A stretch of 64,000 nt of DNA, taken from Longibaculum muris (GTDB taxonomy: Bacteria; Bacillota_I; Bacilli_A; Erysipelotrichales; Coprobacillaceae). Shown one piece after another: positions 1 to 64,000 of this stretch (positions are counted from its first letter, which is position 1; each line of letters begins with the position of its first letter). Position numbers and translations under genes: made by a program. The stretch lies in NCBI RefSeq assembly GCF_004343035.1, contig NZ_SMCQ01000007.1, positions 1-64,000 on the forward strand, read 5' to 3'. The notes beneath the pieces were generated by a model, which saw only the letters and a program-made list of their open reading frames with translations, did no database searches and was not told the DNA's origin.

Positions 1-33
1 ATAAAAAATAACTTAATGTGTTTTTTAGTTATC

Positions 34-102
34 AAAGAAAAAAAGGACTGAGCGTCCTAAATGGTTCAAAAACCACTTAGTCGTTACAGCCCCTTTTTCT
101 TT
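34..102. terminator. Large imperfect hairpin, possible bidirectional terminator
   Basis: An A-rich arm (34-46) pairs with a C4T5-CTTT arm (90-102). Internal stems include GACTGAG with CTTAGTC and TGGTT with AACCA. Read on either strand it ends in a T-rich tract, so it may end an upstream gene outside the window or act as a leader structure for the PTS operon. No known riboswitch family was recognised. Confidence 0.4.
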
Positions 103-103
103 G

Positions 104-115
104 TGACAATTGTCA
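104..115. promoter_or_regulatory. 12-bp perfect palindrome, possible operator
   Basis: TGACAATTGTCA is a perfect inverted repeat about 50 bp upstream of the predicted PTS promoter. GACA recurs nearby, around 134-137 and 151-160. It looks like a repressor or activator site, but the cognate regulator cannot be named. Confidence 0.3.
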
Positions 116-161
116 TATAAAGAGGTGAGATTTGACATAGTGATTTTATGACATTCGACAA

Positions 162-190
162 CTGGAATGAAAACGCTTTAATGATAGAAT
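162..190 (+). promoter_or_regulatory. Candidate PTS promoter with overlapping cre-like site
   Basis: An extended -10 (TGA then TAGAAT, 182-190) lies 17 nt after a weak -35 (CTGGAA, 162-167). TGAAAACGCTTTAA at 168-181 resembles the CcpA cre consensus and sits between the two boxes, as expected for catabolite repression. The -35 is poor, so the promoter is tentative. Confidence 0.35.
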
Positions 191-218
191 ATGAGTGTCT
201 TATAAAGGAGGGAGAAAA

Positions 219-641
219 GTGAAATATGTTGTCTTAGTCAGTCATGGATTATTTGCTGAGGGATTATTTGATGCTTTAAAGATGTTGGCTGGAAAAAGAG
301 ATGATGTTATTGCTGTTGGGTTACATGATGGACAAAGTGCAGATGAATTTGCCCAAGTATTTAACCAGGCAATAAGTCAAGTAACAAGTGATGATGAGAT
401 TATTTTGTTGGGGGATTTAATTGGTGGTTCACCTTTAACGACGGCAATGAATGTGATTGCTGAACATCAAATGAGTCAAAAGACATTAGTCATTGGTGGT
501 ATGAATTTACCTTTAGCATTAACAACAGTGCTTATGAAAGATGCTTTTGATCAAGAGTATCTAAAGGAACAGATTTTAAATGAAGCACATGGTGCTTTAA
601 AGGAATTTAAAGTTGTTAGTGATGATGAGGAAGATATTTAA
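219..641 (+). CDS. PTS mannose/fructose/sorbose family EIIA
   Basis: A cytoplasmic phosphocarrier that takes phosphate from HPr and passes it to EIIB. The N-terminus has the EIIA-Man pattern VVLVSHG with the phosphorylatable His at residue 9, and LLGDLIGGSP follows in the middle of the domain. The GTG start at 219 is chosen because AAAGGAGGG (204-212) lies 6 nt upstream; the in-frame GTG at 195 has no ribosome site. The predicted 140 residues fit a single EIIA domain. It is the first gene of an EIIA-EIIB-EIIC-EIID operon with gaps under 20 bp. The substrate cannot be told from sequence alone. Confidence 0.92.
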   Translation: MKYVVLVSHGLFAEGLFDALKMLAGKRDDVIAVGLHDGQSADEFAQVFNQAISQVTSDDEIILLGDLIGGSPLTTAMNVIAEHQMSQKTLVIGGMNLPLALTTVLMKDAFDQEYLKEQILNEAHGALKEFKVVSDDEEDI

Positions 642-656
642 AAGGAGGAGATAATA

Positions 657-1148
657 ATGGCAGTAACTTTTATTCGTATTGATGATCGTATGATTCATGG
701 ACAAACTTGTACACGTTGGGCTAGAGAATATCCTTGTGATGGATTGATTGCTGTAAATGATAAAGCCGCAACAAATGATGTTTTAAAAGCTGCTTATAAA
801 GCAGCAAGTGGTAAAAAAACATTTGTCTGGACATTGGATGATTTTAAGAAAAAATCAGCTAAAGTACTTGCAAGTGATACACGTTATTTCTTAATTGCTA
901 AAAATCCTATAGACATGTGTAAGATTTTAGTTGAACAAGGATTTCAATGTGATATTGATACAGTGATTGTAGGACCTTGTAATGATCGAGAAGGGGCAAT
1001 TAAATTAGGTAATAATCAATCGATTACTCAAGATGAAGCTGATGCTTTTGAGAAAATGGCAAAAGCTGGTTATAAGATTAAGTTCGCATTACTTCCTGAT
1101 GTTTCTATTGGAACTTGGGATGATTTTAAAGGTAAATTTGGATACTAA
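657..1148 (+). CDS. PTS mannose/fructose/sorbose family EIIB
   Basis: The 163-residue EIIB subunit that phosphorylates the sugar during uptake. FIRIDDRMIHGQ near the N-terminus is the family signature, with the active-site His at residue 14. The length matches a free-standing EIIB of this family. It is preceded by AAAGGAGGAG and lies 15 bp after EIIA, so the two are cotranscribed. Sorbose-, mannose- and GalNAc-type EIIB proteins share this signature, so the sugar remains open. Confidence 0.93.
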   Translation: MAVTFIRIDDRMIHGQTCTRWAREYPCDGLIAVNDKAATNDVLKAAYKAASGKKTFVWTLDDFKKKSAKVLASDTRYFLIAKNPIDMCKILVEQGFQCDIDTVIVGPCNDREGAIKLGNNQSITQDEADAFEKMAKAGYKIKFALLPDVSIGTWDDFKGKFGY

Positions 1149-1166
1149 TAAGAGGGGAGAAAAAGT

Positions 1167-2003
1167 ATGGAAATTAGTTGGTTACAAGCAGCATTGCTTG
1201 GATTATTTGCTTGTTTATCAAGTATGCCTGGACTTGGTGGAACTTCAGTTGGGAACTACACTTTAGGGAGACCATTAGTCGGAGGTTTAGTATGTGGAAT
1301 TATTTTAGGTGATATTGCAACTGGCATTTTAGTTGGGGTAGCTATGCAAGTTGTTTATATTGCTTTAGTTACACCAGGGGGAACAGTTTCTGCTGATGTT
1401 CGTGCAGTCAGCTATATTGGGATTCCATTAGCAATGATTGCAATTAAGAGTTATGGTTTAGATGCAGCTTCAGCTGATGGGGCAGCTATGGCAACTTCAT
1501 TTGGAACAATGGTTGGAACTTTAGGAACAGTTTTATTCTATGGAACAGCAACAATCAACTTGGCATGGCAACATGTTGGATGGAAAGCCGTAGAAAAAGG
1601 TGATTTTAAGAAGCTATATGTTGTTGATATGGTTTTACCTTGGATTTCTCACATTATTTGTTCATTTATTCCTACATTGATTATGTGTAAAATGGGTGCT
1701 CCTATGGTTGATATGATTAAAACATATTTACCAATGGATGGTGTTGCAATGATGACATTATTTACTGTAGGGTCTTTATTACCTTGTGTTGGGATTGCGA
1801 TTTTATTAAAACAAATTGTTACAAAAGCAATTGATTTTATTCCATTTTTCTTTGGATTTACTTTAGCTGCTGCATTAGGAATCAATTTAGTGTCAGCAAC
1901 AGTTATTGCTGGTATGTTTGCTTTAATTAACTATCGTATTAAAATGTTGACTGTACAAAAAAGTGCAACAGTTGATGTAGATGATGACGAGGAGGATATT
2001 TAA
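1167..2003 (+). CDS. PTS mannose/fructose/sorbose family EIIC
   Basis: A membrane channel subunit of 278 residues with about seven or eight hydrophobic segments, the usual size for EIIC-Man. The early SMPGLGGTSVGNYTLGRPLV region and the following GDIATGILVGVAMQ helix are typical. A GAGGGG ribosome site precedes the start. The acidic C-terminal tail (DVDDDEEDI) resembles the acidic end of EIIA from the same operon. It is followed within 2 bp by EIID, with which it forms the transport complex. Confidence 0.92.
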   Translation: MEISWLQAALLGLFACLSSMPGLGGTSVGNYTLGRPLVGGLVCGIILGDIATGILVGVAMQVVYIALVTPGGTVSADVRAVSYIGIPLAMIAIKSYGLDAASADGAAMATSFGTMVGTLGTVLFYGTATINLAWQHVGWKAVEKGDFKKLYVVDMVLPWISHIICSFIPTLIMCKMGAPMVDMIKTYLPMDGVAMMTLFTVGSLLPCVGIAILLKQIVTKAIDFIPFFFGFTLAAALGINLVSATVIAGMFALINYRIKMLTVQKSATVDVDDDEEDI

Positions 2004-2004
2004 A

Positions 2005-2841
2005 ATGGATAAAAAATTAAGTAAAAAGACTCTAACGAAATCATTTCATAATTGGTATTATGGAAACTTGACTTGTTTTTCACAGGAACATATGCAAACA
2101 TTCGGTTATTTATGTTCAATGTTGCCAATTGTAGAGGAGTTATATCAAGATAAAGAAAGTCAATCAAAATCAATGAAAACTTATACAGCTTTCTTTAATA
2201 CTGAACCACAAGTTGGATCAGTGATTGTTGGGATGACAGCAGGTTTAGAAGAAGCTAGAGCAAATGGTGCTCAAGATGTTGATGATGAAACAATTAATGG
2301 TTTACGTGCAGGGTTAATGGGACCTCTTGCAGGGATTGGAGATTCATTAGTTGTAGGAACTATTATTCCTATTTTACTTGGGGTGGCAATGGGAATGTCA
2401 ACAGGTGGTTCACCACTTGGAGCAATATTCTACATTGTTGTTTGGAACTTGTTTGCTTATTTTGGAATGAAGTTCTTATATTTTAAAGGGTACGAATTAG
2501 GTGGAAAAGCTGTTGATTTCTTAGTTGGATCACAAGGTGAAGCTTTAAGAGAATCAATTACTATGTTAGGTGGTATTGTTATTGGGGCAGTTGCAGCCAC
2601 ATGGGTCAATGTCACAACATCATTTACTTTGATTGCTGAAGGGGCTAAAGAACCTTATTTGGAATTACAAAAAACATTAAACAGTGTTTATCCAGGATTT
2701 TTAACTGCTGCTTTTGTTATGTTATGTTGGTATTTACTAGCAAAAAAGAAAATGTCACCAATTAAAGTTATGTTATTATTAGTTGTTATTGCATTTGTTG
2801 GTGTCTTATTAGGATTCTTTAATCCAGGTTTAAAATATTAA
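2005..2841 (+). CDS. PTS mannose/fructose/sorbose family EIID
   Basis: The second membrane subunit, 278 residues from the ATG at 2005. That start has GAGGAGG 9 nt upstream, inside the end of EIIC, which implies translational coupling; an upstream ATG at 1981 would add eight residues and lacks a site. Family features are the N-terminal SFHNWYYGNLTC-like region, the central GLRAGLMGPLAGIGDS loop, and hydrophobic helices at the C-terminus. Together with EIIC it makes the sugar channel. Confidence 0.92.
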   Translation: MDKKLSKKTLTKSFHNWYYGNLTCFSQEHMQTFGYLCSMLPIVEELYQDKESQSKSMKTYTAFFNTEPQVGSVIVGMTAGLEEARANGAQDVDDETINGLRAGLMGPLAGIGDSLVVGTIIPILLGVAMGMSTGGSPLGAIFYIVVWNLFAYFGMKFLYFKGYELGGKAVDFLVGSQGEALRESITMLGGIVIGAVAATWVNVTTSFTLIAEGAKEPYLELQKTLNSVYPGFLTAAFVMLCWYLLAKKKMSPIKVMLLLVVIAFVGVLLGFFNPGLKY

Positions 2842-2855
2842 AAAGGAGACTTATC

Positions 2856-3122
2856 ATGGAAACTCAAATCAAACAATCATATATTAAAGAAATTCAATAT
2901 CAAACACAAATGATGAATCATTTACAAAGATGGTTAAGAAATTCTATTATTTTTTCCTCAATATCCTTAGTTCTTGTTTTATTTGGACCATCTTTACATT
3001 TTGCATTAAGAATTATAGGTATCATAAGTATGATTATAAGTATTCTTGCTTGTTTTGTGATTGGACTTGGTTTGAAGAATGGTAAGGATAATATCCAAAA
3101 AATAATTGATTATATAAAATGA
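2856..3122 (+). CDS. Small two-helix membrane protein of unknown function
   Basis: An 88-residue protein with a polar, possibly helical N-terminus (about 1-28) and two hydrophobic segments (about 30-52 and 54-73). A clear AAAAGGAG site precedes it and it follows EIID by 14 bp, so it is the last PTS-operon gene before the hairpin at 3131. I do not recognise a family. The position suggests an accessory role for the PTS, which is inference only. Confidence 0.7.
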   Translation: METQIKQSYIKEIQYQTQMMNHLQRWLRNSIIFSSISLVLVLFGPSLHFALRIIGIISMIISILACFVIGLGLKNGKDNIQKIIDYIK

Positions 3123-3130
3123 TAAAAAAT

Positions 3131-3166
3131 GCTTTATTTCAATTACTGGAATAAAGCGTTTTATTT
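3131..3166 (+). terminator. Intrinsic terminator after the PTS genes
   Basis: GCTTTATT (3131-3138) pairs with AATAAAGC (3150-3157) and is followed by a T-rich run. It ends the PTS transcript or gives partial read-through into the HAD gene, whose ribosome site begins only a few bases later. Confidence 0.75.
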
Positions 3167-3180
3167 ATGGAGGGTAGAAT

Positions 3181-3972
3181 ATGTATCGTATTGTCTTTAG
3201 TGATATTGATGGAACATTATTAAATGAACAACATCAAATGACACCTTTAACACGTCAAGCAATTTTAGATTTACAACCAGATATTCCTTTTGTTATTGTA
3301 TCAGCACGTAGTCCATCAGGAATATATCCAATTTTAAAAGAGTATCAATTTTATTGTCCAATTATTGCCTATAGTGGAGCTTTGATTTTAGATGATAAGC
3401 GAAATATCATTTATGAAAAAGCAATGAAATTAAATGATGTGAAAGCAATTATTGATTATATAGAGAAACAAAATTATGATTTAAGTTGGAACTTATATGC
3501 ATATGATCAATGGTTTGTTAAAGATAAGAATGATCCTAGAATTATTCAAGAAGAACAAATTGTAAAAGCATCTTCTTTAGAAATAGATTTATTTACATGT
3601 GATATATCTTGCGTGCATAAAATCTTATGTATTTGTCATCCTCAATCATTAGAAATTATTGAAAGAGATTTAAAAGCTCAATTTCCTCATTGTACAATTA
3701 TGAAATCATCTGACCATTTACTTGAAATAATGAGTGAAGGAATATCTAAAGGGAATGCAGTGGAAAGAATGTGTCAATTGTGGTCAATTGATTTAAAGGA
3801 TGCTATAGCTTTTGGTGATCAATATAATGATTTGGATATGTTACAGAGAGTTGGTTATGGTTATGCAATGGGAAATGCACCTGATGAAATTAAAAAGGCA
3901 GTTGAAAGAGTGACTGATGATTGTAATCATGATGGAATTTATAAAATTTTAAAGCAACTAAAAATCAAATGA
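3181..3972 (+). CDS. HAD-superfamily phosphatase, Cof subfamily
   Basis: A predicted sugar-phosphate or cofactor phosphatase of 263 residues, typical for Cof-type (IIB cap) HAD proteins. Motif I is SDIDGTLL with nucleophile Asp8 and acid/base Asp10. Motif II is the Ser in VIVSAR. The motif III Lys is in SEGISKGNAV, and motif IV is FGDQYNDLDM. The start is preceded by GGAGGG. Cof proteins often sit beside PTS operons and may remove phosphorylated sugars, but the substrate here is unknown. It is one of three Cof-like genes in the window. Confidence 0.88.
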   Translation: MYRIVFSDIDGTLLNEQHQMTPLTRQAILDLQPDIPFVIVSARSPSGIYPILKEYQFYCPIIAYSGALILDDKRNIIYEKAMKLNDVKAIIDYIEKQNYDLSWNLYAYDQWFVKDKNDPRIIQEEQIVKASSLEIDLFTCDISCVHKILCICHPQSLEIIERDLKAQFPHCTIMKSSDHLLEIMSEGISKGNAVERMCQLWSIDLKDAIAFGDQYNDLDMLQRVGYGYAMGNAPDEIKKAVERVTDDCNHDGIYKILKQLKIK

Positions 3973-4023
3973 TTTTCATTTGTAGATAGGTAAGCGTATA
4001 ATAGGTGTAGGAGGTTTTTTAAA

Positions 4024-4917
4024 ATGAAAAGATTATTAAATTGTACATCTAGTGAAATGGTTAATATGACCAAAGAAGAATTAAAACAATCTATTTTAGC
4101 ATGTGAAGGAAGAACTGTTATGACAGAAACAGTTGTATCAATTCCACCTTTACTTGGAGATTTAACAAATGCTGAACTTGCAGTATCATTTGGTAGTGAT
4201 ATGGTTTTGTTAAATGTATTTGATTGTAACAATCCGCAAATTATGGGGTTACCTGAAACTGATGAACCTATTAAACTCTTAAAGAAATTAATTGGTAGAC
4301 CAGTAGGATGTAATCTTGAACCAATCGATGTAGATGCAAAGATGATGGAAAGTCGTCAAGAAATAAGTAGTGGACGTCATGCAACAAAAGAAACATTTAT
4401 CAAAGCAAAAGAACTTGGATTTGATTTTATTTGTTTAACAGGAAATCCTGGAACCGGAGTCAGCAATGCTTCTATTGAAAAAGCAATTCAATTAGCAAAA
4501 GAATATTTTGGTGGAATGATTATTGCTGGTAAGATGCATTCTTCTGGAATTGATGAAGAATTAGTAGATTTAGTCAGTATTGAAAGATTTATTGATGCTG
4601 GAGCAGATATTATCTTAATGCCTGCAGTTTATACTGTTCCTGGTTTATCTGAAGAAGAAGTGAGAAATGCTTGTAAGTTAATTAAATCTAAAGGGGCTTT
4701 ATCATTAAGTTCAATTGGAACTTCTCAAGAAGGTAGTGATGAAGCAACCATCAGAGAAATAGCATTAGTCAATAAACGTTGTGGTATTGATATTCAACAT
4801 ATCGGTGATGCTGGATGGTGTGGTATTGCTTTACCAGAAAATATTATGGCATTATCTATTGCAATTAGAGGAAAACGTTGGACATATCATAAAATGGCTT
4901 CATCTATTAATCGATAA
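4024..4917 (+). CDS. DUF7916-like TIM-barrel protein (PEP-mutase-like)
   Basis: A 297-residue soluble protein. The pattern of short hydrophobic strands (VLLNVFD, FICLTGNPG, MIIAGKMH, IILMPAVYTVPG, LSLSSIGTS, IDIQHIGDAGW) reads as a TIM barrel. The opening MKRLLNCTSSE and central EGRTVMTETVV match a Firmicute family usually found beside PTS operons and often mislabelled haloacid dehalogenase; I place it in DUF7916 from memory. GGAGG lies 9 nt upstream. A metabolic role for the imported sugar is likely, but the reaction is unknown. Confidence 0.7.
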   Translation: MKRLLNCTSSEMVNMTKEELKQSILACEGRTVMTETVVSIPPLLGDLTNAELAVSFGSDMVLLNVFDCNNPQIMGLPETDEPIKLLKKLIGRPVGCNLEPIDVDAKMMESRQEISSGRHATKETFIKAKELGFDFICLTGNPGTGVSNASIEKAIQLAKEYFGGMIIAGKMHSSGIDEELVDLVSIERFIDAGADIILMPAVYTVPGLSEEEVRNACKLIKSKGALSLSSIGTSQEGSDEATIREIALVNKRCGIDIQHIGDAGWCGIALPENIMALSIAIRGKRWTYHKMASSINR

Positions 4918-4950
4918 TAGTTATTGTAGTTGGTAAGTGGCTACAAGTAA

Positions 4951-4990
4951 AAATAACTATCTCTAACTTTGTTAAATGAGATAGTTATTT
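4951..4990. terminator. Intrinsic terminator, 13-bp perfect stem
   Basis: The arm at 4951-4963 (AAATAACTATCTC) pairs perfectly with GAGATAGTTATTT at 4978-4990, followed by more T. It closes the plus-strand operon and could also work on the minus strand. Confidence 0.85.
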
Positions 4991-5029
4991 TTATTTGGCT
5001 TATGACTAGTGAAATGTTAGAAGTAAGTA

Positions 5030-5057
5030 AAAAGAAACAGTTTTATCTGTTTCTTTT
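5030..5057. terminator. Intrinsic terminator for amt, bidirectional
   Basis: AAAAGAAACAG (5030-5040) and CTGTTTCTTTT (5047-5057) form a perfect stem with a 6-nt loop, just past the amt stop codon. The A- and T-rich ends let it work in both directions between the convergent genes. Confidence 0.85.
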
Positions 5058-5072
5058 AAGGAATTGAATCAG

Positions 5073-6758
5073 TTATTTTTCTTCATATTTTAAGGCTTTT
5101 TGACCTTGAGCACCTGAGGAAATCCTAATAACATTTTCAACATCGTAAACAAATATTTTTCCATCCCCAGGATGTCCAGTATAAAGAACTTTTTTTGCAA
5201 CATTGACAACCTTTTCAACAGGTATATCAGAGACAACAATTTCAATTTTTAATTTTGGTAATAATTGCATATTCACTTTGGCTCCACGATAATATGATGT
5301 TTGACCTCTTTGAATACCACATCCAGAGACATGGGTTGCAGTCATACCAGTAATACCAATGCCATCCATTGCACGTTTTAAGACCTCTAATTTTTCTGGT
5401 CTTGTAATAATAACAACTTTACTCAATAGTGAAGATGTTTTTTCATTTAATATAGGGGAATTTAATGGAATATCATGTGATGTTTCTAATTCATTTGATG
5501 GAAGCATATTATGACGTGGATCAAATGAAACATCCATAGCAAATCCTGCATAAGCACTTTCTAATCCATGTTCTAATTTATCCAAACCAACAATTTCTTC
5601 TTCCTCACTAACACGTAAACCAATAGTATATTTAATAATCAAAAAGACAATTGTCATTGTCACAGCTGTCCATAAGGCAACTGCACCAATACCAGTGAGT
5701 TGAGTGATGAGAAAATCAAATCCACCACCATAGAATAATCCAAGAGCTTTAGGCATTGTATCTGTTCCACAAGCAAATAACCCAACACAAATAGTTCCTA
5801 ACAATCCACATCCACCATGAACAGCGACAGCACCAACGGGATCATCAATTTTTAATTTATAATCAAGTAACCATACAACAAATACAACAACCAATCCTGC
5901 TAAAATACCAATAATAGCAGCACCAAAGATATTAACAGCATCACAACCTGCTGTAATTGCAACCAAACCAGCTAATGAACCATTAAGCGTCATAGCAACA
6001 TCTGGTTTTCCATATTTTATCCATGTAACTAACATAACAGTACAAGTCGCAAGTGCTGGAGCGACAGTCGTTGTAGAAAAAATGGTAGCTAATTGTAATC
6101 CATTTTTTGCTGCTGCTCCATTGAAACCATACCATCCAAACCAAAGAATGAAACAACCTAAAGCACCAATTGTTATATTGTGTCCAGGAATCCCATTTGG
6201 ACTTCCATCTTTATTAAACTTTCCAATACGGGGACCTAATATTTTAGCACCAATTAAGGCAGTAATTCCACCAACCATATGAATGGCACATGATCCAGCA
6301 AAATCATGGAATCCCTTTTGTGCTAGCCAGCCACCACCCCAAATCCAATGGGCTTCAATAGGATAAACAATCAAACTAATGATAATACTGTAAATACAAT
6401 AAGATACAAATTTTGTTCTTTCAGCCATTGCACCTGAAACAATTGTTGCAGCTGTTGCACAAAAGACTAAATTAAAAACAAAAGATGACCAATCTGTACC
6501 AGTAAAATTAAATAAAGGATTTTCACCCCAACCAAATAAACCTCCAACGTCAGTCCCACATAAAAATGTATAACCAACAATTAAAAATGCGACAGTCCCC
6601 AAACAAAAATCCATCAAGTTTTTCATGATGATGTTTCCCGCATTTTTAGCTCTGGTAAAACCTGCCTCTACCATTGCAAAACCAGCTTGCATAAAGAATA
6701 CTAAGGCAGCACCCATCAAATACCAAATTCCAAAAACTTCATTCAAAATCTCTTGCAT
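5073..6758 (-). CDS. amt: Ammonium transporter fused to a C-terminal PII signalling domain
   Basis: Residues 1-about 405 are an Amt/Mep channel with about 11 membrane helices. The pore twin-histidines are His160 (CAIHMVGG) and His314 (VAVHGGCGLLGT). A linker leads to a complete PII (GlnK) domain at about 446-561: KVVIITRPEKLEVL strand, T-loop GIQRGQTSYYRGA with Tyr490 at the usual uridylylation position, and the GHPGDGKIF nucleotide-binding loop. Free PII proteins plug Amt from the cytosol, so here the plug is tethered. The start has AGGAGGGAG upstream. A long leader with two attenuator-like modules precedes it. Length (561) is that of Amt plus PII and the reading frame is intact. Confidence 0.93.
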   Translation of the reverse strand: MQEILNEVFGIWYLMGAALVFFMQAGFAMVEAGFTRAKNAGNIIMKNLMDFCLGTVAFLIVGYTFLCGTDVGGLFGWGENPLFNFTGTDWSSFVFNLVFCATAATIVSGAMAERTKFVSYCIYSIIISLIVYPIEAHWIWGGGWLAQKGFHDFAGSCAIHMVGGITALIGAKILGPRIGKFNKDGSPNGIPGHNITIGALGCFILWFGWYGFNGAAAKNGLQLATIFSTTTVAPALATCTVMLVTWIKYGKPDVAMTLNGSLAGLVAITAGCDAVNIFGAAIIGILAGLVVVFVVWLLDYKLKIDDPVGAVAVHGGCGLLGTICVGLFACGTDTMPKALGLFYGGGFDFLITQLTGIGAVALWTAVTMTIVFLIIKYTIGLRVSEEEEIVGLDKLEHGLESAYAGFAMDVSFDPRHNMLPSNELETSHDIPLNSPILNEKTSSLLSKVVIITRPEKLEVLKRAMDGIGITGMTATHVSGCGIQRGQTSYYRGAKVNMQLLPKLKIEIVVSDIPVEKVVNVAKKVLYTGHPGDGKIFVYDVENVIRISSGAQGQKALKYEEK

Positions 6759-6794
6759 ATTTTCTCCCTCCTAAAAACTTTATTCCTATATAAG

Positions 6795-6912
6795 AAAAAG
6801 GCGGATTTTAAAGTTTTCACTTTAAAAACACGCCTTTGTGCTTATATAAGTTATACATTTACAAAAAAAGCTTCTGATACAATCTGTATCAAAAGCGTCT
6901 TTGCTTATGTAT
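6795..6912 (-). promoter_or_regulatory. amt leader: two tandem A1/G4 hexaloop hairpins, each overlapping a terminator
   Basis: Read on the minus strand. Hairpin P1 (6893-6906) is AAGC, loop AAAGAC, GCTT. Its 3' arm is also the start of terminator T1 (6863-6896: an 11-bp stem with one G-U pair, then seven U). Hairpin P2 (6827-6842) is AGCAC, loop AAAGGC, GTGTT, and its loop and 3' arm overlap the 5' arm of terminator T2 (6795-6837: AAAGGCG/CGCCTTT outer stem, then U5). Both loops have six bases with A at 1 and G at 4, the known ANTAR RNA-binding signature. P1/T1 and P2/T2 are mutually exclusive pairs. An ANTAR gene lies about 1.4 kb away at 8142. Confidence 0.75.
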
Positions 6913-6918
6913 GGGCAT

Positions 6919-6947
6919 AATATAACAAAAACTTTTTAAAAAGTCAA
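6919..6947 (-). promoter_or_regulatory. amt promoter
   Basis: On the minus strand, TTGACT (6942-6947), a 17-nt spacer and TATATT (6919-6924). The predicted start near 6912 places the first hexaloop hairpin about 6 nt into the transcript. Confidence 0.75.
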
Positions 6948-7033
6948 CAAAAAATTCTAAATAAAATAAACTTTTTTATTTTATTTGTAAAAAAGACAAA
7001 TGGTTAATAAATAATTATTATACTAAAAAAATA

Positions 7034-7062
7034 TTGACATCATTTGTTAAATCGCTTATGAT
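7034..7062 (+). promoter_or_regulatory. Promoter of the glutamine synthetase-like/ANTAR operon
   Basis: TTGACA (7034-7039), a 17-nt spacer and TATGAT (7057-7062). It is divergent from the amt promoter; the two -35 boxes are about 90 bp apart. Confidence 0.75.
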
Positions 7063-7081
7063 AAAAAACATAGATATATGG

Positions 7082-7127
7082 GGCGCATAAAGATGAAATC
7101 AATTTCATTTCTTTATAGCGCCTTTTT
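7082..7127 (+). terminator. Leader terminator (attenuator) before the GS-like gene
   Basis: GGCGC (7082-7086) pairs with GCGCC (7118-7122), extended inside by ATAAAG/CTTTAT and ATGAAAT/ATTTCAT, then T5. It lies between the promoter and the gene, so it would stop most transcripts unless relieved. I could not find a clear A1/G4 hexaloop competing with it. Confidence 0.75.
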
Positions 7128-7150
7128 ATATATTTGAGGAGGGGAAAAAT

Positions 7151-8137
7151 ATGAATTATACGATTGAAGATATGAAGTTGTTTTTAAAAGAACATGATGT
7201 ACAATTTATTCGTTTGGTTTTTTGTGACATTTTTGGAAATCAAAAAAATATATCTGTTAGACCATATCAAATAGAAGATATTATTGAAAATGGTTTAGTA
7301 TTTCAAGGAGGATTGTCAAAAAATCAAAAGATATTATTAAAACCTGATTTGACATCACTTGATATTTTGCCTTGGCGACCACAAAGTGGTAGTGTTATAC
7401 GTTTCTTTTGTCAGATTTGTGATGAGAAAGGAAATGTCTTAGAGAGTGATTTAAGAACATTACTACAAAATCAACAAGATAAAATAAAACAAAATGGTTT
7501 TGATATTAAACTACAATTAGGAACATCGTTTTATTTGTTAAAAAAAGATCAGTCACTTATTGTTCCACATGATGAAGCAGGCTATTTGGATGTTGCACCA
7601 ATGGATCAAGGAGAAGATATTCGTCGTCAAATATGTTTGAATTTAGATGATATGGCAATTCAAACATCGTTATCATATCATGATTATGGACCTGGACAAA
7701 ATAGTGTTGATTTAACATATCAAGATGTTTTAACAGCTTGTGATCAATTTATTACATTGAAGTGGGCTATTCAAACAAGTGCTGATTTGTATGATTTAAT
7801 AGCTTCTTTTGGGGAATTTGAAGAATGGCACGAAAATGCTTTGCATATGTGCTTTTACATTCATGATGAAAAAACATGTCAAAGTTTTTATGAAGGAATC
7901 TGTAAATATAGCCAAGATATATGTAAGTTTTTAAATTTATCCAAAGAACCTTTAGATTGTGTGTTATCAAATCATTGTATTGAATTCATATCAATACGAC
8001 CAACATGTCAACCTTATCTTGTGACTTATCTTTTCTTAATGGCGGGACTTTATGGTATAAAAAAAGTACAAACAAAGACTTTTATCCAAGATATTCTGTC
8101 ACTAACTTTATTGGAAAGCTTAGCCAAGAAGGAGTAA
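7151..8137 (+). CDS. Glutamine synthetase-like protein with a decayed active site
   Basis: 328 residues against about 440 for GSI. The N-terminal beta-grasp domain is clear (VQFIRLVFCDIFGNQKNISV, 18-37), as is the start of the catalytic domain (GYLDVAPMDQGEDIRR, 144-159) and the C-terminal family pattern (IEFISIRPT...PYLVTYLFLMAGLYGIKK). Metal-binding residues are changed: in YHDYGPGQNS (176-185) Asp178 and Ser185 replace Glu, the first-Glu strand reads GTSFYLL, and the central ATP-site segment is missing. It is therefore probably not a working synthetase. It sits 4 bp upstream of an ANTAR regulator, so a glutamine-sensing or regulator-binding role is my inference. GAGGAGGGG precedes the start. 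Confidence 0.82.
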   Translation: MNYTIEDMKLFLKEHDVQFIRLVFCDIFGNQKNISVRPYQIEDIIENGLVFQGGLSKNQKILLKPDLTSLDILPWRPQSGSVIRFFCQICDEKGNVLESDLRTLLQNQQDKIKQNGFDIKLQLGTSFYLLKKDQSLIVPHDEAGYLDVAPMDQGEDIRRQICLNLDDMAIQTSLSYHDYGPGQNSVDLTYQDVLTACDQFITLKWAIQTSADLYDLIASFGEFEEWHENALHMCFYIHDEKTCQSFYEGICKYSQDICKFLNLSKEPLDCVLSNHCIEFISIRPTCQPYLVTYLFLMAGLYGIKKVQTKTFIQDILSLTLLESLAKKE

Positions 8138-8141
8138 GAAT

Positions 8142-8720
8142 ATGTTATCATGTCTTGTATGTACTTCAAAAAATGATCGATTTCAAGCCATAAAATCATT
8201 GATTTTCAATGTTTCTAAAAGTGAAGTGATGTGGGCTCAATATCAAGAAGATATTGCTAAAAACTTAGCCAATTCAGTAGTCGATGTTTTCATTATTGAT
8301 TTACCCTATATAGGCGATCATCATGAAATGCGTTTTGTGATGTCTTTACATCAACGATATCCTGATATTTGTATGATAATACTAGTAGCACATCAATATA
8401 TAGATAAAATTCAAGAACAGATTGAGGGATTAGGTATTTTGATAGTTGCCAAACCATTGCAAAGAGATATATTTAAACAATTCTTGACTTTTGTGTCTAA
8501 CTACCAATGTCATATGAAAAATTATCAAATGCAACAAAAAAAGCTCCTGAAACAAATATCGGAGATGAAACAATTTTATTTAGCAAAATGTTTATTAATG
8601 GAAAATGAATATATGTCAGAGAGTATGGCTCATCATTATATTGAAAAAGAAGCAATGAATCAAAGAGTATCAAAAATAACAATAGTCAAAAATATTATCA
8701 ATAAATATGGAAGGGATTGA
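8142..8720 (+). CDS. ANTAR-domain antiterminator with degenerate receiver
   Basis: 192 residues. Residues 1-115 look like a response-regulator receiver with Asp53 (FIIDLPYIGD) and Lys104 (VAKPL), but the N-terminal acidic pair is absent. A coiled segment (about 125-145) leads to an ANTAR domain (about 133-188): YLAKCLLMENEYMSESMAHH followed by YIEKEAMNQR fits the family pattern of AKxxLM, acidic/Ser turn, A, and EAM. ANTAR proteins bind paired hexaloop RNA hairpins and prevent termination, often at nitrogen genes. Candidate targets are the amt and glnN leaders on either side. AAGGAG precedes the start. No kinase gene lies beside it, which fits control by a protein partner such as the GS-like product. 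Confidence 0.87.
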   Translation: MLSCLVCTSKNDRFQAIKSLIFNVSKSEVMWAQYQEDIAKNLANSVVDVFIIDLPYIGDHHEMRFVMSLHQRYPDICMIILVAHQYIDKIQEQIEGLGILIVAKPLQRDIFKQFLTFVSNYQCHMKNYQMQQKKLLKQISEMKQFYLAKCLLMENEYMSESMAHHYIEKEAMNQRVSKITIVKNIINKYGRD

Positions 8721-8735
8721 TTATCAATCCCTTTC
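8711..8735. terminator. Bidirectional terminator shared by convergent genes
   Basis: AAGGGATTGA (8711-8720) and TCAATCCCTT (8724-8733) make a perfect 10-bp stem. It overlaps the stop codons of both the ANTAR gene and purF, a very compact convergent end. Confidence 0.7.
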
Positions 8736-10124
8736 AACTTCATTTTCATAAAGTGATGTTACATAATGACCATTAAAACATGCCATACATAAATCACATG
8801 TATGTTCTTTTTTAAAATGAATTGATTTTTTTATTCCTTCTTCAGAAATAAAATACAAAGAGTCAGCACCAATATATTGGCACAATTCATGAACATCCAT
8901 TTTATGAGAGATAAGCTCGCTTTGTGTGGATGTATCTACACCATAGAAACAAGGATATTTAATTGCTGGTGAGGCAATTCTTACATGAACCTCTTTGGCA
9001 CCAGCATCTTTAAGAAGTTTTACAATACGTTTAGAAGTTGTCCCTCTAACAATGGAATCATCAATCATAATAACACGCTTATTATTAACAATAGATGATA
9101 CTGCTGAAAGTTTCATACGAACACCTTGACTACGTAATTCTTGAGTTGGTTGAATAAATGTACGGCCAACATATTTATTTTTAATTAATCCCATCTCATA
9201 AGGAATCCCAGCTGCTTCAGAATATCCGATGGCTGCAGAAATAGAAGAATCTGGCACTCCAATAACAATATCAGCATCTACATGAGATTCCTGATACAAT
9301 TGTTTACCAGCAAGTTTTCGTGTCGTATGAACATTAATGCCATCAAGATCACTATCAGGACGAGAAAAGTAAATGTATTCCATTGCACATATTTTATCTT
9401 GAATAGGCTCATCAGTGTAAAGCATTGATAATAACTTTCCATCTTTGACTCTCACGATTTCTCCAGGTTCAATATCTCTTAAAAATTTTGCCCCAACTAT
9501 ATCTAATGCACATGTTTCAGAAGCAAAAACATAACCTCCATTAGGTAATTGTCCAATTGATAGAGGTCTTAAACCATATTTATCTCTCACTGCATAAAGA
9601 CGATCTTCTAACATAATCAATAAAGCAAAAGCACCATCTAATCTTTGTAAAGCTTGACAAATTCTTTCAATCATTCGTCCATTTTGACGTTTAATCAAAT
9701 GTCCAATCACTTCTGTATCAGAGGATGATGAAAAAATACTTCCTTGAATTTCTAATTCATATTTTAAAAGATTTGCATTGACAATATTTCCATTATGACA
9801 AATCCCTAAGTCACCTTGCATAGTTCTAAAGAGAAATGGCTGTACATTGGCAATTCCCCCACCACCAGCCGTTGAATAACGGACATGACCAATTGCCATA
9901 TCCCCACTTAATGCTTGAATTTGAGAAGCGTTAAAAACTTCAGTAACAAGTCCTTCTCCCTTATGAACAGTTAATTTATGTTGATTGGAAACCAAAATTC
10001 CAGCTGCTTCTTGACCTCGATGTTGTAGGCTATGTAATCCATAATAACAAATTTGTGCAGCGTCTTTATGATTTGCAATACCAAAAACTCCACATTCTTC
10101 ATGTAATTCTTTTAAATCATACAT
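8724..10124 (-). CDS. purF: Amidophosphoribosyltransferase
   Basis: Catalyses the first step of purine synthesis: PRPP plus glutamine to 5-phosphoribosylamine. 466 residues, normal length. A short propeptide ends before the nucleophile Cys11 (HEECGVFGI), followed by the Ntn glutamine amidotransferase domain (HSLQHRGQEAAGI). The PRPP-binding motif VIMIDDSIVRGTTSKR is near residue 350, and C-terminal cysteines (CDLCMACF) suggest the 4Fe-4S type. AAGGAGG precedes the start. It is not in a pur operon here; instead it is divergent from glnN, whose product supplies its glutamine. Confidence 0.95.
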   Translation of the reverse strand: MYDLKELHEECGVFGIANHKDAAQICYYGLHSLQHRGQEAAGILVSNQHKLTVHKGEGLVTEVFNASQIQALSGDMAIGHVRYSTAGGGGIANVQPFLFRTMQGDLGICHNGNIVNANLLKYELEIQGSIFSSSSDTEVIGHLIKRQNGRMIERICQALQRLDGAFALLIMLEDRLYAVRDKYGLRPLSIGQLPNGGYVFASETCALDIVGAKFLRDIEPGEIVRVKDGKLLSMLYTDEPIQDKICAMEYIYFSRPDSDLDGINVHTTRKLAGKQLYQESHVDADIVIGVPDSSISAAIGYSEAAGIPYEMGLIKNKYVGRTFIQPTQELRSQGVRMKLSAVSSIVNNKRVIMIDDSIVRGTTSKRIVKLLKDAGAKEVHVRIASPAIKYPCFYGVDTSTQSELISHKMDVHELCQYIGADSLYFISEEGIKKSIHFKKEHTCDLCMACFNGHYVTSLYENEVERD

Positions 10125-10149
10125 ATGTTATTGTCCTCCTTATTTTTTG

Positions 10150-10178
10150 ATTATACGTCTGGTCATCATAATAATCAA
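10150..10178 (-). promoter_or_regulatory. purF promoter
   Basis: On the minus strand TTGATT (10173-10178), 17-nt spacer, TATAAT (10150-10155). The 5' untranslated region would be only about 20 nt, so no purine riboswitch is present. Confidence 0.75.
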
Positions 10179-10217
10179 TAAAAAATTATTGATATAATAA
10201 TTTTTTAGCAAAAACTA

Positions 10218-10246
10218 TTGACATTTTTCAAAAAACAGTGCATAAT
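10218..10246 (+). promoter_or_regulatory. glnN operon promoter
   Basis: TTGACA (10218-10223), 17-nt spacer, CATAAT (10241-10246). The predicted start near 10253 lies just before the leader hairpin. Confidence 0.75.
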
Positions 10247-10257
10247 TCAAGGCAAGT

Positions 10258-10310
10258 AAGCGACAAGGGAGTCGAGACAGAAATGTTTTGACCCCTTTGT
10301 CGCTTATTTT
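10258..10310 (+). promoter_or_regulatory. glnN leader: A1/G4 hexaloop hairpin competing with a terminator
   Basis: The terminator pairs AAGCGACAAGGG (10258-10269) with CCCTTTGTCGCTT (10293-10305, one bulged T), then ATTTT. A competing small hairpin, CGAC, loop AAGGGA, GTCG (10261-10274), has a six-base loop with A at 1 and G at 4 and uses the terminator's 5' arm. A second small hairpin, GAGAC, loop AGAAAT, GTTTT (10274-10289), starts with A but has A, not G, at position 4. The arrangement suggests ANTAR-controlled read-through into glnN-asnB-gltBD. Confidence 0.65.
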
Positions 10311-10334
10311 AGTATAACAAGAAGGAGTGATTAT

Positions 10335-12428
10335 ATGAGTAAAAGTATTACAGAATTATTTGGTGAATTAGTTTTTGATGAAGATACAATGGAACAAAGA
10401 TTACCAAAAGATACCTTTAGAGAATTACAAAAAACAATGAAAGAAGGGCGTTCTTTAAATATTAAAATTGCCAATGCAGTAGCGAATGCGATGAAAGATT
10501 GGGCACTTGAACATGGTGCAACTCATTATACGCATTGGTTTCAGCCAATGACTGGAGTCACTGCTGAAAAACATGATGGGTTCATTAATGTTAATGGTAA
10601 AGGAAAAGTAATTTTAGAATTTTCTGGAAAAGAATTAATTAAAGGCGAACCAGATGCTTCTTCTTTTCCAAATGGAGGCTTAAGAGCAACTTTTGAAGCA
10701 CGTGGATATACAGCATGGGATCCAACATCATATGCTTTTATTAAAAATAATGTTTTATGCATTCCAACAGCTTTTTGTTCTTATTCAGGACATGCCTTAG
10801 ATAAAAAAACACCATTATTAAGAAGTATGGAAGCAGTTAATAAACAAGCTTTAAGAATTTTAAAATTATTTGGAAATGAAACTGTAAAATCTGTAAAGAC
10901 GACTGTTGGACCAGAGCAAGAATATTTCTTAGTTGATAAAAAATTCTATGAACAAAGAAAGGATTTAATTTATACTGGAAGAACGTTGTTTGGAGCACCT
11001 TCACCAAAAGGTCAAGAGATGGAAGATCATTATTTTGGTACTATTAAATCAAGGGTTCAAGAATTTATGAATGATTTAAATAATGAATTATGGAAATTAG
11101 GTATTTTAGCTAAAACTGAACATAATGAAGTTGCACCTGCCCAACATGAATTAGCACCTATTTTTACAACAACTAATATTGCAACTGATCATAATCAATT
11201 AACAATGGAATTAATTCAAAGAATTGCTAAGAAACATGATTTAGTAGCTTTATTACATGAAAAACCATTTGAAGGTATTAATGGAAGTGGAAAGCATAAC
11301 AACTGGTCACTTTCAACAGATACAGGAATAAATCTATTAGAACCAGGTGAGACTCCACATGAAAATGCACAATTCCTATTATTTTTATGTGCAGTATTAA
11401 AAGCTGCTGATGAACATCAGGATTTATTAAGATTGTCAGTAGCAACAGCTGGAAATGATCACCGTTTGGGGGCCAATGAAGCTCCACCTGCTATTATTTC
11501 AGTGTTCTTAGGTGATGAGTTAACAGAAATCTTAGAAGCTATTGAAAATGATCAACCTTATGATGGTAAAGAAAAAGAAATTATGAAAGTTGGAGCACAT
11601 GTTTTACCTAAATTTGCTAAGGATGCAACAGATCGTAATAGAACATCTCCTTTTGCTTTTACTGGAAATAAATTTGAATTCCGTATGTTGGGATCAAGTG
11701 CTTCTATTGCAGGATGTAATATTGTATTGAATACAGCCATTGCTGATGAATTAAAACAATTTGCAGATGTTTTAGAAAAAGCACCAGATTTTACTTCAGC
11801 ATTACATGCTTTAATTCAAGGTACAATCAAAGAACATAAACAGATTATTTTCAATGGTAATGGATATGATGAGAGTTGGGTTGAAGAAGCCCAAAAGAGA
11901 GGATTATTGAATTTAAAGACAACACCTGATGCTTTACCTTATTTTATAAAAGAAAATAATATTGAATTGTTTAAAAGACATCATGTTTTGGATGAAGAAG
12001 AAGTGACTTCACGTTATGAAATTATGATGGAAGAATATGTCAAAGTATTAAACATTGAAGCATTAACAATGGTAGATATGGCAAAGAAAGAGATTCTACC
12101 AGCTGTGTCTCTTTATTCAAAAAGACTTGCAGAAACTTGTTTAATGAAAGAAAAATTAGTTTCTCAACAACAATGTTATGAAAAAGAGACATTAGAAAAA
12201 ATGACACAATTATTAAATAAGGCATATCAAGCTTTAACTCATTTAGAAAGTATCTTAGAAACTTCAAAAACAATCAATGATTTTGAGCAATTAGCATTTT
12301 TCTACCGTGATAATCTTATTTTAGCAATGAATGATTTACGTGAACCATGTGATGAACTTGAAACAATGACTGCTCAAGATATATGGCCATTCCCTACATA
12401 TGGGAAACTCTTGTTTGGAATTATCTAG
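10335..12428 (+). CDS. glnN: Glutamine synthetase, type III
   Basis: ATP-dependent synthesis of glutamine from glutamate and ammonia. 697 residues is the type III length, much longer than GSI. The FPNGGLRATFEARGYTAWDP block (about 110-130) is diagnostic for GSIII. Catalytic features include VGPEQEYFLVD, the EHNEVAPAQHE metal loop, FEGINGSGKHNNWS and NRTSPFAFTGNKFEFR. AAGGAG precedes the start. It is first in an operon with asnB and the two glutamate synthase genes, so glutamine is made and used by cotranscribed enzymes. Unlike the 7151 paralogue, all recognisable active-site residues are kept. Confidence 0.95.
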   Translation: MSKSITELFGELVFDEDTMEQRLPKDTFRELQKTMKEGRSLNIKIANAVANAMKDWALEHGATHYTHWFQPMTGVTAEKHDGFINVNGKGKVILEFSGKELIKGEPDASSFPNGGLRATFEARGYTAWDPTSYAFIKNNVLCIPTAFCSYSGHALDKKTPLLRSMEAVNKQALRILKLFGNETVKSVKTTVGPEQEYFLVDKKFYEQRKDLIYTGRTLFGAPSPKGQEMEDHYFGTIKSRVQEFMNDLNNELWKLGILAKTEHNEVAPAQHELAPIFTTTNIATDHNQLTMELIQRIAKKHDLVALLHEKPFEGINGSGKHNNWSLSTDTGINLLEPGETPHENAQFLLFLCAVLKAADEHQDLLRLSVATAGNDHRLGANEAPPAIISVFLGDELTEILEAIENDQPYDGKEKEIMKVGAHVLPKFAKDATDRNRTSPFAFTGNKFEFRMLGSSASIAGCNIVLNTAIADELKQFADVLEKAPDFTSALHALIQGTIKEHKQIIFNGNGYDESWVEEAQKRGLLNLKTTPDALPYFIKENNIELFKRHHVLDEEEVTSRYEIMMEEYVKVLNIEALTMVDMAKKEILPAVSLYSKRLAETCLMKEKLVSQQQCYEKETLEKMTQLLNKAYQALTHLESILETSKTINDFEQLAFFYRDNLILAMNDLREPCDELETMTAQDIWPFPTYGKLLFGII

Positions 12429-12448
12429 AATATAAGGAGGGAATCAAT

Positions 12449-14029
12449 GTGTGTTCTATCATGGGATATTGTGCCAAAGACGTACCGTTAGATTTATTTA
12501 ATAAAGCTTTTAAAAAAACCTTATCACGAGGACCAGATGCAACAAGAGTGCTTGATATTGGGGAGGGAGTGTTAGGATTCCATAGATTATCAATTATGGG
12601 GATGAATAATCTAGGAATGCAACCATTTAAGTATCAAGAATGTTATGTTGTTTGTAATGGAGAAATTTATGGTTTTCGTAGATTAAAAAAACAATTAGAG
12701 GAAAAGGGATTTCAATTTATGGGGGATAGTGATTGTGAAATCCTCCTTCCTCTTTATTTAGAAATGGGAACAGATATGTTTTCTATTTTAGATGCTGAGT
12801 TTGCTTTAATTCTTTATGATGGAAGAACACATGAGTTTATTGCGGCTCGGGATCCTATTGGTATTCGACCATTGTTTTATGGTTATGATTGTCATCATCA
12901 AATTGTATTTGCTTCTGAGGCTAAAAACCTCGTTGACTTATGTGAGGAAGTTTTTCCGTTTCCTCCTGGTCATTATTATCAAAAAGGTGAATTTATTTGT
13001 TATAGAGATATAAGTCAAGTTGAATCTTATCATCAAGATGATTTAGAAACAACTTGTCAAAATATCCATGATTTATTGATAAAAGGAATTGAAAAAAGAT
13101 TGGATGCAGATGCCCCAATTGGTTTTTTATTAAGTGGTGGATTAGATTCTTCCTTGGTTTGTGCTATAGCCAGTCGTTTTTGTAAGAAACCTATTTCAAC
13201 ATTTGCAATTGGAATGCAAGAAGATGCTATTGATTTAAAATATGCTAGAGAAGTCGCAGAATTTATTCATAGTCAACATACCGAAGTCATCATTACAAAA
13301 GATGATGTCATTGCCGCAATTGAGCCTGTTATTTTGACTTTAGAAACATATGATATTACGACGATTCGAGCATCTATAGGGATGTATTTGATTTGTCGTT
13401 ATATTCATGAACATAGTGATGTTCGTGTTTTATTGACAGGTGAAGTTTCTGATGAATTGTTTGGTTATAAATATACTGATTTTGCGCCTAATGCTAAAGA
13501 ATTTCAAAAAGAAGCACAAAAAAGAGTAAAAGAACTTTATATGTATGATGTTTTACGTGCTGATCGTTGTATAAGTGTTCATTCTATGGAAGCTAGAGTT
13601 CCTTTTGGAGATTTGGATTTTGTTGATTATGTGATGCATATTGATCCAACGTTAAAAATGAATACCTATGGAAAAGGAAAGTATTTATTGCGTCATGCTT
13701 TTGATAAAGGTTATTTGCCTCAATCTATTTTAATGCGTGAAAAGGCTGCTTTTTCAGATGCTGTTGGCCATTCTTTAAGTGATGAAATTAAAGCATATGC
13801 TGAAAAATTATATACAGATGAAGAATTTGAAAAGAAAAGAGAAAAATATTCTTTTGCGACTCCTTTTACAAAAGAGTCATTACTATATCGTGAAATATTT
13901 GAAAAATATTATCCAAATCAAGCACATATGGTTAAAGATTTTTGGATGCCAAATCCACATTGGAAAGGATGTCAAGTTAATGATCCATCAGCACGTATGC
14001 TTTCTAATTATGGGAAAAGTGGAGAATAG
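12449..14029 (+). CDS. asnB: Asparagine synthase (glutamine-hydrolysing)
   Basis: Makes asparagine from aspartate using glutamine amide nitrogen and ATP. The GTG at 12449 is chosen because it exposes the essential nucleophile as Cys2 (MCSIMGYC) and has AAGGAGGG 7 nt upstream; starts further left would bury it. The N-terminal Ntn domain has NGEIYGFRRLKKQL, and the synthetase domain has the ATP-pyrophosphatase motif LSGGLDSSLV near residue 232, then LTGEVSDELFGY. About 526 residues, normal for AsnB. It lies 20 bp after glnN and just before gltB. Confidence 0.93.
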   Translation: MCSIMGYCAKDVPLDLFNKAFKKTLSRGPDATRVLDIGEGVLGFHRLSIMGMNNLGMQPFKYQECYVVCNGEIYGFRRLKKQLEEKGFQFMGDSDCEILLPLYLEMGTDMFSILDAEFALILYDGRTHEFIAARDPIGIRPLFYGYDCHHQIVFASEAKNLVDLCEEVFPFPPGHYYQKGEFICYRDISQVESYHQDDLETTCQNIHDLLIKGIEKRLDADAPIGFLLSGGLDSSLVCAIASRFCKKPISTFAIGMQEDAIDLKYAREVAEFIHSQHTEVIITKDDVIAAIEPVILTLETYDITTIRASIGMYLICRYIHEHSDVRVLLTGEVSDELFGYKYTDFAPNAKEFQKEAQKRVKELYMYDVLRADRCISVHSMEARVPFGDLDFVDYVMHIDPTLKMNTYGKGKYLLRHAFDKGYLPQSILMREKAAFSDAVGHSLSDEIKAYAEKLYTDEEFEKKREKYSFATPFTKESLLYREIFEKYYPNQAHMVKDFWMPNPHWKGCQVNDPSARMLSNYGKSGE

Positions 14030-14043
14030 AAAGGATGAGAGAA

Positions 14044-17000
14044 ATGCAAAATGGAAATCAATTAGATTATACACGAGAACATGATGCTTGTGGGATTGGT
14101 GCAGTTGTTCATATTGATGGGCATCAAGATTATAGTGTTGTTGATCAAGCATTAGCAATTGTTGAAAAACTTGAGCATCGTGCAGGTAAAGATGCCAGTG
14201 GCGAAGTTGGAGATGGGGTTGGGATTCTTTTACAAGTTTCACATCATTTCTTTTATAAAAAAGCAAAAGAGCTTGGCATTCAATTAAGCATAGCAGGTGA
14301 TTATGGGGTTGGAATGTTTTTCTTCCCTCAGGATCCATTAAAACGTCATCATGCTATGAAATTATTTGAAAGAATTGCTAATAAAGAAGGGGGACAATTC
14401 TTAGGATGGCGTGAAGTTCCTTGTCAAAAAGAGATTTTAGGAAAGAAAGCAAACGAATGTATGCCATCTATTTACCAATGTTTTATTGAAAAACCAAAAA
14501 CATGTCAACAAGGCTTGCCATTTGAAAGGTTATTGTATGTTATAAGACGTGAATTTGAAAAATCATGTCCTGAAACTTATATCTCATCATTATCTTCACA
14601 AACTATTGTTTATAAAGGGATGTTTTTAGTTGATCAATTACGTTTGTTCTATAATGATTTACAAGATCAAGATTATCATAGTGCTATTGCTTTAGTTCAT
14701 TCACGTTTTTCAACCAATACAACTCCTAGTTGGCAAAGAGCTCATCCTAATCGTTTTATTGCTCATAATGGTGAAATCAATACAATCAAAGGGAATGTGG
14801 ATCGTATGCTGGCTAGAGAAGAAACATTGCATTCAACATATTTTCAAAAAGATCTATCAAAAATTTTCCCTATTGTAGATACGCAAGGTTCAGATTCAGC
14901 AATGCTGGATAATACTCTAGAATTTTTGTATATGAATGGGATGGATATTGCAAAAGCCTTGTTAATGTTGATACCAGAACCTTGGAAAAATCAAGCAATG
15001 CCTCAAAATAAGAAAGATTTTTATCACTATTATGCAACAATGATGGAACCTTGGGATGGACCAGCTGCTATTCTTTTTTCTGATGGTATTAAAATGGGAG
15101 CATTACTTGATCGTAATGGTTTAAGACCAGCACGTTATTATCTCTTAGATGATCAAACTTTAATACTTTCTTCTGAAGTTGGTGTTTTGGATATAGATGA
15201 AACTCATATCATTAAAAAGGCAAGACTTGAACCAGGAAAAATATTACTTGTAGATACTCAAAAACAAGAGTTAATTGAGGATAATCAATGTAAAATGGAC
15301 TTTGCCAATGAACATTCTTATGGAGAATGGTTAAATTATTATGTGATGCATCTTTCTGATTTACCTGCACCAGATAAAAAAATACGTATTCATAGCCAAA
15401 AACAAAGAGATGTGCTATATAAAACATTTGGTTATACATATGAAGATGTGAAAGATCAAATTTTACCAATGGCACAAAATAATGTTGAACCTATTGCATC
15501 TATGGGAACGGATATTCCTTTAGCATTAATGAGTCATACACATCCATCATTATTTCATTATTTTAAACAACAATTCGCCCAAGTCACAAATCCACCTATT
15601 GATTCATTAAGAGAAGAAGTGGTTGTTGATACAACTGTATATTTGGGTTCACATGGAAATCTTTTGGTTGATCAGCCACAGAATTGTAGAGTTATAGAGA
15701 TAAATAACCCAATTTTAGATGGTCGTGATATTGAAAAATTAAAATCAATTGATAAACCTGGTTTTAAAAGTCATGTGATTTCTTTGTTGTTTTATAAAGG
15801 AACATCTTTAAAAGAAGCTATTGATCATTTATGTTTAGAGGTTGATAAGGCAATTTATCAAGGGGTTAATATTTTGATTTTATCTGATCGAGGAATTGAT
15901 GAAAATCATTTAATTATTCCTTCTTTATTAGCTGTTTCAGCACTAGAGAGTCATTTGGTTAAAACCAAAAAGAGAACAGCTGTTTCTCTTGTTTTAGAGA
16001 GTGGAGAACCAAGAGATGTTCATCAATTTGCTTGTTTATTAGGTTTTGGAGCAAGTGCTATTTATCCTTATTTGGCTCATGAATGTATTATGGAAATGAT
16101 TTCCTTAGATATGCTTGATAAAGAAGAAAACAGAGCAATTGAAAGTTATAACCATGCGATTTTAAAGGGGGTTGTAAAAATTGCTGCAAAGATGGGAATT
16201 TCAACTTTACAATCTTATCAATCAGCTCAAATTTTTGAAACCATTGGTTTGAGTAAAGAATTTATGAGTGAATATTTTCCACATACAACTTATCATATTG
16301 GAAAATTAGGAATTGAAGATATTGAAAAAGATGTCCGTTATCATCATGATCATGCATTTGATTTATTAGGATTAAAATTAGATACATCATTAGATAGTCT
16401 TGGATTTCATAAATTTAGACGAGGAGAGCAGAAAGAAAAACATTTATATACACCAGAAACAATCATTTTATTACAAAAAGCAACTCAAACAGGCAACTAT
16501 GCATTATTTAAACAATATACAAAACAACTTATCAAAGAACAGACATTTTCTATTCGTCATCTGTTATCTTTTGATACAAGTCAGTGTACACCTATTTCTA
16601 TAGATGAAGTGGAAAGTGTTGAAAGTATTGTTAAACGTTTTAAAACAGGGGCTATGTCTTATGGGTCTATTTCTAAAGAAGCACATGAATGTCTTGCTAT
16701 TGCAATGAATAGATTAGGTGGAAAGTCAAATTCTGGTGAAGGTGGAGAAGATAGAGAACGTTTATATAGTGAGGCTAATAGTGCAATTAAACAAGTCGCA
16801 AGTGGGCGTTTTGGAGTGACAAGTGAATATTTGGTGAGTGCAAAAGAAATTCAAATTAAAATGGCTCAAGGTGCTAAACCTGGTGAAGGAGGTCATTTAC
16901 CTGGTGGGAAAGTATATCCTTGGATTGCCAAGACACGTTATTCAACACCAGGAGTCACTTTGATTTCTCCACCACCACATCATGATATTTATTCAATTGA

Positions 17001-18543
17001 AGATTTAGCTCAATTAATATATGATCTTAAAAATGCTAATGATCAGGCTCGTATTAGCGTAAAACTTGTTTCTGAATCTGGAGTAGGAACAATAGCATCT
17101 GGTGTTGCGAAGGCTGGTGCCGATGTCATTTTGATTTCTGGTTATGATGGAGGAACAGGAGCAGCCCCTCAAAGCTCAATTCATCACGCTGGTTTGCCTT
17201 GGGAACTTGGTCTAATAGAAGCTCATCAGAATCTTATTGAAAATGGTTTACGTTCACAAGTTGTCTTGGAGACGGATGGAAAATTGATGAGTGGAAAAGA
17301 TGTTGCTATTGCAGCTTTGTTAGGAGCTGAAGAATTTGGTTTTGCGACTGCACCACTTGTAAGTTTAGGCTGTATGATGATGCGAGTTTGTCATTTAGAT
17401 ACGTGTCCAGCAGGAATTGCAACACAAAATGAATGTTTAAGAAAACGTTTCAAAGGAAAGCCAGAGTATGTTATGAATTTTATGCGTTTTGTTGCGATGG
17501 AATTACGTGAAATTATGGCTGAATTAGGCTTTAAAACAGTGAATGAAATGGTTGGACAAAGACAATGTTTAAAAATCAATGAAAATTTACAAGACCATCA
17601 AATGATTGAGTTAGATAAACTCTTTTCTCCTTGTTCTTTAAATGTTTATCATCAATCAAATATTCATTCAATTCCACAAAATCAAACCCTTGATAAGAGT
17701 GTTTTATTGCCACATTTTTTACCTTACTTTAAGAAATATTTACCGCATCAAGAAACGATTTCTATTTCAAGTTTAAACCGTAGTGTAGGAACTTTATTAG
17801 GTAGTGAAATGACACGTATGTTTAAAGGACAAATTCAAGATGATATGTATCAAGTTCATTGTTATGGTGGAGCCGGGCAATCTTTTGGAGCATTTGTGCC
17901 TAAAGGACTGACTATGACTATAGAAGGTGATGCAAATGATTATTTTGGTAAAGGATTGTCAGGTGGGAAACTTGCGATTTTCCCTTGTAAACAGGCAAAT
18001 TATACTGCCAAAGATAATGTCATTATAGGGAATGTTGCACTTTATGGTGCAACTTCTGGAGAAGCTTATATCTGTGGTCAAGCAGGTGAACGTTTTGCTG
18101 TACGTAATTCAGGGGTGATTGCTGTTGTTGAAGGTTGTGGAGATCATGGATTGGAATATATGACTGGTGGAAAAGTTTTAGTATTAGGAAAAACTGGAAA
18201 AAACTTTGCAGCTGGAATGAGTGGTGGAATTGCGTATGTTTTAGATGAAGATCATGATCTTTATTTACGCTTAAATGATGAACTTGTAATGATGAGTGAA
18301 TTAAATGATATAAGTGATCAAGAAGATGTCAAAAATTTATTAAAAAAACATATAAAAGCAACATCATCAAAATTAGCAAGAGATATTTTAGATGATTTTG
18401 ATAATAAAAAGAAACATTTTAAAAAGGTGATTCCAATTGACTATGCTCATATATTAGAACTTGTTGAGATGGAACAAAAACAAGGATATCAACAAGATGA
18501 AGCAGCTTTACGTGCATTTTTAAAGGTTCATAAAGGAGGATAA
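14044..18543 (+). CDS. gltB: Glutamate synthase, large subunit
   Basis: Transfers glutamine amide nitrogen to 2-oxoglutarate, giving two glutamates. About 1,499 residues, full length. A short propeptide precedes the catalytic Cys in DACGIGAVVHIDG. Next come the Ntn glutaminase domain, the central domain, the FMN-binding barrel (GGKSNSGEGGEDRER, PGEGGHLPGGKV), the 3Fe-4S cysteines (CMMMRVCHLDTCPAG) and the C-terminal beta-helix (GGAGQSFGAF, GATSGEAYICG). The ATG at 14044 is preferred over 14035 because AAAGG is 9 nt upstream of it. It is adjacent to gltD. Confidence 0.95.
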   Translation: MQNGNQLDYTREHDACGIGAVVHIDGHQDYSVVDQALAIVEKLEHRAGKDASGEVGDGVGILLQVSHHFFYKKAKELGIQLSIAGDYGVGMFFFPQDPLKRHHAMKLFERIANKEGGQFLGWREVPCQKEILGKKANECMPSIYQCFIEKPKTCQQGLPFERLLYVIRREFEKSCPETYISSLSSQTIVYKGMFLVDQLRLFYNDLQDQDYHSAIALVHSRFSTNTTPSWQRAHPNRFIAHNGEINTIKGNVDRMLAREETLHSTYFQKDLSKIFPIVDTQGSDSAMLDNTLEFLYMNGMDIAKALLMLIPEPWKNQAMPQNKKDFYHYYATMMEPWDGPAAILFSDGIKMGALLDRNGLRPARYYLLDDQTLILSSEVGVLDIDETHIIKKARLEPGKILLVDTQKQELIEDNQCKMDFANEHSYGEWLNYYVMHLSDLPAPDKKIRIHSQKQRDVLYKTFGYTYEDVKDQILPMAQNNVEPIASMGTDIPLALMSHTHPSLFHYFKQQFAQVTNPPIDSLREEVVVDTTVYLGSHGNLLVDQPQNCRVIEINNPILDGRDIEKLKSIDKPGFKSHVISLLFYKGTSLKEAIDHLCLEVDKAIYQGVNILILSDRGIDENHLIIPSLLAVSALESHLVKTKKRTAVSLVLESGEPRDVHQFACLLGFGASAIYPYLAHECIMEMISLDMLDKEENRAIESYNHAILKGVVKIAAKMGISTLQSYQSAQIFETIGLSKEFMSEYFPHTTYHIGKLGIEDIEKDVRYHHDHAFDLLGLKLDTSLDSLGFHKFRRGEQKEKHLYTPETIILLQKATQTGNYALFKQYTKQLIKEQTFSIRHLLSFDTSQCTPISIDEVESVESIVKRFKTGAMSYGSISKEAHECLAIAMNRLGGKSNSGEGGEDRERLYSEANSAIKQVASGRFGVTSEYLVSAKEIQIKMAQGAKPGEGGHLPGGKVYPWIAKTRYSTPGVTLISPPPHHDIYSIEDLAQLIYDLKNANDQARISVKLVSESGVGTIASGVAKAGADVILISGYDGGTGAAPQSSIHHAGLPWELGLIEAHQNLIENGLRSQVVLETDGKLMSGKDVAIAALLGAEEFGFATAPLVSLGCMMMRVCHLDTCPAGIATQNECLRKRFKGKPEYVMNFMRFVAMELREIMAELGFKTVNEMVGQRQCLKINENLQDHQMIELDKLFSPCSLNVYHQSNIHSIPQNQTLDKSVLLPHFLPYFKKYLPHQETISISSLNRSVGTLLGSEMTRMFKGQIQDDMYQVHCYGGAGQSFGAFVPKGLTMTIEGDANDYFGKGLSGGKLAIFPCKQANYTAKDNVIIGNVALYGATSGEAYICGQAGERFAVRNSGVIAVVEGCGDHGLEYMTGGKVLVLGKTGKNFAAGMSGGIAYVLDEDHDLYLRLNDELVMMSELNDISDQEDVKNLLKKHIKATSSKLARDILDDFDNKKKHFKKVIPIDYAHILELVEMEQKQGYQQDEAALRAFLKVHKGG

Positions 18544-18547
18544 AAGA

Positions 18548-19999
18548 ATGGGACAAAAAGATGGTTTTTTAAGATATCAAAGACAAGATAATGAAGTCAT
18601 TGAACCAAAACAACGCATTAAGAATTTTCATGAATTTCATCATCCTTTAGATTCTCAACAAAGACGTATTCAAGGAGCACGTTGTATGAATTGTGGGGTT
18701 CCTTTTTGCCAGGCAGCAATTGAAATAGAAGGTAAAATAACCGGATGTCCTTTGCATAATTTAGTTCCTGAATGGAATGATGAGATATATCATGGACATG
18801 ATGCTCATGCTCTTTCAAGATTATTAAAGACAAATCCTTTTCCCGAGTTGACAGGACGTGTGTGTCCTGCATTATGCGAAAAAGCATGTATCTGTGGATT
18901 GCATGACGAACCAGTAACGATTAAAGATAATGAACTATTCATTATTGAAAAAGCTTTTCAAGAGCAAATGATGAAACCTATCAAACCCACGGTTTTAACG
19001 GATAAGAAAGTTGCTGTAGTAGGAAGTGGTCCAGCAGGATTATGTGTAGCTTATAAATTGAATCAAAGGGGACATCAAGTAACTGTTTATGAAAAAGAAG
19101 ATCGTGTAGGGGGATTACTGATGTATGGCATACCTTCGATGAAATTAGAAAAGTCAATTATCATGCGTCGAGTAAAGATGATGGAAGAAGAAGGAGTTGT
19201 TTTTAAAACAAATGTTGAAGTAGGCCGAGATATAACCAAAGAACAATTATTACAACAATATGATGCTGTTGTTCTATGCTGTGGAAGTCAAAAAGCACGA
19301 GATTTAAAAGTTAAAGGACGTCAAAGTCAAGGAATTTATTTTGCTGTTGACTTTTTAAAAGCTGTCACTAAAAATGAATTGGATCAAAAGCCATGTCCAT
19401 CAGCTCAAGGGAAAAATGTTGTTATTGTTGGTGGTGGTGATACGGGTAATGATTGTGTTGCGACTTGTATTCGTCAAGGTTGTACTTCAGTAACACAAAT
19501 TGAAATGATGAGTGCTCCACCAACTGTTAATCAAAAACCTTGGCCACAATGGCCTAATGTTTTAAAGGTAGACTATGGACAAGAAGAAAGCCTTGAAGTT
19601 TTTCATCAAGATCCTCGCGTTTACAATACCATTATTAAAGAGTGTTTGCACGATAATGGAAAATTAGTAGGAGTGAAAACATCTAAGGGAAGTTTTGTTA
19701 ATGGAAAATGGCAAGAAAAACCAGCAAGTGAAAAGTATTTAAAAGCAGATTTGTTATTGATAGCTGTTGGATTTGAAGGTGTTTTAGATGGGATTCAAGA
19801 AGCATTTGATTTAGAACTTACATCACATCATACAGTTAAAACATTACCACATCATTATCAAATTAAAAATTCTCAATTCTTTACTGCTGGAGATATGCAT
19901 AGAGGTCAATCGCTAGTTGTTTGGGCCATTCAGGAAGGTTTGGAATGTGCAAAAGAAGTTGATTATTATTTAATGGGATATAGTTATATGAATGAGTAG
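18548..19999 (+). CDS. gltD: Glutamate synthase, small subunit
   Basis: The electron-input subunit: it takes electrons from NADPH through FAD and iron-sulfur centres to GltB. 483 residues. The N-terminus has cysteine clusters for two 4Fe-4S centres (CMNCGVPFCQ, CPLHN, CPALCEKACICG). The FAD Rossmann motif is VAVVGSGPAGLCVAYKL and the NADPH motif VVIVGGGDTGNDC. It starts 4 bp after gltB behind AAAGGAGG. NfnB at 56022 is a paralogue with the same fold; this copy is assigned to GOGAT by its pairing with gltB. Confidence 0.94.
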   Translation: MGQKDGFLRYQRQDNEVIEPKQRIKNFHEFHHPLDSQQRRIQGARCMNCGVPFCQAAIEIEGKITGCPLHNLVPEWNDEIYHGHDAHALSRLLKTNPFPELTGRVCPALCEKACICGLHDEPVTIKDNELFIIEKAFQEQMMKPIKPTVLTDKKVAVVGSGPAGLCVAYKLNQRGHQVTVYEKEDRVGGLLMYGIPSMKLEKSIIMRRVKMMEEEGVVFKTNVEVGRDITKEQLLQQYDAVVLCCGSQKARDLKVKGRQSQGIYFAVDFLKAVTKNELDQKPCPSAQGKNVVIVGGGDTGNDCVATCIRQGCTSVTQIEMMSAPPTVNQKPWPQWPNVLKVDYGQEESLEVFHQDPRVYNTIIKECLHDNGKLVGVKTSKGSFVNGKWQEKPASEKYLKADLLLIAVGFEGVLDGIQEAFDLELTSHHTVKTLPHHYQIKNSQFFTAGDMHRGQSLVVWAIQEGLECAKEVDYYLMGYSYMNE

Positions 20000-20042
20000 T
20001 GATAAAATTATATTGAAATAATAAAAAATTATTAATTTTATC

Positions 20043-20071
20043 TTGAAATAATGATAAAATTTGTTTATACT
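20043..20071 (+). promoter_or_regulatory. carA promoter
   Basis: TTGAAA (20043-20048), 17-nt spacer, TATACT (20066-20071), followed by about 140 nt of leader before carA. Confidence 0.65.
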
Positions 20072-20102
20072 GATAAAAAAATAAAAGAAAGGATTGATGA
20101 AT

Positions 20103-20201
20103 ATGATAGTTGTGAATAAAACACATACAACAAGAATCTTATTTTCATATCTTTTCTATTCTCAAAAAACATATCATGATGATATGTTTTTTTCTAAATG
20201 A
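20103..20201 (+). CDS. Possible 32-residue leader peptide upstream of carA
   Basis: A short reading frame with AAAGGA about 10 nt upstream. Its last third runs through the terminator hairpin at 20164-20193. The product would read MIVVNKTHTTR, then a hydrophobic aromatic stretch, and end in FFSK. Its stop lies just before the carA ribosome site. Position and overlap suggest translation-coupled attenuation of carAB, but no run of Arg codons or other obvious sensor codons is present, so it may be chance. Confidence 0.35.
   Translation: MIVVNKTHTTRILFSYLFYSQKTYHDDMFFSK
20164..20193 (+). terminator. Leader terminator (attenuator) before carA
   Basis: AAAAAACATATC (20164-20175) pairs with GATATGTTTTTT (20181-20192), loop ATGAT. 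It sits between promoter and carA, so it must be read through for carAB expression. I saw no PyrR-type binding loop. Confidence 0.75.
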
Positions 20202-20212
20202 AAGGGGAAACT

Positions 20213-21286
20213 ATGAAAGCTTATTTAATATTAGAAGATGGTCATATTTTTGAAGGAGAAAGTTTTGGTTCAACAAAGGAAGTTATTTGTGAATTTGTGT
20301 TTAATACTTCAATGACAGGCTATGTAGAAGTTTTAACAGATCCTTCTTATGCTGGACAGGGTGTTGTTATGACATATCCATTAATAGGAAATTATGGAGT
20401 TTGTTTAGATGATCAAGAATCTTCTCAACCACATGTTGAAGGCTTTGTTGTGAACGAATTGTCAAGAAAAGGAAGTCACTTTAGGAAACATATGGAATTA
20501 GAAGATTATCTTATTGAAAATGATATACCTGGTATTCAAGGAATTGATACGAGATATCTTACTAAATTGATAAGAGATAAAGGTTGTATGAATGGTATGA
20601 TAACGACAACTTATTATGATGATAGAAATAAAGTTTTAGAAAAAATAAAAGATTATAGAGTTAAGGGTGTTGTAGAGGAAACAACTTGTCAAAAAGCTTA
20701 TACTTTAGGGAATGGTAAAATAAGAGTTGCTTTATATGACTTTGGTGCTAAGAAAAATATTGTTATGGAATTGGTTAAAAGGGGATGTTGTGTGACAGTA
20801 TATCCTGCTTGGACTTTGGCAGAGGATATATTAAAGGAAAACTATGATGGAGTTATGTTATCAAATGGTCCAGGTGACCCAAAAGAATGTCAAGCGATTA
20901 TTCAACAGATAAGAATCTTAAAAGAGAGTCATATTCCTATATTTGCAATATGTTTAGGACATCAATTGATGGCTTTAGCTCATGGCTTTGAAACTGAAAA
21001 ATTAAAATATGGACACCATGGAGCTAATCATCCTGTCAAAGATATGAATACAAAAAGAGTATATATATCTACTCAAAATCACAATTATGTTGTGAAAAAC
21101 ATAGATAAAAAGATTGCTAAAACATGGTTTTTAAATGTTAATGATAACACAATTGAAGGAATTGAATATTTAAAAGAGAATATCAAAACTGTACAGTTCC
21201 ATCCGGAAGCATGTGCAGGACCTACAGACACTGGATATTTATTTGATGAATTTATAGAAATGATGGGAGGTAATCAAAATGCCTAA
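20213..21286 (+). CDS. carA: Carbamoyl-phosphate synthase, small (glutaminase) subunit
   Basis: Hydrolyses glutamine and channels ammonia to CarB for carbamoyl phosphate, the precursor of pyrimidines and arginine. 357 residues. The N-terminal domain is typical (FNTSMTGYVEVLTDPSYAGQ). The class I amidotransferase triad is visible: Cys in FAICLGHQLM, and His and Glu in QFHPEACAGP. The ATG at 20213 follows AAAGGGG; an upstream in-frame ATG at 20198 is less likely. It overlaps carB by 8 bp, so translation is coupled. Confidence 0.94.
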   Translation: MKAYLILEDGHIFEGESFGSTKEVICEFVFNTSMTGYVEVLTDPSYAGQGVVMTYPLIGNYGVCLDDQESSQPHVEGFVVNELSRKGSHFRKHMELEDYLIENDIPGIQGIDTRYLTKLIRDKGCMNGMITTTYYDDRNKVLEKIKDYRVKGVVEETTCQKAYTLGNGKIRVALYDFGAKKNIVMELVKRGCCVTVYPAWTLAEDILKENYDGVMLSNGPGDPKECQAIIQQIRILKESHIPIFAICLGHQLMALAHGFETEKLKYGHHGANHPVKDMNTKRVYISTQNHNYVVKNIDKKIAKTWFLNVNDNTIEGIEYLKENIKTVQFHPEACAGPTDTGYLFDEFIEMMGGNQNA

Positions 21287-24200
21287 AAACAAAAATATTA
21301 AAAAAGTTTTAGTGATTGGTTCAGGTCCAATTATTATTGGACAGGCTGCCGAATTTGATTATGCTGGAACGCAAGCTTGTCGAGCTTTAAAGGAAGAAGG
21401 AGTTGAAGTCGTTTTAATCAACTCGAATCCTGCAACAATCATGACTGATAAAGATATTGCTGATAAAGTTTACATTGAGCCACTAACAGTTCCAGTTGTT
21501 AAACATTTAATTGAAGTGGAGAAACCAGATAGTTTACTGCCTACTTTAGGAGGTCAAAATGCCTTAAATATAGCAATGGCATTGACAGATGAAGGTTTTT
21601 TAGAAAAGCATCACGTTCAAACAATAGGAACATCTACAAAGTCAATAAAACTTGCTGAAGATCGCTTGGAATTTAAAAAAATATTGGAAAGTATTCATGA
21701 ACCATGTGCTCCTTCCATTGTGGTTAATCATGTAGATGATGCTTTAGAATTTGCGCGAAATATTGGTTATCCAGTTGTAGTGAGACCGGCATATACATTA
21801 GGTGGAACAGGTGGAGGAATTGCGCATAATGAAACTGAACTTCATGATATTTGTTCAAATGGTTTAAGACTTTCACGTGTCAATCAATGTCTAATTGAAA
21901 AATGTATTGCGGGATGGAAGGAAATTGAATATGAAGTTATGCGTGATAGTGCTGGCAATTGTATTACGGTTTGTAATATGGAAAATGTTGACCCAGTAGG
22001 TGTTCATACAGGTGATAGTATTGTTGTTGCACCAAGTCAAACTTTAAGCGATAAAGAATATCAGATGTTAAGAAGTTCAGCATTCAATATTATTCAGGCA
22101 TTAGATATCCAAGGTGGATGTAATGTACAGTATGCATTAAATCCAAATAGTTTTGAATATTGTGTTATTGAAGTAAATCCACGTGTATCTCGTTCTTCTG
22201 CTTTAGCTTCTAAAGCTACAGGTTATCCTATTGCTAAATTAGCTGCGAAAATTGCTTTAGGATATCATTTAGATGAAATTAAAAATGCCGTGACTGGAAA
22301 AACATTTGCATCTTATGAACCAACTTTAGATTACATTGTTTGTAAGATTCCTAAATGGCCTTTTGATAAGTTTGTTGGAGCTTCTCATGAATTAGGAACA
22401 CAAATGAAAGCTACAGGAGAAGTCATGAGTATTTCCCAGTGCTTTGAGGGAGCTTTAATGAAAGCAATTCGTTCACTTGAACTAAAGATTCTTGATTTAC
22501 ATATTCCTGTATTGGAAAATATGTCAAAAGATGAATTAAAGAAAAGATTGGAAGTTATTGATGATCAAAGAATCTTTGTGATTTCTGAAAGTTTAAGGAA
22601 AGGAATCAGTGAGGAAGATATTCATCAATTGACAAAGATTGATATGTGGTTTATTGATAAAATTAAACATCTTATAGAAGTTGAACAACAGTTAAAATCA
22701 GAAGAATTAACAGTTGATTTATTAAAACAAGCAAAACGTTTAGAATTTCCTGATGAAGTGATTGCTAAATATAGTGGACAAAGTGAGGAAACAATCCAAA
22801 AAATGCGAAAAAGTCATCAAATTGTTGCTGTTTATAAAACTGTAGATACTTGTGCTGCAGAATTTGATGCTTCTACACCTTATTATTATTCTATCTATGG
22901 GGGTCATAATGAAGTTGATTTTCATTCTCAGCGAAAAAAGATTATGGTTTTAGGTTCAGGACCAATTCGTATTGGACAAGGAATTGAATTTGATTATTGT
23001 TCTGTTCATTGTGTTTGGGCCTTAAAAAAGGCTGGATATGAAACAATCATTGTGAATAATAATCCAGAAACTGTTTCTACAGATTTTGATATTGCTGATC
23101 GCCTTTATTTTGAACCATTGACTAAAGAAGATGTAGCAAGTATTGTGGAAAGAGAAAAGCCAGATGGAGCTATTGTTCAATTTGGTGGACAAACAGCGAT
23201 TCAATTAACACAAGCTTTAATGAAAATGGGGGTTAAGATTTTAGGAACATCGGCAGATAATGTGGATGCGGCTGAAGATCGTGAAAGGTTTGATGATATT
23301 TTAGAAAAATGCCATATTGACAGACCAAAAGGTTCAACTGTCTTTACTGTAGAAGAAGCAATTGAGACTGCTCAAAAATTGGGCTATCCAGTTTTAATTA
23401 GACCTTCTTATGTTTTAGGAGGAGCTGGTATGGAAATTGCATTAAATGATGGAGATGTGAAAACATTTATGGATATTATAAATTGTCAATATCAAGAACA
23501 TCCAATTTTAATAGATAAATATTTGGCCGGTAAAGAAGTAGAAGTTGATGCGATTTGTGATGAAAATGGTGTTTTGATTCCTGGAATTATGGAACATATT
23601 GAACGTGCTGGAGTTCATAGTGGAGATAGTATTTCTGTATATCCAACACAAAAAATTAAACCAGCAATCAAAGATGTAATCGTTGATTATACACAAAGAT
23701 TAGCTAAAGCATTGCATGTAATCGGATTGATTAATATTCAATTTATTGTCTATGAAGAACATGTGTATGTTATTGAAGTAAATCCACGATCATCACGTAC
23801 AGTTCCATATATTTCTAAGGTAACAGATATTCCGGTAGTAGATATTGCTACTAATGTTATTATGGGAAAATCAATTCAACAACAAGGTTATCATTATGGA
23901 TTGGTACCAGAAAAGAATATAGTTGCAGTCAAAATGCCAGTTTTCTCTTTTGAAAAAATTAAAGGAGCAGAAATTAGTCTTGGACCTGAAATGAAATCAA
24001 CAGGGGAAGTCTTAGGAATTGCAACTACTTTTGATGAAGCCATACATAAAGCCTTTATAGCAACTGGAATTCAATTACCAAAGAAAAAGAATATTATTTG
24101 TACAATTAAAGATAGTGCTAAAGAAGAATTCTTACCTATCGCAAAGCAATATGAGGCATTTGGATATACTTTGTATGCTACATTAGGAACATATGAATAC

Positions 24201-24473
24201 TTAAAGGCACATAATATTGATGTTCATCTTATCAATAGAATTAATGAAAAGTCTAATACATTATTTGATTTGATGTTAAGTGACACTGTTGATCTGGTAA
24301 TTGATATTCCTACTAGAAATAATAATTTAAAGGATGGCTTTTTAATACGTAGATTTGCTGTTGAAGCAGGAATTCCTATTTATACATCATTAGATACAGC
24401 TCAAGCATTAATTAATTGTTTAGAAAAAAGCCACCAAGAAAATTTATCTTTAATTGATGTGGCACAATTATAG
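21279..24473 (+). CDS. carB: Carbamoyl-phosphate synthase, large subunit
   Basis: Makes carbamoyl phosphate from bicarbonate, ammonia and two ATP. 1,064 residues, full length. It has the two homologous ATP-grasp halves: the first begins VLVIGSGPIIIGQAAEFDYA (about 10), the second VLGSGPIRIGQGIEFDYC (about 555). Grasp loops are RPAYTLGGTGGG and RPSYVLGGAGME. The C-terminal allosteric MGS-like domain is present. GGAGG lies inside the end of carA. No pyr or arg genes are adjacent, so the linkage here is to nitrogen assimilation. Confidence 0.95.
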   Translation: MPKNKNIKKVLVIGSGPIIIGQAAEFDYAGTQACRALKEEGVEVVLINSNPATIMTDKDIADKVYIEPLTVPVVKHLIEVEKPDSLLPTLGGQNALNIAMALTDEGFLEKHHVQTIGTSTKSIKLAEDRLEFKKILESIHEPCAPSIVVNHVDDALEFARNIGYPVVVRPAYTLGGTGGGIAHNETELHDICSNGLRLSRVNQCLIEKCIAGWKEIEYEVMRDSAGNCITVCNMENVDPVGVHTGDSIVVAPSQTLSDKEYQMLRSSAFNIIQALDIQGGCNVQYALNPNSFEYCVIEVNPRVSRSSALASKATGYPIAKLAAKIALGYHLDEIKNAVTGKTFASYEPTLDYIVCKIPKWPFDKFVGASHELGTQMKATGEVMSISQCFEGALMKAIRSLELKILDLHIPVLENMSKDELKKRLEVIDDQRIFVISESLRKGISEEDIHQLTKIDMWFIDKIKHLIEVEQQLKSEELTVDLLKQAKRLEFPDEVIAKYSGQSEETIQKMRKSHQIVAVYKTVDTCAAEFDASTPYYYSIYGGHNEVDFHSQRKKIMVLGSGPIRIGQGIEFDYCSVHCVWALKKAGYETIIVNNNPETVSTDFDIADRLYFEPLTKEDVASIVEREKPDGAIVQFGGQTAIQLTQALMKMGVKILGTSADNVDAAEDRERFDDILEKCHIDRPKGSTVFTVEEAIETAQKLGYPVLIRPSYVLGGAGMEIALNDGDVKTFMDIINCQYQEHPILIDKYLAGKEVEVDAICDENGVLIPGIMEHIERAGVHSGDSISVYPTQKIKPAIKDVIVDYTQRLAKALHVIGLINIQFIVYEEHVYVIEVNPRSSRTVPYISKVTDIPVVDIATNVIMGKSIQQQGYHYGLVPEKNIVAVKMPVFSFEKIKGAEISLGPEMKSTGEVLGIATTFDEAIHKAFIATGIQLPKKKNIICTIKDSAKEEFLPIAKQYEAFGYTLYATLGTYEYLKAHNIDVHLINRINEKSNTLFDLMLSDTVDLVIDIPTRNNNLKDGFLIRRFAVEAGIPIYTSLDTAQALINCLEKSHQENLSLIDVAQL

Positions 24474-24514
24474 TTTCATCTATGAATAGGTAAAAGATGT
24501 TTGCTTAAAGTATA

Positions 24515-24543
24515 TTGACAATCGTTTTTTTATAACATATAAT
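24515..24543 (+). promoter_or_regulatory. Strong promoter of a small RNA
   Basis: A consensus promoter: TTGACA (24515-24520), exactly 17 nt, TATAAT (24538-24543). A terminator about 100 nt downstream and no start codon with a ribosome site in between point to a short non-coding RNA. Confidence 0.8.
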
Positions 24544-24549
24544 GTAACT

Positions 24550-24642
24550 GAAAAAAGGAACAGCCGATAAGCGGTTATGCCTTGGATTTGTTAAGTAGAA
24601 ATAACTACCTTACTTTACCAGAGCAGGGGTAGTTATTTTTTT
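24550..24642 (+). ncRNA. Candidate antisense antitoxin RNA, about 93 nt
   Basis: Runs from the consensus promoter to a terminator whose arms are AAATAACTACC (24599-24609) and GGTAGTTATTT (24628-24638), followed by T. Its 3' end overlaps the last codons and the 3' region of the toxin gene on the other strand (24633-24755). Convergent overlap at a shared terminator is the usual layout of type I antitoxin RNAs such as those paired with BsrG, TxpA or Fst. Exact ends are inferred. Confidence 0.65.
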
Positions 24643-24755
24643 GCTTTCAATTCCTTATCTATGATGATAAGAAGCAATTTAACAATTAAACTTAATAGTG
24701 CTATGATAAATGTCAGCAATGCCAACATCATCATAACAGCTTCATAAGTATTCAT
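24633..24755 (-). CDS. Type I holin-like toxin, 40 residues
   Basis: A 40-residue peptide beginning MNTYEAVMMMLALLTF, with one long hydrophobic helix (about residues 7-32) and a charged tail ending DKELKAKK. The start follows a near-complete Shine-Dalgarno sequence, GGAGGTGATT. The opening (M-S/N-T-Y/F-E/Q-A-L/V-M) plus single helix matches small membrane toxins BsrE, BsrG and TxpA of Bacillus and the Pfam holin-like toxin family (recognised from memory). Such peptides depolarise or perforate the membrane when an antisense RNA is lost. The convergent small RNA at 24550 is the expected antitoxin. Confidence 0.8.
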   Translation of the reverse strand: MNTYEAVMMMLALLTFIIALLSLIVKLLLIIIDKELKAKK

Positions 24756-24810
24756 GTTAATCACCTCCGTTTTTCATATTTCCAAATCATTGGATATCTA
24801 TGTCAACGAA

Positions 24811-24872
24811 GGTTATGTACCTTCAATCTTACGACCTCACACTTTACCAGAGACAGAGGTCGTTATTTTTTT
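24811..24872. repeat. Second copy of the antitoxin-RNA sequence (diverged)
   Basis: This segment shares GGTTATG, CTTTACCAGAG and a GGTnGTTATTTTTTT end with 24573-24642, in the same orientation, and also forms a terminator (ACGACCTC 24831-24838 with GAGGTCGT 24856-24863, then T). The pair flanks the toxin gene as direct repeats. In par-type (Fst) loci direct repeats let antitoxin RNA pair with the toxin mRNA leader; alternatively this is a decayed extra antitoxin. No clear promoter of its own was found. Confidence 0.5.
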
Positions 24873-24880
24873 AGATTTAT

Positions 24881-24909
24881 TTGCAGTGAAAAAGGATTGG
24901 TGGCATAAT
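24881..24909 (+). promoter_or_regulatory. Promoter of the Hsp70-like operon
   Basis: TTGCAG (24881-24886), 17-nt spacer, CATAAT (24904-24909), giving a very short leader before the GGAGGG site. No CIRCE inverted repeat was seen, so HrcA control is unlikely. Confidence 0.55.
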
Positions 24910-24931
24910 AATATCAATTGGAGGGATAATG

Positions 24932-26185
24932 ATGGCAGTGATAGGTATTGATTTAGGAACAACAAATAGTTTAGCGGTTGTTTATAGAAATGGGAATGTG
25001 GAATTGATTCCTAATCAGTTTCATGAATATTTAACACCAAGTGTTGTGAGTTTGGATCATAATGAATTAGTTGTTGGTAAAATTGCAAAAGAACGTCTTG
25101 TGACTGATCCTGAACATACAACATATTTATTTAAACGTAAAATGGGGAAAAGTGAAAAGACTCAATTAGGTTCAAAAAGTTATTTGCCAGAAGAATTATC
25201 TGCTTGTGTAGTCAAACAATTAATTGAAGATGCACAAAATTATTTAGGTGAAAAGGTTGATGAAGTTGTTATTAGCGTACCAGCTTATTTTGATGCAACC
25301 CAAAGACGAGCAACGAAAGCAATTGGGGAAATATTGGGAGTAAAGGTTAATCGTTTGATTAATGAACCTTCTGCTGCAGCAATTGCTTGTCATCAAAGTG
25401 ATGATTTTGAAACTTTTGTTGTTTTTGATTTTGGTGGAGGAACATTGGATGTTTCTGTTGTTGATTGTTTTGAAAATGTTGTTAGTATTAATGCGATTGC
25501 AGGAAATAATCAATTAGGTGGAAGTGACTTTGATAAAGCAATTGCTTATTATTTTTGTCAACAAAATGATATTGATTTTGTATCTTTATCAAAAGAAGAA
25601 CAAAGAAGTTTATTATTATGTAGTGAACGAGCAAAACTATCACTTCGAGATTCATCGTCAACGACAATGAAATTAACATTATCCAAACATCAATATGTTT
25701 GTGAATTAGATAATGAGATTTTATTTTCAATTACAAAACATATCTTTACTGAAATTAAAAAAGTGATTGGTAAGGCTGTTAAAGATAGTGGTTTTAGTGC
25801 TGAAGAATTAGATAGTCTTATTTTAGTAGGTGGTTCTAGTTATATGCCAGTAGTGAGAGATTATTTAACTCAGCTACTTAATATACCAGTATCACAAAGT
25901 GAAGATATTGATTTATTGGTTGCTAGGGGACTTGGAAAATATATTGGTATTAAACAAAGGGAAGCAGATGTAAAAGATTTATTGGTGACTGATATTTGTC
26001 CATTTTCGCTAAGTACAGGTGTGCATAATCCAATTGATACAGCTAAGGATTTAGCAGAAGTTATTATTCCCCGTAATACCGTTCTACCAGCAAGTGAGAG
26101 CGTTACTTTGCAAACTGTCAAAAAGGGGCAGACACATGTCAATGTTACTGTTTATCAAGGGGGAAGAAATGTATGCCAAAGATAA
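24932..26185 (+). CDS. Hsp70 (DnaK-like) protein, N-terminal part, frameshifted
   Basis: Contains the whole ATPase domain: phosphate 1 GIDLGTTNS, EPSAAAIA, phosphate 2 FDFGGGTLDVS, and adenosine motif LVGGSSYMP. It then begins the substrate-binding domain (ICPFSLSTG... VTVYQGG) and stops early at 417 residues. The DnaK pattern VYQGE-x-x-x-A-x-D-N continues in the +1 frame (QGEEMYAKDN) if one G is removed from the G5 run at 26159-26163. So either a single-base insertion broke the gene, the sequence has an error, or the two parts are made separately. It is shorter and more diverged than housekeeping DnaK. GGAGGG favours the ATG at 24932. Confidence 0.85.
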   Translation: MAVIGIDLGTTNSLAVVYRNGNVELIPNQFHEYLTPSVVSLDHNELVVGKIAKERLVTDPEHTTYLFKRKMGKSEKTQLGSKSYLPEELSACVVKQLIEDAQNYLGEKVDEVVISVPAYFDATQRRATKAIGEILGVKVNRLINEPSAAAIACHQSDDFETFVVFDFGGGTLDVSVVDCFENVVSINAIAGNNQLGGSDFDKAIAYYFCQQNDIDFVSLSKEEQRSLLLCSERAKLSLRDSSSTTMKLTLSKHQYVCELDNEILFSITKHIFTEIKKVIGKAVKDSGFSAEELDSLILVGGSSYMPVVRDYLTQLLNIPVSQSEDIDLLVARGLGKYIGIKQREADVKDLLVTDICPFSLSTGVHNPIDTAKDLAEVIIPRNTVLPASESVTLQTVKKGQTHVNVTVYQGGRNVCQR

Positions 26186-26669
26186 TTTGTTTTTAGGCAG
26201 TGTCGATATTCAAGTTCCTCGTAATTTTAAAGAACATGAACAATTTCAAGTCACTTATTCATATGATATTAATTCAATGTTATATGTAGAAATTGATATT
26301 TTATCAACTCAAGAACATTTTACGTATCAAATTGGACAAACTCAACGTTTAGAAAAAGTTACAAAGTATAATCATTTAAATGCTGTTAAAAATGTTTCTC
26401 TGCAATTAAATCAAAATCCAGAATATGATGCTTTAATGGAAAAAGCAAAACGTATTTTTACTGAATTAGATCCAGTTACAAAAGATTATTATCAAGCAAC
26501 TTTACAACAATTTATTGTTCATTTTAAGCATTACCATAACAATATTAAAAAGAAACAAGAACTCTTAACAATTATGGAAGATTATATAGATAAATTTGAA
26601 AAAGATATGGATTATGAAAATTTAGATATTTTTTCATCCTTTGATGATGAAGGAGGACTTCCTTCATGA
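26169..26669 (+). CDS. C-terminal part of the Hsp70-like protein (split frame)
   Basis: The continuation of the substrate-binding domain: NLFLGSVDIQVP then YSYDINSMLYVEID matches the DnaK beta-sandwich (L-G-x-F-x-L...FDIDANGILxV), followed by a helical lid-like region. The first in-frame ATG after the shift is 26169, and the G-run itself forms AAGGGGG 5 nt upstream of it, so independent initiation with the upstream frame still being read (to 26185) is possible. Joined to the upstream part the protein would be about 580 residues, normal for an Hsp70. The stop overlaps the next gene by 4 bp. Confidence 0.7.
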   Translation: MYAKDNLFLGSVDIQVPRNFKEHEQFQVTYSYDINSMLYVEIDILSTQEHFTYQIGQTQRLEKVTKYNHLNAVKNVSLQLNQNPEYDALMEKAKRIFTELDPVTKDYYQATLQQFIVHFKHYHNNIKKKQELLTIMEDYIDKFEKDMDYENLDIFSSFDDEGGLPS

Positions 26670-27865
26670 AAAGTATATGGGATATTTTAGGAATAGAACC
26701 AACTCATGATAAGAAAATCATAAAACAAGCCTATGCAAGTCAAAGTAAACTTTGTCATCCAGAAGATAACCCAGAAGCTTTTAAGATTTTACAACAAGCT
26801 TATAAATCAGCATTAGCTTATGCATCAAACGAGAATTATTCAAGGAGTTCTTTAAAAAGTACAATTGAAGTCAATACAAAAAAGACACATAAGGTTTATG
26901 TTGATAGTCAGGACGAGGAAGAAACAAAAGAGATTTATCCTTATTCTAAGGATGTTGATTTAGATGATTTAGAAATAGAATCTTGCTTATCAAAAACTCA
27001 TAAGTTATTTAAAGATGAGAATATCTTAGAACAGTTTGATGATAATCAAGCATATCAGGATTATCTATTTGAAAGTTTTATCAAACAAATAGGAAAGCGA
27101 TTAGATGAAGATAAATTACAATTACTTGTAGAAAATACGAATTTATTGATTCAATGTCATGATCGATATTTTTGTATAAAAGTAGATGATTATTTAAGTC
27201 AATGTCGTTTTCATTTGAAAAGATTCAGATATGCTTATTGGGTGAAAGTATTAGGTGATCTGCATTTTGAAAAAACAGCTGAGAAGTTAAGAAAAATTCA
27301 AATTAAAAAGAATCGTTTACCTATAAGTGCCTTTTTTCCTATTATTGTCGTTGTAGTTATGAGTATTCTTTTTGATAGTCCAACTCCAAAACAAAAAATA
27401 CCTCAATATAAACCACATGTTAATATTGTTAAACAAGACACTGTTGATACAACAAATATTGATTATTATACAAATGTTCCTTATCTGAATGGAGTTAAAT
27501 ATACTAAGAATAAAGATGAATATATTCTTAAAAATAAAGAGGGAAAGATTATTGCTAGTGAAGTAAAGACAATACAATTTACGAATAGTCCAATAATTCT
27601 TTATCAAAAAAATAAATTTTATCTACTTGATACAAGAGATATGAAAACAATCCAAAGAACATATAAAGCAGCAATGGTAGTCAATGTTGTAAAAGATGGA
27701 GTAAGTCAAATAGAAAAGATGTATGTAGCAAGTTATGATGGTTATTATTGGAAGTTGTATGATTTAAAGGGGAATGCAGTTTATCAATTTGAAGAAAAAA
27801 GGGATCAAAAAGATATCCCTAAAACAATTTATCTGCATGATCAAAAGGCTACTTTTGAGCCTTAA
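26666..27865 (+). CDS. Membrane-anchored J-domain-like protein
   Basis: Residues 2-about 55 resemble a J domain (WDILGIEPTHDKKIIKQAYA), but the invariant HPD is HPE (31-33, CHPEDNPEAF). A charged central region follows, then one membrane helix (about 218-236, SAFFPIIVVVVMSIL) and a C-terminal domain rich in strands with Tyr and Lys, possibly extracytoplasmic. J proteins stimulate Hsp70 ATPase; this one overlaps the Hsp70-like gene by 4 bp (ATGA) and is probably its dedicated partner. The HPD change would weaken classical stimulation in known systems. Function and client are unknown. Confidence 0.7.
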   Translation: MKSIWDILGIEPTHDKKIIKQAYASQSKLCHPEDNPEAFKILQQAYKSALAYASNENYSRSSLKSTIEVNTKKTHKVYVDSQDEEETKEIYPYSKDVDLDDLEIESCLSKTHKLFKDENILEQFDDNQAYQDYLFESFIKQIGKRLDEDKLQLLVENTNLLIQCHDRYFCIKVDDYLSQCRFHLKRFRYAYWVKVLGDLHFEKTAEKLRKIQIKKNRLPISAFFPIIVVVVMSILFDSPTPKQKIPQYKPHVNIVKQDTVDTTNIDYYTNVPYLNGVKYTKNKDEYILKNKEGKIIASEVKTIQFTNSPIILYQKNKFYLLDTRDMKTIQRTYKAAMVVNVVKDGVSQIEKMYVASYDGYYWKLYDLKGNAVYQFEEKRDQKDIPKTIYLHDQKATFEP

Positions 27866-27894
27866 GAGTATTTTTTTCATTAAATGAGTTGATA

Positions 27895-27955
27895 TAAAAA
27901 AAGAGAATGAAGATAGTTTTATTTGATTAAAACATGTCTTGATTCTCTTTTATTT
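27895..27955 (+). terminator. Terminator after the Hsp70/J operon
   Basis: AAAAAGAGAAT with AAGA on the left arm pairs with TCTT-GATTCTCTTTTA on the right arm, across a long A/T loop. A smaller AAGGCT/AGCCTT hairpin followed by T7 overlaps the end of the J-like gene (27846-27879). Confidence 0.6.
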
Positions 27956-27957
27956 TG

Positions 27958-28020
27958 GAAATTACTTTCTAAAAAAATAGCAAATAAAATCAATTATGAT
28001 AAAAAAATGAAAGTAATTTC
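27958..28020 (+). promoter_or_regulatory. Two GAAA-N4-TTTC operator sites before nanE
   Basis: GAAATTACTTTC (27958-27969) and GAAAGTAATTTC (28009-28020) are reverse complements of each other and each is itself a GAAA/TTTC palindrome. A -10-like TATGAT lies between (27995-28000) with no good -35. This fits RpiR-family operators; an RpiR regulator gene ends the cluster at 33064. Confidence 0.6.
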
Positions 28021-28088
28021 TAAATCCCTTCCAAAGATTGCAGGAATTATGAAATAAAAGTATATTGGTGTTACAGGAGGGAAAAAAG

Positions 28089-28784
28089 ATGGAAAAAATT
28101 CACAACAATTTAATTGTCTCATGTCAGGCATTAGAAGGTGAACCTTTGCATTCTTCATTCATTATGTCAAAGATGGCTTTAGCAGCTCAAATGGGTGGAG
28201 CAAAAGGAATAAGAGCCAATAGTGTGGAGGATATTCATGCGATTAAAAAAGAAGTCGATTTACCAATTATCGGGATTATCAAAAAAGACTATGTGGGAAC
28301 TGATGTTTACATTACACCAACTATGAAAGAAGTCGACGCTTTGGTAGAAGAAGGGGTAGATATTATAGCAATGGATGCCACAATCCAATCACGTTTAAAT
28401 GATTTAAGTCTTGATGATTTCTTTAAAGCTGTTAAAGAAAAATATCCTCATCAATTATTTATGGCAGATTGTTCAACCGTAGAAGAAGCGATTCATGCTG
28501 ATGAATTGGGATTTGATTTTATTGGGACAACACTTGTGGGGTATACACCACAAAGTCAAAATTTGAAGATTGAAAACAATGATTTTGAGATCATTAAAGA
28601 AATCGTGAAACATGTTAAACATCCAGTTATTGGAGAAGGAAATATTGATACTCCTGAGAAAGTTAAAAGAGTTTTAGAGTTGGGTTGTTATAGTGTTGTC
28701 GTTGGTTCGATTATTACAAGACCCCAAATCATTACAAAAAGATTTGTTGATAAAATAAAAGATGAAAAGAGGGAAGAAAAATGA
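28089..28784 (+). CDS. nanE: N-acetylmannosamine-6-phosphate 2-epimerase
   Basis: Interconverts ManNAc-6-P and GlcNAc-6-P in amino-sugar and sialic acid use. About 231 residues, family length, TIM barrel. Diagnostic stretches are [15 protein letters not shown] at the N-terminus, [29 protein letters not shown] and [11 protein letters not shown]. The ATG at 28089 follows GGAGGG; an upstream start at 28065 lacks support. It overlaps the PTS EIIC gene by 4 bp. nanA and nanK are absent here, so the cluster may handle ManNAc-like sugars delivered already phosphorylated. Confidence 0.93.
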
Positions 28785-30055
28785 TGGATAAAATATCTAA
28801 TTTACTATTACCGATTGCTGAAAAACTTTCTAAAAATAAATATCTTTCAGCAATAAGAGATGGTTTTGTTTCAATTATGCCATTGGTTTTAACAGCATCA
28901 TTATTTACATTAATTAATTGTGTTTTTGTTGGAAAAGGAAATTACTTAGATAAATGGTTTGGTATGCCATGTACTGGATTTGCACAAATTGGAGGTGTTA
29001 TTGGTTCAGCTTCGATGTCAGTAATGGCTATCTTACTTGTATTTACAACTTCAAAAGCATTAGCTTCACAATATAAAATGGATACATCTATTACTGGAGC
29101 AGTAGCGGTTGTTAGTTTTCTATGTTTAACACCATTTGTTTCTGATGCAAAATTAGGAGAATATGTAACGACTTATTATTTAGGTGCGGCTGGTATGTTT
29201 ACTGCATTTATATCAGTGATTGTTTCTGTAGAATTATTAAGATTTTTAATGAGTTTTAAAGCTTTGCTTATTAAAATGCCAGAAAGTGTTCCAACTGGAA
29301 TTGCAAGATCATTTAATTCAATTATTCCAGTGGCTTTAACAGTTATTCTTTTTGCTTTATTAAGAATTGTAACTGATGCTATGGGAGCACCATTAAATGA
29401 TTTAATCTTTACTTGGATTCAAACCCCATTTACAGCGATTGTTTCTTCACCAATTGGAATGATTATAATTTATATCTTGTATATGTTATTATGGGGATTT
29501 GGGATTCATTCAGCTTATATTTTTAATCCAATCCTTGAACCGATTTATCTTGTTAGTTTAACAGCTAATGCAACAGCTATTGCAGCGCATCAAAGTGCCA
29601 CGGCAATTATCACAAAACCATTCCTTGATTCTGTTGCCTTTATGGGTGGAGCAGGAAATATGTTAGCTTTAGTTATTGCTATTTTCATTGTTTCAAAAAG
29701 ACAAGATTATAAAGTCATAGCAAAATTAGGTTTTGCTCCAGCGTTATTTAATATTTCTGAACCTTTAATGTTTGGATTACCGGTTGTTATGAATCCGATT
29801 TTAATTATTCCAATGATTTTAACAACTCTGGCTGGACTTGGAATAGGTGCACTTGCCACTCAAATTGGGCTTATGGCACATACTTATGTTTTAATTCCAT
29901 GGACAACACCACCAGTGATAAGTGCCTTTTTAGCAACCGGTGGAGATATTTTATCAGGTGTTGTTGGTTTAGTGATTTTGGTTATTTCGATACTTATTTA
30001 TATCCCGTTTGTTAAAGTTATGGATAAAGAGGCGCAGGTACAAATTGAAGAATAA
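28781..30055 (+). CDS. PTS EIIC, lactose/cellobiose family
   Basis: A sugar transporter membrane subunit of 424 residues with about 10 helices. The start region ([20 protein letters not shown]), the loop LWGFGIHS and [17 protein letters not shown] are family hallmarks. No EIIA or EIIB is fused or adjacent, so it needs partners elsewhere; an orphan lactose-type EIIB lies at 47941. Cotranscription with nanE suggests an N-acetylated amino sugar as substrate, which is inference. ATG overlaps the nanE stop. Confidence 0.88.
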
Positions 30056-30803
30056 TGTTATTGTCTTTGATTTAGATGGCACTTTATTAGATAGCAATAA
30101 TCAAATGATTGGAGGTGCTAAGACATTGGCTTGTCTTAACACACTTCAACAAACGGGATGTACACTTGCTATTTGTACAGGACGTCTAGATCACGATATA
30201 GTAAAAATATGTCAAGAGTATGGTTTAGATATGAAACATCGAATTTCTCAAAATGGAGCTGTTTTGTATCAGGACAATCAACTCAAAGCTACCCTTCTTG
30301 ATAAGCAGGAAGCTTTAGATATATACCATGAATTAAAAACAAAAGATATAAGAATAGAATTGAATACGATTTCTAATCGTTATTGGACAAGTGAAAGAGA
30401 CCCACTATTTCCTAAAGAATTTTATGATTCACATATTATAAAAGAAGATTTTGAAGATATTCTTTTATATCAACCTGCAGTTTTATTTTTAATTGTTGCT
30501 CAAGAACAACAATTAAAACAAATTGAAGAAACAATAAATCAAAATTATCAATTCACAAAAGCAATCAGAACATCACAAACTTCTTTAGAAATTGTTCACA
30601 GTAGTGTTTCTAAAGGCGAAGCCTTAAAGATTTTATATCCAGATTGTCAGATTTATGCCATAGGGGATTCACCAAGTGACTTTGAAATGTTCCCCTTTTC
30701 AAAAATCGGGTATCTTGTTTCAAATCAAGAATGTCATTATCCTTGTCAAAGAAAAGAGACGATTTTAGAAGCTTTGCAAGATATCATAAGCCATATTAAA
30801 TAG
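30045..30803 (+). CDS. HAD-superfamily phosphatase, Cof subfamily
   Basis: About 252 residues. Motif I is VFDLDGTLLDSN, motif II the Thr in AICTGR, motif III Lys in SVSKGEALK, motif IV IGDSPSDFEM. The start is uncertain: the TTG at 30045 ([13 protein letters not shown]) is chosen as it gives the normal N-terminus and overlaps the EIIC end for coupled translation; no in-frame ATG lies near. It probably dephosphorylates a sugar phosphate from the same pathway, or relieves sugar-phosphate stress. Confidence 0.82.
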   Translation: MKNNVIVFDLDGTLLDSNNQMIGGAKTLACLNTLQQTGCTLAICTGRLDHDIVKICQEYGLDMKHRISQNGAVLYQDNQLKATLLDKQEALDIYHELKTKDIRIELNTISNRYWTSERDPLFPKEFYDSHIIKEDFEDILLYQPAVLFLIVAQEQQLKQIEETINQNYQFTKAIRTSQTSLEIVHSSVSKGEALKILYPDCQIYAIGDSPSDFEMFPFSKIGYLVSNQECHYPCQRKETILEALQDIISHIK

Positions 30804-30856
30804 CTAGCGACTTTAAAAAGGAAACAATTTTGTTAATTAGATAGAGGAGAAAAAAG

Positions 30857-32341
30857 ATGAAAACATTATTTATACCATTAGATGAAAGACCATGTAATTA
30901 TATATTTCCACAGCTGCTTGTCACTCATAAAACAGATGTCCATATATGTATTCCCCCAATTGAGTTACTAGGCCATAAAAAAAGTCCAGCTGATACAAAG
31001 AAATTAAGTGAATTTCTTATAAGTCATGTAAAAGACTGTGATAATCTTGTTCTTTCAATAGATATGTTATTGTATGGTGGATTGATTCCTTCTCGTTTAC
31101 ATCATTTAAGTGAGAAAGAAGTGAATGAAAGATTAGATATTGTTCATCAAATCAAAAACATCAATCCCCATATAAAAATATATGCTTTTCATTGTATTAT
31201 GCGTGCACCTAGTTATAATTCAAGTGAAGAAGAACCAGATTATTATGAAGATTTTGGATATGCTTTGTTTAGAAGAAAGTATTTATTAGATTATCAAAAA
31301 AGACATGGGCTTTCACAAGAAGAATTATTAGAATTAAAGAGTATCCATATTCCTCGTGATATTATTGATGATTATGAATGGCGTAGAGATTTTAATACAC
31401 AAATGAATTTAAAGGTGATTGATTATTTAAAGAATGGAGATATTGACTTTTTAGTTATTCCACAAGATGATTCATCACCATATGGCTATACATCGCTATC
31501 TCAAAAGAAGGTTGTTGATGAAGTCAAAAAGTCTCATCTAGAACAACAAGTCATGATATACCCAGGTGCTGATGAAGTATCAATGTCATTATTTATAAGA
31601 GCTTATCATGAATATTATCATCTTGAACCAAAAGTTTATCCTTTTTATGCATCGGTTTTAGGTCCAACTATTGTTCCAAAATACGAAGATCGACCTATGT
31701 TTGAAAGTCTTAAATCACATATCCGTGTCTGTCGTGCTAAAATGGTTGATACTCCACAAGAAGCTGATCTTATTCTTGCGATTAACTCACCAGGAAAAAT
31801 TATGCAAGAATCATTTGTTGATGAAGTTGAAAAGGATATTTCATATACAAGTTATCGTAATTTATTAGATTTTGCTTATAAAATTAAGGATTACCTTCAA
31901 GCAGGGTACCAAGTTGCTTTATGCGATAGTGCTTATAGTAATGGTGGTGATTATCAATTAATTGAATATTTAGATCATCTTAATATTTTAGATCAGCTGA
32001 TAAGTTATGCGGGATGGAATACGAATTGTAATTCTTTAGGAACAACATTAGCCCAAGCTTTTTTGGGAAGAAATCAAAAGCATTTATGTTATCGTATTAT
32101 TGAAGATGTATTCTATCAAACAATTGTAAGAAAACAAATAATTGATTGTGATTTAATAGAGTTAGGTTTATCGTATTATGATTTTAAAGATCAACAAGAT
32201 ATTGTTGAAAATCGAATTTTAAATCAATTACAAGCTTACTATGATTCATTGAATATGTCTCATCATTATCCTGTGCATATCCAACGTATTTGGATGCCTT
32301 GGAAACGTATGTTTGAAATTGGAATGGAGATAGAGGTATAA
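30857..32341 (+). CDS. DUF4127 family protein
   Basis: 494 residues, soluble. The N-terminal LFIPLDERPCNYIFPQLL is the DUF4127 hallmark, followed by DMLLYGGLIPSRLHHL, HCIMRAPSYNSSEEEPDYY and IPQDDSSPYGYTSLSQ. Function is not established; conserved Asp/Glu/His in these motifs suggest an enzyme acting on sugars, but that is inference from neighbours (nanE, PTS, SGNH esterase). GAGGAG precedes the start and it overlaps nothing, 53 bp after the HAD gene. Confidence 0.82.
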   Translation: MKTLFIPLDERPCNYIFPQLLVTHKTDVHICIPPIELLGHKKSPADTKKLSEFLISHVKDCDNLVLSIDMLLYGGLIPSRLHHLSEKEVNERLDIVHQIKNINPHIKIYAFHCIMRAPSYNSSEEEPDYYEDFGYALFRRKYLLDYQKRHGLSQEELLELKSIHIPRDIIDDYEWRRDFNTQMNLKVIDYLKNGDIDFLVIPQDDSSPYGYTSLSQKKVVDEVKKSHLEQQVMIYPGADEVSMSLFIRAYHEYYHLEPKVYPFYASVLGPTIVPKYEDRPMFESLKSHIRVCRAKMVDTPQEADLILAINSPGKIMQESFVDEVEKDISYTSYRNLLDFAYKIKDYLQAGYQVALCDSAYSNGGDYQLIEYLDHLNILDQLISYAGWNTNCNSLGTTLAQAFLGRNQKHLCYRIIEDVFYQTIVRKQIIDCDLIELGLSYYDFKDQQDIVENRILNQLQAYYDSLNMSHHYPVHIQRIWMPWKRMFEIGMEIEV

Positions 32342-32342
32342 A

Positions 32343-33002
32343 ATGCGAGAAACAATGACATATAATCCTTGTTTTTATCAATTAAGAGAAGGTCAATTAC
32401 AACGTATGTTAGAGATTATTTCTCATAACAAAGAGGCTAAACCTCATGGTGTTGTCTTTTTTGGAGATTCATTAACACAGATGTATGATCTTGATAAATA
32501 TTTTCCCCAAATCCCCTTGAAATATAATTGTGGAATTGGTGGAGCCACATCAGAGGAATTATTATGGTTTGTTGATGAAGCTGTGATTAAATATCAACCA
32601 AGTCTTGTTGTTATGATGATAGGAATTAATGATTTAGGACATACAGTCATGTTATCACCTAAAGATATTGCTAATTATGTAAAGAGTATTATTGATTTAA
32701 TAAGAGGTAATTTACCAGATACTCAAATTCTGTTATTATCGACATTACCATGTGTTGAAAGTTTAAGAGATTATCATCATGTTTTAGGGATTCGATGTAA
32801 TGACTTGGTGAAAATGATTTATATTCAATACCAAGAACTTATTTTAGATAACAAAACAACTCTTATTAATGTTTTTGATGAATTTATTGATGAAAATAAT
32901 GAAGCAAAAACAAAATATTATCAAGATGGTTTACATTTAAATGAAAGAGGTTATCAAAAACTAACAAGCCTCATTGAAAAGAAAATACAGGATTATTTAT
33001 AA
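32343..33002 (+). CDS. SGNH/GDSL-family esterase
   Basis: 219 residues without a signal peptide, so cytoplasmic. Block I GVVFFGDSLTQ holds the nucleophile Ser. Block II Gly is in NCGIGGATSEE, block III is MIGINDLG (Asn), and block V DGLHLNERGY has the Asp-x-x-His pair. It begins one base after the DUF4127 stop, with GAGGT upstream. In an amino-sugar cluster a sugar O-deacetylase role is plausible, for example on O-acetylated amino sugars, but not shown. Confidence 0.87.
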   Translation: MRETMTYNPCFYQLREGQLQRMLEIISHNKEAKPHGVVFFGDSLTQMYDLDKYFPQIPLKYNCGIGGATSEELLWFVDEAVIKYQPSLVVMMIGINDLGHTVMLSPKDIANYVKSIIDLIRGNLPDTQILLLSTLPCVESLRDYHHVLGIRCNDLVKMIYIQYQELILDNKTTLINVFDEFIDENNEAKTKYYQDGLHLNERGYQKLTSLIEKKIQDYL

Positions 33003-33035
33003 AGGGAATATTGTTTTCCCTTTTTGTGATATAAT
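33001..33035 (+). promoter_or_regulatory. Terminator-like hairpin and extended -10 promoter of the rpiR gene
   Basis: AAAGGGAA/TTTTCCCTTTTT (33001-33025) ends the upstream transcript, and TGA-TATAAT (33027-33035) forms an extended -10 for the regulator gene without a good -35. The regulator may thus be expressed separately from the genes it controls. Confidence 0.5.
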
Positions 33036-33063
33036 AAATGGTAAGAAAAAAGGAGAGACAAGG

Positions 33064-33885
33064 ATGCTATCATATAATAAAAGTATTATTCCAATTATTG
33101 AATCATCATATGAAGATTTAACAAATGTTGAAAAGATGATTGCTGATTATTTTTTAAATGGGGTAGAAAATGATGAGTTATCATCTAAAGATGTTTCAAA
33201 AAAGTTATTTGTTTCAGAGGCATCATTATCTCGTTTTGCCAAGAAACTAGGTTTTAGTGGTTATCGCGAGTTTCAATTTGCTTATAAACAAAAACTTCCA
33301 TCTTCAAAAGAACTTGATTTTCTTACCAAGCAGGTTTTAAATTCTTATCAAAAAACATTAGAGAAAACATATTCATTAATTAATAATGATCAAATGATAA
33401 GAGTTGCTATGATGTTAGATGAATATGAACGTGTTTATGTTTATGGAATTGCTTCATCAGCAGTTGTAGCAAGAGAGTTTAAATTACGCTTTATGCGACT
33501 AGGATTAGATGTTGATTATTTAGCTGAAGCACATTCAATACGTATGAATGTTAGTAGAGTTAATGAAAAATCTTTGGTTATTGGGATAAGTGTTAGTGGT
33601 AGAACATGGGAAGTTGTTGAGGGATTAAGGGAGGCTAAGAAAAAAGGCGCAAAGACCATTATGATGTCAGCCGCTAAAATTTATGAATATCGCTCATATT
33701 ATGATGAATTGGTACTGATAGGGGGATTAAAGAATTTAGCTATCTCAGATAAGATTTCTCCACAAATTCCAGCGTTGATTGTTGTTGATATTTTATATGC
33801 TCATTATTTGCATTATAATAAGGCAACAAAAGAAGAAAAATTAAAACTGACTTTAGAATATATTAATTATGAAATAGAGGAGTAA
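33064..33885 (+). CDS. RpiR/MurR-family transcriptional regulator
   Basis: 273 residues. N-terminal HTH_6 domain (LTNVEKMIADYFL... SSKDVSKKLFVSEASLSRFAK) and a C-terminal SIS sugar-phosphate-binding domain (VYVYGIASSAVVAREFKLR, LVIGISVSGRT). Such proteins sense sugar phosphates and bind GAAA-N4-TTTC type palindromes; two of these lie upstream of nanE at 27958-28020. The ATG at 33064 follows AAAGGAGAG. It closes the nanE cluster and is its most likely regulator. Confidence 0.9.
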   Translation: MLSYNKSIIPIIESSYEDLTNVEKMIADYFLNGVENDELSSKDVSKKLFVSEASLSRFAKKLGFSGYREFQFAYKQKLPSSKELDFLTKQVLNSYQKTLEKTYSLINNDQMIRVAMMLDEYERVYVYGIASSAVVAREFKLRFMRLGLDVDYLAEAHSIRMNVSRVNEKSLVIGISVSGRTWEVVEGLREAKKKGAKTIMMSAAKIYEYRSYYDELVLIGGLKNLAISDKISPQIPALIVVDILYAHYLHYNKATKEEKLKLTLEYINYEIEE

Positions 33886-33893
33886 TTTAAAGA

Positions 33894-33916
33894 AAATGCA
33901 CCAGAAGTGCATTTAA
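33894..33916. terminator. Short hairpin between convergent genes
   Basis: AAATGCAC pairs with GTGCATTT across CAGAA, flanked by A- and T-rich sequence, between the ends of the RpiR and rhodanese genes. Confidence 0.5.
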
Positions 33917-34221
33917 AAATACTTTTCATTATGCATATTTAAAAAGGCTTGAAAACCACCTTCAACATAGTAAGCGCGATATCCTTTTTGTTGAAGTTCT
34001 CTGGAGAGCCTTTTTGTTCTTTCCCCACTATAACAAATCAAACATAGTGGTTTATCTTTAGGTAAATAATCAAGCTTATTTATGAGTATATCATAAGGAA
34101 TGTTTTCAAAGTTATAGATGTGTAATTGATCATACTGATAGCTTTCTCTTATATCAATAAAATAAAATTGATTTTGATAAACTATTTTTTCAAGATTATA
34201 AATAGAAATTGCATTATTCAT
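33913..34221 (-). CDS. Rhodanese-domain protein
   Basis: A single 102-residue rhodanese domain. The active-site loop is CYSGERTKRLS with Cys near residue 63, and the FIDIRESYQYDQLHI region matches the domain start (family DvRexxEyxxGHI, here with a diverged His position). It probably carries sulfane sulfur in the cytosol. It stands alone, convergent with rpiR and divergent from the CarD-like gene, so its pathway is not indicated. Confidence 0.85.
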   Translation of the reverse strand: MNNAISIYNLEKIVYQNQFYFIDIRESYQYDQLHIYNFENIPYDILINKLDYLPKDKPLCLICYSGERTKRLSRELQQKGYRAYYVEGGFQAFLNMHNEKYF

Positions 34222-34317
34222 TATAAGTCACCTACCTTAAAGTATTCAAGAGGGCGAATAATGTTCTTATAGTGAGAAATTTTACGAAATTTGTGACTAA
34301 CAAATAAAGTGAATTTG

Positions 34318-34390
34318 TGGTATAATAATAAAAACACAACGTGTTGTTACCGCAACGTAAGTTCAGTTGGTGCAATACGTTGTTTTGTTT
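34318..34390 (+). promoter_or_regulatory. Promoter and possible attenuator of the CarD-like gene
   Basis: An extended -10, TGG-TATAAT (34318-34326), is followed by a leader with two exclusive hairpins. GTTG, loop TTACCG, CAAC (34343-34356) competes with CAACGTA (34353-34359) pairing TACGTTG (34376-34382) and a T-rich tail. The latter looks like a weak terminator. Confidence 0.4.
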
Positions 34391-34409
34391 TAGAAAGAGA
34401 GGTATTTAG

Positions 34410-34922
34410 ATGTACCAAGTGAATGAAATCATTTTATATGGTAGTGAGGGAATTTGTAAAATTGACAATATGATGACACGTCATGTCAATGGTCAACCTA
34501 TTGAATATTATGTATTAAAACCAATTAAGAGTGAGAGTTCAACAATTTATGTTCCAACTTTAAATGAAGAATTAACGAAGAAAATGAAAAGAGTTTTATC
34601 TTATCAAGAGATTATTGATCTTATTCATTTTATTCCTGATAGTGAGCTTTTATGGATTGATAATGATAATTTAAGAAAAGAACGATATAAAGGGATTTTA
34701 AGAGATGGGAATCGTCAAGAAATTATGCAGTTGATTAGAACTTTATATTTGCATCAACTGAAATTAAAAGAAGAAGGAAAGAAGTTTCATGCAAGTGATG
34801 ATAAATTTTATAAAGATGCTGAAAGAATCTTGTATGAAGAATTTGCCTATGTATTAAATATTTCTGAGGAAGAAGTTGTTCCGTTTATTTGTCAGGAGAT
34901 TGATGTTAAAGAAATAGCATAG
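34410..34922 (+). CDS. CarD/CdnL-family transcription factor
   Basis: 170 residues. The N-terminal Tudor-like RNA polymerase-binding domain starts FQVNE-type (MYQVNEIILYGSEGICKI) and includes YYVLKPIKSESSTIYVPT. A helical C-terminal domain follows (about 75-165). CarD proteins bind the RNA polymerase beta subunit and steady promoter open complexes, affecting rRNA and general transcription. Length and domain order are normal. GAGAGG precedes the start. Function in this species is inferred. Confidence 0.87.
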   Translation: MYQVNEIILYGSEGICKIDNMMTRHVNGQPIEYYVLKPIKSESSTIYVPTLNEELTKKMKRVLSYQEIIDLIHFIPDSELLWIDNDNLRKERYKGILRDGNRQEIMQLIRTLYLHQLKLKEEGKKFHASDDKFYKDAERILYEEFAYVLNISEEEVVPFICQEIDVKEIA

Positions 34923-34928
34923 ATAGAA

Positions 34929-34965
34929 AGCAATATCTTTTATAAAGAGGATATTGCTTTTCTTG
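34929..34965 (+). terminator. Intrinsic terminator after the CarD-like gene
   Basis: AAGCAATATC (34929-34938) pairs with GATATTGCTT (34951-34960), followed by TTCTT. Confidence 0.8.
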
Positions 34966-35064
34966 TGTTTTTTCGTCAAAATACGGGAATTGTTAAGAAA
35001 ATGAATAATTTTTCATGTTTCATTAGGTGGCTTGCTAATTGCTTCACATAAGATACAAAATCAA

Positions 35065-35093
35065 TTGAAAATCATGGATAAGAGTGTTATAAT
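35065..35093 (+). promoter_or_regulatory. pgk-tpiA promoter
   Basis: TTGAAA (35065-35070), 17-nt spacer, TATAAT (35088-35093), about 15 nt before the ribosome site. Confidence 0.75.
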
Positions 35094-35115
35094 TCAGGCA
35101 TGGAGGAATGTGAAA

Positions 35116-36300
35116 ATGGATAAGAAAACAATCAAAGATATTGAAGTCGCTGGAAAAACTGTCTTAGTTCGTGTTGACTTCAACGTACCTAGAAACAAAG
35201 AAACAGGAGAAATTACTAATGACAACAGAATTGTTGCCGCTTTACCAACTTTAAAATATTTATTAGAACATGGGCCAAAAGCTATCGTATTGTTCTCTCA
35301 CTTAGGTAAAGTGAAAACTGAAGAAGACAAAGCTAAAAATGATTTAGCTGTTGTTGCTCCTAGATTATCTGAATTATTAGGAGTAGATGTTAAATTTGTA
35401 AATTGTACAAGAGGAGAAGAACTTGAAAATGCTGTTAAAGAAGCAAATAATGGTCAAGTGATCTTAGTACAAAATACACGTTATGAAGCTGGAGAAAGCA
35501 AGAATGATCCAGAATTAGGTAAATATTGGGCATCATTAGGTGATGTATTTGTTGAAGATGCATTTGGTTCTGTACATAGAGCTCATGCTTCTACAGCTGG
35601 AATCCCTGCTCATTTACCATCTGCAGCTGGTTTCTTAGTTGAAAAAGAAATTGCTTATATCGGAAAAGCTGTAAGCAATCCAGAAAGACCAATGGTTGCT
35701 ATCTTAGGTGGAGCTAAAGTTTCTGATAAAATCTTAGTTATTGAAAACTTATTAAAAATCGCTGACAAAGTTATTGTTGGTGGTGGTATGACTTATACAT
35801 TCATGAAAGCTATGGGTCATGAAATTGGTAATTCTTTAGTTGAAGATGATCGTATTGAAGTAGCTAAAGAAATTATCGCTAAAGGTGGAGATAAATTAAT
35901 CTTACCAGTAGACTCTGTTATCAATAATGCATTTGCTGAGTCAGGTGATATCAAAGTATGTGGTGAAGATGTACCTGAAGGATATATGGGATTAGACATT
36001 GGACCTAAATCTGTTGAAAACATCAAAAATGCATTAGCTGGTGCAAAAACAGTTATCTGGAATGGACCAATGGGTGTATTTGAAATGGAACCATTTGCTA
36101 AAGGAACAATTGCTGTATGTGAAGCATTAGCTAACTTATCAGATGCTAACACTATTATCGGTGGTGGAGATAGTGCTGCTGCTGTTATGCAATTAGGATA
36201 TGCAGATAAAGTTTCTCACATTTCTACTGGTGGAGGAGCTTCATTAGAATACATGGAAGGTAAAGTATTACCTGGTATTGCTGCAATTGATGATAAATAA
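35116..36300 (+). CDS. pgk: Phosphoglycerate kinase
   Basis: Glycolysis: transfers phosphate from 1,3-bisphosphoglycerate to ADP. 394 residues, normal. N-domain substrate residues are in [15 protein letters not shown] and [16 protein letters not shown]. The C-domain has [11 protein letters not shown] and the nucleotide loop GGGDSAAAV. The ATG at 35116 follows GGAGG; the longer frame to 35032 would add 28 unrelated residues. Codon use is more biased to C-ending codons such as ATC and AAC than in neighbours, as expected for high expression. It is followed 16 bp later by tpiA. Confidence 0.97.
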
Positions 36301-36316
36301 TTAGGGAGAAATGAAA

Positions 36317-37060
36317 ATGAGAAAACCAATTATCGTAGGAAACTGGAAAATGAATAAAACAATCGCTGAAACAAAAGCATTTGTTGAAGCTGTTGATCCA
36401 GCAGTGAAAGATACTGCTGATTGGGGTATTGCAACTCCATATTTAGCATTACAAACTGCTAAAGAAAACGCTAAAAACTTAATCGTAGCAGCTGAAAACT
36501 GTCATTTTAAAGATAGTGGAGCTTATACTGGTGAAGTGAGTGTTGGAATGTTAAAAGAAATCGGAATTGAATGGGTTATCTTAGGACATTCTGAAAGAAG
36601 ACAATATTTTGGTGAAACTGATGAAACAGTAAATGCTAAAATGTTACAAGTTTTAAATAATGATATGACTCCAATCGTATGTGTTGGTGAAACATTAGAA
36701 GAATATGAAGCAGGAACAACAAAAGAAGTTGTTAAAACTCAAACAGTTGCTGCTTTCAAAGATGTATGTCCAAAATGTGCAAGCAGAGTTGTAATTGCAT
36801 ATGAACCAGTATGGGCTATTGGTACAGGTAAAACTGCAACTAATGAAATTGCTCAAGATGTTTGTGGATATATTAGAAGCGTTGTTGCTGAATTATATGG
36901 ACAAGAAGTGGCTGATCAAGTGAGAATTCAATATGGTGGATCTGTAAAACCAGAAGGATTAAAAGCTTTATTAGAACAACCAGACATCGATGGTGCTTTA
37001 GTTGGTGGAGCTTCTTTAGTAGAAGATTCATATAAAGCAATGATTGCTGCATTAGATTAA
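36317..37060 (+). CDS. tpiA: Triosephosphate isomerase
   Basis: Interconverts dihydroxyacetone phosphate and glyceraldehyde 3-phosphate. 247 residues, normal. Visible active-site parts: GNWKMNKT (Asn, Lys), the His in ILGHSERR, catalytic Glu in AYEPVWAIGTGKTA, and the phosphate loop YGGSVKPE with GGASL. The ATG at 36317 is favoured over 36311 by spacing from AGGGAG. It is cotranscribed with pgk, and shares its highly expressed codon bias. Confidence 0.97.
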   Translation: MRKPIIVGNWKMNKTIAETKAFVEAVDPAVKDTADWGIATPYLALQTAKENAKNLIVAAENCHFKDSGAYTGEVSVGMLKEIGIEWVILGHSERRQYFGETDETVNAKMLQVLNNDMTPIVCVGETLEEYEAGTTKEVVKTQTVAAFKDVCPKCASRVVIAYEPVWAIGTGKTATNEIAQDVCGYIRSVVAELYGQEVADQVRIQYGGSVKPEGLKALLEQPDIDGALVGGASLVEDSYKAMIAALD

Positions 37061-37066
37061 TAAATT

Positions 37067-37092
37067 AGAACTGCTTTGGCAGTTCTTTTCTT
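37067..37092 (+). terminator. Intrinsic terminator after tpiA
   Basis: GAACTGC (37068-37074) pairs with GCAGTTC (37079-37085), then TTTTCTTTT. Confidence 0.8.
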
Positions 37093-37174
37093 TTATTAAG
37101 AAATTCTTAAGAATTGTTTTGTTGACATTAATTTTTAAAATGTTTACTATATGTTTATACATGGAGGGATAAGG

Positions 37175-37933
37175 ATGAAATATAAAGGAATAATTGGTTG
37201 TTTATGTTTATTGATGTTGGTTGGTTGTGGCACAACAAAAAAAGAAGAACCTACGCAAGGACAAAAAGGTCTTTATGTTGGTTTAGATGGAAAACAAACA
37301 TATAGTGAAGCTGTAAAATATTTTAATTCACGTGTGAATTATTATTTTAGTGAAGCAACAGATGAAACAAGTGATACTTATAATGAATATTATAAGGGTC
37401 AAGATCATATTTCATTAGTGAGTAAAGCTTTATATAAGGATGCAGATGTAACGACATTAAATTATAGTATTGCTGATGGAAAAGATTTCCATACCCTCTT
37501 TATGGTTGATAGCCAGACATATGCTTATGATGTTGCACATGATTATAATGAGACAATTGATGCAATGTATCCTGATTTAACAAAAGATGAAAATAGTGAG
37601 TTATTAAGTGCTGAAAGAAAAGATCAGAATGGACAAATTGAATTAACTCTTAAAGTAAAAAGAAATCAACAATATCAAGAAAATGATTCAAGTGAAATTG
37701 TTTATTTTGTGAGTCAATTAAAGATTTCTAAAGATGGATATATTGTGGAAGATAAAGTAACTTATTATACTGATGATAAATTTGAAGAAGTGGCATATGA
37801 AGGTTTAACAACAACATATAAAGATTTTAATAAAAAGAAATCAGATGATTTACAAAAAGAAATTGATTTAATGAAATCATGTGATGGAATGAATGATGAT
37901 GAAGTGAAAACAGAGCTTCATTTAGAGTCATAG
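37175..37933 (+). CDS. Lipoprotein of unknown function
   Basis: 252 residues. The N-terminal signal ends in a lipobox, LMLVGC, with the modified Cys near residue 19, so the protein is anchored outside the membrane. The remainder is charged and strand-rich (for example FNSRVNYYFSEATDE, TLNYSIADGKDFH, YIVEDKVTYYTDDKF), with no family I recognise. The ATG at 37175 follows GGAGGGATAAGG. It is a single gene with its own terminator, next to glycolysis genes without a visible link. Confidence 0.8.
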   Translation: MKYKGIIGCLCLLMLVGCGTTKKEEPTQGQKGLYVGLDGKQTYSEAVKYFNSRVNYYFSEATDETSDTYNEYYKGQDHISLVSKALYKDADVTTLNYSIADGKDFHTLFMVDSQTYAYDVAHDYNETIDAMYPDLTKDENSELLSAERKDQNGQIELTLKVKRNQQYQENDSSEIVYFVSQLKISKDGYIVEDKVTYYTDDKFEEVAYEGLTTTYKDFNKKKSDDLQKEIDLMKSCDGMNDDEVKTELHLES

Positions 37934-37953
37934 ATTTGTCTATGACTTTTTTT
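37926..37953 (+). terminator. Intrinsic terminator after the lipoprotein gene
   Basis: AGTCATAGA and TCTATGACT form a 9-bp stem around TTTG, then a run of T. The stem includes the stop codon. Confidence 0.85.
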
Positions 37954-38000
37954 CTATCTTTTTTATATGAATTTTGTTATGATATAGAACTGGTGAGAAT

Positions 38001-39275
38001 ATGACAAAATTAAAAAGAAAAGATTTATTATTTTTAGGTTTAACATTATTTTCGATGTTCTTTGGAGCAGGGAATTTAATTTTTCCACCTTTTTTAGGTG
38101 AGCAAGCTGGCAATCAAGCGATTATTGCTGGTTTAGGGTTTATTGTTAGTGCTGTAGGTTTACCTGTTTTAGGGGTTATTGCGGTTGCTAAGGCTGATGG
38201 TTTAAATACTCTAGCAAGTCGTGTACATCCACGTTTTGCTGATTTATTTACCTTATTAATTTATTTATCTATTGGACCATGTTTAGCTATTCCTCGAACC
38301 GCAAGTACTTCTTATGAGATGGTGATTGCGCCATTTTTTACGCAACAATTCAAATTTGTACCAATTCTTTATTCATTTGCCTTTTTTGCATTAGCACTTT
38401 ATTTGGCTTTGAATCCAGAAAAACTATCAGATCGTTTAGGAAAAGTTTTATGTCCATTATTATTAACTTTAATTACGATTATCTTTTTAGGCAGTTTCTT
38501 TGTTGAAATTCATTATGCGATGCCTAGTGGAAATTATGCACAACATCAATTTGTTCAAGGCTTTTTAGATGGTTATCAAACTATGGATACAATTGCAGCT
38601 TTAAACTTTGGAATTATTATTGCTTTGAATATTAAAAATAAAGGCTTGAAAGATGCAAAAACAGTTGTGAAATATACTATTAAAGCTGGAATGATTGCTG
38701 GTATTTGTTTAGCTATTGTTTATGGAGCTTTGATTCATATTGGAGCTTTATCTTCTTTTGTAACAGGACATCATAGTAATGGTGCGCAAACTTTAACGGC
38801 ATTTATGCAATATTTATTTCAAAATATGGGGATTGTTATTTTAGGAGCCGTTTTCTTTATTGCTTGTTTAAATACTTGTGTTGGATTGATTTGTTGTTGT
38901 AGTGAGTATTTTGTTGAAAGATTTGCTTATTTAAGTTATAAACAATGGGCTTTTGTTTTTGCGGTTGTGAGTATGTTGATATCTAATATTGGATTAGATA
39001 TGATTCTTCATATTTCCTTACCTATTTTAAACTTACTTTATCCTTTATCAATTGTCTTAATTTTCTTAGCATTTATTCATCGTTATATTCAAAAATATAG
39101 TTATGTTTATCAAATCACAATGTTATTGACGGGGATTGGAAGTTTATTAGGGATTGTTCCTAATCCAATTATTCATTCTATTCCCTTATCACAATATTCA
39201 TTAGGGTGGATTCCTTTTGCAGTGATTGGATTGATATTAGGAATTGTTTTATCAAAGAAAAATATTGATAATTAA
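38001..39275 (+). CDS. brnQ: Branched-chain amino acid transporter, LIVCS family
   Basis: A 424-residue membrane protein with about 12 helices. The N-terminal FGAGNLIFPPFLGEQAGNQ is the BrnQ hallmark; GPCLAIPRTASTSYEM follows. It imports Leu, Ile and Val with Na+ or H+. The start lies behind a modest GGTGAG site. It is monocistronic. No BCAA biosynthesis genes or visible T-box leader occur upstream. Confidence 0.92.
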   Translation: MTKLKRKDLLFLGLTLFSMFFGAGNLIFPPFLGEQAGNQAIIAGLGFIVSAVGLPVLGVIAVAKADGLNTLASRVHPRFADLFTLLIYLSIGPCLAIPRTASTSYEMVIAPFFTQQFKFVPILYSFAFFALALYLALNPEKLSDRLGKVLCPLLLTLITIIFLGSFFVEIHYAMPSGNYAQHQFVQGFLDGYQTMDTIAALNFGIIIALNIKNKGLKDAKTVVKYTIKAGMIAGICLAIVYGALIHIGALSSFVTGHHSNGAQTLTAFMQYLFQNMGIVILGAVFFIACLNTCVGLICCCSEYFVERFAYLSYKQWAFVFAVVSMLISNIGLDMILHISLPILNLLYPLSIVLIFLAFIHRYIQKYSYVYQITMLLTGIGSLLGIVPNPIIHSIPLSQYSLGWIPFAVIGLILGIVLSKKNIDN

Positions 39276-39302
39276 GCAATTTTTCTTGTTTTGTCGATTA
39301 TC

Positions 39303-39390
39303 TTGAAATAAACCGGAAATGTGATATACTACGTATTATCCAAAGATTACTAACAAGTCATTATGTCGAGTAATGAACTTGTTTTCTTTC
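39303..39390 (+). promoter_or_regulatory. Promoter and leader terminator before the cation exchanger gene
   Basis: TTGAAA (39303-39308), 16 nt, extended TGA-TATACT (39322-39330). In the leader, ACAAGTCATTA pairs with TAATGAACTTGT (one bulged A) and ends in TTTTCTTTC (39354-39390), so transcription may stop before the gene. No known metal riboswitch was recognised. Confidence 0.5.
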
Positions 39391-39405
39391 ATTTAAGGAG
39401 GATTT

Positions 39406-40347
39406 ATGATATTAAATATTATTTTATTGATTGTTGGATTTATTTTATTGATTAAAGGTGCTGATGTTTTTGTTGAAGGTGCAAGTAAGGTTGCAGCGAT
39501 GTTACATATCCCACAGATTGTCATTGGCTTGACCATTGTAGCTTTTGGAACAAGTGCCCCAGAAGCGGCAGTTAGTATTGCTTCAGCTTATAAAGGCACT
39601 GCTGGAATAGCAATTGGAAATATTATTGGAAGTAATATTGCGAATGTTTTGTTGATTCTTGGGGTTGCTGGAATGATTGGTGAATTGGTTGTTAAGAAGA
39701 ATACGTTCTTTATTGAATCACCATTTGTGATTGTAATTACTATTGTTTTGTTGTTTTTAGGAGTGAATGGAAAGAATATTAATCGTATTGATGGTGCAAT
39801 TTTATGGATGTTCTTTTTAGTTTTTCTTTATTATCTTTATCGTTTGACTAAAAAAGGTGATGATAGTGCAATTGATGATGTGCCTGAATTGGATCAAAAT
39901 GATCGTTTATGGAAATTAATTATTATGATTGTTTTAGGAATTATTTGTGTTGTAGTGGGAAGCCAGGTAACAGTTGATGCAGCGAGTTCTATTGCCAAAG
40001 AATTTGGAGTTAGTGATCGTATTATTGGTTTAACGATTGTTTCGATTGGAACGTCTTTACCTGAATTAGTGACTTCAGTGAATGCATCGCTCAAAGGGCG
40101 TAATGATATTGCGATTGGAAATATTATAGGAAGTAACATTTTTAATATTTTATTTGTACTTGGAACAGCAGCTTTGGTGGCTCCTAGAGGAATACCATTT
40201 GCTAGTGGATTTATGCTTGATGGCGTAATTGCGATAGCGGCTGTCGTGCTCTTTATGCTGTTTGTCGGCAAAGATATGAAGCTTAAAAAGTATGGTGCTT
40301 TTGTAATGTTAATCTCATATATTTGTTATGTGGTGTATATTTTGTAA
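39406..40347 (+). CDS. Na+/Ca2+ exchanger-family (CaCA) antiporter
   Basis: 313 residues with about 10 helices in two inverted repeats. Each repeat has the alpha motif: VAFGTSAPEAAVS with IGNIIGSNIANVL, then VSIGTSLPELVTS with IGNIIGSNIFNIL. The Glu and Asn/Ser residues in these bind the cation. An acidic loop lies between repeats (DDSAIDDVPELDQND). It resembles bacterial YrbG. The exported ion is probably Ca2+ but could be another. AAGGAGG precedes the start. Confidence 0.9.
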   Translation: MILNIILLIVGFILLIKGADVFVEGASKVAAMLHIPQIVIGLTIVAFGTSAPEAAVSIASAYKGTAGIAIGNIIGSNIANVLLILGVAGMIGELVVKKNTFFIESPFVIVITIVLLFLGVNGKNINRIDGAILWMFFLVFLYYLYRLTKKGDDSAIDDVPELDQNDRLWKLIIMIVLGIICVVVGSQVTVDAASSIAKEFGVSDRIIGLTIVSIGTSLPELVTSVNASLKGRNDIAIGNIIGSNIFNILFVLGTAALVAPRGIPFASGFMLDGVIAIAAVVLFMLFVGKDMKLKKYGAFVMLISYICYVVYIL

Positions 40348-40417
40348 AAAAATTCACGAGGGAAAGGGTTTACATAAAATGTAAGCCTTTTTATTTTGGC
40401 TTTTTGTATCATCTTGC

Positions 40418-40446
40418 TTGTTTTTTCACAAGGAATATAGTATATT
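40418..40446 (+). promoter_or_regulatory. adhE promoter
   Basis: TTGTTT (40418-40423), 17-nt spacer, TATATT (40441-40446), about 30 nt before the GGAGG site. No obvious Rex palindrome was identified. Confidence 0.55.
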
Positions 40447-40484
40447 AGCCATGTAAAGAAAATATAAATTTTGGAGGAAAGAAA

Positions 40485-43169
40485 ATGGCAGAGAAAAAAG
40501 CTGTAAAACAAGAAGCCCCAAAGGCTGAATTGACTAATGAACAAGTAGATGCTCATATTGATGAATTAGTTCAAAAAGCATTAGGAGCCTTAGAAAAATT
40601 TGAATCTTTTGATCAAGATGCTGTTGACTACATCGTTGCTAAATGTTCTGTTGCTGGGTTAGACCAACATGGTGTATTAGCTGAAGCTGCAGTTAACGAA
40701 ACAGGTAGAGGTGTTTTTGAAGATAAAGCTGTTAAAAACTTATTCGCTTGTGAATATGTAACAAGTAATCTTCGTCACTTAAAAACTGTTGGAATTATTA
40801 ATGAAGATCCTTTAACTGGAATTACTGAAATCGCTGAACCAGTTGGTGTTATTTGTGGTATCGTTCCAACAACAAACCCAACTTCTACAGTTATCTTCAA
40901 ATCTTTAATTTCATTAAAGACAAGAAACCCAATTATCTTCTCATTCCATCCATCAGCTTATGAAAGTTCAGTTATGGCTGCTAAAGTCATGAGAGATGCT
41001 GCAATTGCTGCAGGTGCTCCTGAAAACTGTATCCAATGGATTGAAATCAGAGGATCTATGTATGCAACAACTGCATTAATGAATCATCCAGGTGTAGCAA
41101 CTATCTTAGCTACTGGTGGTAATGCAATGGTTAAAGCTGCTTACTCTTGTGGTAAACCTGCTTTAGGTGTTGGGGCTGGTAACGTTCCTGCATATGTAGA
41201 AAAATCATGTGTATTAAAAAGAGCAGTTAACGATATCGTATTATCAAAATCATTCGATAATGGTATGATTTGTGCTTCTGAACAAGCTGCTATCGTTGAC
41301 CATGAAATTTATAAAGAATTTAAAGAAGAAATTTCTCGTTTCAAAGTTTATTGGGTAAATGAAGCAGAAAAAGCTAAACTTGAAAAATATATGTTTGGTG
41401 CTGAAGCTTATAGCGATAAAGTTAATGAAGTGGGAACTGTAAATGCTAATGTTGTAGGTAAAAATGCAACTTGGATTGCTGAACAAGCTGGATTCAAAGT
41501 ACCAGAAGATACTCAAATCTTACTTGCTGAATGTAAGGAAGTTGGACCTAATGAACCATTAACAAGAGAAAAATTATCTCCAGTTTTAGCTGTTTTAAAA
41601 GCAACTTCTACTGAAGATGGTATTGCTAAATCAGCTGCAATGGTTGAATTTAATGGATTAGGACACTCAGCTGCTATCCATACTCAAAATCATGACATTT
41701 CAGTTGAATTCGGATTAAAATGTAAAGCAATTCGTGTTATCGAAAATGCTCCATCTACATTTGGTGGTATTGGTTCTGTTTATAATGCATTCATTCCTTC
41801 ATTAACATTAGGATGTGGATCTTATGGACATAACTCAGTATCAAATAACGTAAGTGCTGTAAACTTATTAAATATTAAGAGAATAGGGAGACGTAACAAC
41901 AATATGCAATGGGTTAAACTTCCTCCAAAAATCTACTTTGAAAGAAATTCAATTAGATATTTAAGAGACATGAAAGTCATGGAAAAAGCCATGATTGTTA
42001 CTGATAGAGGTATGTACAATCTTGGTTATGTAGATAAGATTGAAGATGTTATCAAGAGAAGACGTAATAAAGTTGACTTAGAATTATACTTCGATGTAGA
42101 ACCAGATCCAAGTATCGATACAGTTAACGAAGGTGTTGAATTAATGAGAAAATTCGAACCAGATGTTATTATCGCATTAGGTGGAGGTTCTTCAATGGAT
42201 GCTGCTAAAGTTATGTGGTTAATGTATGAACATCCAGAAGTTAACTTCGATGATATCAAACAAAAATTCATGGATATCAGAAAACGTGCATTCAAATTCC
42301 CTGAATTAGGAAAGAAAGCAAGATTAATCTGTATCCCAACAACATCAGGAACTGGATCTGAAGTTACACCTTTCGCAGTTATCACTGATAAGAAAGCTAA
42401 CAAGAAATATCCATTAACTGACTACTCATTAACTCCAACAGTTGCAATTGTTGACCCAGAATTCGTTATGAGTTTACCAGCTGCTATTGCTGCTGATACA
42501 GGAATTGACGTATTAACTCATGCAGTTGAAGCATATGTATCTATCTTAGCATCTGACTTCACTGATGGATGGGCTAAACAAGCTGTTAAGTTAGTATTTG
42601 AATACTTAGAAAGATCTGTTAAGAATGGTAAAAACGATCCAGAAGCAAGAGAAAAAATGCATAATGCTGCAACAATCGCAGGTATGGCATTCGCAAATGC
42701 TTTCTTAGGTATGAACCACTCATTAGCTCATAAGATCGGTGGAGAATGGCATATTCCTCATGGTAGAACAAATGGTATCTTATTACCACATGTTATTAGA
42801 TACAATGGTACAGTACCAACTAAGTTAAATATCTGGCCTAAGATTGAAAACTATAAAGCTGATGTTAAATATATGGAATTAGCTCAATTAATTGGATTAA
42901 ATCCTAAGACTCCAGCTGAAGGTGTTGCAATGTTCGCTGATGCATGTGAAGAATTATGTGCAAAAGTTGGTGTTGCTTGCAACGTACAATCTCAAGGTAT
43001 CGATAAAGCTGCTTGGGAAGAATCAGTTCATAGAATGGCAATGAATGCTTATGAAGATCAATGTACTCCAGCTAACCCTAGAATGCCTATGGTTAAAGAT
43101 ATGGAAGCTATCTTAAGATTAATCTATGATTATGAATCAAAATTTGCTGATAAAGCATTAAAGAAATAA
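40485..43169 (+). CDS. adhE: Bifunctional acetaldehyde-CoA/alcohol dehydrogenase
   Basis: Reduces acetyl-CoA through acetaldehyde to ethanol, regenerating NAD+ in fermentation. 894 residues. The N-terminal aldehyde dehydrogenase half has IVPTTNPTSTVIFK, GVGAGNVPAYV and the catalytic Cys in SFDNGMICASEQA. A linker leads to the C-terminal iron-dependent alcohol dehydrogenase with GGGSSMDAAK, PTTSGTGSEVTPF and the metal-binding HSLAHKIG and HGRTNGILLPHV. A short Lys/Glu-rich extension at the N-terminus is unusual. Highly expressed codon bias. GGAGG precedes the start; it is monocistronic. Confidence 0.97.
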   Translation: MAEKKAVKQEAPKAELTNEQVDAHIDELVQKALGALEKFESFDQDAVDYIVAKCSVAGLDQHGVLAEAAVNETGRGVFEDKAVKNLFACEYVTSNLRHLKTVGIINEDPLTGITEIAEPVGVICGIVPTTNPTSTVIFKSLISLKTRNPIIFSFHPSAYESSVMAAKVMRDAAIAAGAPENCIQWIEIRGSMYATTALMNHPGVATILATGGNAMVKAAYSCGKPALGVGAGNVPAYVEKSCVLKRAVNDIVLSKSFDNGMICASEQAAIVDHEIYKEFKEEISRFKVYWVNEAEKAKLEKYMFGAEAYSDKVNEVGTVNANVVGKNATWIAEQAGFKVPEDTQILLAECKEVGPNEPLTREKLSPVLAVLKATSTEDGIAKSAAMVEFNGLGHSAAIHTQNHDISVEFGLKCKAIRVIENAPSTFGGIGSVYNAFIPSLTLGCGSYGHNSVSNNVSAVNLLNIKRIGRRNNNMQWVKLPPKIYFERNSIRYLRDMKVMEKAMIVTDRGMYNLGYVDKIEDVIKRRRNKVDLELYFDVEPDPSIDTVNEGVELMRKFEPDVIIALGGGSSMDAAKVMWLMYEHPEVNFDDIKQKFMDIRKRAFKFPELGKKARLICIPTTSGTGSEVTPFAVITDKKANKKYPLTDYSLTPTVAIVDPEFVMSLPAAIAADTGIDVLTHAVEAYVSILASDFTDGWAKQAVKLVFEYLERSVKNGKNDPEAREKMHNAATIAGMAFANAFLGMNHSLAHKIGGEWHIPHGRTNGILLPHVIRYNGTVPTKLNIWPKIENYKADVKYMELAQLIGLNPKTPAEGVAMFADACEELCAKVGVACNVQSQGIDKAAWEESVHRMAMNAYEDQCTPANPRMPMVKDMEAILRLIYDYESKFADKALKK

Positions 43170-43191
43170 TAAATAACCAAAATTTATTTGA

Positions 43192-43225
43192 AAGACGTTG
43201 CTTCGTTTGCAACGTCTTTTCTTTT
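43192..43225 (+). terminator. Intrinsic terminator after adhE
   Basis: AAGACGTTGC (43192-43201) and GCAACGTCTT (43209-43218) form a perfect 10-bp stem followed by TTCTTTT. Confidence 0.88.
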
Positions 43226-43270
43226 ATCGTAAAATAAAAGTAAGAAGATATAAAATGAAAGGGAATGACT

Positions 43271-44539
43271 ATGAAACTAAGAAAAGGTAACTTAAAAACA
43301 AAATTATGTCAACTCGCATTGATACCAGTCATCTGTTTAGGCTTAGCAACATTAGTTATTGCCTCTGTGAGTGTTTATATATCAACGGCTAATGAAACAA
43401 AAGATGGTTTAAAGAATCTTGCTTATATGCTTCATCAAATGTGTGATATTGATGGTGAAGGAGATTATTGGGTAAAAGGTCAACATTTGATGAAAGGTAA
43501 TGATGTTTTTGATAATAATTATAAGATTGTTGATAATATCAAAAGAACATCTAGTGTGGATGCAACTATTTTTTATGGTGATGTGAGAATGATTACAACC
43601 ATCCATAATGATGGTAAACGTGCAATTGGAACCCATGCAAGTTTGGCTGTGGTTGAGAGTGTATTGAAAAAAGGAAATGATTATTTTTCTAGGCAGGTTT
43701 CTATAGGTGGGGTTTCTTATTTTGGTTATTATACACCTTTAACGAATCCTGATGGTAGTATTGTAGGAATGGTCTTTGTTGGAAAACCAAGAATTGCGGT
43801 TGTAGAAGCAGTGATGGCAACAGTCTTTTGGATTTTCTTATTAACTTTACTTGTCGCTGGTTTTACAGTTATGATGTCGATACATTATGCTCATAAAATT
43901 GTTTATTCATTGGATAAAACAAAAGAGTTTTTAGGTAATATAGCCAAAGGAAATGTAGAAGAAAAGATTGATCCAAATATTTTAAAACGTAATGATGAGA
44001 TTGGTGAAATGGGGAATTTTGCAGTTAGTTTGAAGCAATCTATTAATCAGCTTGTAAGTACTGATTCATTGACAGGGTTATATAATCGAAGGAGCTGTGA
44101 AACGATTTTAACAAAGATTATTGAGGAAAATAAGAAATATAAAACCAAATCAGTGATTGTGATTGGAGATATTGATTTATTTAAACAGGTTAATGATACA
44201 TATGGTCATCAAATTGGCGATCTTGTTTTAAAAGAATTAGCGATTGTTTTTAAGGAACATATGGAACATAAAGGAATTGTTGCTCGTTGGGGTGGAGAAG
44301 AATTTATGTTTATATATGAGCGTATGGATATGGAGCGAGTTTATGAGCATTTACAAGAACTTATGAAAGCTATTGAAAATATGCAGATACCTTATAATGA
44401 TGAAATGATTTCAGTTGGAATGACATTTGGGGCAGCATTATGTGATCAGGATTGTGATATTGATCAGATTATTAAATTAGCTGATGATAATCTTTATTAT
44501 GGTAAGAATCATGGCAGACATATGATTGTTATAAAATAG
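43271..44539 (+). CDS. Diguanylate cyclase with Cache-HAMP-GGDEF architecture
   Basis: 422 residues. A membrane helix (about 18-38), an extracytoplasmic sensor resembling single Cache domains (about 40-175), a second helix (about 180-203), HAMP (about 204-258), then GGDEF. The catalytic motif is WGGEEF (an active variant), with DSLTGLYNRR and GDIDLFKQVNDTYGH upstream, so it should make c-di-GMP. The RxxD inhibitory site is not evident. The ATG at 43271 fits AAAGGGA. It precedes an AraC regulator by 14 bp, likely one transcript. Confidence 0.88.
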   Translation: MKLRKGNLKTKLCQLALIPVICLGLATLVIASVSVYISTANETKDGLKNLAYMLHQMCDIDGEGDYWVKGQHLMKGNDVFDNNYKIVDNIKRTSSVDATIFYGDVRMITTIHNDGKRAIGTHASLAVVESVLKKGNDYFSRQVSIGGVSYFGYYTPLTNPDGSIVGMVFVGKPRIAVVEAVMATVFWIFLLTLLVAGFTVMMSIHYAHKIVYSLDKTKEFLGNIAKGNVEEKIDPNILKRNDEIGEMGNFAVSLKQSINQLVSTDSLTGLYNRRSCETILTKIIEENKKYKTKSVIVIGDIDLFKQVNDTYGHQIGDLVLKELAIVFKEHMEHKGIVARWGGEEFMFIYERMDMERVYEHLQELMKAIENMQIPYNDEMISVGMTFGAALCDQDCDIDQIIKLADDNLYYGKNHGRHMIVIK

Positions 44540-44553
44540 GTGGAAGTGATAAT

Positions 44554-45426
44554 ATGTATATTCGAACTCAAAATCAGTATTCTAAATTTACTACTGATGA
44601 ATTAAGTGAGTTATTAGGACAAACAACATTTCAAATTAATAATTTTGGTCTATGGACAAGTGATCATGATAATCAAGCAAGTTATATTTCTAATGATATT
44701 GAGATTGTTTATTATCAAAAAGGTGGTTCACGTACTCTCGTTGGGAATCAATCTTATCAATGTCCACCAGGAAGTTTTCTTATTCTTGAACCTTTTCAAT
44801 TAAATACATCAATTAATGAAGGATATGATGAATATGCTTACTATTATTTTCATTTTGATATAGAACCAGTTTCTTTAAAACATCAGTTTATGTCTTTACT
44901 TACAAAACATGGTCATTTGATTTATCCTCATGAAATGAAAAACTTTGAAGAAATGTTGTATCGTCTTTATATTGAATCACAAGAAAAAGAAATGGGATAT
45001 TCAAGTATTATTACATCGGCTTTAATTAGAGTGGTTGTAGAAATTATGCGAGCTCAATTAAAACGTGGACAAGATGATCATATTGAAATGATACATTCAC
45101 CTTATATTGAATTAGTTAATGAGGCTATCACTTATGTTCAAATTCATTTGTATGAACCAATACGTTTACAACAGATGGCACAAACATTAGGCGTATCTTC
45201 AGGCGTATTATATAAAGCTTTTATAAGTGTGTTATCCTTGTCACCAGCAAAATATATTCATCAACAAAAAATCCAATATGCTCAAAATAAATTGTTATTA
45301 GGAGAAAGTGTGACAGCTATTGCTCAAGAACTAGGTTATTCATCAGCTTATCATCTATCAAAAGACTTTAAGAAGATAGTAGGGATGAGTCCAAGAGATT
45401 ATAAAAAACAACTCCAACGTTTGTGA
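44554..45426 (+). CDS. AraC-family transcriptional regulator
   Basis: 290 residues. N-terminal cupin-like effector domain (IEIVYYQKGGSRTLVGNQSY, PPGSFLILEPFQ). C-terminal double helix-turn-helix (about 190-288): LYEPIRLQQMAQTLGVSSGV and SVTAIAQELGYSSAYHLSKD, ending FKKIVGMSPRDYKKQ. It probably senses a small carbohydrate or related ligand. The neighbouring Old Yellow Enzyme gene 107 bp downstream, beyond a terminator, is a possible target. Confidence 0.9.
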   Translation: MYIRTQNQYSKFTTDELSELLGQTTFQINNFGLWTSDHDNQASYISNDIEIVYYQKGGSRTLVGNQSYQCPPGSFLILEPFQLNTSINEGYDEYAYYYFHFDIEPVSLKHQFMSLLTKHGHLIYPHEMKNFEEMLYRLYIESQEKEMGYSSIITSALIRVVVEIMRAQLKRGQDDHIEMIHSPYIELVNEAITYVQIHLYEPIRLQQMAQTLGVSSGVLYKAFISVLSLSPAKYIHQQKIQYAQNKLLLGESVTAIAQELGYSSAYHLSKDFKKIVGMSPRDYKKQLQRL

Positions 45427-45469
45427 AATATTAAACATATACGAATTTGTATATGTTTTTTAATATTTT
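45427..45469 (+). terminator. Terminator after the AraC gene
   Basis: AAATATTAAACATATAC pairs with GTATATGTTTTTTAATATTT around GAATTT, rich in T on the 3' side. Confidence 0.7.
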
Positions 45470-45532
45470 AGATATGTTTTGTGTATGTGTAAGTGTTATC
45501 ATAAGGTTATAGAAAAAATGAGGAGGTAGAAT

Positions 45533-47458
45533 ATGTTATTATTAGAACCGATAAAAGTAGGGAAAATCACATTAAAAAATCGTATTATGTTTCCACCAAT
45601 GACAACGGGTTATGAAGAAAGAGATGGATCTATTGGACAACAAAGTTTTAACTTTTATAAAAGATTAGCTCAAGGTGGAGTTTCTTATATTGTTTTAGGA
45701 GATGTTGCGCCAGTGAATACAGTTTCTCCAACTCCAAAATTATTTCATGATGGTCAAATTGAAGCATTTGCTAAGTTGGCTAATGCTCTCCATAGTTATG
45801 ACTGTAAATTAGGAATACAAATTTTTCATCCTGAATATGATGTTGATGCCTTGGCAGAAATGTTTAAAAAAGGAGATATGCAAGCAGCTCGTGCAAAACT
45901 TCATCATGATATGCTGCATTATATTGATGAAGTGACTGAAGAACAATTATCTGCAATCTTAGAAAAAATAGGTGCTTGCGTTAAACGTGCATATCAAGCA
46001 GGAGTTGATGTTGTTGAAGTGCATGGTGATCGTTTGGTAGGTGCTTTATGTTCACCAATCTTAAATCATCGTGAAGATCAATATGGTGGAAGTTTTGAAA
46101 ATCGTACACGTTTTGCCTTAATGGTAGTCAAAACAATTAAAGCCAATGCGCCAGATATATGTATTGATTATAAACTTCCAATTATTACTGAAAATCCATT
46201 ACGTGGTAAGGGTGGATTAAAGATTGATGAAGCTATCTCATTAGCAAAAATTCTTGAAGAAGCAGGAGTTGATATGATTCATGTTGGCCAAGCAAATCAT
46301 ACAGGGAATATGAATGATACGATTCCAGCAATGGGAACACAACCATATTGCTTTATGTCAAAGTATACAAAACAAATTAAAGAAGCTGTGCATATTCCTG
46401 TTTCATCAGTAGGTCGTATTTTAACTCCAGAAAATGGTGAAGCAATGATTGAAAATGGAGTATGTGATATCATTGGATTAGGACGTTCTTTATTAACTGA
46501 TCCAGATTATGTGCGTAAACTTGAAAAAGGTGAAGCTCATCGTATTCGTCATTGTATGATGTGTAACAAGGGATGTACGGATGCTATTCAAAATAGAAAA
46601 TTCTTAAGCTGTGTTTTAAATGCAGAAAACGGTTATGAATATGAAAGAGTAATCACTTCAGCAACAACGAAAAAGAAAGTTGTGATTGTTGGTGGCGGTC
46701 CAGCTGGAATGGAAGCAGCACGTGTAGCTAGATTAAAAGGTCATGATGTTGTTTTATTTGAAAAAGAAACAACTTTAGGTGGTCAATTAAATATTGCTAG
46801 TGTACCACCTAGAAAATCAGAAATGACAAGAGGTATTCATTATTTGACAAATGAAATGAAAGAGTTGAATGTTGATTTAAGACTAGGAAAAGAAGCTAGT
46901 CCAAATTGTATTATGGAAGAAAATCCTGATCATGTTATTATTGCAGTAGGGGCTTATAATATTGTGCCTCCGATTGATGGTAGTAAACAGCCTCATGTCT
47001 TAGATGCTTGGAAAGTCTTGAATCATGAACAATTACCAAGTGGCGAAGTTGTTGTTATTGGTGGTGGTTTAGTTGGTGCGGAGACAGCTGAATTATTAGC
47101 AGAAATGGGATGTCATGTCACAATTGTTGAAATGTTGGATGAGATAGCTAAAGAAGAATCTTCAACAGTTAGACCAACTATGTTTGAAACATTTGGAAAA
47201 CATCATGTAACATTATTAACGCAAACAAAAGTTACCCAAATCAATCCTACGCATATCAAAGCACAAAAAGCCGATGAAGAAATAACGATTCCATGTGATT
47301 ATGTTGTTTTAGCAGTAGGGGCAAAATCACAAACCTTTGATATAACACCACTTATTGAAAAAGGAATAGATGTTCATTTTATTGGTGATTGTCATGAAAA
47401 AGCTTCAGATATCAATCACGCTATTGAAGAAGGCTATTTAATTGCTAATTCATTATAA
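45533..47458 (+). CDS. FMN/FAD/4Fe-4S oxidoreductase, Old Yellow Enzyme type (enoate/dienoyl-CoA reductase-like)
   Basis: 641 residues with three parts. First, an FMN-binding OYE barrel (about 1-330: KNRIMFPPMTTGYEERDGS, VEVHGDRLVGALCSPILNHR, SSVGRILTPENGE). Second, a 4Fe-4S loop (CMMCNKGC then a later Cys, about 341-360). Third, an FAD/NAD(P) module (VVIVGGGPAGMEAARVARL near 383 and VVVIGGGLVGAETAELLAE near 505). This matches FadH, enoate reductase and bile-acid BaiCD/BaiH enzymes that reduce C=C bonds with NAD(P)H. In the usual HAHGYL-type motif the sequence is VHGDRL, so substrate choice is open. GAGGAGG precedes the start. Confidence 0.9.
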   Translation: MLLLEPIKVGKITLKNRIMFPPMTTGYEERDGSIGQQSFNFYKRLAQGGVSYIVLGDVAPVNTVSPTPKLFHDGQIEAFAKLANALHSYDCKLGIQIFHPEYDVDALAEMFKKGDMQAARAKLHHDMLHYIDEVTEEQLSAILEKIGACVKRAYQAGVDVVEVHGDRLVGALCSPILNHREDQYGGSFENRTRFALMVVKTIKANAPDICIDYKLPIITENPLRGKGGLKIDEAISLAKILEEAGVDMIHVGQANHTGNMNDTIPAMGTQPYCFMSKYTKQIKEAVHIPVSSVGRILTPENGEAMIENGVCDIIGLGRSLLTDPDYVRKLEKGEAHRIRHCMMCNKGCTDAIQNRKFLSCVLNAENGYEYERVITSATTKKKVVIVGGGPAGMEAARVARLKGHDVVLFEKETTLGGQLNIASVPPRKSEMTRGIHYLTNEMKELNVDLRLGKEASPNCIMEENPDHVIIAVGAYNIVPPIDGSKQPHVLDAWKVLNHEQLPSGEVVVIGGGLVGAETAELLAEMGCHVTIVEMLDEIAKEESSTVRPTMFETFGKHHVTLLTQTKVTQINPTHIKAQKADEEITIPCDYVVLAVGAKSQTFDITPLIEKGIDVHFIGDCHEKASDINHAIEEGYLIANSL

Positions 47459-47483
47459 TCCTCAGATACAATATAAAGACTTC

Positions 47484-47514
47484 AAATACGTTGCTTTTGA
47501 CAACGTATTTTTTT
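47484..47514 (+). terminator. Intrinsic terminator
   Basis: AAATACGTTG (47484-47493) and CAACGTATTT (47501-47510) form a perfect stem, followed by T. Confidence 0.88.
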
Positions 47515-47541
47515 ATAATAAAGATATAAAGGAGGGGGAAT

Positions 47542-47895
47542 ATGGAATCGATATATGGAACTTTTATGACATCAGGTTTTGTTGTTTCATTAGTTACAAT
47601 TATTTCATGGTGGATTCTTTTTAATAAAGCTGGATATAAGGGATGGTACGCGATTGTTCCAATTTATAATGTTTATATCTTTTGTCAAATGGTAACGGGA
47701 AGTGGTTGGTTTTTTCTAGCTATGTTGATACCATTTGTGAATGTCTTTGTTTTAATATATTTGTTATATAGGCTTTCACTTGTTTTTGGACATGGAATTT
47801 TATTCACGTTAGGACTTGTTTTTATGGAGCCATTGTTTATTTTGATTTTAGCATTAGGGGCTTCGTCTTATCATTCAAATACAACTTATTTCTAA
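47542..47895 (+). CDS. Small membrane protein, DUF5684-like
   Basis: 117 residues with three or four hydrophobic segments. The pattern WWILFNKAGYKGWYAIVPIYN followed by LLYRLSLVFG-HG-LFTLGLVFMEPLF is that of the DUF5684 family, found in many Firmicutes and Bacteroidetes as a short integral membrane protein of unknown role. GGAGGGGG precedes the start. It is monocistronic between terminators. Confidence 0.78.
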   Translation: MESIYGTFMTSGFVVSLVTIISWWILFNKAGYKGWYAIVPIYNVYIFCQMVTGSGWFFLAMLIPFVNVFVLIYLLYRLSLVFGHGILFTLGLVFMEPLFILILALGASSYHSNTTYF

Positions 47896-47899
47896 AAGA

Positions 47900-47930
47900 A
47901 AAATAGAAGTGATGATTCACTTCTATTTTC
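47900..47930. terminator. Bidirectional terminator
   Basis: AAAATAGAAGTGA (47900-47912) and TCACTTCTATTTT (47917-47929) form a perfect 13-bp stem with loop TGAT, between two convergent genes. Confidence 0.88.
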
Positions 47931-47940
47931 ATATAGGGGA

Positions 47941-48264
47941 TTATTTATTTTTCCAATCTTCGTACATTTTTAAAGCTTGATCTAAAACTTTAGATCCATC
48001 CATCATACCATAAGTACGCATGTCGATGACTTCAACAGGAATTTCACCTTTTGTTTGCTCTTTGATAGAGTTTAAACGGAAACGAACTTGTGGCCCAATT
48101 AATAAAACATCACATGGATCAGCAGCGTATTCAGTTGTTAATGCAGTTTCACTTACAGCCCAAATTTTAGCTTCCAAACCTCTTTCACCAGCAGCTTTTT
48201 GCATTCTTGTTACTAGTAAACTTGTAGACATACCAGCACTACATGCTAACATGATTTTAATCAT
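47941..48264 (-). CDS. PTS EIIB, lactose/cellobiose family (orphan)
   Basis: 107 residues, the length of a free CelA/LicB-type EIIB. The phosphorylation site is Cys8 in IMLACSAGMSTSLL, and CDVLLIGPQVRF follows at mid-protein. AAGGAGG lies upstream. It has no EIIA or EIIC neighbour, which is unusual. It could serve the EIIC at 28781, also without an EIIB, or an EIIC outside the window. Confidence 0.92.
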   Translation of the reverse strand: MIKIMLACSAGMSTSLLVTRMQKAAGERGLEAKIWAVSETALTTEYAADPCDVLLIGPQVRFRLNSIKEQTKGEIPVEVIDMRTYGMMDGSKVLDQALKMYEDWKNK

Positions 48265-48482
48265 TTTATTTTTCCTCCTTATAAATCATATTCTTGCTAT
48301 ATTTATATTATACACCTCAAAGATTTAGAATGAAAGAATAACATTTACAAATTTATTGACATCTCAGCCTTCCTCATTTACCATAAGAATATGTAAAAAT
48401 ATTTGTTGATTGGTGAGTCTTATTTTAATTTATAAATGTGGATATTTTGTCTTATAAAGTTAATATATAGAAAGGAATTTAT

Positions 48483-48833
48483 ATGAAGAAAAAAGATATT
48501 ATTGTGATTGTTGTATTATTAGTGGTTATTGGTGTAGGGTATTTGGTTTTTTCAATGATGCAAGGGAAAAAGGATGTTGTTGAAGTTTATTATAAAGATG
48601 AACTGATAGAGAAAATTGATATTTCAGTTGATAAAACATATACGTTTAAAGGAAGTTATGGAAAGTTTTCTTTAGAAGTGAAGAATCATGAATATCATGC
48701 TGTGAATGTTGAATGTCCAAATCATGATTGTGAAAAAATGGGATGGGTTAAAGAAGGAAGTTCTAAATCTATTATTTGTGTTCCAAATGAAATATATGTT
48801 ATTCAAGCAGGAAATGAAGATCAGGTTCAATGA
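48483..48833 (+). CDS. NusG domain II-like membrane-anchored protein
   Basis: 116 residues. One N-terminal membrane helix (about 5-26), then a beta domain: DVVEVYYKDELIEKIDISVD... YGKFSLEVKNHEYHAVNVECPNHDC with a second Cys-containing strand SIICVPNEIYV. The spacing fits the NusG domain II (DUF1312-type) family of exported small proteins in Firmicutes. These are often found with heptaprenyl diphosphate or FMN-binding genes; here the partner is the next gene, with a 4-bp overlap. Function unknown. Confidence 0.78.
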   Translation: MKKKDIIVIVVLLVVIGVGYLVFSMMQGKKDVVEVYYKDELIEKIDISVDKTYTFKGSYGKFSLEVKNHEYHAVNVECPNHDCEKMGWVKEGSSKSIICVPNEIYVIQAGNEDQVQ

Positions 48834-50044
48834 AAAATAAATATTACTTCTTTATGACCTTTTTACTAGGGTTGTTGTTTGTTTTTGTAGGAATTTTTGC
48901 TTTTTTAAATTCAGCTTATTTTATGTATATGATTGTTATGGTGTTGGGTATTTTGATTTTTATTGATACTTCATCTTTATTGAAGAATTTAAAAACCAAT
49001 ATATTAGGGATTTTGATTCATTTATTGTTTGCTTGTATATTTATCTTTACACCAAAATTACCTTTATCAATTGTTGTTATGGTTTTTGCTTTATATGTTT
49101 CAATAATGGGGATTTCGCATTTTGTTACATATTGTTATTATCGTAAAGAGAAAGTAAATGGGAGATTGTTGTTTTTGTTATCAGCAATTGTTTTGATTGT
49201 GGTTGGTATAAGTTTTATTTTATCTCCGAGTGTTCATGCAAAAGAGATGACTTATATTTTTGTTTTATATACTTTGTATTTGGGTATAAAGTATATGTTT
49301 GCTTCAATGAAAGAACTGTTATCAGAAAATCGTAAAAATTCTTTAAAACGACGAATACGTGTATCGTTACCAATATTTATGGTTGCTTTTATGCCGAGGG
49401 TAATGATTGAGTATATTAATGAAAAATTAGAAGTTGAAGATGAGATAATGAAACAGGATGATGATTTATCATCAGTAGAGGTTTTTGTTCATGTGAGTAA
49501 AGATGGTTTTGGGGCTATTGGACATGTTGATATTTGTTATCAAAATGAAGTGATTGCTTATGGGGCTTATGATGAAGCATCAACACATCTTTTTGGAGCT
49601 ATTGGAGAAGGCGTTTTGTTTATTGTTGATAAAGAAAAATATATTTCTTTTTGTCATAAGGATGATATGACAAGTCATATTTTTGCTTATACATTGACTT
49701 TAAATGAAGTTCAAAAAGAACGTATTGAAGATACAATTGATGAATTTAAAAAAGGATTGGTGAAATGGGATCCACCTTGTATTAATAATCAAGAGTCACA
49801 AGATTATGCAAGTCGTCTTTATCAAGGAACACATGCTTCATTTTATAAGTTTAAATCAGGGATGTTTAAATATTATTTTGTCATGACAACAAATTGTGTT
49901 TTGCTAGCTGATCGTATTATTGGAAAATCTGGAATTGATATTGTAAATATGAATGGGATCATTACACCAGGAACTTATTTGAGTTATTTTGAAGAAGAAT
50001 ATAAAAAAGAAAATTCGAGAGTTATTGAAAAACATATTTATTAG
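48830..50044 (+). CDS. DUF308-like membrane protein with a C-terminal Cys/His domain
   Basis: 404 residues. Residues 1-about 165 have six hydrophobic helices in the HdeD/DUF308 style. After a basic linker (RKNSLKRRIR) the cytoplasmic or external part (about 215-400) begins VEVFVHVSKDGFGAIGHVDICY with His232 and ends near YYFVMTTNCVLLADRII with Cys356. His before Cys in this order is like circularly permuted papain-fold (NlpC/P60, YiiX-type) proteins, so a peptidase or amidase is possible. I am not certain of the second domain. Translation is coupled to the NusG-like gene. Confidence 0.65.
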   Translation: MKNKYYFFMTFLLGLLFVFVGIFAFLNSAYFMYMIVMVLGILIFIDTSSLLKNLKTNILGILIHLLFACIFIFTPKLPLSIVVMVFALYVSIMGISHFVTYCYYRKEKVNGRLLFLLSAIVLIVVGISFILSPSVHAKEMTYIFVLYTLYLGIKYMFASMKELLSENRKNSLKRRIRVSLPIFMVAFMPRVMIEYINEKLEVEDEIMKQDDDLSSVEVFVHVSKDGFGAIGHVDICYQNEVIAYGAYDEASTHLFGAIGEGVLFIVDKEKYISFCHKDDMTSHIFAYTLTLNEVQKERIEDTIDEFKKGLVKWDPPCINNQESQDYASRLYQGTHASFYKFKSGMFKYYFVMTTNCVLLADRIIGKSGIDIVNMNGIITPGTYLSYFEEEYKKENSRVIEKHIY

Positions 50045-50071
50045 CTATAACAGGTTTGTTATAGTTTTTTC
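50044..50071 (+). terminator. Intrinsic terminator
   Basis: CTATAAC and GTTATAG around AGGTTT, followed by T6, right after the stop codon. Confidence 0.82.
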
Positions 50072-50182
50072 TTTTGAATAAAAAATATTCTTTGTTTCAA
50101 ATAAATTCGTTTTTTTCACACATTTATTTGATTGTTTTCTAACATTGATTTTTTAAAATGAAGATGTTAGGAGGGATTGAAT

Positions 50183-51625
50183 ATGATAAAAAATGCGATA
50201 TTAAGCATAAAGAAGAATGTTGGTAAAACAATACTATTATTGGTCTTGATGTGTGTGATTGCAAATCTTGTTATTGCGGGGTTGTCAATAAAGAATGCAA
50301 CATCAAAATCAATGGAGCAGGTACGTACATCTTTAGGTAGTGATGTAACTCTTACATACAATATGCAAAACATGATGAAGAATCGTGATAAAGGTGAAGC
50401 AATGGATGAGGTTATTAGCCCAGTTACAATAAAGATGGCTGATCAGCTAAAAAATTTAACATATGTTAAGAGCTATAATTATACTGTTAATGTAGGAGTG
50501 ACAAGTGATGATATTGATCCTGTTGAAGTGAGTAAGAGTGAGGATTCATCAACCAATGCTGATCGTAAGAACTTTATGGGTGATATGCCTAAGATGATGG
50601 ATCAAAATGATTTTACTGTTGTTGGGAATACAACGATGGAAAATATGAGTGAGTTTTTAAATGAAAATTATGTTTTAAAGAGTGGACGTTTACTTACTCA
50701 AAAGGATGCTGATAGTAAAAACTGTGTTATTGAAACAACATTAGCGAGTGATAATGATTTAAAAGTTGGCGATACTTTTAGTGTTACATCAACAAATGCG
50801 GATAATGAGGAAATAATAGTTAAACTGAAAATTGTTGGAATTTATACAATGCAGACAAATGATCAAATAGGTGGAATGATGAGTAATCGTCAAAATCCAA
50901 TTAATCAAATTTATACTGGTTTAACAATTGCACAAAAATTAAATGATAGTACAACAAATATTTCTAAAGCTATTTATTATTTAGATGATCCTGAACATAT
51001 TGAGGCATTTAAAGCAAAAGCAAAATCAGTAACGGATATTGACTTTGAGACTTATACTTTGGATGCTAATGATCAAGTTTATCAAAGAAGTATTGATTCG
51101 TTGGAAAATATGGAACAGTTTGCGACTATTTTCTTATGGGTTGTTATTGGTGCAGGAAGTGCTATTTTATGTTTGATTTTGATTTTAACAATGCGTAGTC
51201 GTTTTTATGAATTTGGGGTGTTTTTATCATTAGGACAATCTAAAATAAAAATCATGTTACAGCAATTGTTTGAGATATTGATGATTGCAGTTGTATCTTT
51301 TGGTATTTCTTTAGGGACAGGAAAGATGGTATCTAATGTTGTGAGTTCAATGTTAGAGTCGACTCAAAATAGTCAAAAACAAGTGATGATGGAAATGCCT
51401 AATGAAAAAACAACGGAAGCATCATCTGGTAATACAAAACAGGATTTGTTTGATAAAGCTATGAATGCTCCTACAAATAGTGAGTTAGATGTTTCTTTAA
51501 CACCACAAACAGTTATTCAATTAGCTGAAATTACAGGATTGATTTGTTTGGTTTCTGTCGTCTTACCATCAATTTATATTTTACGATTATCACCAAGAGA
51601 AATTCTTGTGAAGAAGGAGGGGTAG
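50183..51625 (+). CDS. ABC transporter permease, FtsX/MacB type
   Basis: 480 residues. One N-terminal membrane helix (about 12-35), a large extracytoplasmic MacB-like periplasmic core domain (about 40-310, with KSGRLLTQKDADSKNCVIE and VGIYTMQTN), then three C-terminal helices (about 315, 365, 445-470) carrying the FtsX domain (FYEFGVFLSLGQSKIKIMLQ). The end LRLSPREILVKKEG is typical. An acidic/Met-rich insert (about 395-425) is unusual. These transporters move peptides or act as mechanotransmitters. The ATG at 50183 follows AGGAGGG. The ATPase gene follows by 2 bp. Confidence 0.9.
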   Translation: MIKNAILSIKKNVGKTILLLVLMCVIANLVIAGLSIKNATSKSMEQVRTSLGSDVTLTYNMQNMMKNRDKGEAMDEVISPVTIKMADQLKNLTYVKSYNYTVNVGVTSDDIDPVEVSKSEDSSTNADRKNFMGDMPKMMDQNDFTVVGNTTMENMSEFLNENYVLKSGRLLTQKDADSKNCVIETTLASDNDLKVGDTFSVTSTNADNEEIIVKLKIVGIYTMQTNDQIGGMMSNRQNPINQIYTGLTIAQKLNDSTTNISKAIYYLDDPEHIEAFKAKAKSVTDIDFETYTLDANDQVYQRSIDSLENMEQFATIFLWVVIGAGSAILCLILILTMRSRFYEFGVFLSLGQSKIKIMLQQLFEILMIAVVSFGISLGTGKMVSNVVSSMLESTQNSQKQVMMEMPNEKTTEASSGNTKQDLFDKAMNAPTNSELDVSLTPQTVIQLAEITGLICLVSVVLPSIYILRLSPREILVKKEG

Positions 51626-51627
51626 GT

Positions 51628-52320
51628 ATGGATGAAAATGTAATTTTAACGTTTGAACATGTTGATTATTATTATCAAGATGGTTCAAGACAAGTCAATA
51701 TTTTAAAAGATGCCAACTATTCTTTTGAAAAAGGAAAGACTTACGCAATTGTTGGAGCGAGTGGTAGTGGTAAAACAACATCACTTGTTTTAGCTGGAGG
51801 ATTGGATAAACCAAAAGAGGGACATATTTTATATAAGGGTGAAGATATTGCTAAAATTGGTTTTACAAAATATCGTTGTCTGGATGTATCGATTGTTTTT
51901 CAATCCTATAATTTAATTACTTATATGAATGCTGTTCAAAATGTTGTGAATGCAATGGATATCGCACATATTAAAGTACCACATAAAAATCAATATGCAC
52001 TCAATATTTTAAAAGAACTAGGGTTAAGTGAAGAAGAATGTAAGAGAGATGTTCGTAAGTTATCAGGTGGTCAACAGCAACGTGTTGCGATTGCTAGAGC
52101 AATGGCCAAGGATGTAGATTTGATTTTGTGTGATGAACCAACAGGAAATTTAGATCCAGAAACATCACAAGGAATTATTCAAACATTTATTGATTTAGCA
52201 CACCTAAAGAATAAGTGTGTTATTATAGTGACTCACTCTAAAGAGTTTGCTAATTGTATGGATATTCAATTACAGATTCACCAAGGAAAATTAGAAAAAA
52301 TAAATGAATGTTCACAATAA
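51628..52320 (+). CDS. ABC transporter ATPase, MacB/LolD type
   Basis: 230 residues, a single nucleotide-binding domain. Walker A is GASGSGKTTS, the Q-loop is FQSYNLI, the signature LSGGQQQRVAIARA, Walker B LILCDEPTGNLDP, and the switch His is in IIVTHSKEF. It powers the permease encoded 2 bp upstream. GGAGGGG within the permease end precedes the ATG at 51628. Such pairs often export antimicrobial peptides or lipoproteins; no two-component system is adjacent. Confidence 0.94.
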   Translation: MDENVILTFEHVDYYYQDGSRQVNILKDANYSFEKGKTYAIVGASGSGKTTSLVLAGGLDKPKEGHILYKGEDIAKIGFTKYRCLDVSIVFQSYNLITYMNAVQNVVNAMDIAHIKVPHKNQYALNILKELGLSEEECKRDVRKLSGGQQQRVAIARAMAKDVDLILCDEPTGNLDPETSQGIIQTFIDLAHLKNKCVIIVTHSKEFANCMDIQLQIHQGKLEKINECSQ

Positions 52321-52415
52321 ATTCATATGTCAGAGTTATGATATAAGTGTCTTAAGAAAGACACATAATACAATCTATAGGCGACCCCTCTCCCTAAATA
52401 TAAATCGTCTATAAT

Positions 52416-52447
52416 AAAAAAGAACGTATTCCCCACGTTCTTTTTTT
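52416..52447 (+). terminator. Intrinsic terminator after the ABC genes
   Basis: AAAAAAGAACGT pairs with ACGTTCTTTTTTT around ATTCCCC. The preceding 100 bp (52321-52415) hold no recognisable gene, and 52450-52580 holds only the AT-rich upstream region of the next gene. Confidence 0.85.
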
Positions 52448-52590
52448 GTATATCAATATTTGCTTATTGCATATTTTTATAGGTGGATGTATAATATATT
52501 TGAAAAAGTTGTCCGAAAAAAAAGAAAAATGAGAATTTTTTGCGTATATAGTAGTAGGGGGATATTTTCTCCTTAGAAAGGATGACTTTT

Positions 52591-53628
52591 ATGGATAGTA
52601 TTGAAACATCGGCTGCAAAATTTTCTTCTGATTATTTTTTTCATTATCTTCTTCACCATTGTGACGAGGTGAGAAATCTGTTTGTTTCGCATTTGAGTGA
52701 TCACCCCATCTTGAATACGGAGCTTACTGTTGCGGATTTCTATCAACGCAAAGAAAATGCTAAAAAGCGTATTTTGGATGTTGCGGTGGTTGATGACCAG
52801 GGATATTACTATGATTTAGAGATGCAAAATGGGGATATTAACAGATCTGAAATGATTAGATTTTTTAATTATGCATCACTTTTGTTAGATTCACAAATTA
52901 ATAAAGGAAAAGACTATAATGTGAAAACAGTGAAAACGTTGATTATTTATACGGGTAAACCTATCCGTGATCTTGAGCATTTTGAACATCGTTTTGAGTT
53001 GATTGATTCTGATTATTTGATCAAGCTAAAAGACGGACCGATTGAAATTGAAATATTACAAATAGAAAGAATGGAGGAATTAGGAATGGAAGTTGTAAAT
53101 AACGATCAATTTTATCGTATTGTACATATGTTTTCGAAGAATGAAGATTTTATTGATCATCATGATGATGAATTGTATACATTAGTGCTTGATCACTATA
53201 ATAAGTATCTTAATTCAGATGAATATATTGCGAATCTACAAATAGAAAGAGATCGTCGTGCATATCATACTGGAATGATACAAAGTAGAAAAGAAGGAGT
53301 TGAGGAAGGAAAGATAATTGGAAAACAAGAGGGAATCGAAGAAGGAAAGATAATTGGAAAACAAGAGGGGATCGAAGAAGGAAAGATAATTGGGAAACAA
53401 GTGGGGATTGAAGAAGGAAAGATAATTGGTAAGCAAGAAGGAATTGAGGAAGGTATGTTAAAAGCAAAAAGGGATTATATCTTAATACTTTTTAGAAAAG
53501 AATTTCCTTATGAAGATACTCGCTTTCTTGAAAATTTATCTATTGAACAGTATGATGCGATTATGAAGTTATTGAGTGAAAATGGGAATCTAGAACAGAT
53601 TTATGAAGTATGTCATATCTTCTTATAA
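52591..53628 (+). CDS. Rpn/PD-(D/E)XK nuclease-family protein with C-terminal repeats
   Basis: 345 residues. The N-terminal part (about 15-205) matches the Rpn family (recombination-promoting nuclease, PF12784-like): FHYLLHHCDEVRNLF, KKRILDVAVVDDQGYYYDLEMQ with the D...E-x-Q core of PD-(D/E)XK nucleases, and FNYASLLLDSQINKGKDY. Residues about 225-290 are four 12-residue repeats of the EGKIIGKQEGIE type. A short conserved tail follows (FPYEDTRFLENLSIEQYDAI). Rpn proteins cut DNA; in E. coli they are linked to phage defence and the C-terminal part, made separately, blocks the toxic nuclease. The next gene encodes just such a C-terminal part. The ATG at 52591 fits AGAAAGG. Confidence 0.87.
   Translation: MDSIETSAAKFSSDYFFHYLLHHCDEVRNLFVSHLSDHPILNTELTVADFYQRKENAKKRILDVAVVDDQGYYYDLEMQNGDINRSEMIRFFNYASLLLDSQINKGKDYNVKTVKTLIIYTGKPIRDLEHFEHRFELIDSDYLIKLKDGPIEIEILQIERMEELGMEVVNNDQFYRIVHMFSKNEDFIDHHDDELYTLVLDHYNKYLNSDEYIANLQIERDRRAYHTGMIQSRKEGVEEGKIIGKQEGIEEGKIIGKQEGIEEGKIIGKQVGIEEGKIIGKQEGIEEGMLKAKRDYILILFRKEFPYEDTRFLENLSIEQYDAIMKLLSENGNLEQIYEVCHIFL
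53302..53445 (+). repeat. Four 36-bp in-frame tandem repeats
   Basis: Units at 53302, 53338, 53374 and 53410, each encoding a 12-residue EGKIIGKQEGIE-like block. Units differ by only a few bases, mostly silent, so copy number could change by slippage without breaking the frame. Confidence 0.9.
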
Positions 53629-53708
53629 TTGAGTGTTTGAGCATAGTATATAAACTTAAAGGGTATTGATTAAAATCCAAAAAGTAAAGAAAACGGAGGA
53701 AATGAACA

Positions 53709-54242
53709 ATGGGACAAAATGATAATCAGTTTTATCAGATGGAATCAAAGGATGACAATTTTGTTGATGATGATATTGCAATCCATTTGTTGGTGAGAGA
53801 ATATTACAAGGAGCATCTTGATACTGGTGAATATATTGCTTATTTACAAAGGGAAAGAGATTGCCGAGCATATCATACTGGAATGATACAAAGTAGAAAA
53901 GAAGGAGTTGAGGAAGGAAAAATACTTGGAAAACAAGAGGGAATTGAAGAAGGGATAAGGATTGGAAAAGAAGAAGGGTATGAAGAAGGGATAAGGCTTG
54001 GGAGAGAAGAAGGAAGAAAAATTGTAAAACAGAAGGAGATTGAAGAAGGAAGAAGACTTGGAAAAGAAGAAGGAATATTAGAAGTTAAAAGAGATTGTGT
54101 CTTAATGATTTTTAAAAAAGAATTTCCTTATGAAGATACACATTTTCTTGAAAATTTATCTATTGAACAGTATGATGCAATTATGAAGTTATTGAGTGAA
54201 AATGGAAGTCTTGAACAAATCCATGAAGTTTTAAAAAAATAG
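53709..54242 (+). CDS. Stand-alone Rpn C-terminal protein (no nuclease domain)
   Basis: 177 residues. The start aligns with about residue 170 of the upstream Rpn protein (NDNQFYQMESKDDNFVDDD against NNDQFYRIVHMFSKNEDFID). From there both run together: AYHTGMIQSRKEGVEEGK, then EG/GK-rich repeats (here irregular, with IRIGKEEGYEEGIRLG), then FPYEDTHFLENLSIEQYDAI. The PD-(D/E)XK core is absent. It has its own CGGAGGA site 9 nt before ATG, so it is a real gene or a recent partial duplicate. By analogy to RpnS it could be an inhibitor of the neighbouring nuclease; a decaying paralogue is the alternative. Confidence 0.75.
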   Translation: MGQNDNQFYQMESKDDNFVDDDIAIHLLVREYYKEHLDTGEYIAYLQRERDCRAYHTGMIQSRKEGVEEGKILGKQEGIEEGIRIGKEEGYEEGIRLGREEGRKIVKQKEIEEGRRLGKEEGILEVKRDCVLMIFKKEFPYEDTHFLENLSIEQYDAIMKLLSENGSLEQIHEVLKK

Positions 54243-54264
54243 GGTCAACTTCTCGTTGACCCTA
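54240..54264. terminator. Bidirectional terminator between convergent genes
   Basis: AGGGTCAAC and GTTGACCCT around TTCTC, overlapping the stop of the Rpn-like gene and just past the end of the HAD gene. Confidence 0.75.
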
Positions 54265-54267
54265 TAA

Positions 54268-55056
54268 TTATATAATTTGAAAATGTTTTAACGCATTATA
54301 AATACCATTATCTTGAATGTCAGTTGTAATATAAGTGACTTCATCAAATAAAAGTGGATTACTATTCCCCATAGCAACAGCTTCTTTGGTGAATTTAAGC
54401 ATTGGTAAGTCATTTGTAGAATCTCCAATACTTATTGTATCATCAATAGATATATGTAAATAATCAGCTATAAATTGTATACCAGTTGCTTTAGAATAAG
54501 GTAATGGGACAATTTCTAAGAAATCAACATCTCTTTGAATAATATCAAAATCATCAGCCAATAAAACTCTAAATGCTTCAATATCAGATTCCTTTGTATA
54601 CCAAGAAGCAAACTTATCAAAAGGAACAACATCATTTTGATTATATTTATGAACAGGAAATTTTTCCTTAATATATCTTTGTTCAACTCCTTGAACAAAA
54701 GGATGATATGAAACTTCTGGGAAATAAACACCATAACGTCCTTCTAAAACTGTATCAACATGATATTCATGTGTTTTTTGAATGATTTTCTGTCTTAATT
54801 CATCAGAAATATCTACATGAAAAATAGGTTCGCCATGATATTCAATATATGTTCCACATCCACATATATATCCATCAAAAGGAATATCAGTAATCACTTG
54901 ATCAATTGTAGAAATTGGTCTCCCAGTATTAATAAAACATTTATGTCCGTTTTGTTGAGCAAGTTGTATTGCTTTTTTAGTTGAATCAGGAACAGTAAAA
55001 GTTTGTTCATCTAGTAATGTTCCATCAATATCAAAAAATATTAATTTAGTATCCAT
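54268..55056 (-). CDS. HAD-superfamily phosphatase, Cof subfamily
   Basis: 262 residues from the ATG at 55056, behind GGAGGAAAT. Motif I is LIFFDIDGTLLDE, motif II the Thr of CFINTGRP, motif III Lys in PYSKATGIQ, motif IV IGDSTNDLPM. The upstream in-frame extension to 55152 has no site and would add unrelated residues. It is monocistronic and divergent from nfnA. Substrate unknown; Cof members act on sugar phosphates, PLP or nucleotides. Confidence 0.9.
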   Translation of the reverse strand: MDTKLIFFDIDGTLLDEQTFTVPDSTKKAIQLAQQNGHKCFINTGRPISTIDQVITDIPFDGYICGCGTYIEYHGEPIFHVDISDELRQKIIQKTHEYHVDTVLEGRYGVYFPEVSYHPFVQGVEQRYIKEKFPVHKYNQNDVVPFDKFASWYTKESDIEAFRVLLADDFDIIQRDVDFLEIVPLPYSKATGIQFIADYLHISIDDTISIGDSTNDLPMLKFTKEAVAMGNSNPLLFDEVTYITTDIQDNGIYNALKHFQII

Positions 55057-55194
55057 AATTTCCTCCATTTCATTAATATCATAGCTATAATTAAAAAATA
55101 GGTCAAGATATAAAGAGGAAATAATCAAGTTGTATTGCGAAAAATTTTGCACTGTGATATAATTTCTATTAAATTTAAAGAGGGGATGATGCGG

Positions 55195-56022
55195 ATGTAT
55201 AAAATATTACGTAAAGAAAAACTAAATGATGTTGTTGAATTAATGGAAATCCATGCGCCAAACGTTTCTAGAAAATGTGAGCCAGGACAATTTATCATTT
55301 TAAGAGTCGGTGAAGATGGAGAAAGAATTCCTTTAACAATCGCTGATTTTGATAGAGAAAAAGAAACTATTACAATTATTTATCAAATTGTTGGATATTC
55401 TACTGAACAGTTAGCAAAATTAAATCAGGGGGATGAGTTAACTGATTTTGTAGGACCTTTAGGTGAACCAACTCAACTTCATCAATCAAAACATGTTGTT
55501 GGGGTTGCTGGGGGAGTAGGAAGTGCACCTTTATTTCCTCAATTACGTGCTTTAGCCAATATGGGTGTGGAATGTGATGTCATTATTGGTGGTAGAGAAG
55601 CTCAATATGTCTTATTAGCGGAAGAATTTAAAAAATTCTGTAAGAATGTATATATTACAACTGATGATGGATCACTTGGACAAAAAGGATTTGTTACTCA
55701 AGTATTAGCTGATTTAATTGAAAAAGGTGAAACAATTGATGAAGTTATTGCGATTGGACCTGTACCAATGATGAAAGCTGTTGTTGGTGTAACAAAACCT
55801 CATAACATTAAAACTTCTGTTTCATTAAATCCAATTATGATTGATGGAACAGGTATGTGTGGATGCTGTCGTGTTAGCGTTGATGGAAAAATTAAATTTG
55901 CTTGTGTAGATGGTCCTGATTTTGATGGATTATTGGTTGATTTTGATGAATTAATCGCAAGACAAAAGATGTTTAAGAGTGAAGAAGCACATATCTGTAA
56001 TTTAACGGGGGTGAAAAGATAA
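55195..56022 (+). CDS. nfnA: NADH-dependent ferredoxin:NADP+ oxidoreductase, subunit A
   Basis: 275 residues. An FAD-binding ferredoxin reductase-like domain (CEPGQFIILRVGEDGERIPLT), an NAD-binding domain (GVAGGVGSAPLFPQLRAL) and a C-terminal 2Fe-2S cysteine cluster (GTGMCGCCRVSV ... FACVDGPDFDG). The same fold occurs in PyrK; pairing with a GltA-like subunit identifies Nfn. NfnAB bifurcates electrons between ferredoxin, NADH and NADPH in anaerobes. The ATG at 55195 is chosen from three close ones by spacing to GAGGGG. It overlaps nfnB by 1 bp. Confidence 0.88.
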   Translation: MYKILRKEKLNDVVELMEIHAPNVSRKCEPGQFIILRVGEDGERIPLTIADFDREKETITIIYQIVGYSTEQLAKLNQGDELTDFVGPLGEPTQLHQSKHVVGVAGGVGSAPLFPQLRALANMGVECDVIIGGREAQYVLLAEEFKKFCKNVYITTDDGSLGQKGFVTQVLADLIEKGETIDEVIAIGPVPMMKAVVGVTKPHNIKTSVSLNPIMIDGTGMCGCCRVSVDGKIKFACVDGPDFDGLLVDFDELIARQKMFKSEEAHICNLTGVKR

Positions 56023-57410
56023 TGCCAAATATGTCATTAGAAAAGGTAAAAATGCCTGAACAAGATCCAAATGTAAGAAATAAAAACTTTGAAGAAGTTT
56101 CTTTAGGGTATACAAAAGAACAAGCAATGGAAGAAGCAACACGTTGTTTAAATTGTAAACATCAACCATGTAAAAAAGGATGTCCTGTAGGGGTACCTAT
56201 TCCTGAATTTATTGCCGAAGTTGCTAAAGGGAACTTTGAAGAAGCTTATGAAATTATAACAAGAGAAAATGCCTTACCAGCAATTTGTGGACGTGTTTGT
56301 CCGCAAGAAAATCAATGTGAAGGAAAATGTGTCCGTGGAATTAAAGGTGAATCAGTAGGAATTGGTAGATTAGAAAGATTTGTTGCTGATTATCATAGAG
56401 AACATGGACAAAAGAAAGCTTTAAATATTGAAAAGAATGGTAAGAAAGTTGCAATTGTTGGAAGTGGGCCAGCAGGTATTACTTGTGCAGGTGAACTTGC
56501 TAAAAAAGGTTATGATGTAACTGTATTTGAAGCTTTGCATAAAACTGGGGGAGTTTTATCTTATGGTATTCCTGAATTCCGTTTACCTAAAGCTTTGGTT
56601 CAAAGTGAAGTTGATGGTGTTGCTCAATTAGGTGTTGATTTTGAAACAAATGTTGTAGTTGGAAGATCAATTACAATTGATGAATTACAAGAACAAGGAT
56701 ATGAAGCAATATTTGTTGGAAGTGGAGCAGGACTTCCACGTTTCCAAGGAATTCCAGGTGAAAACTTAAATGGTGTTTATGCAGCTAATGAATTCTTAAC
56801 ACGTGTTAACTTGATGAAGGGATATGAATTTCCTAAACATCCTACACCAGTAAAAATTACTGATACAGTATGTGTTATTGGAGCAGGAAATGTAGCAATG
56901 GATGCTGCAAGAACAGCAAAACGTTTAGGAGTTAAGGATGTTTATATTGTTTATCGTAGAGGAGCAGAGGAAGTTCCAGCCCGTGCAGAAGAAGTGCATC
57001 ATGCTAAAGAAGAAGGTATCATCTTTAAATTATTAACAAATCCAGTTAAAATCAATGGTGAAGATGGATGGGTTAAATCTATGGAATGTGTTGAAATGGA
57101 ACTTGGTGAACCTGATGAAAGTGGAAGAAGGAGACCAGTTGTTAAAGAAGGATCTAATTTTACAATTGAAACAGGAACAGTTATTGTTTCAATTGGACAA
57201 AGTCCTAACCCATTGATTAGACAAACAACACCAGGACTTGATACTCAAAAATGGGGTGGAATCATTGTTGATGAAGATACAATGAAAACAAGTAAAGATG
57301 GTGTTTATGCTGGTGGTGATGTTGTCACTGGTGCAGCAACTGTTATTCTAGCAATGGGTGCTGGTAAAAAAGCTGCTCAAGCTATTGATGAAGCACTAAA
57401 AAATAAATAA
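56022..57410 (+). CDS. nfnB: NADH-dependent ferredoxin:NADP+ oxidoreductase, subunit B
   Basis: 462 residues, often annotated as homotetrameric glutamate synthase GltA. The N-terminus has cysteine clusters for two 4Fe-4S centres (CLNCKHQPCKKGCPVGVPIP and CGRVCPQENQCEGKC). The FAD motif is VAIVGSGPAGITCAGEL near 147 and the NADP motif VCVIGAGNVAMDAARTA near 287. With nfnA it links ferredoxin and NADH to NADPH pools. It is distinct from GltD at 18548, which pairs with a GltB. GGGGGTG precedes its ATG inside nfnA. Confidence 0.9.
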   Translation: MPNMSLEKVKMPEQDPNVRNKNFEEVSLGYTKEQAMEEATRCLNCKHQPCKKGCPVGVPIPEFIAEVAKGNFEEAYEIITRENALPAICGRVCPQENQCEGKCVRGIKGESVGIGRLERFVADYHREHGQKKALNIEKNGKKVAIVGSGPAGITCAGELAKKGYDVTVFEALHKTGGVLSYGIPEFRLPKALVQSEVDGVAQLGVDFETNVVVGRSITIDELQEQGYEAIFVGSGAGLPRFQGIPGENLNGVYAANEFLTRVNLMKGYEFPKHPTPVKITDTVCVIGAGNVAMDAARTAKRLGVKDVYIVYRRGAEEVPARAEEVHHAKEEGIIFKLLTNPVKINGEDGWVKSMECVEMELGEPDESGRRRPVVKEGSNFTIETGTVIVSIGQSPNPLIRQTTPGLDTQKWGGIIVDEDTMKTSKDGVYAGGDVVTGAATVILAMGAGKKAAQAIDEALKNK

Positions 57411-57417
57411 TTTATTT

Positions 57418-57443
57418 GAGGAGATGTTATCTCCTCTTTTTTT
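57418..57443 (+). terminator. Intrinsic terminator after nfnB
   Basis: GAGGAGAT and ATCTCCTC around GTT, followed by T7. Confidence 0.9.
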
Positions 57444-57647
57444 GTAAAATGATATGGAAATTTTTGTATTTAAAGTGAATATTATAGCTAGTGTGTTTAA
57501 GGTGTTTGAAAAGATTGCTTAAAAGCAGATATTGTAACATCAATAACAAAATTATAATTTGTATATGAGTTTTAATGATAAGTTTATGTTAATTCTTTTA
57601 TCTTTTCAATTTAATGATATAATTAAAATCAAGAGGACGTGGTAAAA

Positions 57648-58748
57648 ATGAAAAACAAAGATTTGGCGTATGATAAATATCAAAGGATGAATTTTTATTG
57701 GTTGAAAACACATGTTAAACTTTTATATATAGGTTGTTTAATTGGATTTGTAGTAGAAGTAAGCATGATGTTTGCAATTTATCAAATTGATTATTTATCT
57801 TCTAGTTTTTCACATTATATCCACAAGTATGTATTGTTTCCTACTCTTGTTAATTTAATGGTATGTTTTTTGGCATCATATCTCGTAAATAATCGTAAAA
57901 TATCATTTAAATCAAAACAATATAGTGTATCTATATTGACTGTCATATTAACTTTTGTATTTTCTTCAGTCCATAATAGTTTTGTGTCAGTCTTAATCTT
58001 ATTGGGATTTCCAATACTTATTACAATTATTTACGAAGATGAAAAGTTAACAAGTGTTGTGACGGTATTAAGTTTAATTTTAATGTTTATAAGTAGTTGT
58101 TTTTTAGAATGGGATCCAGATAAAGTCTTTAATTCAACCTATCTTTTAAATACTATGGTTATTATGGTTTCGACTTTTTTGCTTTGGGTTATTAGTTGTT
58201 CAATGATTCATTTTATTGAGAAGAAAAGTAAAATTATAATTGAGGATAGTATGGAAAAATTTGATTTGGAAAAAAGAATATATATTGACGGATTAACACT
58301 GATTAAAAATAAGGATGCTTTTGATAAAGAAATGGATGAAATCACGAAAGATTCTAAAAATATTTATCATTTGGTGATGTTTGATATAGATTTATTTAAA
58401 GCTTTTAATGATGATTTTGGTCATTTATTTGGTGATAGAGTTTTGACCTCAGTAGGAAAAATATTATTAGAAAATATTCCTGAACAATCTGCTTATAGAT
58501 ATGGTGGTGATGAATTTTGTGTTATATTTAAAAATTATTCGGAACATGAAATTGAAGAAAAATTAAAGTTGGTGCAAAAGCAATTAAAAACAACTCAAAT
58601 AAAGGGTGTGTCTGTAGAAATAACAATAAGTATTGGAGTTGCGGTAAAAGAAAATATAATGACTAAAGAAGAATGGATTGCAAAAGCTGATAAAGCTTTG
58701 TATTTATCTAAAAATAGTGGTAGAAACCAAATCACTTTTAGTCAATAA
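57648..58748 (+). CDS. Membrane diguanylate cyclase (GGDEF)
   Basis: 366 residues. Six hydrophobic helices (about 20-200) form a membrane sensor without a recognisable named domain. A coiled segment (IEDSMEKFDLEKRIYIDGLT) leads into a GGDEF domain with MFDIDLFKAFNDDFGHLFGD and the intact YGGDEF motif, so it should synthesise c-di-GMP. The ATG at 57648 is preferred over the GTG at 57639 by distance from AGAGGA. It is monocistronic, just upstream of the surface-protein genes; c-di-GMP often controls surface adhesins, though a direct link is not shown. Confidence 0.87.
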   Translation: MKNKDLAYDKYQRMNFYWLKTHVKLLYIGCLIGFVVEVSMMFAIYQIDYLSSSFSHYIHKYVLFPTLVNLMVCFLASYLVNNRKISFKSKQYSVSILTVILTFVFSSVHNSFVSVLILLGFPILITIIYEDEKLTSVVTVLSLILMFISSCFLEWDPDKVFNSTYLLNTMVIMVSTFLLWVISCSMIHFIEKKSKIIIEDSMEKFDLEKRIYIDGLTLIKNKDAFDKEMDEITKDSKNIYHLVMFDIDLFKAFNDDFGHLFGDRVLTSVGKILLENIPEQSAYRYGGDEFCVIFKNYSEHEIEEKLKLVQKQLKTTQIKGVSVEITISIGVAVKENIMTKEEWIAKADKALYLSKNSGRNQITFSQ

Positions 58749-58750
58749 TA

Positions 58751-58784
58751 AAAAACAGAAATTCAATGTTTGAGTTTCTGTTTT
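58751..58784 (+). terminator. Intrinsic terminator
   Basis: AAAACAGAAA with CAA on the left pairs with TTG and TTTCTGTTTT on the right, around a short loop. Confidence 0.75.
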
Positions 58785-58846
58785 ACTGATTTTGTTTATA
58801 AATCAAACTATTGTAAAGATGAAAATATATGATAAAATAATAACCG

Positions 58847-58885
58847 TGTGACTAGTGTGTGACGATAAATTATTATACTTATAGT
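58847..58885 (+). promoter_or_regulatory. Direct-repeat activator site and promoter of the surface operon
   Basis: TGTGAC-N5-TGTGAC (58847-58863), then 16 nt, then TATAGT (58880-58885). The second repeat occupies the -35 position. The same arrangement (TGTGAC-N5-CGTGAC, 16 nt, TATGGT) occurs at 61306-61344 before the next surface gene. Repeats spaced 11 bp suit OmpR-family response regulators such as WalR/PhoP. Confidence 0.6.
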
Positions 58886-58915
58886 ATAAAATATTAAGGT
58901 AGAGGTGAATGCGCT

Positions 58916-59554
58916 ATGAAAAAGAAAATGACTCTTATGATAGTGGCTGCTGGGTTATTTGTTGTAGCAATAGTTGGTGGTTCAATTGCATATTTTACTG
59001 CTGATACAAGAGCTAAGAATGCTATTACTGCTGGTAACTTAGGAGTTGAATTAAAAGTAGATGAAGAAAAAGTATCTCAATATATTGAAAATAATGGATT
59101 GAAAGTATCTGGAGCACTTCCGGGAGATAGATATGATTATCCAATTTATGCATATAATAGTGGGGATTTTCCATCATATATTCGTATTACATTAACAAAA
59201 TATTGGAGTGACAGTCATGATGAAAAGAATTTTGACGCAGATTCAGCAAAGATTCTATTAGAAAATAATAACTCTGATTGGATTATTGATACATCTGATG
59301 AAAATAATGAAGTTGTTTACTGTTACTATAAAAAACCAATTGATAGCAAGACATCAACTACTCATGTTGTTGATGCAATCAAAATTGCTGATTTAAAAAA
59401 TGCTGATCAAGATTTGTATTCACCATTAACAATAAAAGTTGATGTTGAAGTTGATGCGATTCAAAAAGTTGCAGCAAAAGATGCCATTTTAGCAGAATGG
59501 GGATTAGATGCTCAATTTGATTCTAATGGTAATATTGTAAGTATTAGTGAGTAA
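58916..59554 (+). CDS. TasA/camelysin-like exported protein with SipW-type signal
   Basis: 212 residues. The N-terminus (KKKMTLMIVAAGLFVVAIVG, then GSIAYFTADTRAKNAITAGN) matches the SipW-dependent signal peptide family, cleaved by the specialised signal peptidase SipW. The mature part has the TasA/CalY beta-sandwich features (LGVELKVDEEKVS, PGDRYDYPIYAYNSGDFPSY, IRITLTKYW). TasA forms biofilm fibres and camelysin is a surface protease-like protein. No SipW gene lies in the window. AGAGGTG precedes the start; it heads a three-gene operon. Confidence 0.82.
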   Translation: MKKKMTLMIVAAGLFVVAIVGGSIAYFTADTRAKNAITAGNLGVELKVDEEKVSQYIENNGLKVSGALPGDRYDYPIYAYNSGDFPSYIRITLTKYWSDSHDEKNFDADSAKILLENNNSDWIIDTSDENNEVVYCYYKKPIDSKTSTTHVVDAIKIADLKNADQDLYSPLTIKVDVEVDAIQKVAAKDAILAEWGLDAQFDSNGNIVSISE

Positions 59555-59567
59555 AGGGGGAATCTAA

Positions 59568-60305
59568 ATGAAAAAGTTACTAATAACAGGTTTAAGCATA
59601 TGCTTGTCTTTATTGTTAAGTGTTAATGTAGCAAAAGCTGAAGATGATTCACCTTTTATTACTTTTGATGGTAATGCATCTCAATATTTCGAATTTAATA
59701 CAAATCAAAATGAATTGACTGATAAATTCATGGGCATGATGCCTGGTGAAGAAAGAAGTGAAACTTTTACATTAGTTAATAATGATCAAAGAGAAATGAA
59801 GTTTTATTTAAATACACAAGTTTTAAAGGATTTAAGTGAAGATAGTAAAACAAAAGGTGCAGTTTATGAAATCTCATTTACAAGAGATGGTGAAGAATTT
59901 TATAGAGGAACTATTGGTGGTGAAGATGGTTCATTAGTTGATTTAAGTGGTCAAAGCATGGGTGAAAACATGTTGATGGCTTCATTAAAAGAAAATGAAA
60001 AAAGTGTAATTAAAATGTCAATTGGTATTGATGGTGACTCAATGACAAATAGTTATCAAAATGCTGCTGGTGAGTTACAATTTGAATTCAGTGTAGAATA
60101 TGATGATCCTGAAGTAGTACAACCAACAATTGTAGAAAAAATTGTCAAATTACCAGGGAAACAAATTAACAGATATATCAATGCAGTAAAAACAGGTGAC
60201 TATACAGAATTGTTACCACTAGTTGTTGGTTTAGCAATTAGTGCTGGATTAATTCTTGTCTTAGTTAAAACAAGAAAGAAAAAAGATACAAAGGAAGGAG
60301 AATAA
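59568..60305 (+). CDS. Surface protein with signal peptide and C-terminal membrane anchor
   Basis: 245 residues. Signal peptide ends near AKA (about residue 24). The middle is a beta-rich domain (ITFDGNASQYFEFNTNQ; MMPGEERSETFTLVNNDQRE) resembling the bacterial surface domains that accompany TasA-like proteins. The C-terminus is TGDYTELLPLVVGLAISAGL followed by basic RKKKD, a membrane anchor like a sortase tail but with no LPxTG motif visible. GGGG site 9 nt upstream; 13 bp after the TasA-like gene, so cotranscribed and probably part of the same surface assembly. Confidence 0.72.
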   Translation: MKKLLITGLSICLSLLLSVNVAKAEDDSPFITFDGNASQYFEFNTNQNELTDKFMGMMPGEERSETFTLVNNDQREMKFYLNTQVLKDLSEDSKTKGAVYEISFTRDGEEFYRGTIGGEDGSLVDLSGQSMGENMLMASLKENEKSVIKMSIGIDGDSMTNSYQNAAGELQFEFSVEYDDPEVVQPTIVEKIVKLPGKQINRYINAVKTGDYTELLPLVVGLAISAGLILVLVKTRKKKDTKEGE

Positions 60306-60307
60306 TC

Positions 60308-61210
60308 ATGAAAAAATTAATGAAAACATTATTTGCAGTAATGGTAATGGTTAGCATGATTGCTCCTGCTACTTTGACAAATGTATCAGCTGCAACAAGA
60401 AAATATGAAGTAGTTTTTAGATCTGGATCACAAGGAACATTTAAAACAGAAGGATTAAAAGGTGATTATGTCATTAATAAAGATCATACTGTTATTAAAT
60501 ATACAGTAAATGCTAATGGGACTTTTCCAGATGTTCCTGAATTAGACATAAAAGAAGGATATAGAAATAATTCTTGGAGTCCTGTATTGCCACAAGTTGG
60601 GACAAAAGTTCAAGAAAAACAAGTTTATGTTGCTAAATATATAAAATTAGTTAATGCTGTAGAATTTACAGTAAAATATGTAGATAAAAATGGTGTTGAA
60701 TTAGCTACACCATCAATCTATACAACTGATTTAAATACTGAAGAAATCGTTAGAGCAAAAACTATTGATGGATATCAACCAGACTCTTTACAAAAAAGAT
60801 TGGTTGTATCTAGAGAAAATGTAGAAATTCAATTTGTTTATACATCTACAAGAGAAGCAGAAAAACCTCCTGTAATTGAACAAATCGTCTATGTTGAAGG
60901 AGAACCAGTTTATGTTGATGTTGTTAATACAACAACAGTTGGTGGAGGAGCAAATGGTGGACAAGCAAATAATCCAACAAACCAAAATCCAACAACAAAC
61001 AATCAAAATGATAATCCAACAGTAGAAGTGGAAGATCCTAATACACCTCAAGCTAATGGAGACGATACAACAAATGTAGATGATGAAAAGACACCATTAT
61101 CTAAAGGACAACAAACATCAGGTAACGTTTTATATGTTGCTGGAACATTAGGTGTTATTGTTGTTATTATGGCAGTTGTATATCTATTAAAGAAAAAAAG
61201 AAATGCATAG
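60308..61210 (+). CDS. MucBP-like surface protein with membrane anchor
   Basis: 300 residues. Signal peptide (about 1-28, ending VSA). A first domain (about 30-115) with KEGYRNNSWSP resembles InlB-B-repeat/MucBP surface modules, then a MucBP-like repeat (about 118-185, FTVKYVDKNGVELATPSIY). A Thr/Asn/Pro-rich spacer (NPTNQNPTTNNQNDNPT) and a C-terminal helix with KKKRN anchor follow; no LPxTG is evident (the local sequence is PLSKGQQTSG). Likely an adhesin or matrix partner of the two genes before it, from which it is separated by 2 bp. Confidence 0.75.
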   Translation: MKKLMKTLFAVMVMVSMIAPATLTNVSAATRKYEVVFRSGSQGTFKTEGLKGDYVINKDHTVIKYTVNANGTFPDVPELDIKEGYRNNSWSPVLPQVGTKVQEKQVYVAKYIKLVNAVEFTVKYVDKNGVELATPSIYTTDLNTEEIVRAKTIDGYQPDSLQKRLVVSRENVEIQFVYTSTREAEKPPVIEQIVYVEGEPVYVDVVNTTTVGGGANGGQANNPTNQNPTTNNQNDNPTVEVEDPNTPQANGDDTTNVDDEKTPLSKGQQTSGNVLYVAGTLGVIVVIMAVVYLLKKKRNA

Positions 61211-61228
61211 ATGGTGAATAATGTTTGA

Positions 61229-61257
61229 TAAGGTCATGAAATTCATCATGACCTTAT
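61229..61257 (+). terminator. Hairpin after the three-gene surface operon
   Basis: ATAAGGTCATGA and TCATGACCTTAT form a perfect 12-bp stem around AATTCA. The following sequence is only moderately T-rich. Confidence 0.65.
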
Positions 61258-61305
61258 ATTGATAAATATATCTTTGGTTTCATAATTTCTATGAATATGA
61301 ATGTC

Positions 61306-61344
61306 TGTGACCTTTGCGTGACTAAAAAAATATAGAATTATGGT
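61306..61344 (+). promoter_or_regulatory. Direct-repeat activator site and promoter of the vWA gene
   Basis: TGTGAC-N5-CGTGAC (61306-61322), then 16 nt, then TATGGT (61339-61344), the same layout as at 58847-58885. Confidence 0.55.
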
Positions 61345-61389
61345 AGAAGATAGAAAAATCCTATTGATATATAGTAAGGAGGCTAAATT

Positions 61390-62931
61390 ATGAAAGGAAA
61401 AATCCAACAAAGAGTAATTAATTTATTATTATGTCTTTGTATGATATGTGTAACTGCTTCAAATGTATTTGCTGTTACAGGTGATGAGCCTAGTAGCAAA
61501 GAAGAAACTAGAGAGGTTATTGATTGGAGTGTTACAAATAAGGATGGTTATAAATTTATAGCTAGTAATGAAAAGGAAACTGTCCAATCATTAGATGTTG
61601 ATAATGATAAGACAGGTGTGTTGAAAAAAGCACCTGTAAATGATATAAATAGTAAATTACAAGTTCCTAATTTAGAAGATGGACAAATTTGGAAAGGTAA
61701 ACAAGTTAAATATCTTGGTGATTCAGTATATGAAATCACTATTAAGTTTACTGGAAAAACTTTTACAAAGAAATATACTGAAAATAATCAGGTTAAATAC
61801 GAATATAATGTAAATCCAATTAAAGAGGGTACAACAAGCGTACTAACTGATACTATTGGTGAAGGATTTTCGATTGTAAAAGTACCTACAACAAATGTAA
61901 GTGGTTCAAATGTTGAAACGTCTGGTTCACAAGTTAAGTGGAGTGTTCCTTGGGATAAACAACCATTATATGATAAAGATGTTGTTGGTACTTTAATTTA
62001 TCAAGTTAAGTTAAATGATGGTGCTAAAGTTAATACAATTTATCAAACAGGTGACTTATTAGCAAAGATTGAAGCTAATGAATATAATACTTATTATTAT
62101 ACACATGAGCAAGTAACTACTAATGTTCCTGTTATTATAAGTTGGAATAATAGAACATCAGGATATGATAGTCAAGGAAATGAATTTAAAGGTATTAATT
62201 CTGTAACAATAAAAGGCAAAGAATATAAAGGAAATCCACAAAGTGAAGATATAACTTTTGATGGAGAGAGGTATGCATCTTCTGATCAAACAAGCAAAGA
62301 AGATTATACATTAGCATGGCGTGCTGAGCCTGCAAAAGATAATGCAAAGGGAAAAATTTATTATATTTTAGTTTTTGATCAAAACGGGAAATTGTTATAT
62401 AAACTTGAGAATGAAGATGCAATAACAGTTCAAAACCCAGGGGGAAATGGAACAGAATATGCATTTACGATTACAGAGATTATCCCAAATGGGAAGCCTA
62501 TTGAAGGTCGTAATCCATCTGCAATTGATGCTCAAGAATTTGGTCAAATTAGATTGACACAAAAAGATATTAAGGATTTATTAGAAGTTGATAAAACAGC
62601 TGATTTAGTAAATTGGGACGCAAGAAAATACAATGTTAAAATCACAGCTTCATCTAAGCTTGAAGTTGCAGAAGAAAAGCCTATTGATGTTGTATTAGCA
62701 TTAGATGTTTCAGGATCTATGTTGTTCCCAAGTAAATTAAGTAAGGTTTCTAATACTGAATATACAAAAGATGGCTTATCTAAAGCATTTGGAGACAACA
62801 AATTTGATCGAAATGGAACTTATTATGTTATTAATGATCCAGCAGGTAAAGCTACTGTATATAGAATAAAATTTACAAAAATCAATGGCATATTACCGAT
62901 TCCTCTGTACAGGGTGAAGGAAGTACTATAA
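61390..62931 (+). pseudogene. vWA-domain surface protein, first part, frameshifted
   Basis: Signal peptide (about 1-28, ending VFA), a beta-rich N-terminal region, and the start of a von Willebrand A domain with the metal-site motif LALDVSGSM near residue 440. The frame then runs into an unrelated end (PIPLYRVKEVL) and stops at 62931. The domain continues in the -1 frame: with one A added to the A5 run at 62876-62880 the reading becomes FTKNQWHITDSSVQGEG, and the rest of the vWA fold follows. So the gene carries a one-base deletion, or the sequence has an error. AAGGAGG precedes the start. Confidence 0.82.
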
Positions 62932-64000
62932 TTAGTAATAATAATTATTTATCTGATAATGGAAAATATTATGTATACACAGCAAGTGATTCAACTCAAC
63001 GTTTTCAATATGTTAAAGGTGCTGCTAGTACATTTGTAAAATCATTGAATCAATTATCTAAAGATAGTTATGTAGGTATTGTTCCATTTGCTAAAACAGT
63101 TCAAGAGGAATATCCATTGACAAAAGTGGATGGTAAGGTCTCAAACTTTATATCAAAAATAGATCAATTAAGTACAACTGGTGGTACTAATCAAGTAGCT
63201 GCTTTAAATAAAGCAAAAGCAATGTTGGATAGTTCTGAAAATAAAGAAAATCCAAAATATGTGATATTATTAACTGATGGTTCAATTAATGCTAGACGTC
63301 CAAATAGTGATATTAAGTTCAATAATGATGATATTAAACAAGCTGCAGATGAACTTAAAGCTGCTGGCTATACACTTGTTACATTAGGTGTAAGTTTGGG
63401 AGATATTCAAACAGCCAAAGATTTATTGCAGGCAATTGCAAGTAAAATGGTTTCAGGAAATAAACTAGCATATGAATTAGCATATGGTACTGAATATCCA
63501 GATGAATTAAATTCAATTTTTAATTCAATAGTAAGTTCAGTTATGGGTAGTAGCTTAACTAAATGTGTGATTAAAGATTATATTGATCCTAGATTTGATT
63601 TATTAAATGATGAAGGACAAATTGCTAAAGTTGGTGATTCAGTAAATGGTGGTATTGTTGATAAAGATCCAAATGGATGGTATGTAATCTGGGAAAATCA
63701 AACAATTGGTAATAAAATTGGAGATACACCTGGTTGGGAAAAGAATATCACTTTAGTAGCAAAAGAAGATTTCTTAGGTGGAAATGTTATTCCTACTAAT
63801 GGTGAAGGTTCACATGTCTCTGTTCCTTTTGGTGATAAAGATGGAAACATTAATAATTGGCAAGATATGAATTTACCTAAACCGACTGTAAATGTAAAAG
63901 AATTAAAAGGTATAGAAAAAGAAGTTGAACAAACTTATTTCTTAGGTGAAACTATAAATACTAAAGAATTGTTGAAAGTATTAATAAATGAATTAAACAC
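62880..64000 (+). pseudogene. vWA-domain surface protein, continuation in the -1 frame, partial
   Basis: An open frame from 62880 to the window end without its own start. It holds the remaining vWA metal-site parts, the Thr in STTGGTNQVAAL and the Asp in VILLTDGSIN, and the fold end (AAGYTLVTLGVSLGD). After this comes a beta-rich region (KCVIKDYIDPRFDLLNDEG) of the type found in pilin-like or Cna-B-linked adhesins of Firmicutes. It belongs with 61390-62931 as one protein of over 850 residues. The 3' end lies outside the window. Confidence 0.8.

Follow-up and report, generated by a model that had tools for sequence, protein, structure and literature searches.

Published ANTAR target RNAs carry two hexaloop hairpins, P1 and P2, joined by a short linker and followed by a terminator (PMC3369931, PMC8164766), which is also how the initial annotation of this locus had described them. 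Curated ANTAR sets demand two stem-loops (PMC8164766), and the leaders recognized by AmiR and NasR are reported to contain dual hairpins (PMC3369931). EutV needs both hexaloops in vivo; the linker in Enterococcus faecalis measures 5-12 nt, and EutV activity is lost or falls sharply with a 14-nt linker in eutP or with a linker made 20 nt longer (PMC3369931, PMC8934654). Walshe et al. proposed that the smallest site an ANTAR protein can bind is one hexaloop (PMC8934654), a proposal with which the leaders described here agree.

In Clostridium saccharobutylicum, the ANTAR regulator NitR is reported to switch on GS/GOGAT genes through antitermination when nitrogen is limiting (Stutz et al. 2007, as reviewed in PMC6316151). 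Like the leaders described here, the ANTAR nitrogen regulons predicted in 2012 target ammonium transporters and glutamine and glutamate synthases; the model behind those sites has dual hairpins, and single-hexaloop units would not fit it (PMC3369931). The ANTAR RNA searches published so far ask for a pair of hexaloops and would have missed such units. In Desulfotomaculum acetoxidans, at least 13 ANTAR sites were predicted in six transcription units (PMC3369931). With more than one site per unit there, attenuators in series have a precedent in principle.

We analyzed a 64,000-nt stretch of the Longibaculum muris genome (the window), in which the gene for an ammonium transporter with a C-terminal PII domain (amt-PII, 561 aa, 5073-6758, minus strand; PF00909 E 2.5e-123, PF00543 E 9.5e-24) is preceded by a 392-nt gap. 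Judging from its sequence, the amt leader probably consists of two serial, self-contained ANTAR antitermination units controlling this gene, each a single hexaloop that competes with a terminator. The order of the elements can be read directly on the minus strand: promoter, hexaloop 1 and terminator 1, hexaloop 2 and terminator 2, ribosome-binding site, and amt-PII at 6758. The putative promoter (6919-6947) combines TTGACT (6947-6942) and TATATT (6924-6919) across 17 nt. Transcription is predicted to start near 6912, and hexaloop 1 begins about 6 nt beyond. This first predicted ANTAR site (antiterminator 1, 6893-6906, aagc-AAAGAC-gctt, loop at 6902-6897) has a stem of 4 bp and is followed by intrinsic terminator 1 (6863-6896), which folds into a 12-pair stem at 6896-6870 with seven Ts at 6869-6863. 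The second (antiterminator 2, 6826-6843, aagcac-AAAGGC-gtgttt, loop at 6837-6832) has 6 bp, including one G-U. Folding places intrinsic terminator 2 at 6795-6837, with a stem AAAGGCG...CGCC at about 6837-6800 and five Ts at 6799-6795. A separate promoter for unit 2 was considered and rejected; the candidate is weak, matching at 8/12 positions in the window with a T run as its -10 box.

Both six-base loops, AAAGAC and AAAGGC, have A at position 1 and G at position 4 and are closed by a C-G pair, and with stems of at least 3 bp they have the form of published ANTAR RNA hairpins. At both units, the 5' arm of the terminator overlaps the loop and 3' arm of its own hexaloop. Hexaloop and intrinsic terminator are mutually exclusive, as in published ANTAR target RNAs. 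The initial annotation had reported two minus-strand hairpins with these loops, each overlapping its own terminator, in a hexaloop-terminator, hexaloop-terminator layout. The sequence bears out the hairpins, the coordinates and RNA folding bear out the overlaps, and the layout stands as well, with conserved units in relatives. The amt leader thus shares with the EutV-controlled eut antiterminators of E. faecalis the A1/G4 hexaloop, the conserved closing pair, the hairpin-terminator overlap, and an ANTAR gene nearby (PMC3369931, PMC8934654). It differs in having one hexaloop per terminator, the first at the predicted 5' end, whereas EutV sites have P1 and P2, both needed, within 5-12 nt. The two hexaloops in the window are 49 nt apart, outside the two-hexaloop, short-linker arrangement.

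RNA folding gave -19.4 kcal/mol for terminator 1 (z -6.5) and -19.5 kcal/mol for terminator 2 (z -5.9), compared with about -2.0 to -2.5 kcal/mol for hexaloop 1 alone and about -3.9 to -4.5 kcal/mol for hexaloop 2 alone. The terminators, being far more stable than the isolated hexaloops, should therefore win without help. The complete leader folds at -44.1 kcal/mol (z -8.8). When the 392-nt intergenic sequence was shuffled 500 times with its dinucleotides preserved, two hexaloop-terminator composites never arose, and a single one arose eight times. Rfam held no family matching the amt leader at the gathering score and nothing credible at a permissive threshold. A sub-threshold match to the L20 leader (23.8 bits against a cut-off of 58.7) was dismissed as chance.

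The only ANTAR gene found genome-wide lies nearby, at 8142-8720 on the plus strand. As the initial annotation had proposed, its product is an ANTAR protein (PF03861 E 1.9e-7, 31.2 bits against a cut-off of 27.3). It has 192 aa and comprises a degenerate receiver, a coiled coil, and the ANTAR domain. Used as a query for related loci among genome contigs, this protein returned no match. In a model built from the single sequence, the ANTAR domain is well predicted and the receiver part has low confidence. The nearest solved structures to this model are EutV, both free and RNA-bound, AmiR, Rv1626, and NasR, with a best Foldseek E-value of only 0.01, and AmiR is the top PDB sequence match. Of the EutV residues defined as touching RNA (PMC8934654), M172 and K143 are retained. 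Y164 is replaced by H in the window protein and in every relative examined, as in AmiR, and in the window protein M and L stand in place of EutV R142 and K147.

The receiver seems unsuited to the phosphorylation on which EutV depends as a response regulator. Response_reg falls below the Pfam cut-off, the acidic pair is missing from the window protein and its relatives, and the phospho-acceptor Asp varies among the relatives. The acidic pocket and invariant acceptor of a phosphorylated EutV-type response regulator are thus absent. With the acidic pair gone and the acceptor variable, the protein is more likely to be governed by a partner protein than by phosphorylation. AmiR sets a precedent: its receiver has no phosphorylation residues and is controlled by a partner protein. 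The window protein has the ANTAR fold in common with AmiR/AmiC of Pseudomonas aeruginosa and NasR of Klebsiella, and differs from both in its partner and signal.

A candidate partner is encoded immediately upstream. The ANTAR gene is the last in an operon that begins with a relative of type I glutamine synthetase (GS; 7151-8137, plus strand, 328 aa), which ends 4 nt before it. In most ANTAR-bearing genomes examined in the order, this partner has about 390-425 aa and retains GS motifs. In the window, ECEF has become GTSF, with loss of E-x-E; GQNEI has become GQNSV, with loss of the glutamate; and the glycine-rich substrate loop and the NSYxRLG segment are missing. The protein therefore has neither the metal and substrate residues nor the full-length domain of a catalytic type I GS. 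The NitR gene adjoins glnA in C. saccharobutylicum; the likeness to the window is a GS-linked ANTAR regulator, and the difference is that the GS partner here is truncated and has lost catalytic residues. On sequence comparison, this loss suggests either a sensor role or decay. The gene stays in frame beside the ANTAR gene despite its losses and is a candidate pseudo-enzyme sensor. Independent partial losses of the GS partner are also seen at loci L096/L098 and L103/L104. For the GS-like protein, a single-sequence AlphaFold model reached a pLDDT of 36, too low to be of use.

The GS-ANTAR operon has a strong putative promoter (TTGACA-17-TATGAT, 7034-7062, plus strand) and a terminator in its leader (7082-7127, plus strand). 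Here the hexaloop is degenerate, with a five-base loop (TATG-GGGCG-CATA), whereas the same leader has a canonical hexaloop in close relatives. Among relatives, ANTAR operons carry a hexaloop-terminator unit in their own leaders. A second predicted target in the window is the type III glutamine synthetase gene (GSIII, glnN; 10335-12428, plus strand). Its leader holds a single unit, in which a hexaloop (cgac-AAGGGA-gtcg, 10261-10274, plus strand) overlaps a terminator reaching about 10309.

We scanned related loci and found 47 hexaloop-terminator units, located before amt, the GS-ANTAR operon, stand-alone ANTAR genes, GSIII, gdhA, and pyrG; a covariance model search added a purF leader. A unit was present in 10/10 of the amt leaders first examined from ANTAR-bearing genomes of the order. 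The scan required A1, G4, C-G closure, and at least three pairs, and these features are partly selected for. Position 2 of the loop is A in 47/47 units, though the scan did not demand it, and position 5 is a purine in all 47. The stems covary, with 66 double-change cells where shuffles give 27.6 and slid partners no more than 19, while loop A1-A2-x-G4 and the C-G closing pair stay constant. The initial annotation had proposed looking in related amt leaders for conservation of loop A1/G4 and of the stem overlap, and both are conserved. Its tie between the units and the neighboring ANTAR gene gains support as well, from this conservation in ANTAR-bearing genomes.

For cross-validation, a covariance model was built from non-amt leaders only and run on both strands of 49 loci around amt (209 kb). 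At E<1, 21 of 22 matches were amt leaders of ANTAR-bearing genomes. They include both amt hexaloops of the window and five leaders unused in any model (L126, L128, L130, L131, and L132). Across the 49 loci, the leaders of ANTAR-less relatives gave no match. Twelve same-family amt-PII relatives (70-76% identical) from genomes without an ANTAR gene lack such a leader. Instead, the -35 region of their amt promoters (L003-L014) is overlaid by repeats resembling TGATAAT/TTATTATTGACA, as though a nitrogen regulator that binds DNA had taken the place of the RNA system.

The full model at E<=0.01 matched 24 of the 70 genomes of the order that bear an ANTAR gene, by Pfam census, and 2 of the 220 others. 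The search re-finds many training sequences, and the Fisher p of about 1e-14 is inflated, as the seeds come from ANTAR-bearing genomes. One of the two model-positive genomes without a detected ANTAR gene is 78% complete. In the L. muris genome, the model matched unit 1 at 6862-6908 (E 0.005) and unit 2 at 6793-6843 (E 0.002), both of them model seeds, and beyond these gave weak matches only. One genus of a second family (L133, L134, L136, L137, and L138) has a divergent hexaloop, ggc-AAGGGT-gcc, with a short terminator before amt, a form missed by the trained model. At L133, L136, and L137, both hexaloop and ANTAR gene are present.

This design, one hairpin to each terminator, stands before nitrogen genes in many related gut bacteria. 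The genes with a hexaloop-terminator unit upstream or alongside include those for CTP synthase and glutamate dehydrogenase, as well as purF (pyrG adjoins the ANTAR gene at L034 and L042; L091 is gdhA and L108 purF), which widens the set to glutamine-using enzymes. We read the whole as a putative GS-linked, NitR-like ANTAR antitermination regulon made of single-hexaloop units.

In nearly all leaders of the order, no more than 0-16 nt separate the predicted start from the hexaloop stem, leaving no room for P1, and a candidate second hexaloop upstream was found in 1/43 leaders. We then considered 72 further amt-PII loci outside the order, mostly from Lachnospiraceae, Ruminococcus, and other Clostridia, with L207 labelled Erysipelotrichaceae. 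A unit was found in 52 of the 72 by a scan that required A2, which is therefore not independent there. The spacing between -10 box and stem is most often 10-12 nt, and 6/65 units have a candidate P1, compared with 3.9% of shuffles. Two of the 72 loci (L166 and L240) have an ANTAR gene close to amt. By these predicted starts and stems, transcripts that begin with one hexaloop are a general design. Far from being a peculiarity of the L. muris genome, single-hexaloop units predominate in the order and are common in Clostridia. Without P1 in these leaders, one hexaloop per terminator must suffice if they are ANTAR attenuators. Given that EutV needs both, a lone hexaloop before each terminator may not be strong enough, unless the ANTAR subfamily found here behaves differently. 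At L130, L131, and L132, the amt leaders of G161, G065, and G093, the terminator tip is itself a C-G closed A1/G4 hexaloop, so that these leaders resemble a dual-hexaloop site whose second hexaloop sits inside the terminator.

The presence of two hexaloops at amt, and of two in the published model (PMC8934654), invites another reading, in which they form one spaced-out P1+P2 site with terminator 1 between them and a single dimer handing over from one to the other. This is improbable: a linker of 49 nt far exceeds the 5-12 nt of E. faecalis, where longer linkers impair EutV (PMC3369931, PMC8934654), and most relatives have one unit only, from which it follows that a single unit must be able to work. 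We think it just as improbable that the hairpins are ordinary 5' arms of terminators, belonging to a constitutive attenuator or to the site of some other RNA-binding protein. The isolated hexaloops are indeed weak (-2.0 and -3.9 kcal/mol), and ANTAR binding to them is a prediction. Ordinary arms would not account for loop letters that are invariant while the stems covary, for a unit that among close relatives occurs only where ANTAR genes do and stands in the ANTAR operon's own leader, or for the 0/500 chance control.

Slightly less remote, though still unlikely, is that the units are relics and the system is being lost from this genome. The GS-like protein has lost its catalytic residues, the GS-ANTAR leader has a terminator without a canonical hexaloop, and the ANTAR domain scores below most relatives. 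Against loss, all three units, two at amt and one at GSIII, are intact, the GS-like and ANTAR genes keep open reading frames next to each other, and key ANTAR residues are retained.

In our favored model of the two amt units, both terminators would fold by default and RNA polymerase would stop. An active ANTAR protein would grip each hexaloop as it emerges from the polymerase, so that the terminator could not form. What sets its activity would most likely be the GS-like protein from the gene immediately upstream, rather than phosphorylation, much as AmiC sets AmiR and feedback-inhibited GS sets TnrA. By analogy with NitR, nitrogen limitation would free or activate the ANTAR protein, leading to antitermination. 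When both terminators fail, amt-PII would be made, and GSIII would follow with its single unit. The analysis establishes the sequence, the predicted structure, the conservation, and the association with ANTAR genes and nitrogen genes; from these we infer the protein binding, the signal, the direction of the response, and what the GS-like partner does.

More broadly, we lean toward a widespread subclass of ANTAR regulators, encoded alongside a GS or pseudo-GS, for which a single 5'-end hexaloop would be a complete, modular antiterminator that can be placed in series, against the two-hexaloop rule; in the window, the nitrogen sensor would be a dead GS. If single units work as complete antiterminators, natural leaders lacking P1 offer a direct test of why EutV, which binds its hexaloops singly, needs P1 at all. 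The units would also expose a nitrogen regulon (amt, glutamine synthetases, gdhA, pyrG, and purF) in this order, probably Erysipelotrichales, and in Clostridia, and a lineage where a dead glutamine synthetase may survive solely as a sensor.

The initial annotation had suggested that the tandem units provide stepped control of ammonium uptake. This does not follow from the layout: both terminators precede the same gene, so the attenuators multiply and there is no intermediate product. Doubling at amt should instead square the leak and sharpen induction, and with read-through multiplied, amt would leak less and respond more steeply than GSIII. Two serial units occur at amt in the window, at L065/L066, L069, and L068/L111, and in 13/72 of the amt-PII loci outside the order. 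Within the 47-unit set, 0/31 leaders of other genes have two (Fisher p 0.004). On the amt tree, the tandem state requires at least two changes by well-supported branches, and in tandem amt units a stem of the agc type is often followed by one of the cac type.

Follow-up and report, generated by a model that had tools for sequence, protein, structure and literature searches.

The window, a stretch of 64,000 nucleotides of Longibaculum muris DNA (contig NZ_SMCQ01000007.1), contains on its forward strand two adjacent genes, the second of which repeats only the C-terminal region of the first. The question that this locus raises is whether the second gene encodes a working partner of the nuclease specified by the first or is what a partial duplication left behind, and, if it does work, whether it acts on its neighbor. 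Gene 1 (rpnL-like; 52591–53628, forward strand) encodes 345 amino acids, with a PD-(D/E)XK nuclease domain followed by a helical C-terminal tail according to Pfam, TIGR01784, AF2, and Foldseek. Gene 2 (rpnS-like; 53709–54242, forward strand) encodes 177 amino acids and was recognized as a free-standing copy of the gene 1 tail from its open frame, homology, and position in a tree. We refer to the full-length nuclease and the tail-only protein as L and S, respectively. Position 52591 was preferred as the start of gene 1, given its proper spacing to the ribosome site; the first ATG of the frame, at 52582 (348 amino acids), abuts the AAAGG.

Judged by its sequence, the product of gene 1 belongs to the Rpn-type PD-(D/E)XK nucleases and retains the predicted catalytic residues, in agreement with the original prediction of an Rpn nuclease. 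It scored 29.0 bits against Pfam PDDEXK_2 (PF12784), just above the cut-off of 27.4, and 34.5 bits against TIGR01784 (Rpn), under the cut-off of 52.1. Since PDDEXK_2 was barely over its cut-off, the subfamily appears to be distant from E. coli Rpn. Alignment placed the putative catalytic Asp at D63 (52777–52779) and the Glu-x-Gln motif at E77 (52819–52821) and Q79 (52825–52827), all on the forward strand and numbered from 52591; D63 and E77 were invariant and Q79 was at least 90% conserved among 56 aligned relatives, with the catalytic role being assigned from the PD-(D/E)XK family. The AF2 model (pLDDT of 79.9) resembled a nuclease in its front part and was helical in its tail. The top Foldseek match to this model was 6r0j, the N-terminal domain of YqgP (E of 0.011), and the PD-(D/E)XK-type entries EcoO109I and EndoMS were among the hits that followed; all matches were weak, and none had an E below 0.001. 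A sequence search of structures with A1 returned nothing. The long helix of the tail carries variable four-residue repeats, as in Rpn proteins.

Gene 2 matched only residues 172 to 344 of the 348–amino acid frame of gene 1 (65% identity, E of 5.8e-58), so that the C-terminal region alone is represented, as had been predicted. The likeness of the two genes is not due to chance because dN/dS between them was 0.27, a value that mixes constraint on L with constraint on S. The initiation codon of gene 2 aligned with an ATG at 53086 that lies in frame within gene 1, and the predicted ribosome site of its own was read from the sequence as GGAGG at 53695–53699 (forward strand), aligned with an internal site of gene 1; GGAGG lies 8 to 9 nucleotides 5' of both codons. 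The ribosome site of gene 2 was plausibly inherited from this internal site. Similarity between the DNA 5' of the gene 2 start and the internal site was not significant (p of 0.088), and such carry-over was clear in E. coli rpnE/ypaA and in the relatives L110 and L163. In the AF2 model of the gene 2 protein (pTM of 0.38), a helix spanned residues 40 to 138, and the predicted fold combined a single very long helix with two short ones. A Foldseek search with this model gave no match to 7TH0, the compact, dimerizing three-helix bundle of an RpnS antitoxin, and nothing useful. Comparison of gene 2 with its own orthologues covered a single genome of the genus.

An internal start near residue 170 of gene 1 had been proposed as something to look for, and a candidate was found at residue 166 (169 if counted from 52582), where GGAGG (53073–53077, forward strand) precedes the ATG at 53086–53088 by 8 nucleotides. 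The assignment is based on this motif and on codon bias. In all 13 subfamily L genes whose nuclease domain ends in an E-x-x-x-M motif, GGAGG was present at a spacing of 8, and within the subfamily of the window the residues encoded there vary (EE, EA, ED) while GGAGG stays. The codon for the key Glu was GAG in 13 of 13 L genes, whereas GAG was used at 97 of the 416 remaining Glu positions of these genes (Fisher p of 1.2e-8, which is optimistic, given that the motif was picked after the sites had been viewed and that the rows are related rather than independent). The internal start therefore appears to be under selection at the codon level. L genes that have a free-standing S partner retain the internal site, as seen in the window and in C5, L110, L114, L126, and L128. 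Other rpn subfamilies contained different internal motifs resembling ribosome sites, such as GGTGAT before MYDKF, close to where the nuclease domain ends.

The two genes are likely to be expressed as a single transcript. The 80-nucleotide gap between them contained no terminator and no notable hairpin, and strong hairpins flank the pair. One of these, followed by a T run, lies 5' of gene 1 (52416–52446, forward strand; z of –6.0) and is a probable terminator for the preceding ABC transporter genes; the other lies directly 3' of gene 2 (54239–54265, strand not assigned; z of –5.2) and is a probable terminator common to gene 2 and the convergent gene. A promoter scan yielded fewer sites than did shuffled sequences, and the window had no match in Rfam. 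The adjoining genes, as read from their translations, seem to have unremarkable functions in metabolism and transport. PADLOC, with which the two proteins were scanned, matched neither of them.

The arrangement has precedents in E. coli. As described in the main text of PMC10327210, rpnE/ypaA (rpnES) and rpnC-rpnCS each consist of a nuclease gene followed by a free-standing C-terminal copy, RpnS blocks RpnL, the free-standing downstream rpnS is produced, and YpaA has been detected as a protein. The two E. coli loci described there share with the window pair a downstream copy of the tail, retention of the internal start, and a separate origin for each locus (PMC10327210), as well as unequal repeat numbers in every allele that we read. 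The ypaA gene of E. coli K-12 reproduces both the ribosome site and the start located inside rpnE, and it contains one additional tetrad. Unlike these loci, the window pair belongs to a distant subfamily and its S is longer (177 amino acids versus about 60, and versus about 50 for RpnAS), with its internal start about 60 residues before the repeats, compared with 8 to 20 in published cases. The C. difficile rpn gene resembles gene 1 in being a Gram-positive rpn gene with an internal start, and its internal RpnS has been shown in a heterologous test; in contrast to the situation in the window, the main text mentions no free-standing partner for it (PMC10327210). PF14261 (DUF4351) is described in the same text as naming separate RpnS proteins in some species (PMC10327210), and these proteins would have the same role as the S protein of gene 2; no member of A2 matched PF14261. 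The two-gene layout, separate origins, and expression of the free copy are thus already known from E. coli, and we describe them here in a distant subfamily. The gene-within-gene antitoxin and its free-standing copies are thereby extended to another bacterial family, and this extension is accompanied by a codon-level sign of selection on the internal start.

We consider it probable that the locus is an Rpn module, composed of L and an internal S, to which a selected free-standing S was added by partial duplication. The data underlying this reading are the homology, the intact active site, the conserved internal start, the recurrence of the pair, and signs of purifying selection; expression, binding, inhibition, and phage defense are what we infer for the L and S proteins of the window. 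According to this reading, the nuclease gene would yield two proteins, a toxic full-length L and an inhibitory tail S made from the internal start, and the free S would have been born when the 3' half of this gene was duplicated, would probably be cotranscribed with it, and would be kept by selection. The tail, with its long helix and two short helices, may pair with its counterpart in L and so turn the nuclease off, by analogy with E. coli RpnA. The extra S might add to the inhibition of its neighbor or, given its different repeat number, act on L or S by another route. Several observations weigh against this reading: the unequal repeats of L and S, the length of S and the distance of its internal start from the repeats compared with published cases, the TIGR01784 score under the cut-off, the lack of PADLOC matches, the ordinary neighboring genes, and the single genome of the genus, which offers no orthologue of gene 2. 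The product of gene 2 most likely still acts on Rpn as a working RpnS-like protein. The suggestion that the tail had been copied out as a separate gene thus stood with regard to the free-standing copy; the tail has not been moved out, however, given that gene 1 keeps its internal start, and the locus would therefore make three products. For the same reason, and because of a mismatch in repeats, the proposed two-gene toxin-antitoxin pair needs revision. The copy itself is of the RpnS type and bears marks of purifying selection.

This mismatch concerns the four-residue repeats (xxEG or xxxG), whose coordinates were taken from the sequence: the stretch in gene 1 comprises 59 residues (53290–53466, forward strand) and that in gene 2 comprises 63 (53898–54086, forward strand). 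The free-standing S therefore does not have the same repeat number as its L; the internal product is unaffected. For RpnC, one extra four-residue repeat abolished neutralization, and the nuclease was blocked solely by an S of equal repeat number (PMC10327210). Given this specificity, naming gene 2 as the antitoxin for gene 1 would be unsafe: its relation to its neighbor may be less direct than that of a simple antitoxin, and there is real doubt that it simply neutralizes gene 1. Inequality was also found elsewhere. In the family, repeat lengths of L and S differed in 8 of 8 repeat-bearing pairs, 6 of them by a multiple of four (these pairs exclude L205a as well as L118, L124, L128, and L133, whose tails were poor, decayed, or masked in part). 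Eleven of 14 length comparisons were unequal, with loose anchors for the differences in L145 and L114, and the three equal ones (L110, L163, and L205b) were all without repeats. Among E. coli loci picked for variety, and thus nonrandomly, from lists of 60 matches, 18 rpnE loci gave nine distinct L/S length combinations and eight rpnC loci with a downstream copy gave six, none of them equal. The main text of PMC10327210 does not comment on repeat numbers of the downstream copies, and among titles and abstracts we found no further paper addressing those of free-standing RpnS. These observations present a testable conflict, in that the published specificity calls for equal repeats and yet none of the repeat-bearing natural pairs of L and free S that we read was matched, those of E. 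coli included.

One resolution is that free S has been retuned so that it misfits its neighbor, with L being inhibited by the always-matched internal S, and that free S either blocks other Rpn variants (from other loci, strains, or incoming DNA) or mixes with internal S and loosens inhibition. We regard this alternative as possible, though clearly less probable than the preferred reading. The unequal lengths in all three sets, the retention of the internal start by partnered L genes, and the published repeat-number specificity (PMC10327210) are in its favor. Random re-pairing would be expected to yield few matches in any case (0.55, 0, and 0.25 for the three sets), however, so that the sets show that repeat numbers are uncoupled and do not show avoidance. 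In addition, the lengths of L and S tended to rise together for rpnE (Spearman coefficient of 0.60, p of 0.09) and the family (0.70, p of 0.05), with a coefficient of –0.18 for rpnC; the single RpnC experiment may fail to apply to longer tails; and P0002 had no match among phage records. No plasmid matched P0001, and the ypaA protein matched seven phage records. Active avoidance of equal repeat numbers was considered and is unsupported, given that re-pairing predicts fewer than one match per set. It is only tentatively that we put forward the more general proposal that free RpnS genes, both those of the family and those of E. coli, generally differ in repeat number from the neighboring nuclease and are kept as antitoxins of shifted specificity or as modulators of the internal antitoxin. 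If this proposal is true, duplication frees the tail from obligatory coevolution with L, and one nuclease is controlled by three proteins rather than by a two-gene toxin-antitoxin pair.

That gene 2 is functionless debris of a tandem partial duplication seems unlikely. Copies of this type do form frequently, and shortness or decay is obvious in some of them (L128, L133, and L209 among the downstream copies as well as L116); in the annotation of E. coli K-12, moreover, ypaA is a pseudogene and RpnE is inactive. The same process should, however, leave head-only pieces upstream equally often. A downstream tail-only copy was found for 15 of 63 L genes and an upstream head-only copy for 0 of 61 (p of 2.4e-5), an asymmetry unlike random debris that persisted without the loci picked via tail matches (12 of 58 versus 0 of 56, p of 2.6e-4). 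The 63 L genes were distinct sequences of more than 270 amino acids with both domains, drawn from fetched loci that were picked from search matches and are thus a nonrandom sample, together with six manually included genes (L112, two from L205, two from L208, and one from L209); tandem full L genes (L208, L209) were scored as full copies. The dN/dS values also argue against debris, being 0.16 between the paralogous S genes of C16 and C1 and, with selection on L included, low for the window pair as well, as do the intact frame and ribosome site of gene 2 and the detection of YpaA as a protein (PMC10327210).

Relatives were searched for the same pair, as had been suggested, and tail copies recur: among these recurrent pairs, the free-standing gene is not decayed throughout. 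Rpn matches were present in 26 of 43 family genomes, and in the source genome four of eight intact L genes carry a tail copy directly downstream (C7, C5, C16, and C1). In a tree built from the tails of 13 S and 23 L genes, 12 label changes were required, all forced by well-supported branches, and the 13 S genes therefore had at least 12 separate origins. Every S clustered with its own L or the closest relatives of that L, with the exception of C16 and C1, which were duplicated as a unit; L114 and L118 were on long branches, so that their placement is unsure. The most recent copy is that in L163, with a protein 100% identical to its source. That the pair instead represents two tandem nuclease genes, the second having lost its front half by deletion, is very improbable: although full tandem arrays occur (L208, L209), the gap before gene 2 contains no nuclease domain remnant, head-only remnants near L genes are rare (a 47–amino acid downstream match in L143 and a 23–amino acid overlap in L110), and the copy in L163 already begins at the internal ribosome site.

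Gene conversion that holds L and S alike was suspected by eye from the C16 and C1 pairs and is not claimed. The longest run lacking synonymous changes was of ordinary length for the window pair (p of 0.27) and for C5 (0.45), C1 (0.52), and L106 (0.75), and it reached nominal, uncorrected significance only in C16 (0.025), L126 (0.020), and L145 (0.048).

A scan of genome contigs yielded two distant loci among 88 candidates. Many rpn fragments were located at contig ends in G034, G037, G038, and G023; repeated rpn genes thus probably break assemblies, and per-genome counts are therefore uncertain. At L205 (G022:C41:14500–21500), an rpn-like gene is followed by two successive tail copies and then by a second gene with its own copy, forming a small S array. 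At L145 (G037:C20:39000–43500), a tail copy lies upstream of an intact L gene, at a distance of 158 nucleotides. The C14-type L gene has a copy within its own genome (L024; G000:C17:46000–53000) that is split into a 183–amino acid front frame and a 115–amino acid tail frame and is probably broken. A 676–amino acid frame at L120 (G032:C4:39500–43500) has an Rpn-type tail at its end and weak matches to nuclease profiles, and it may be a fusion.
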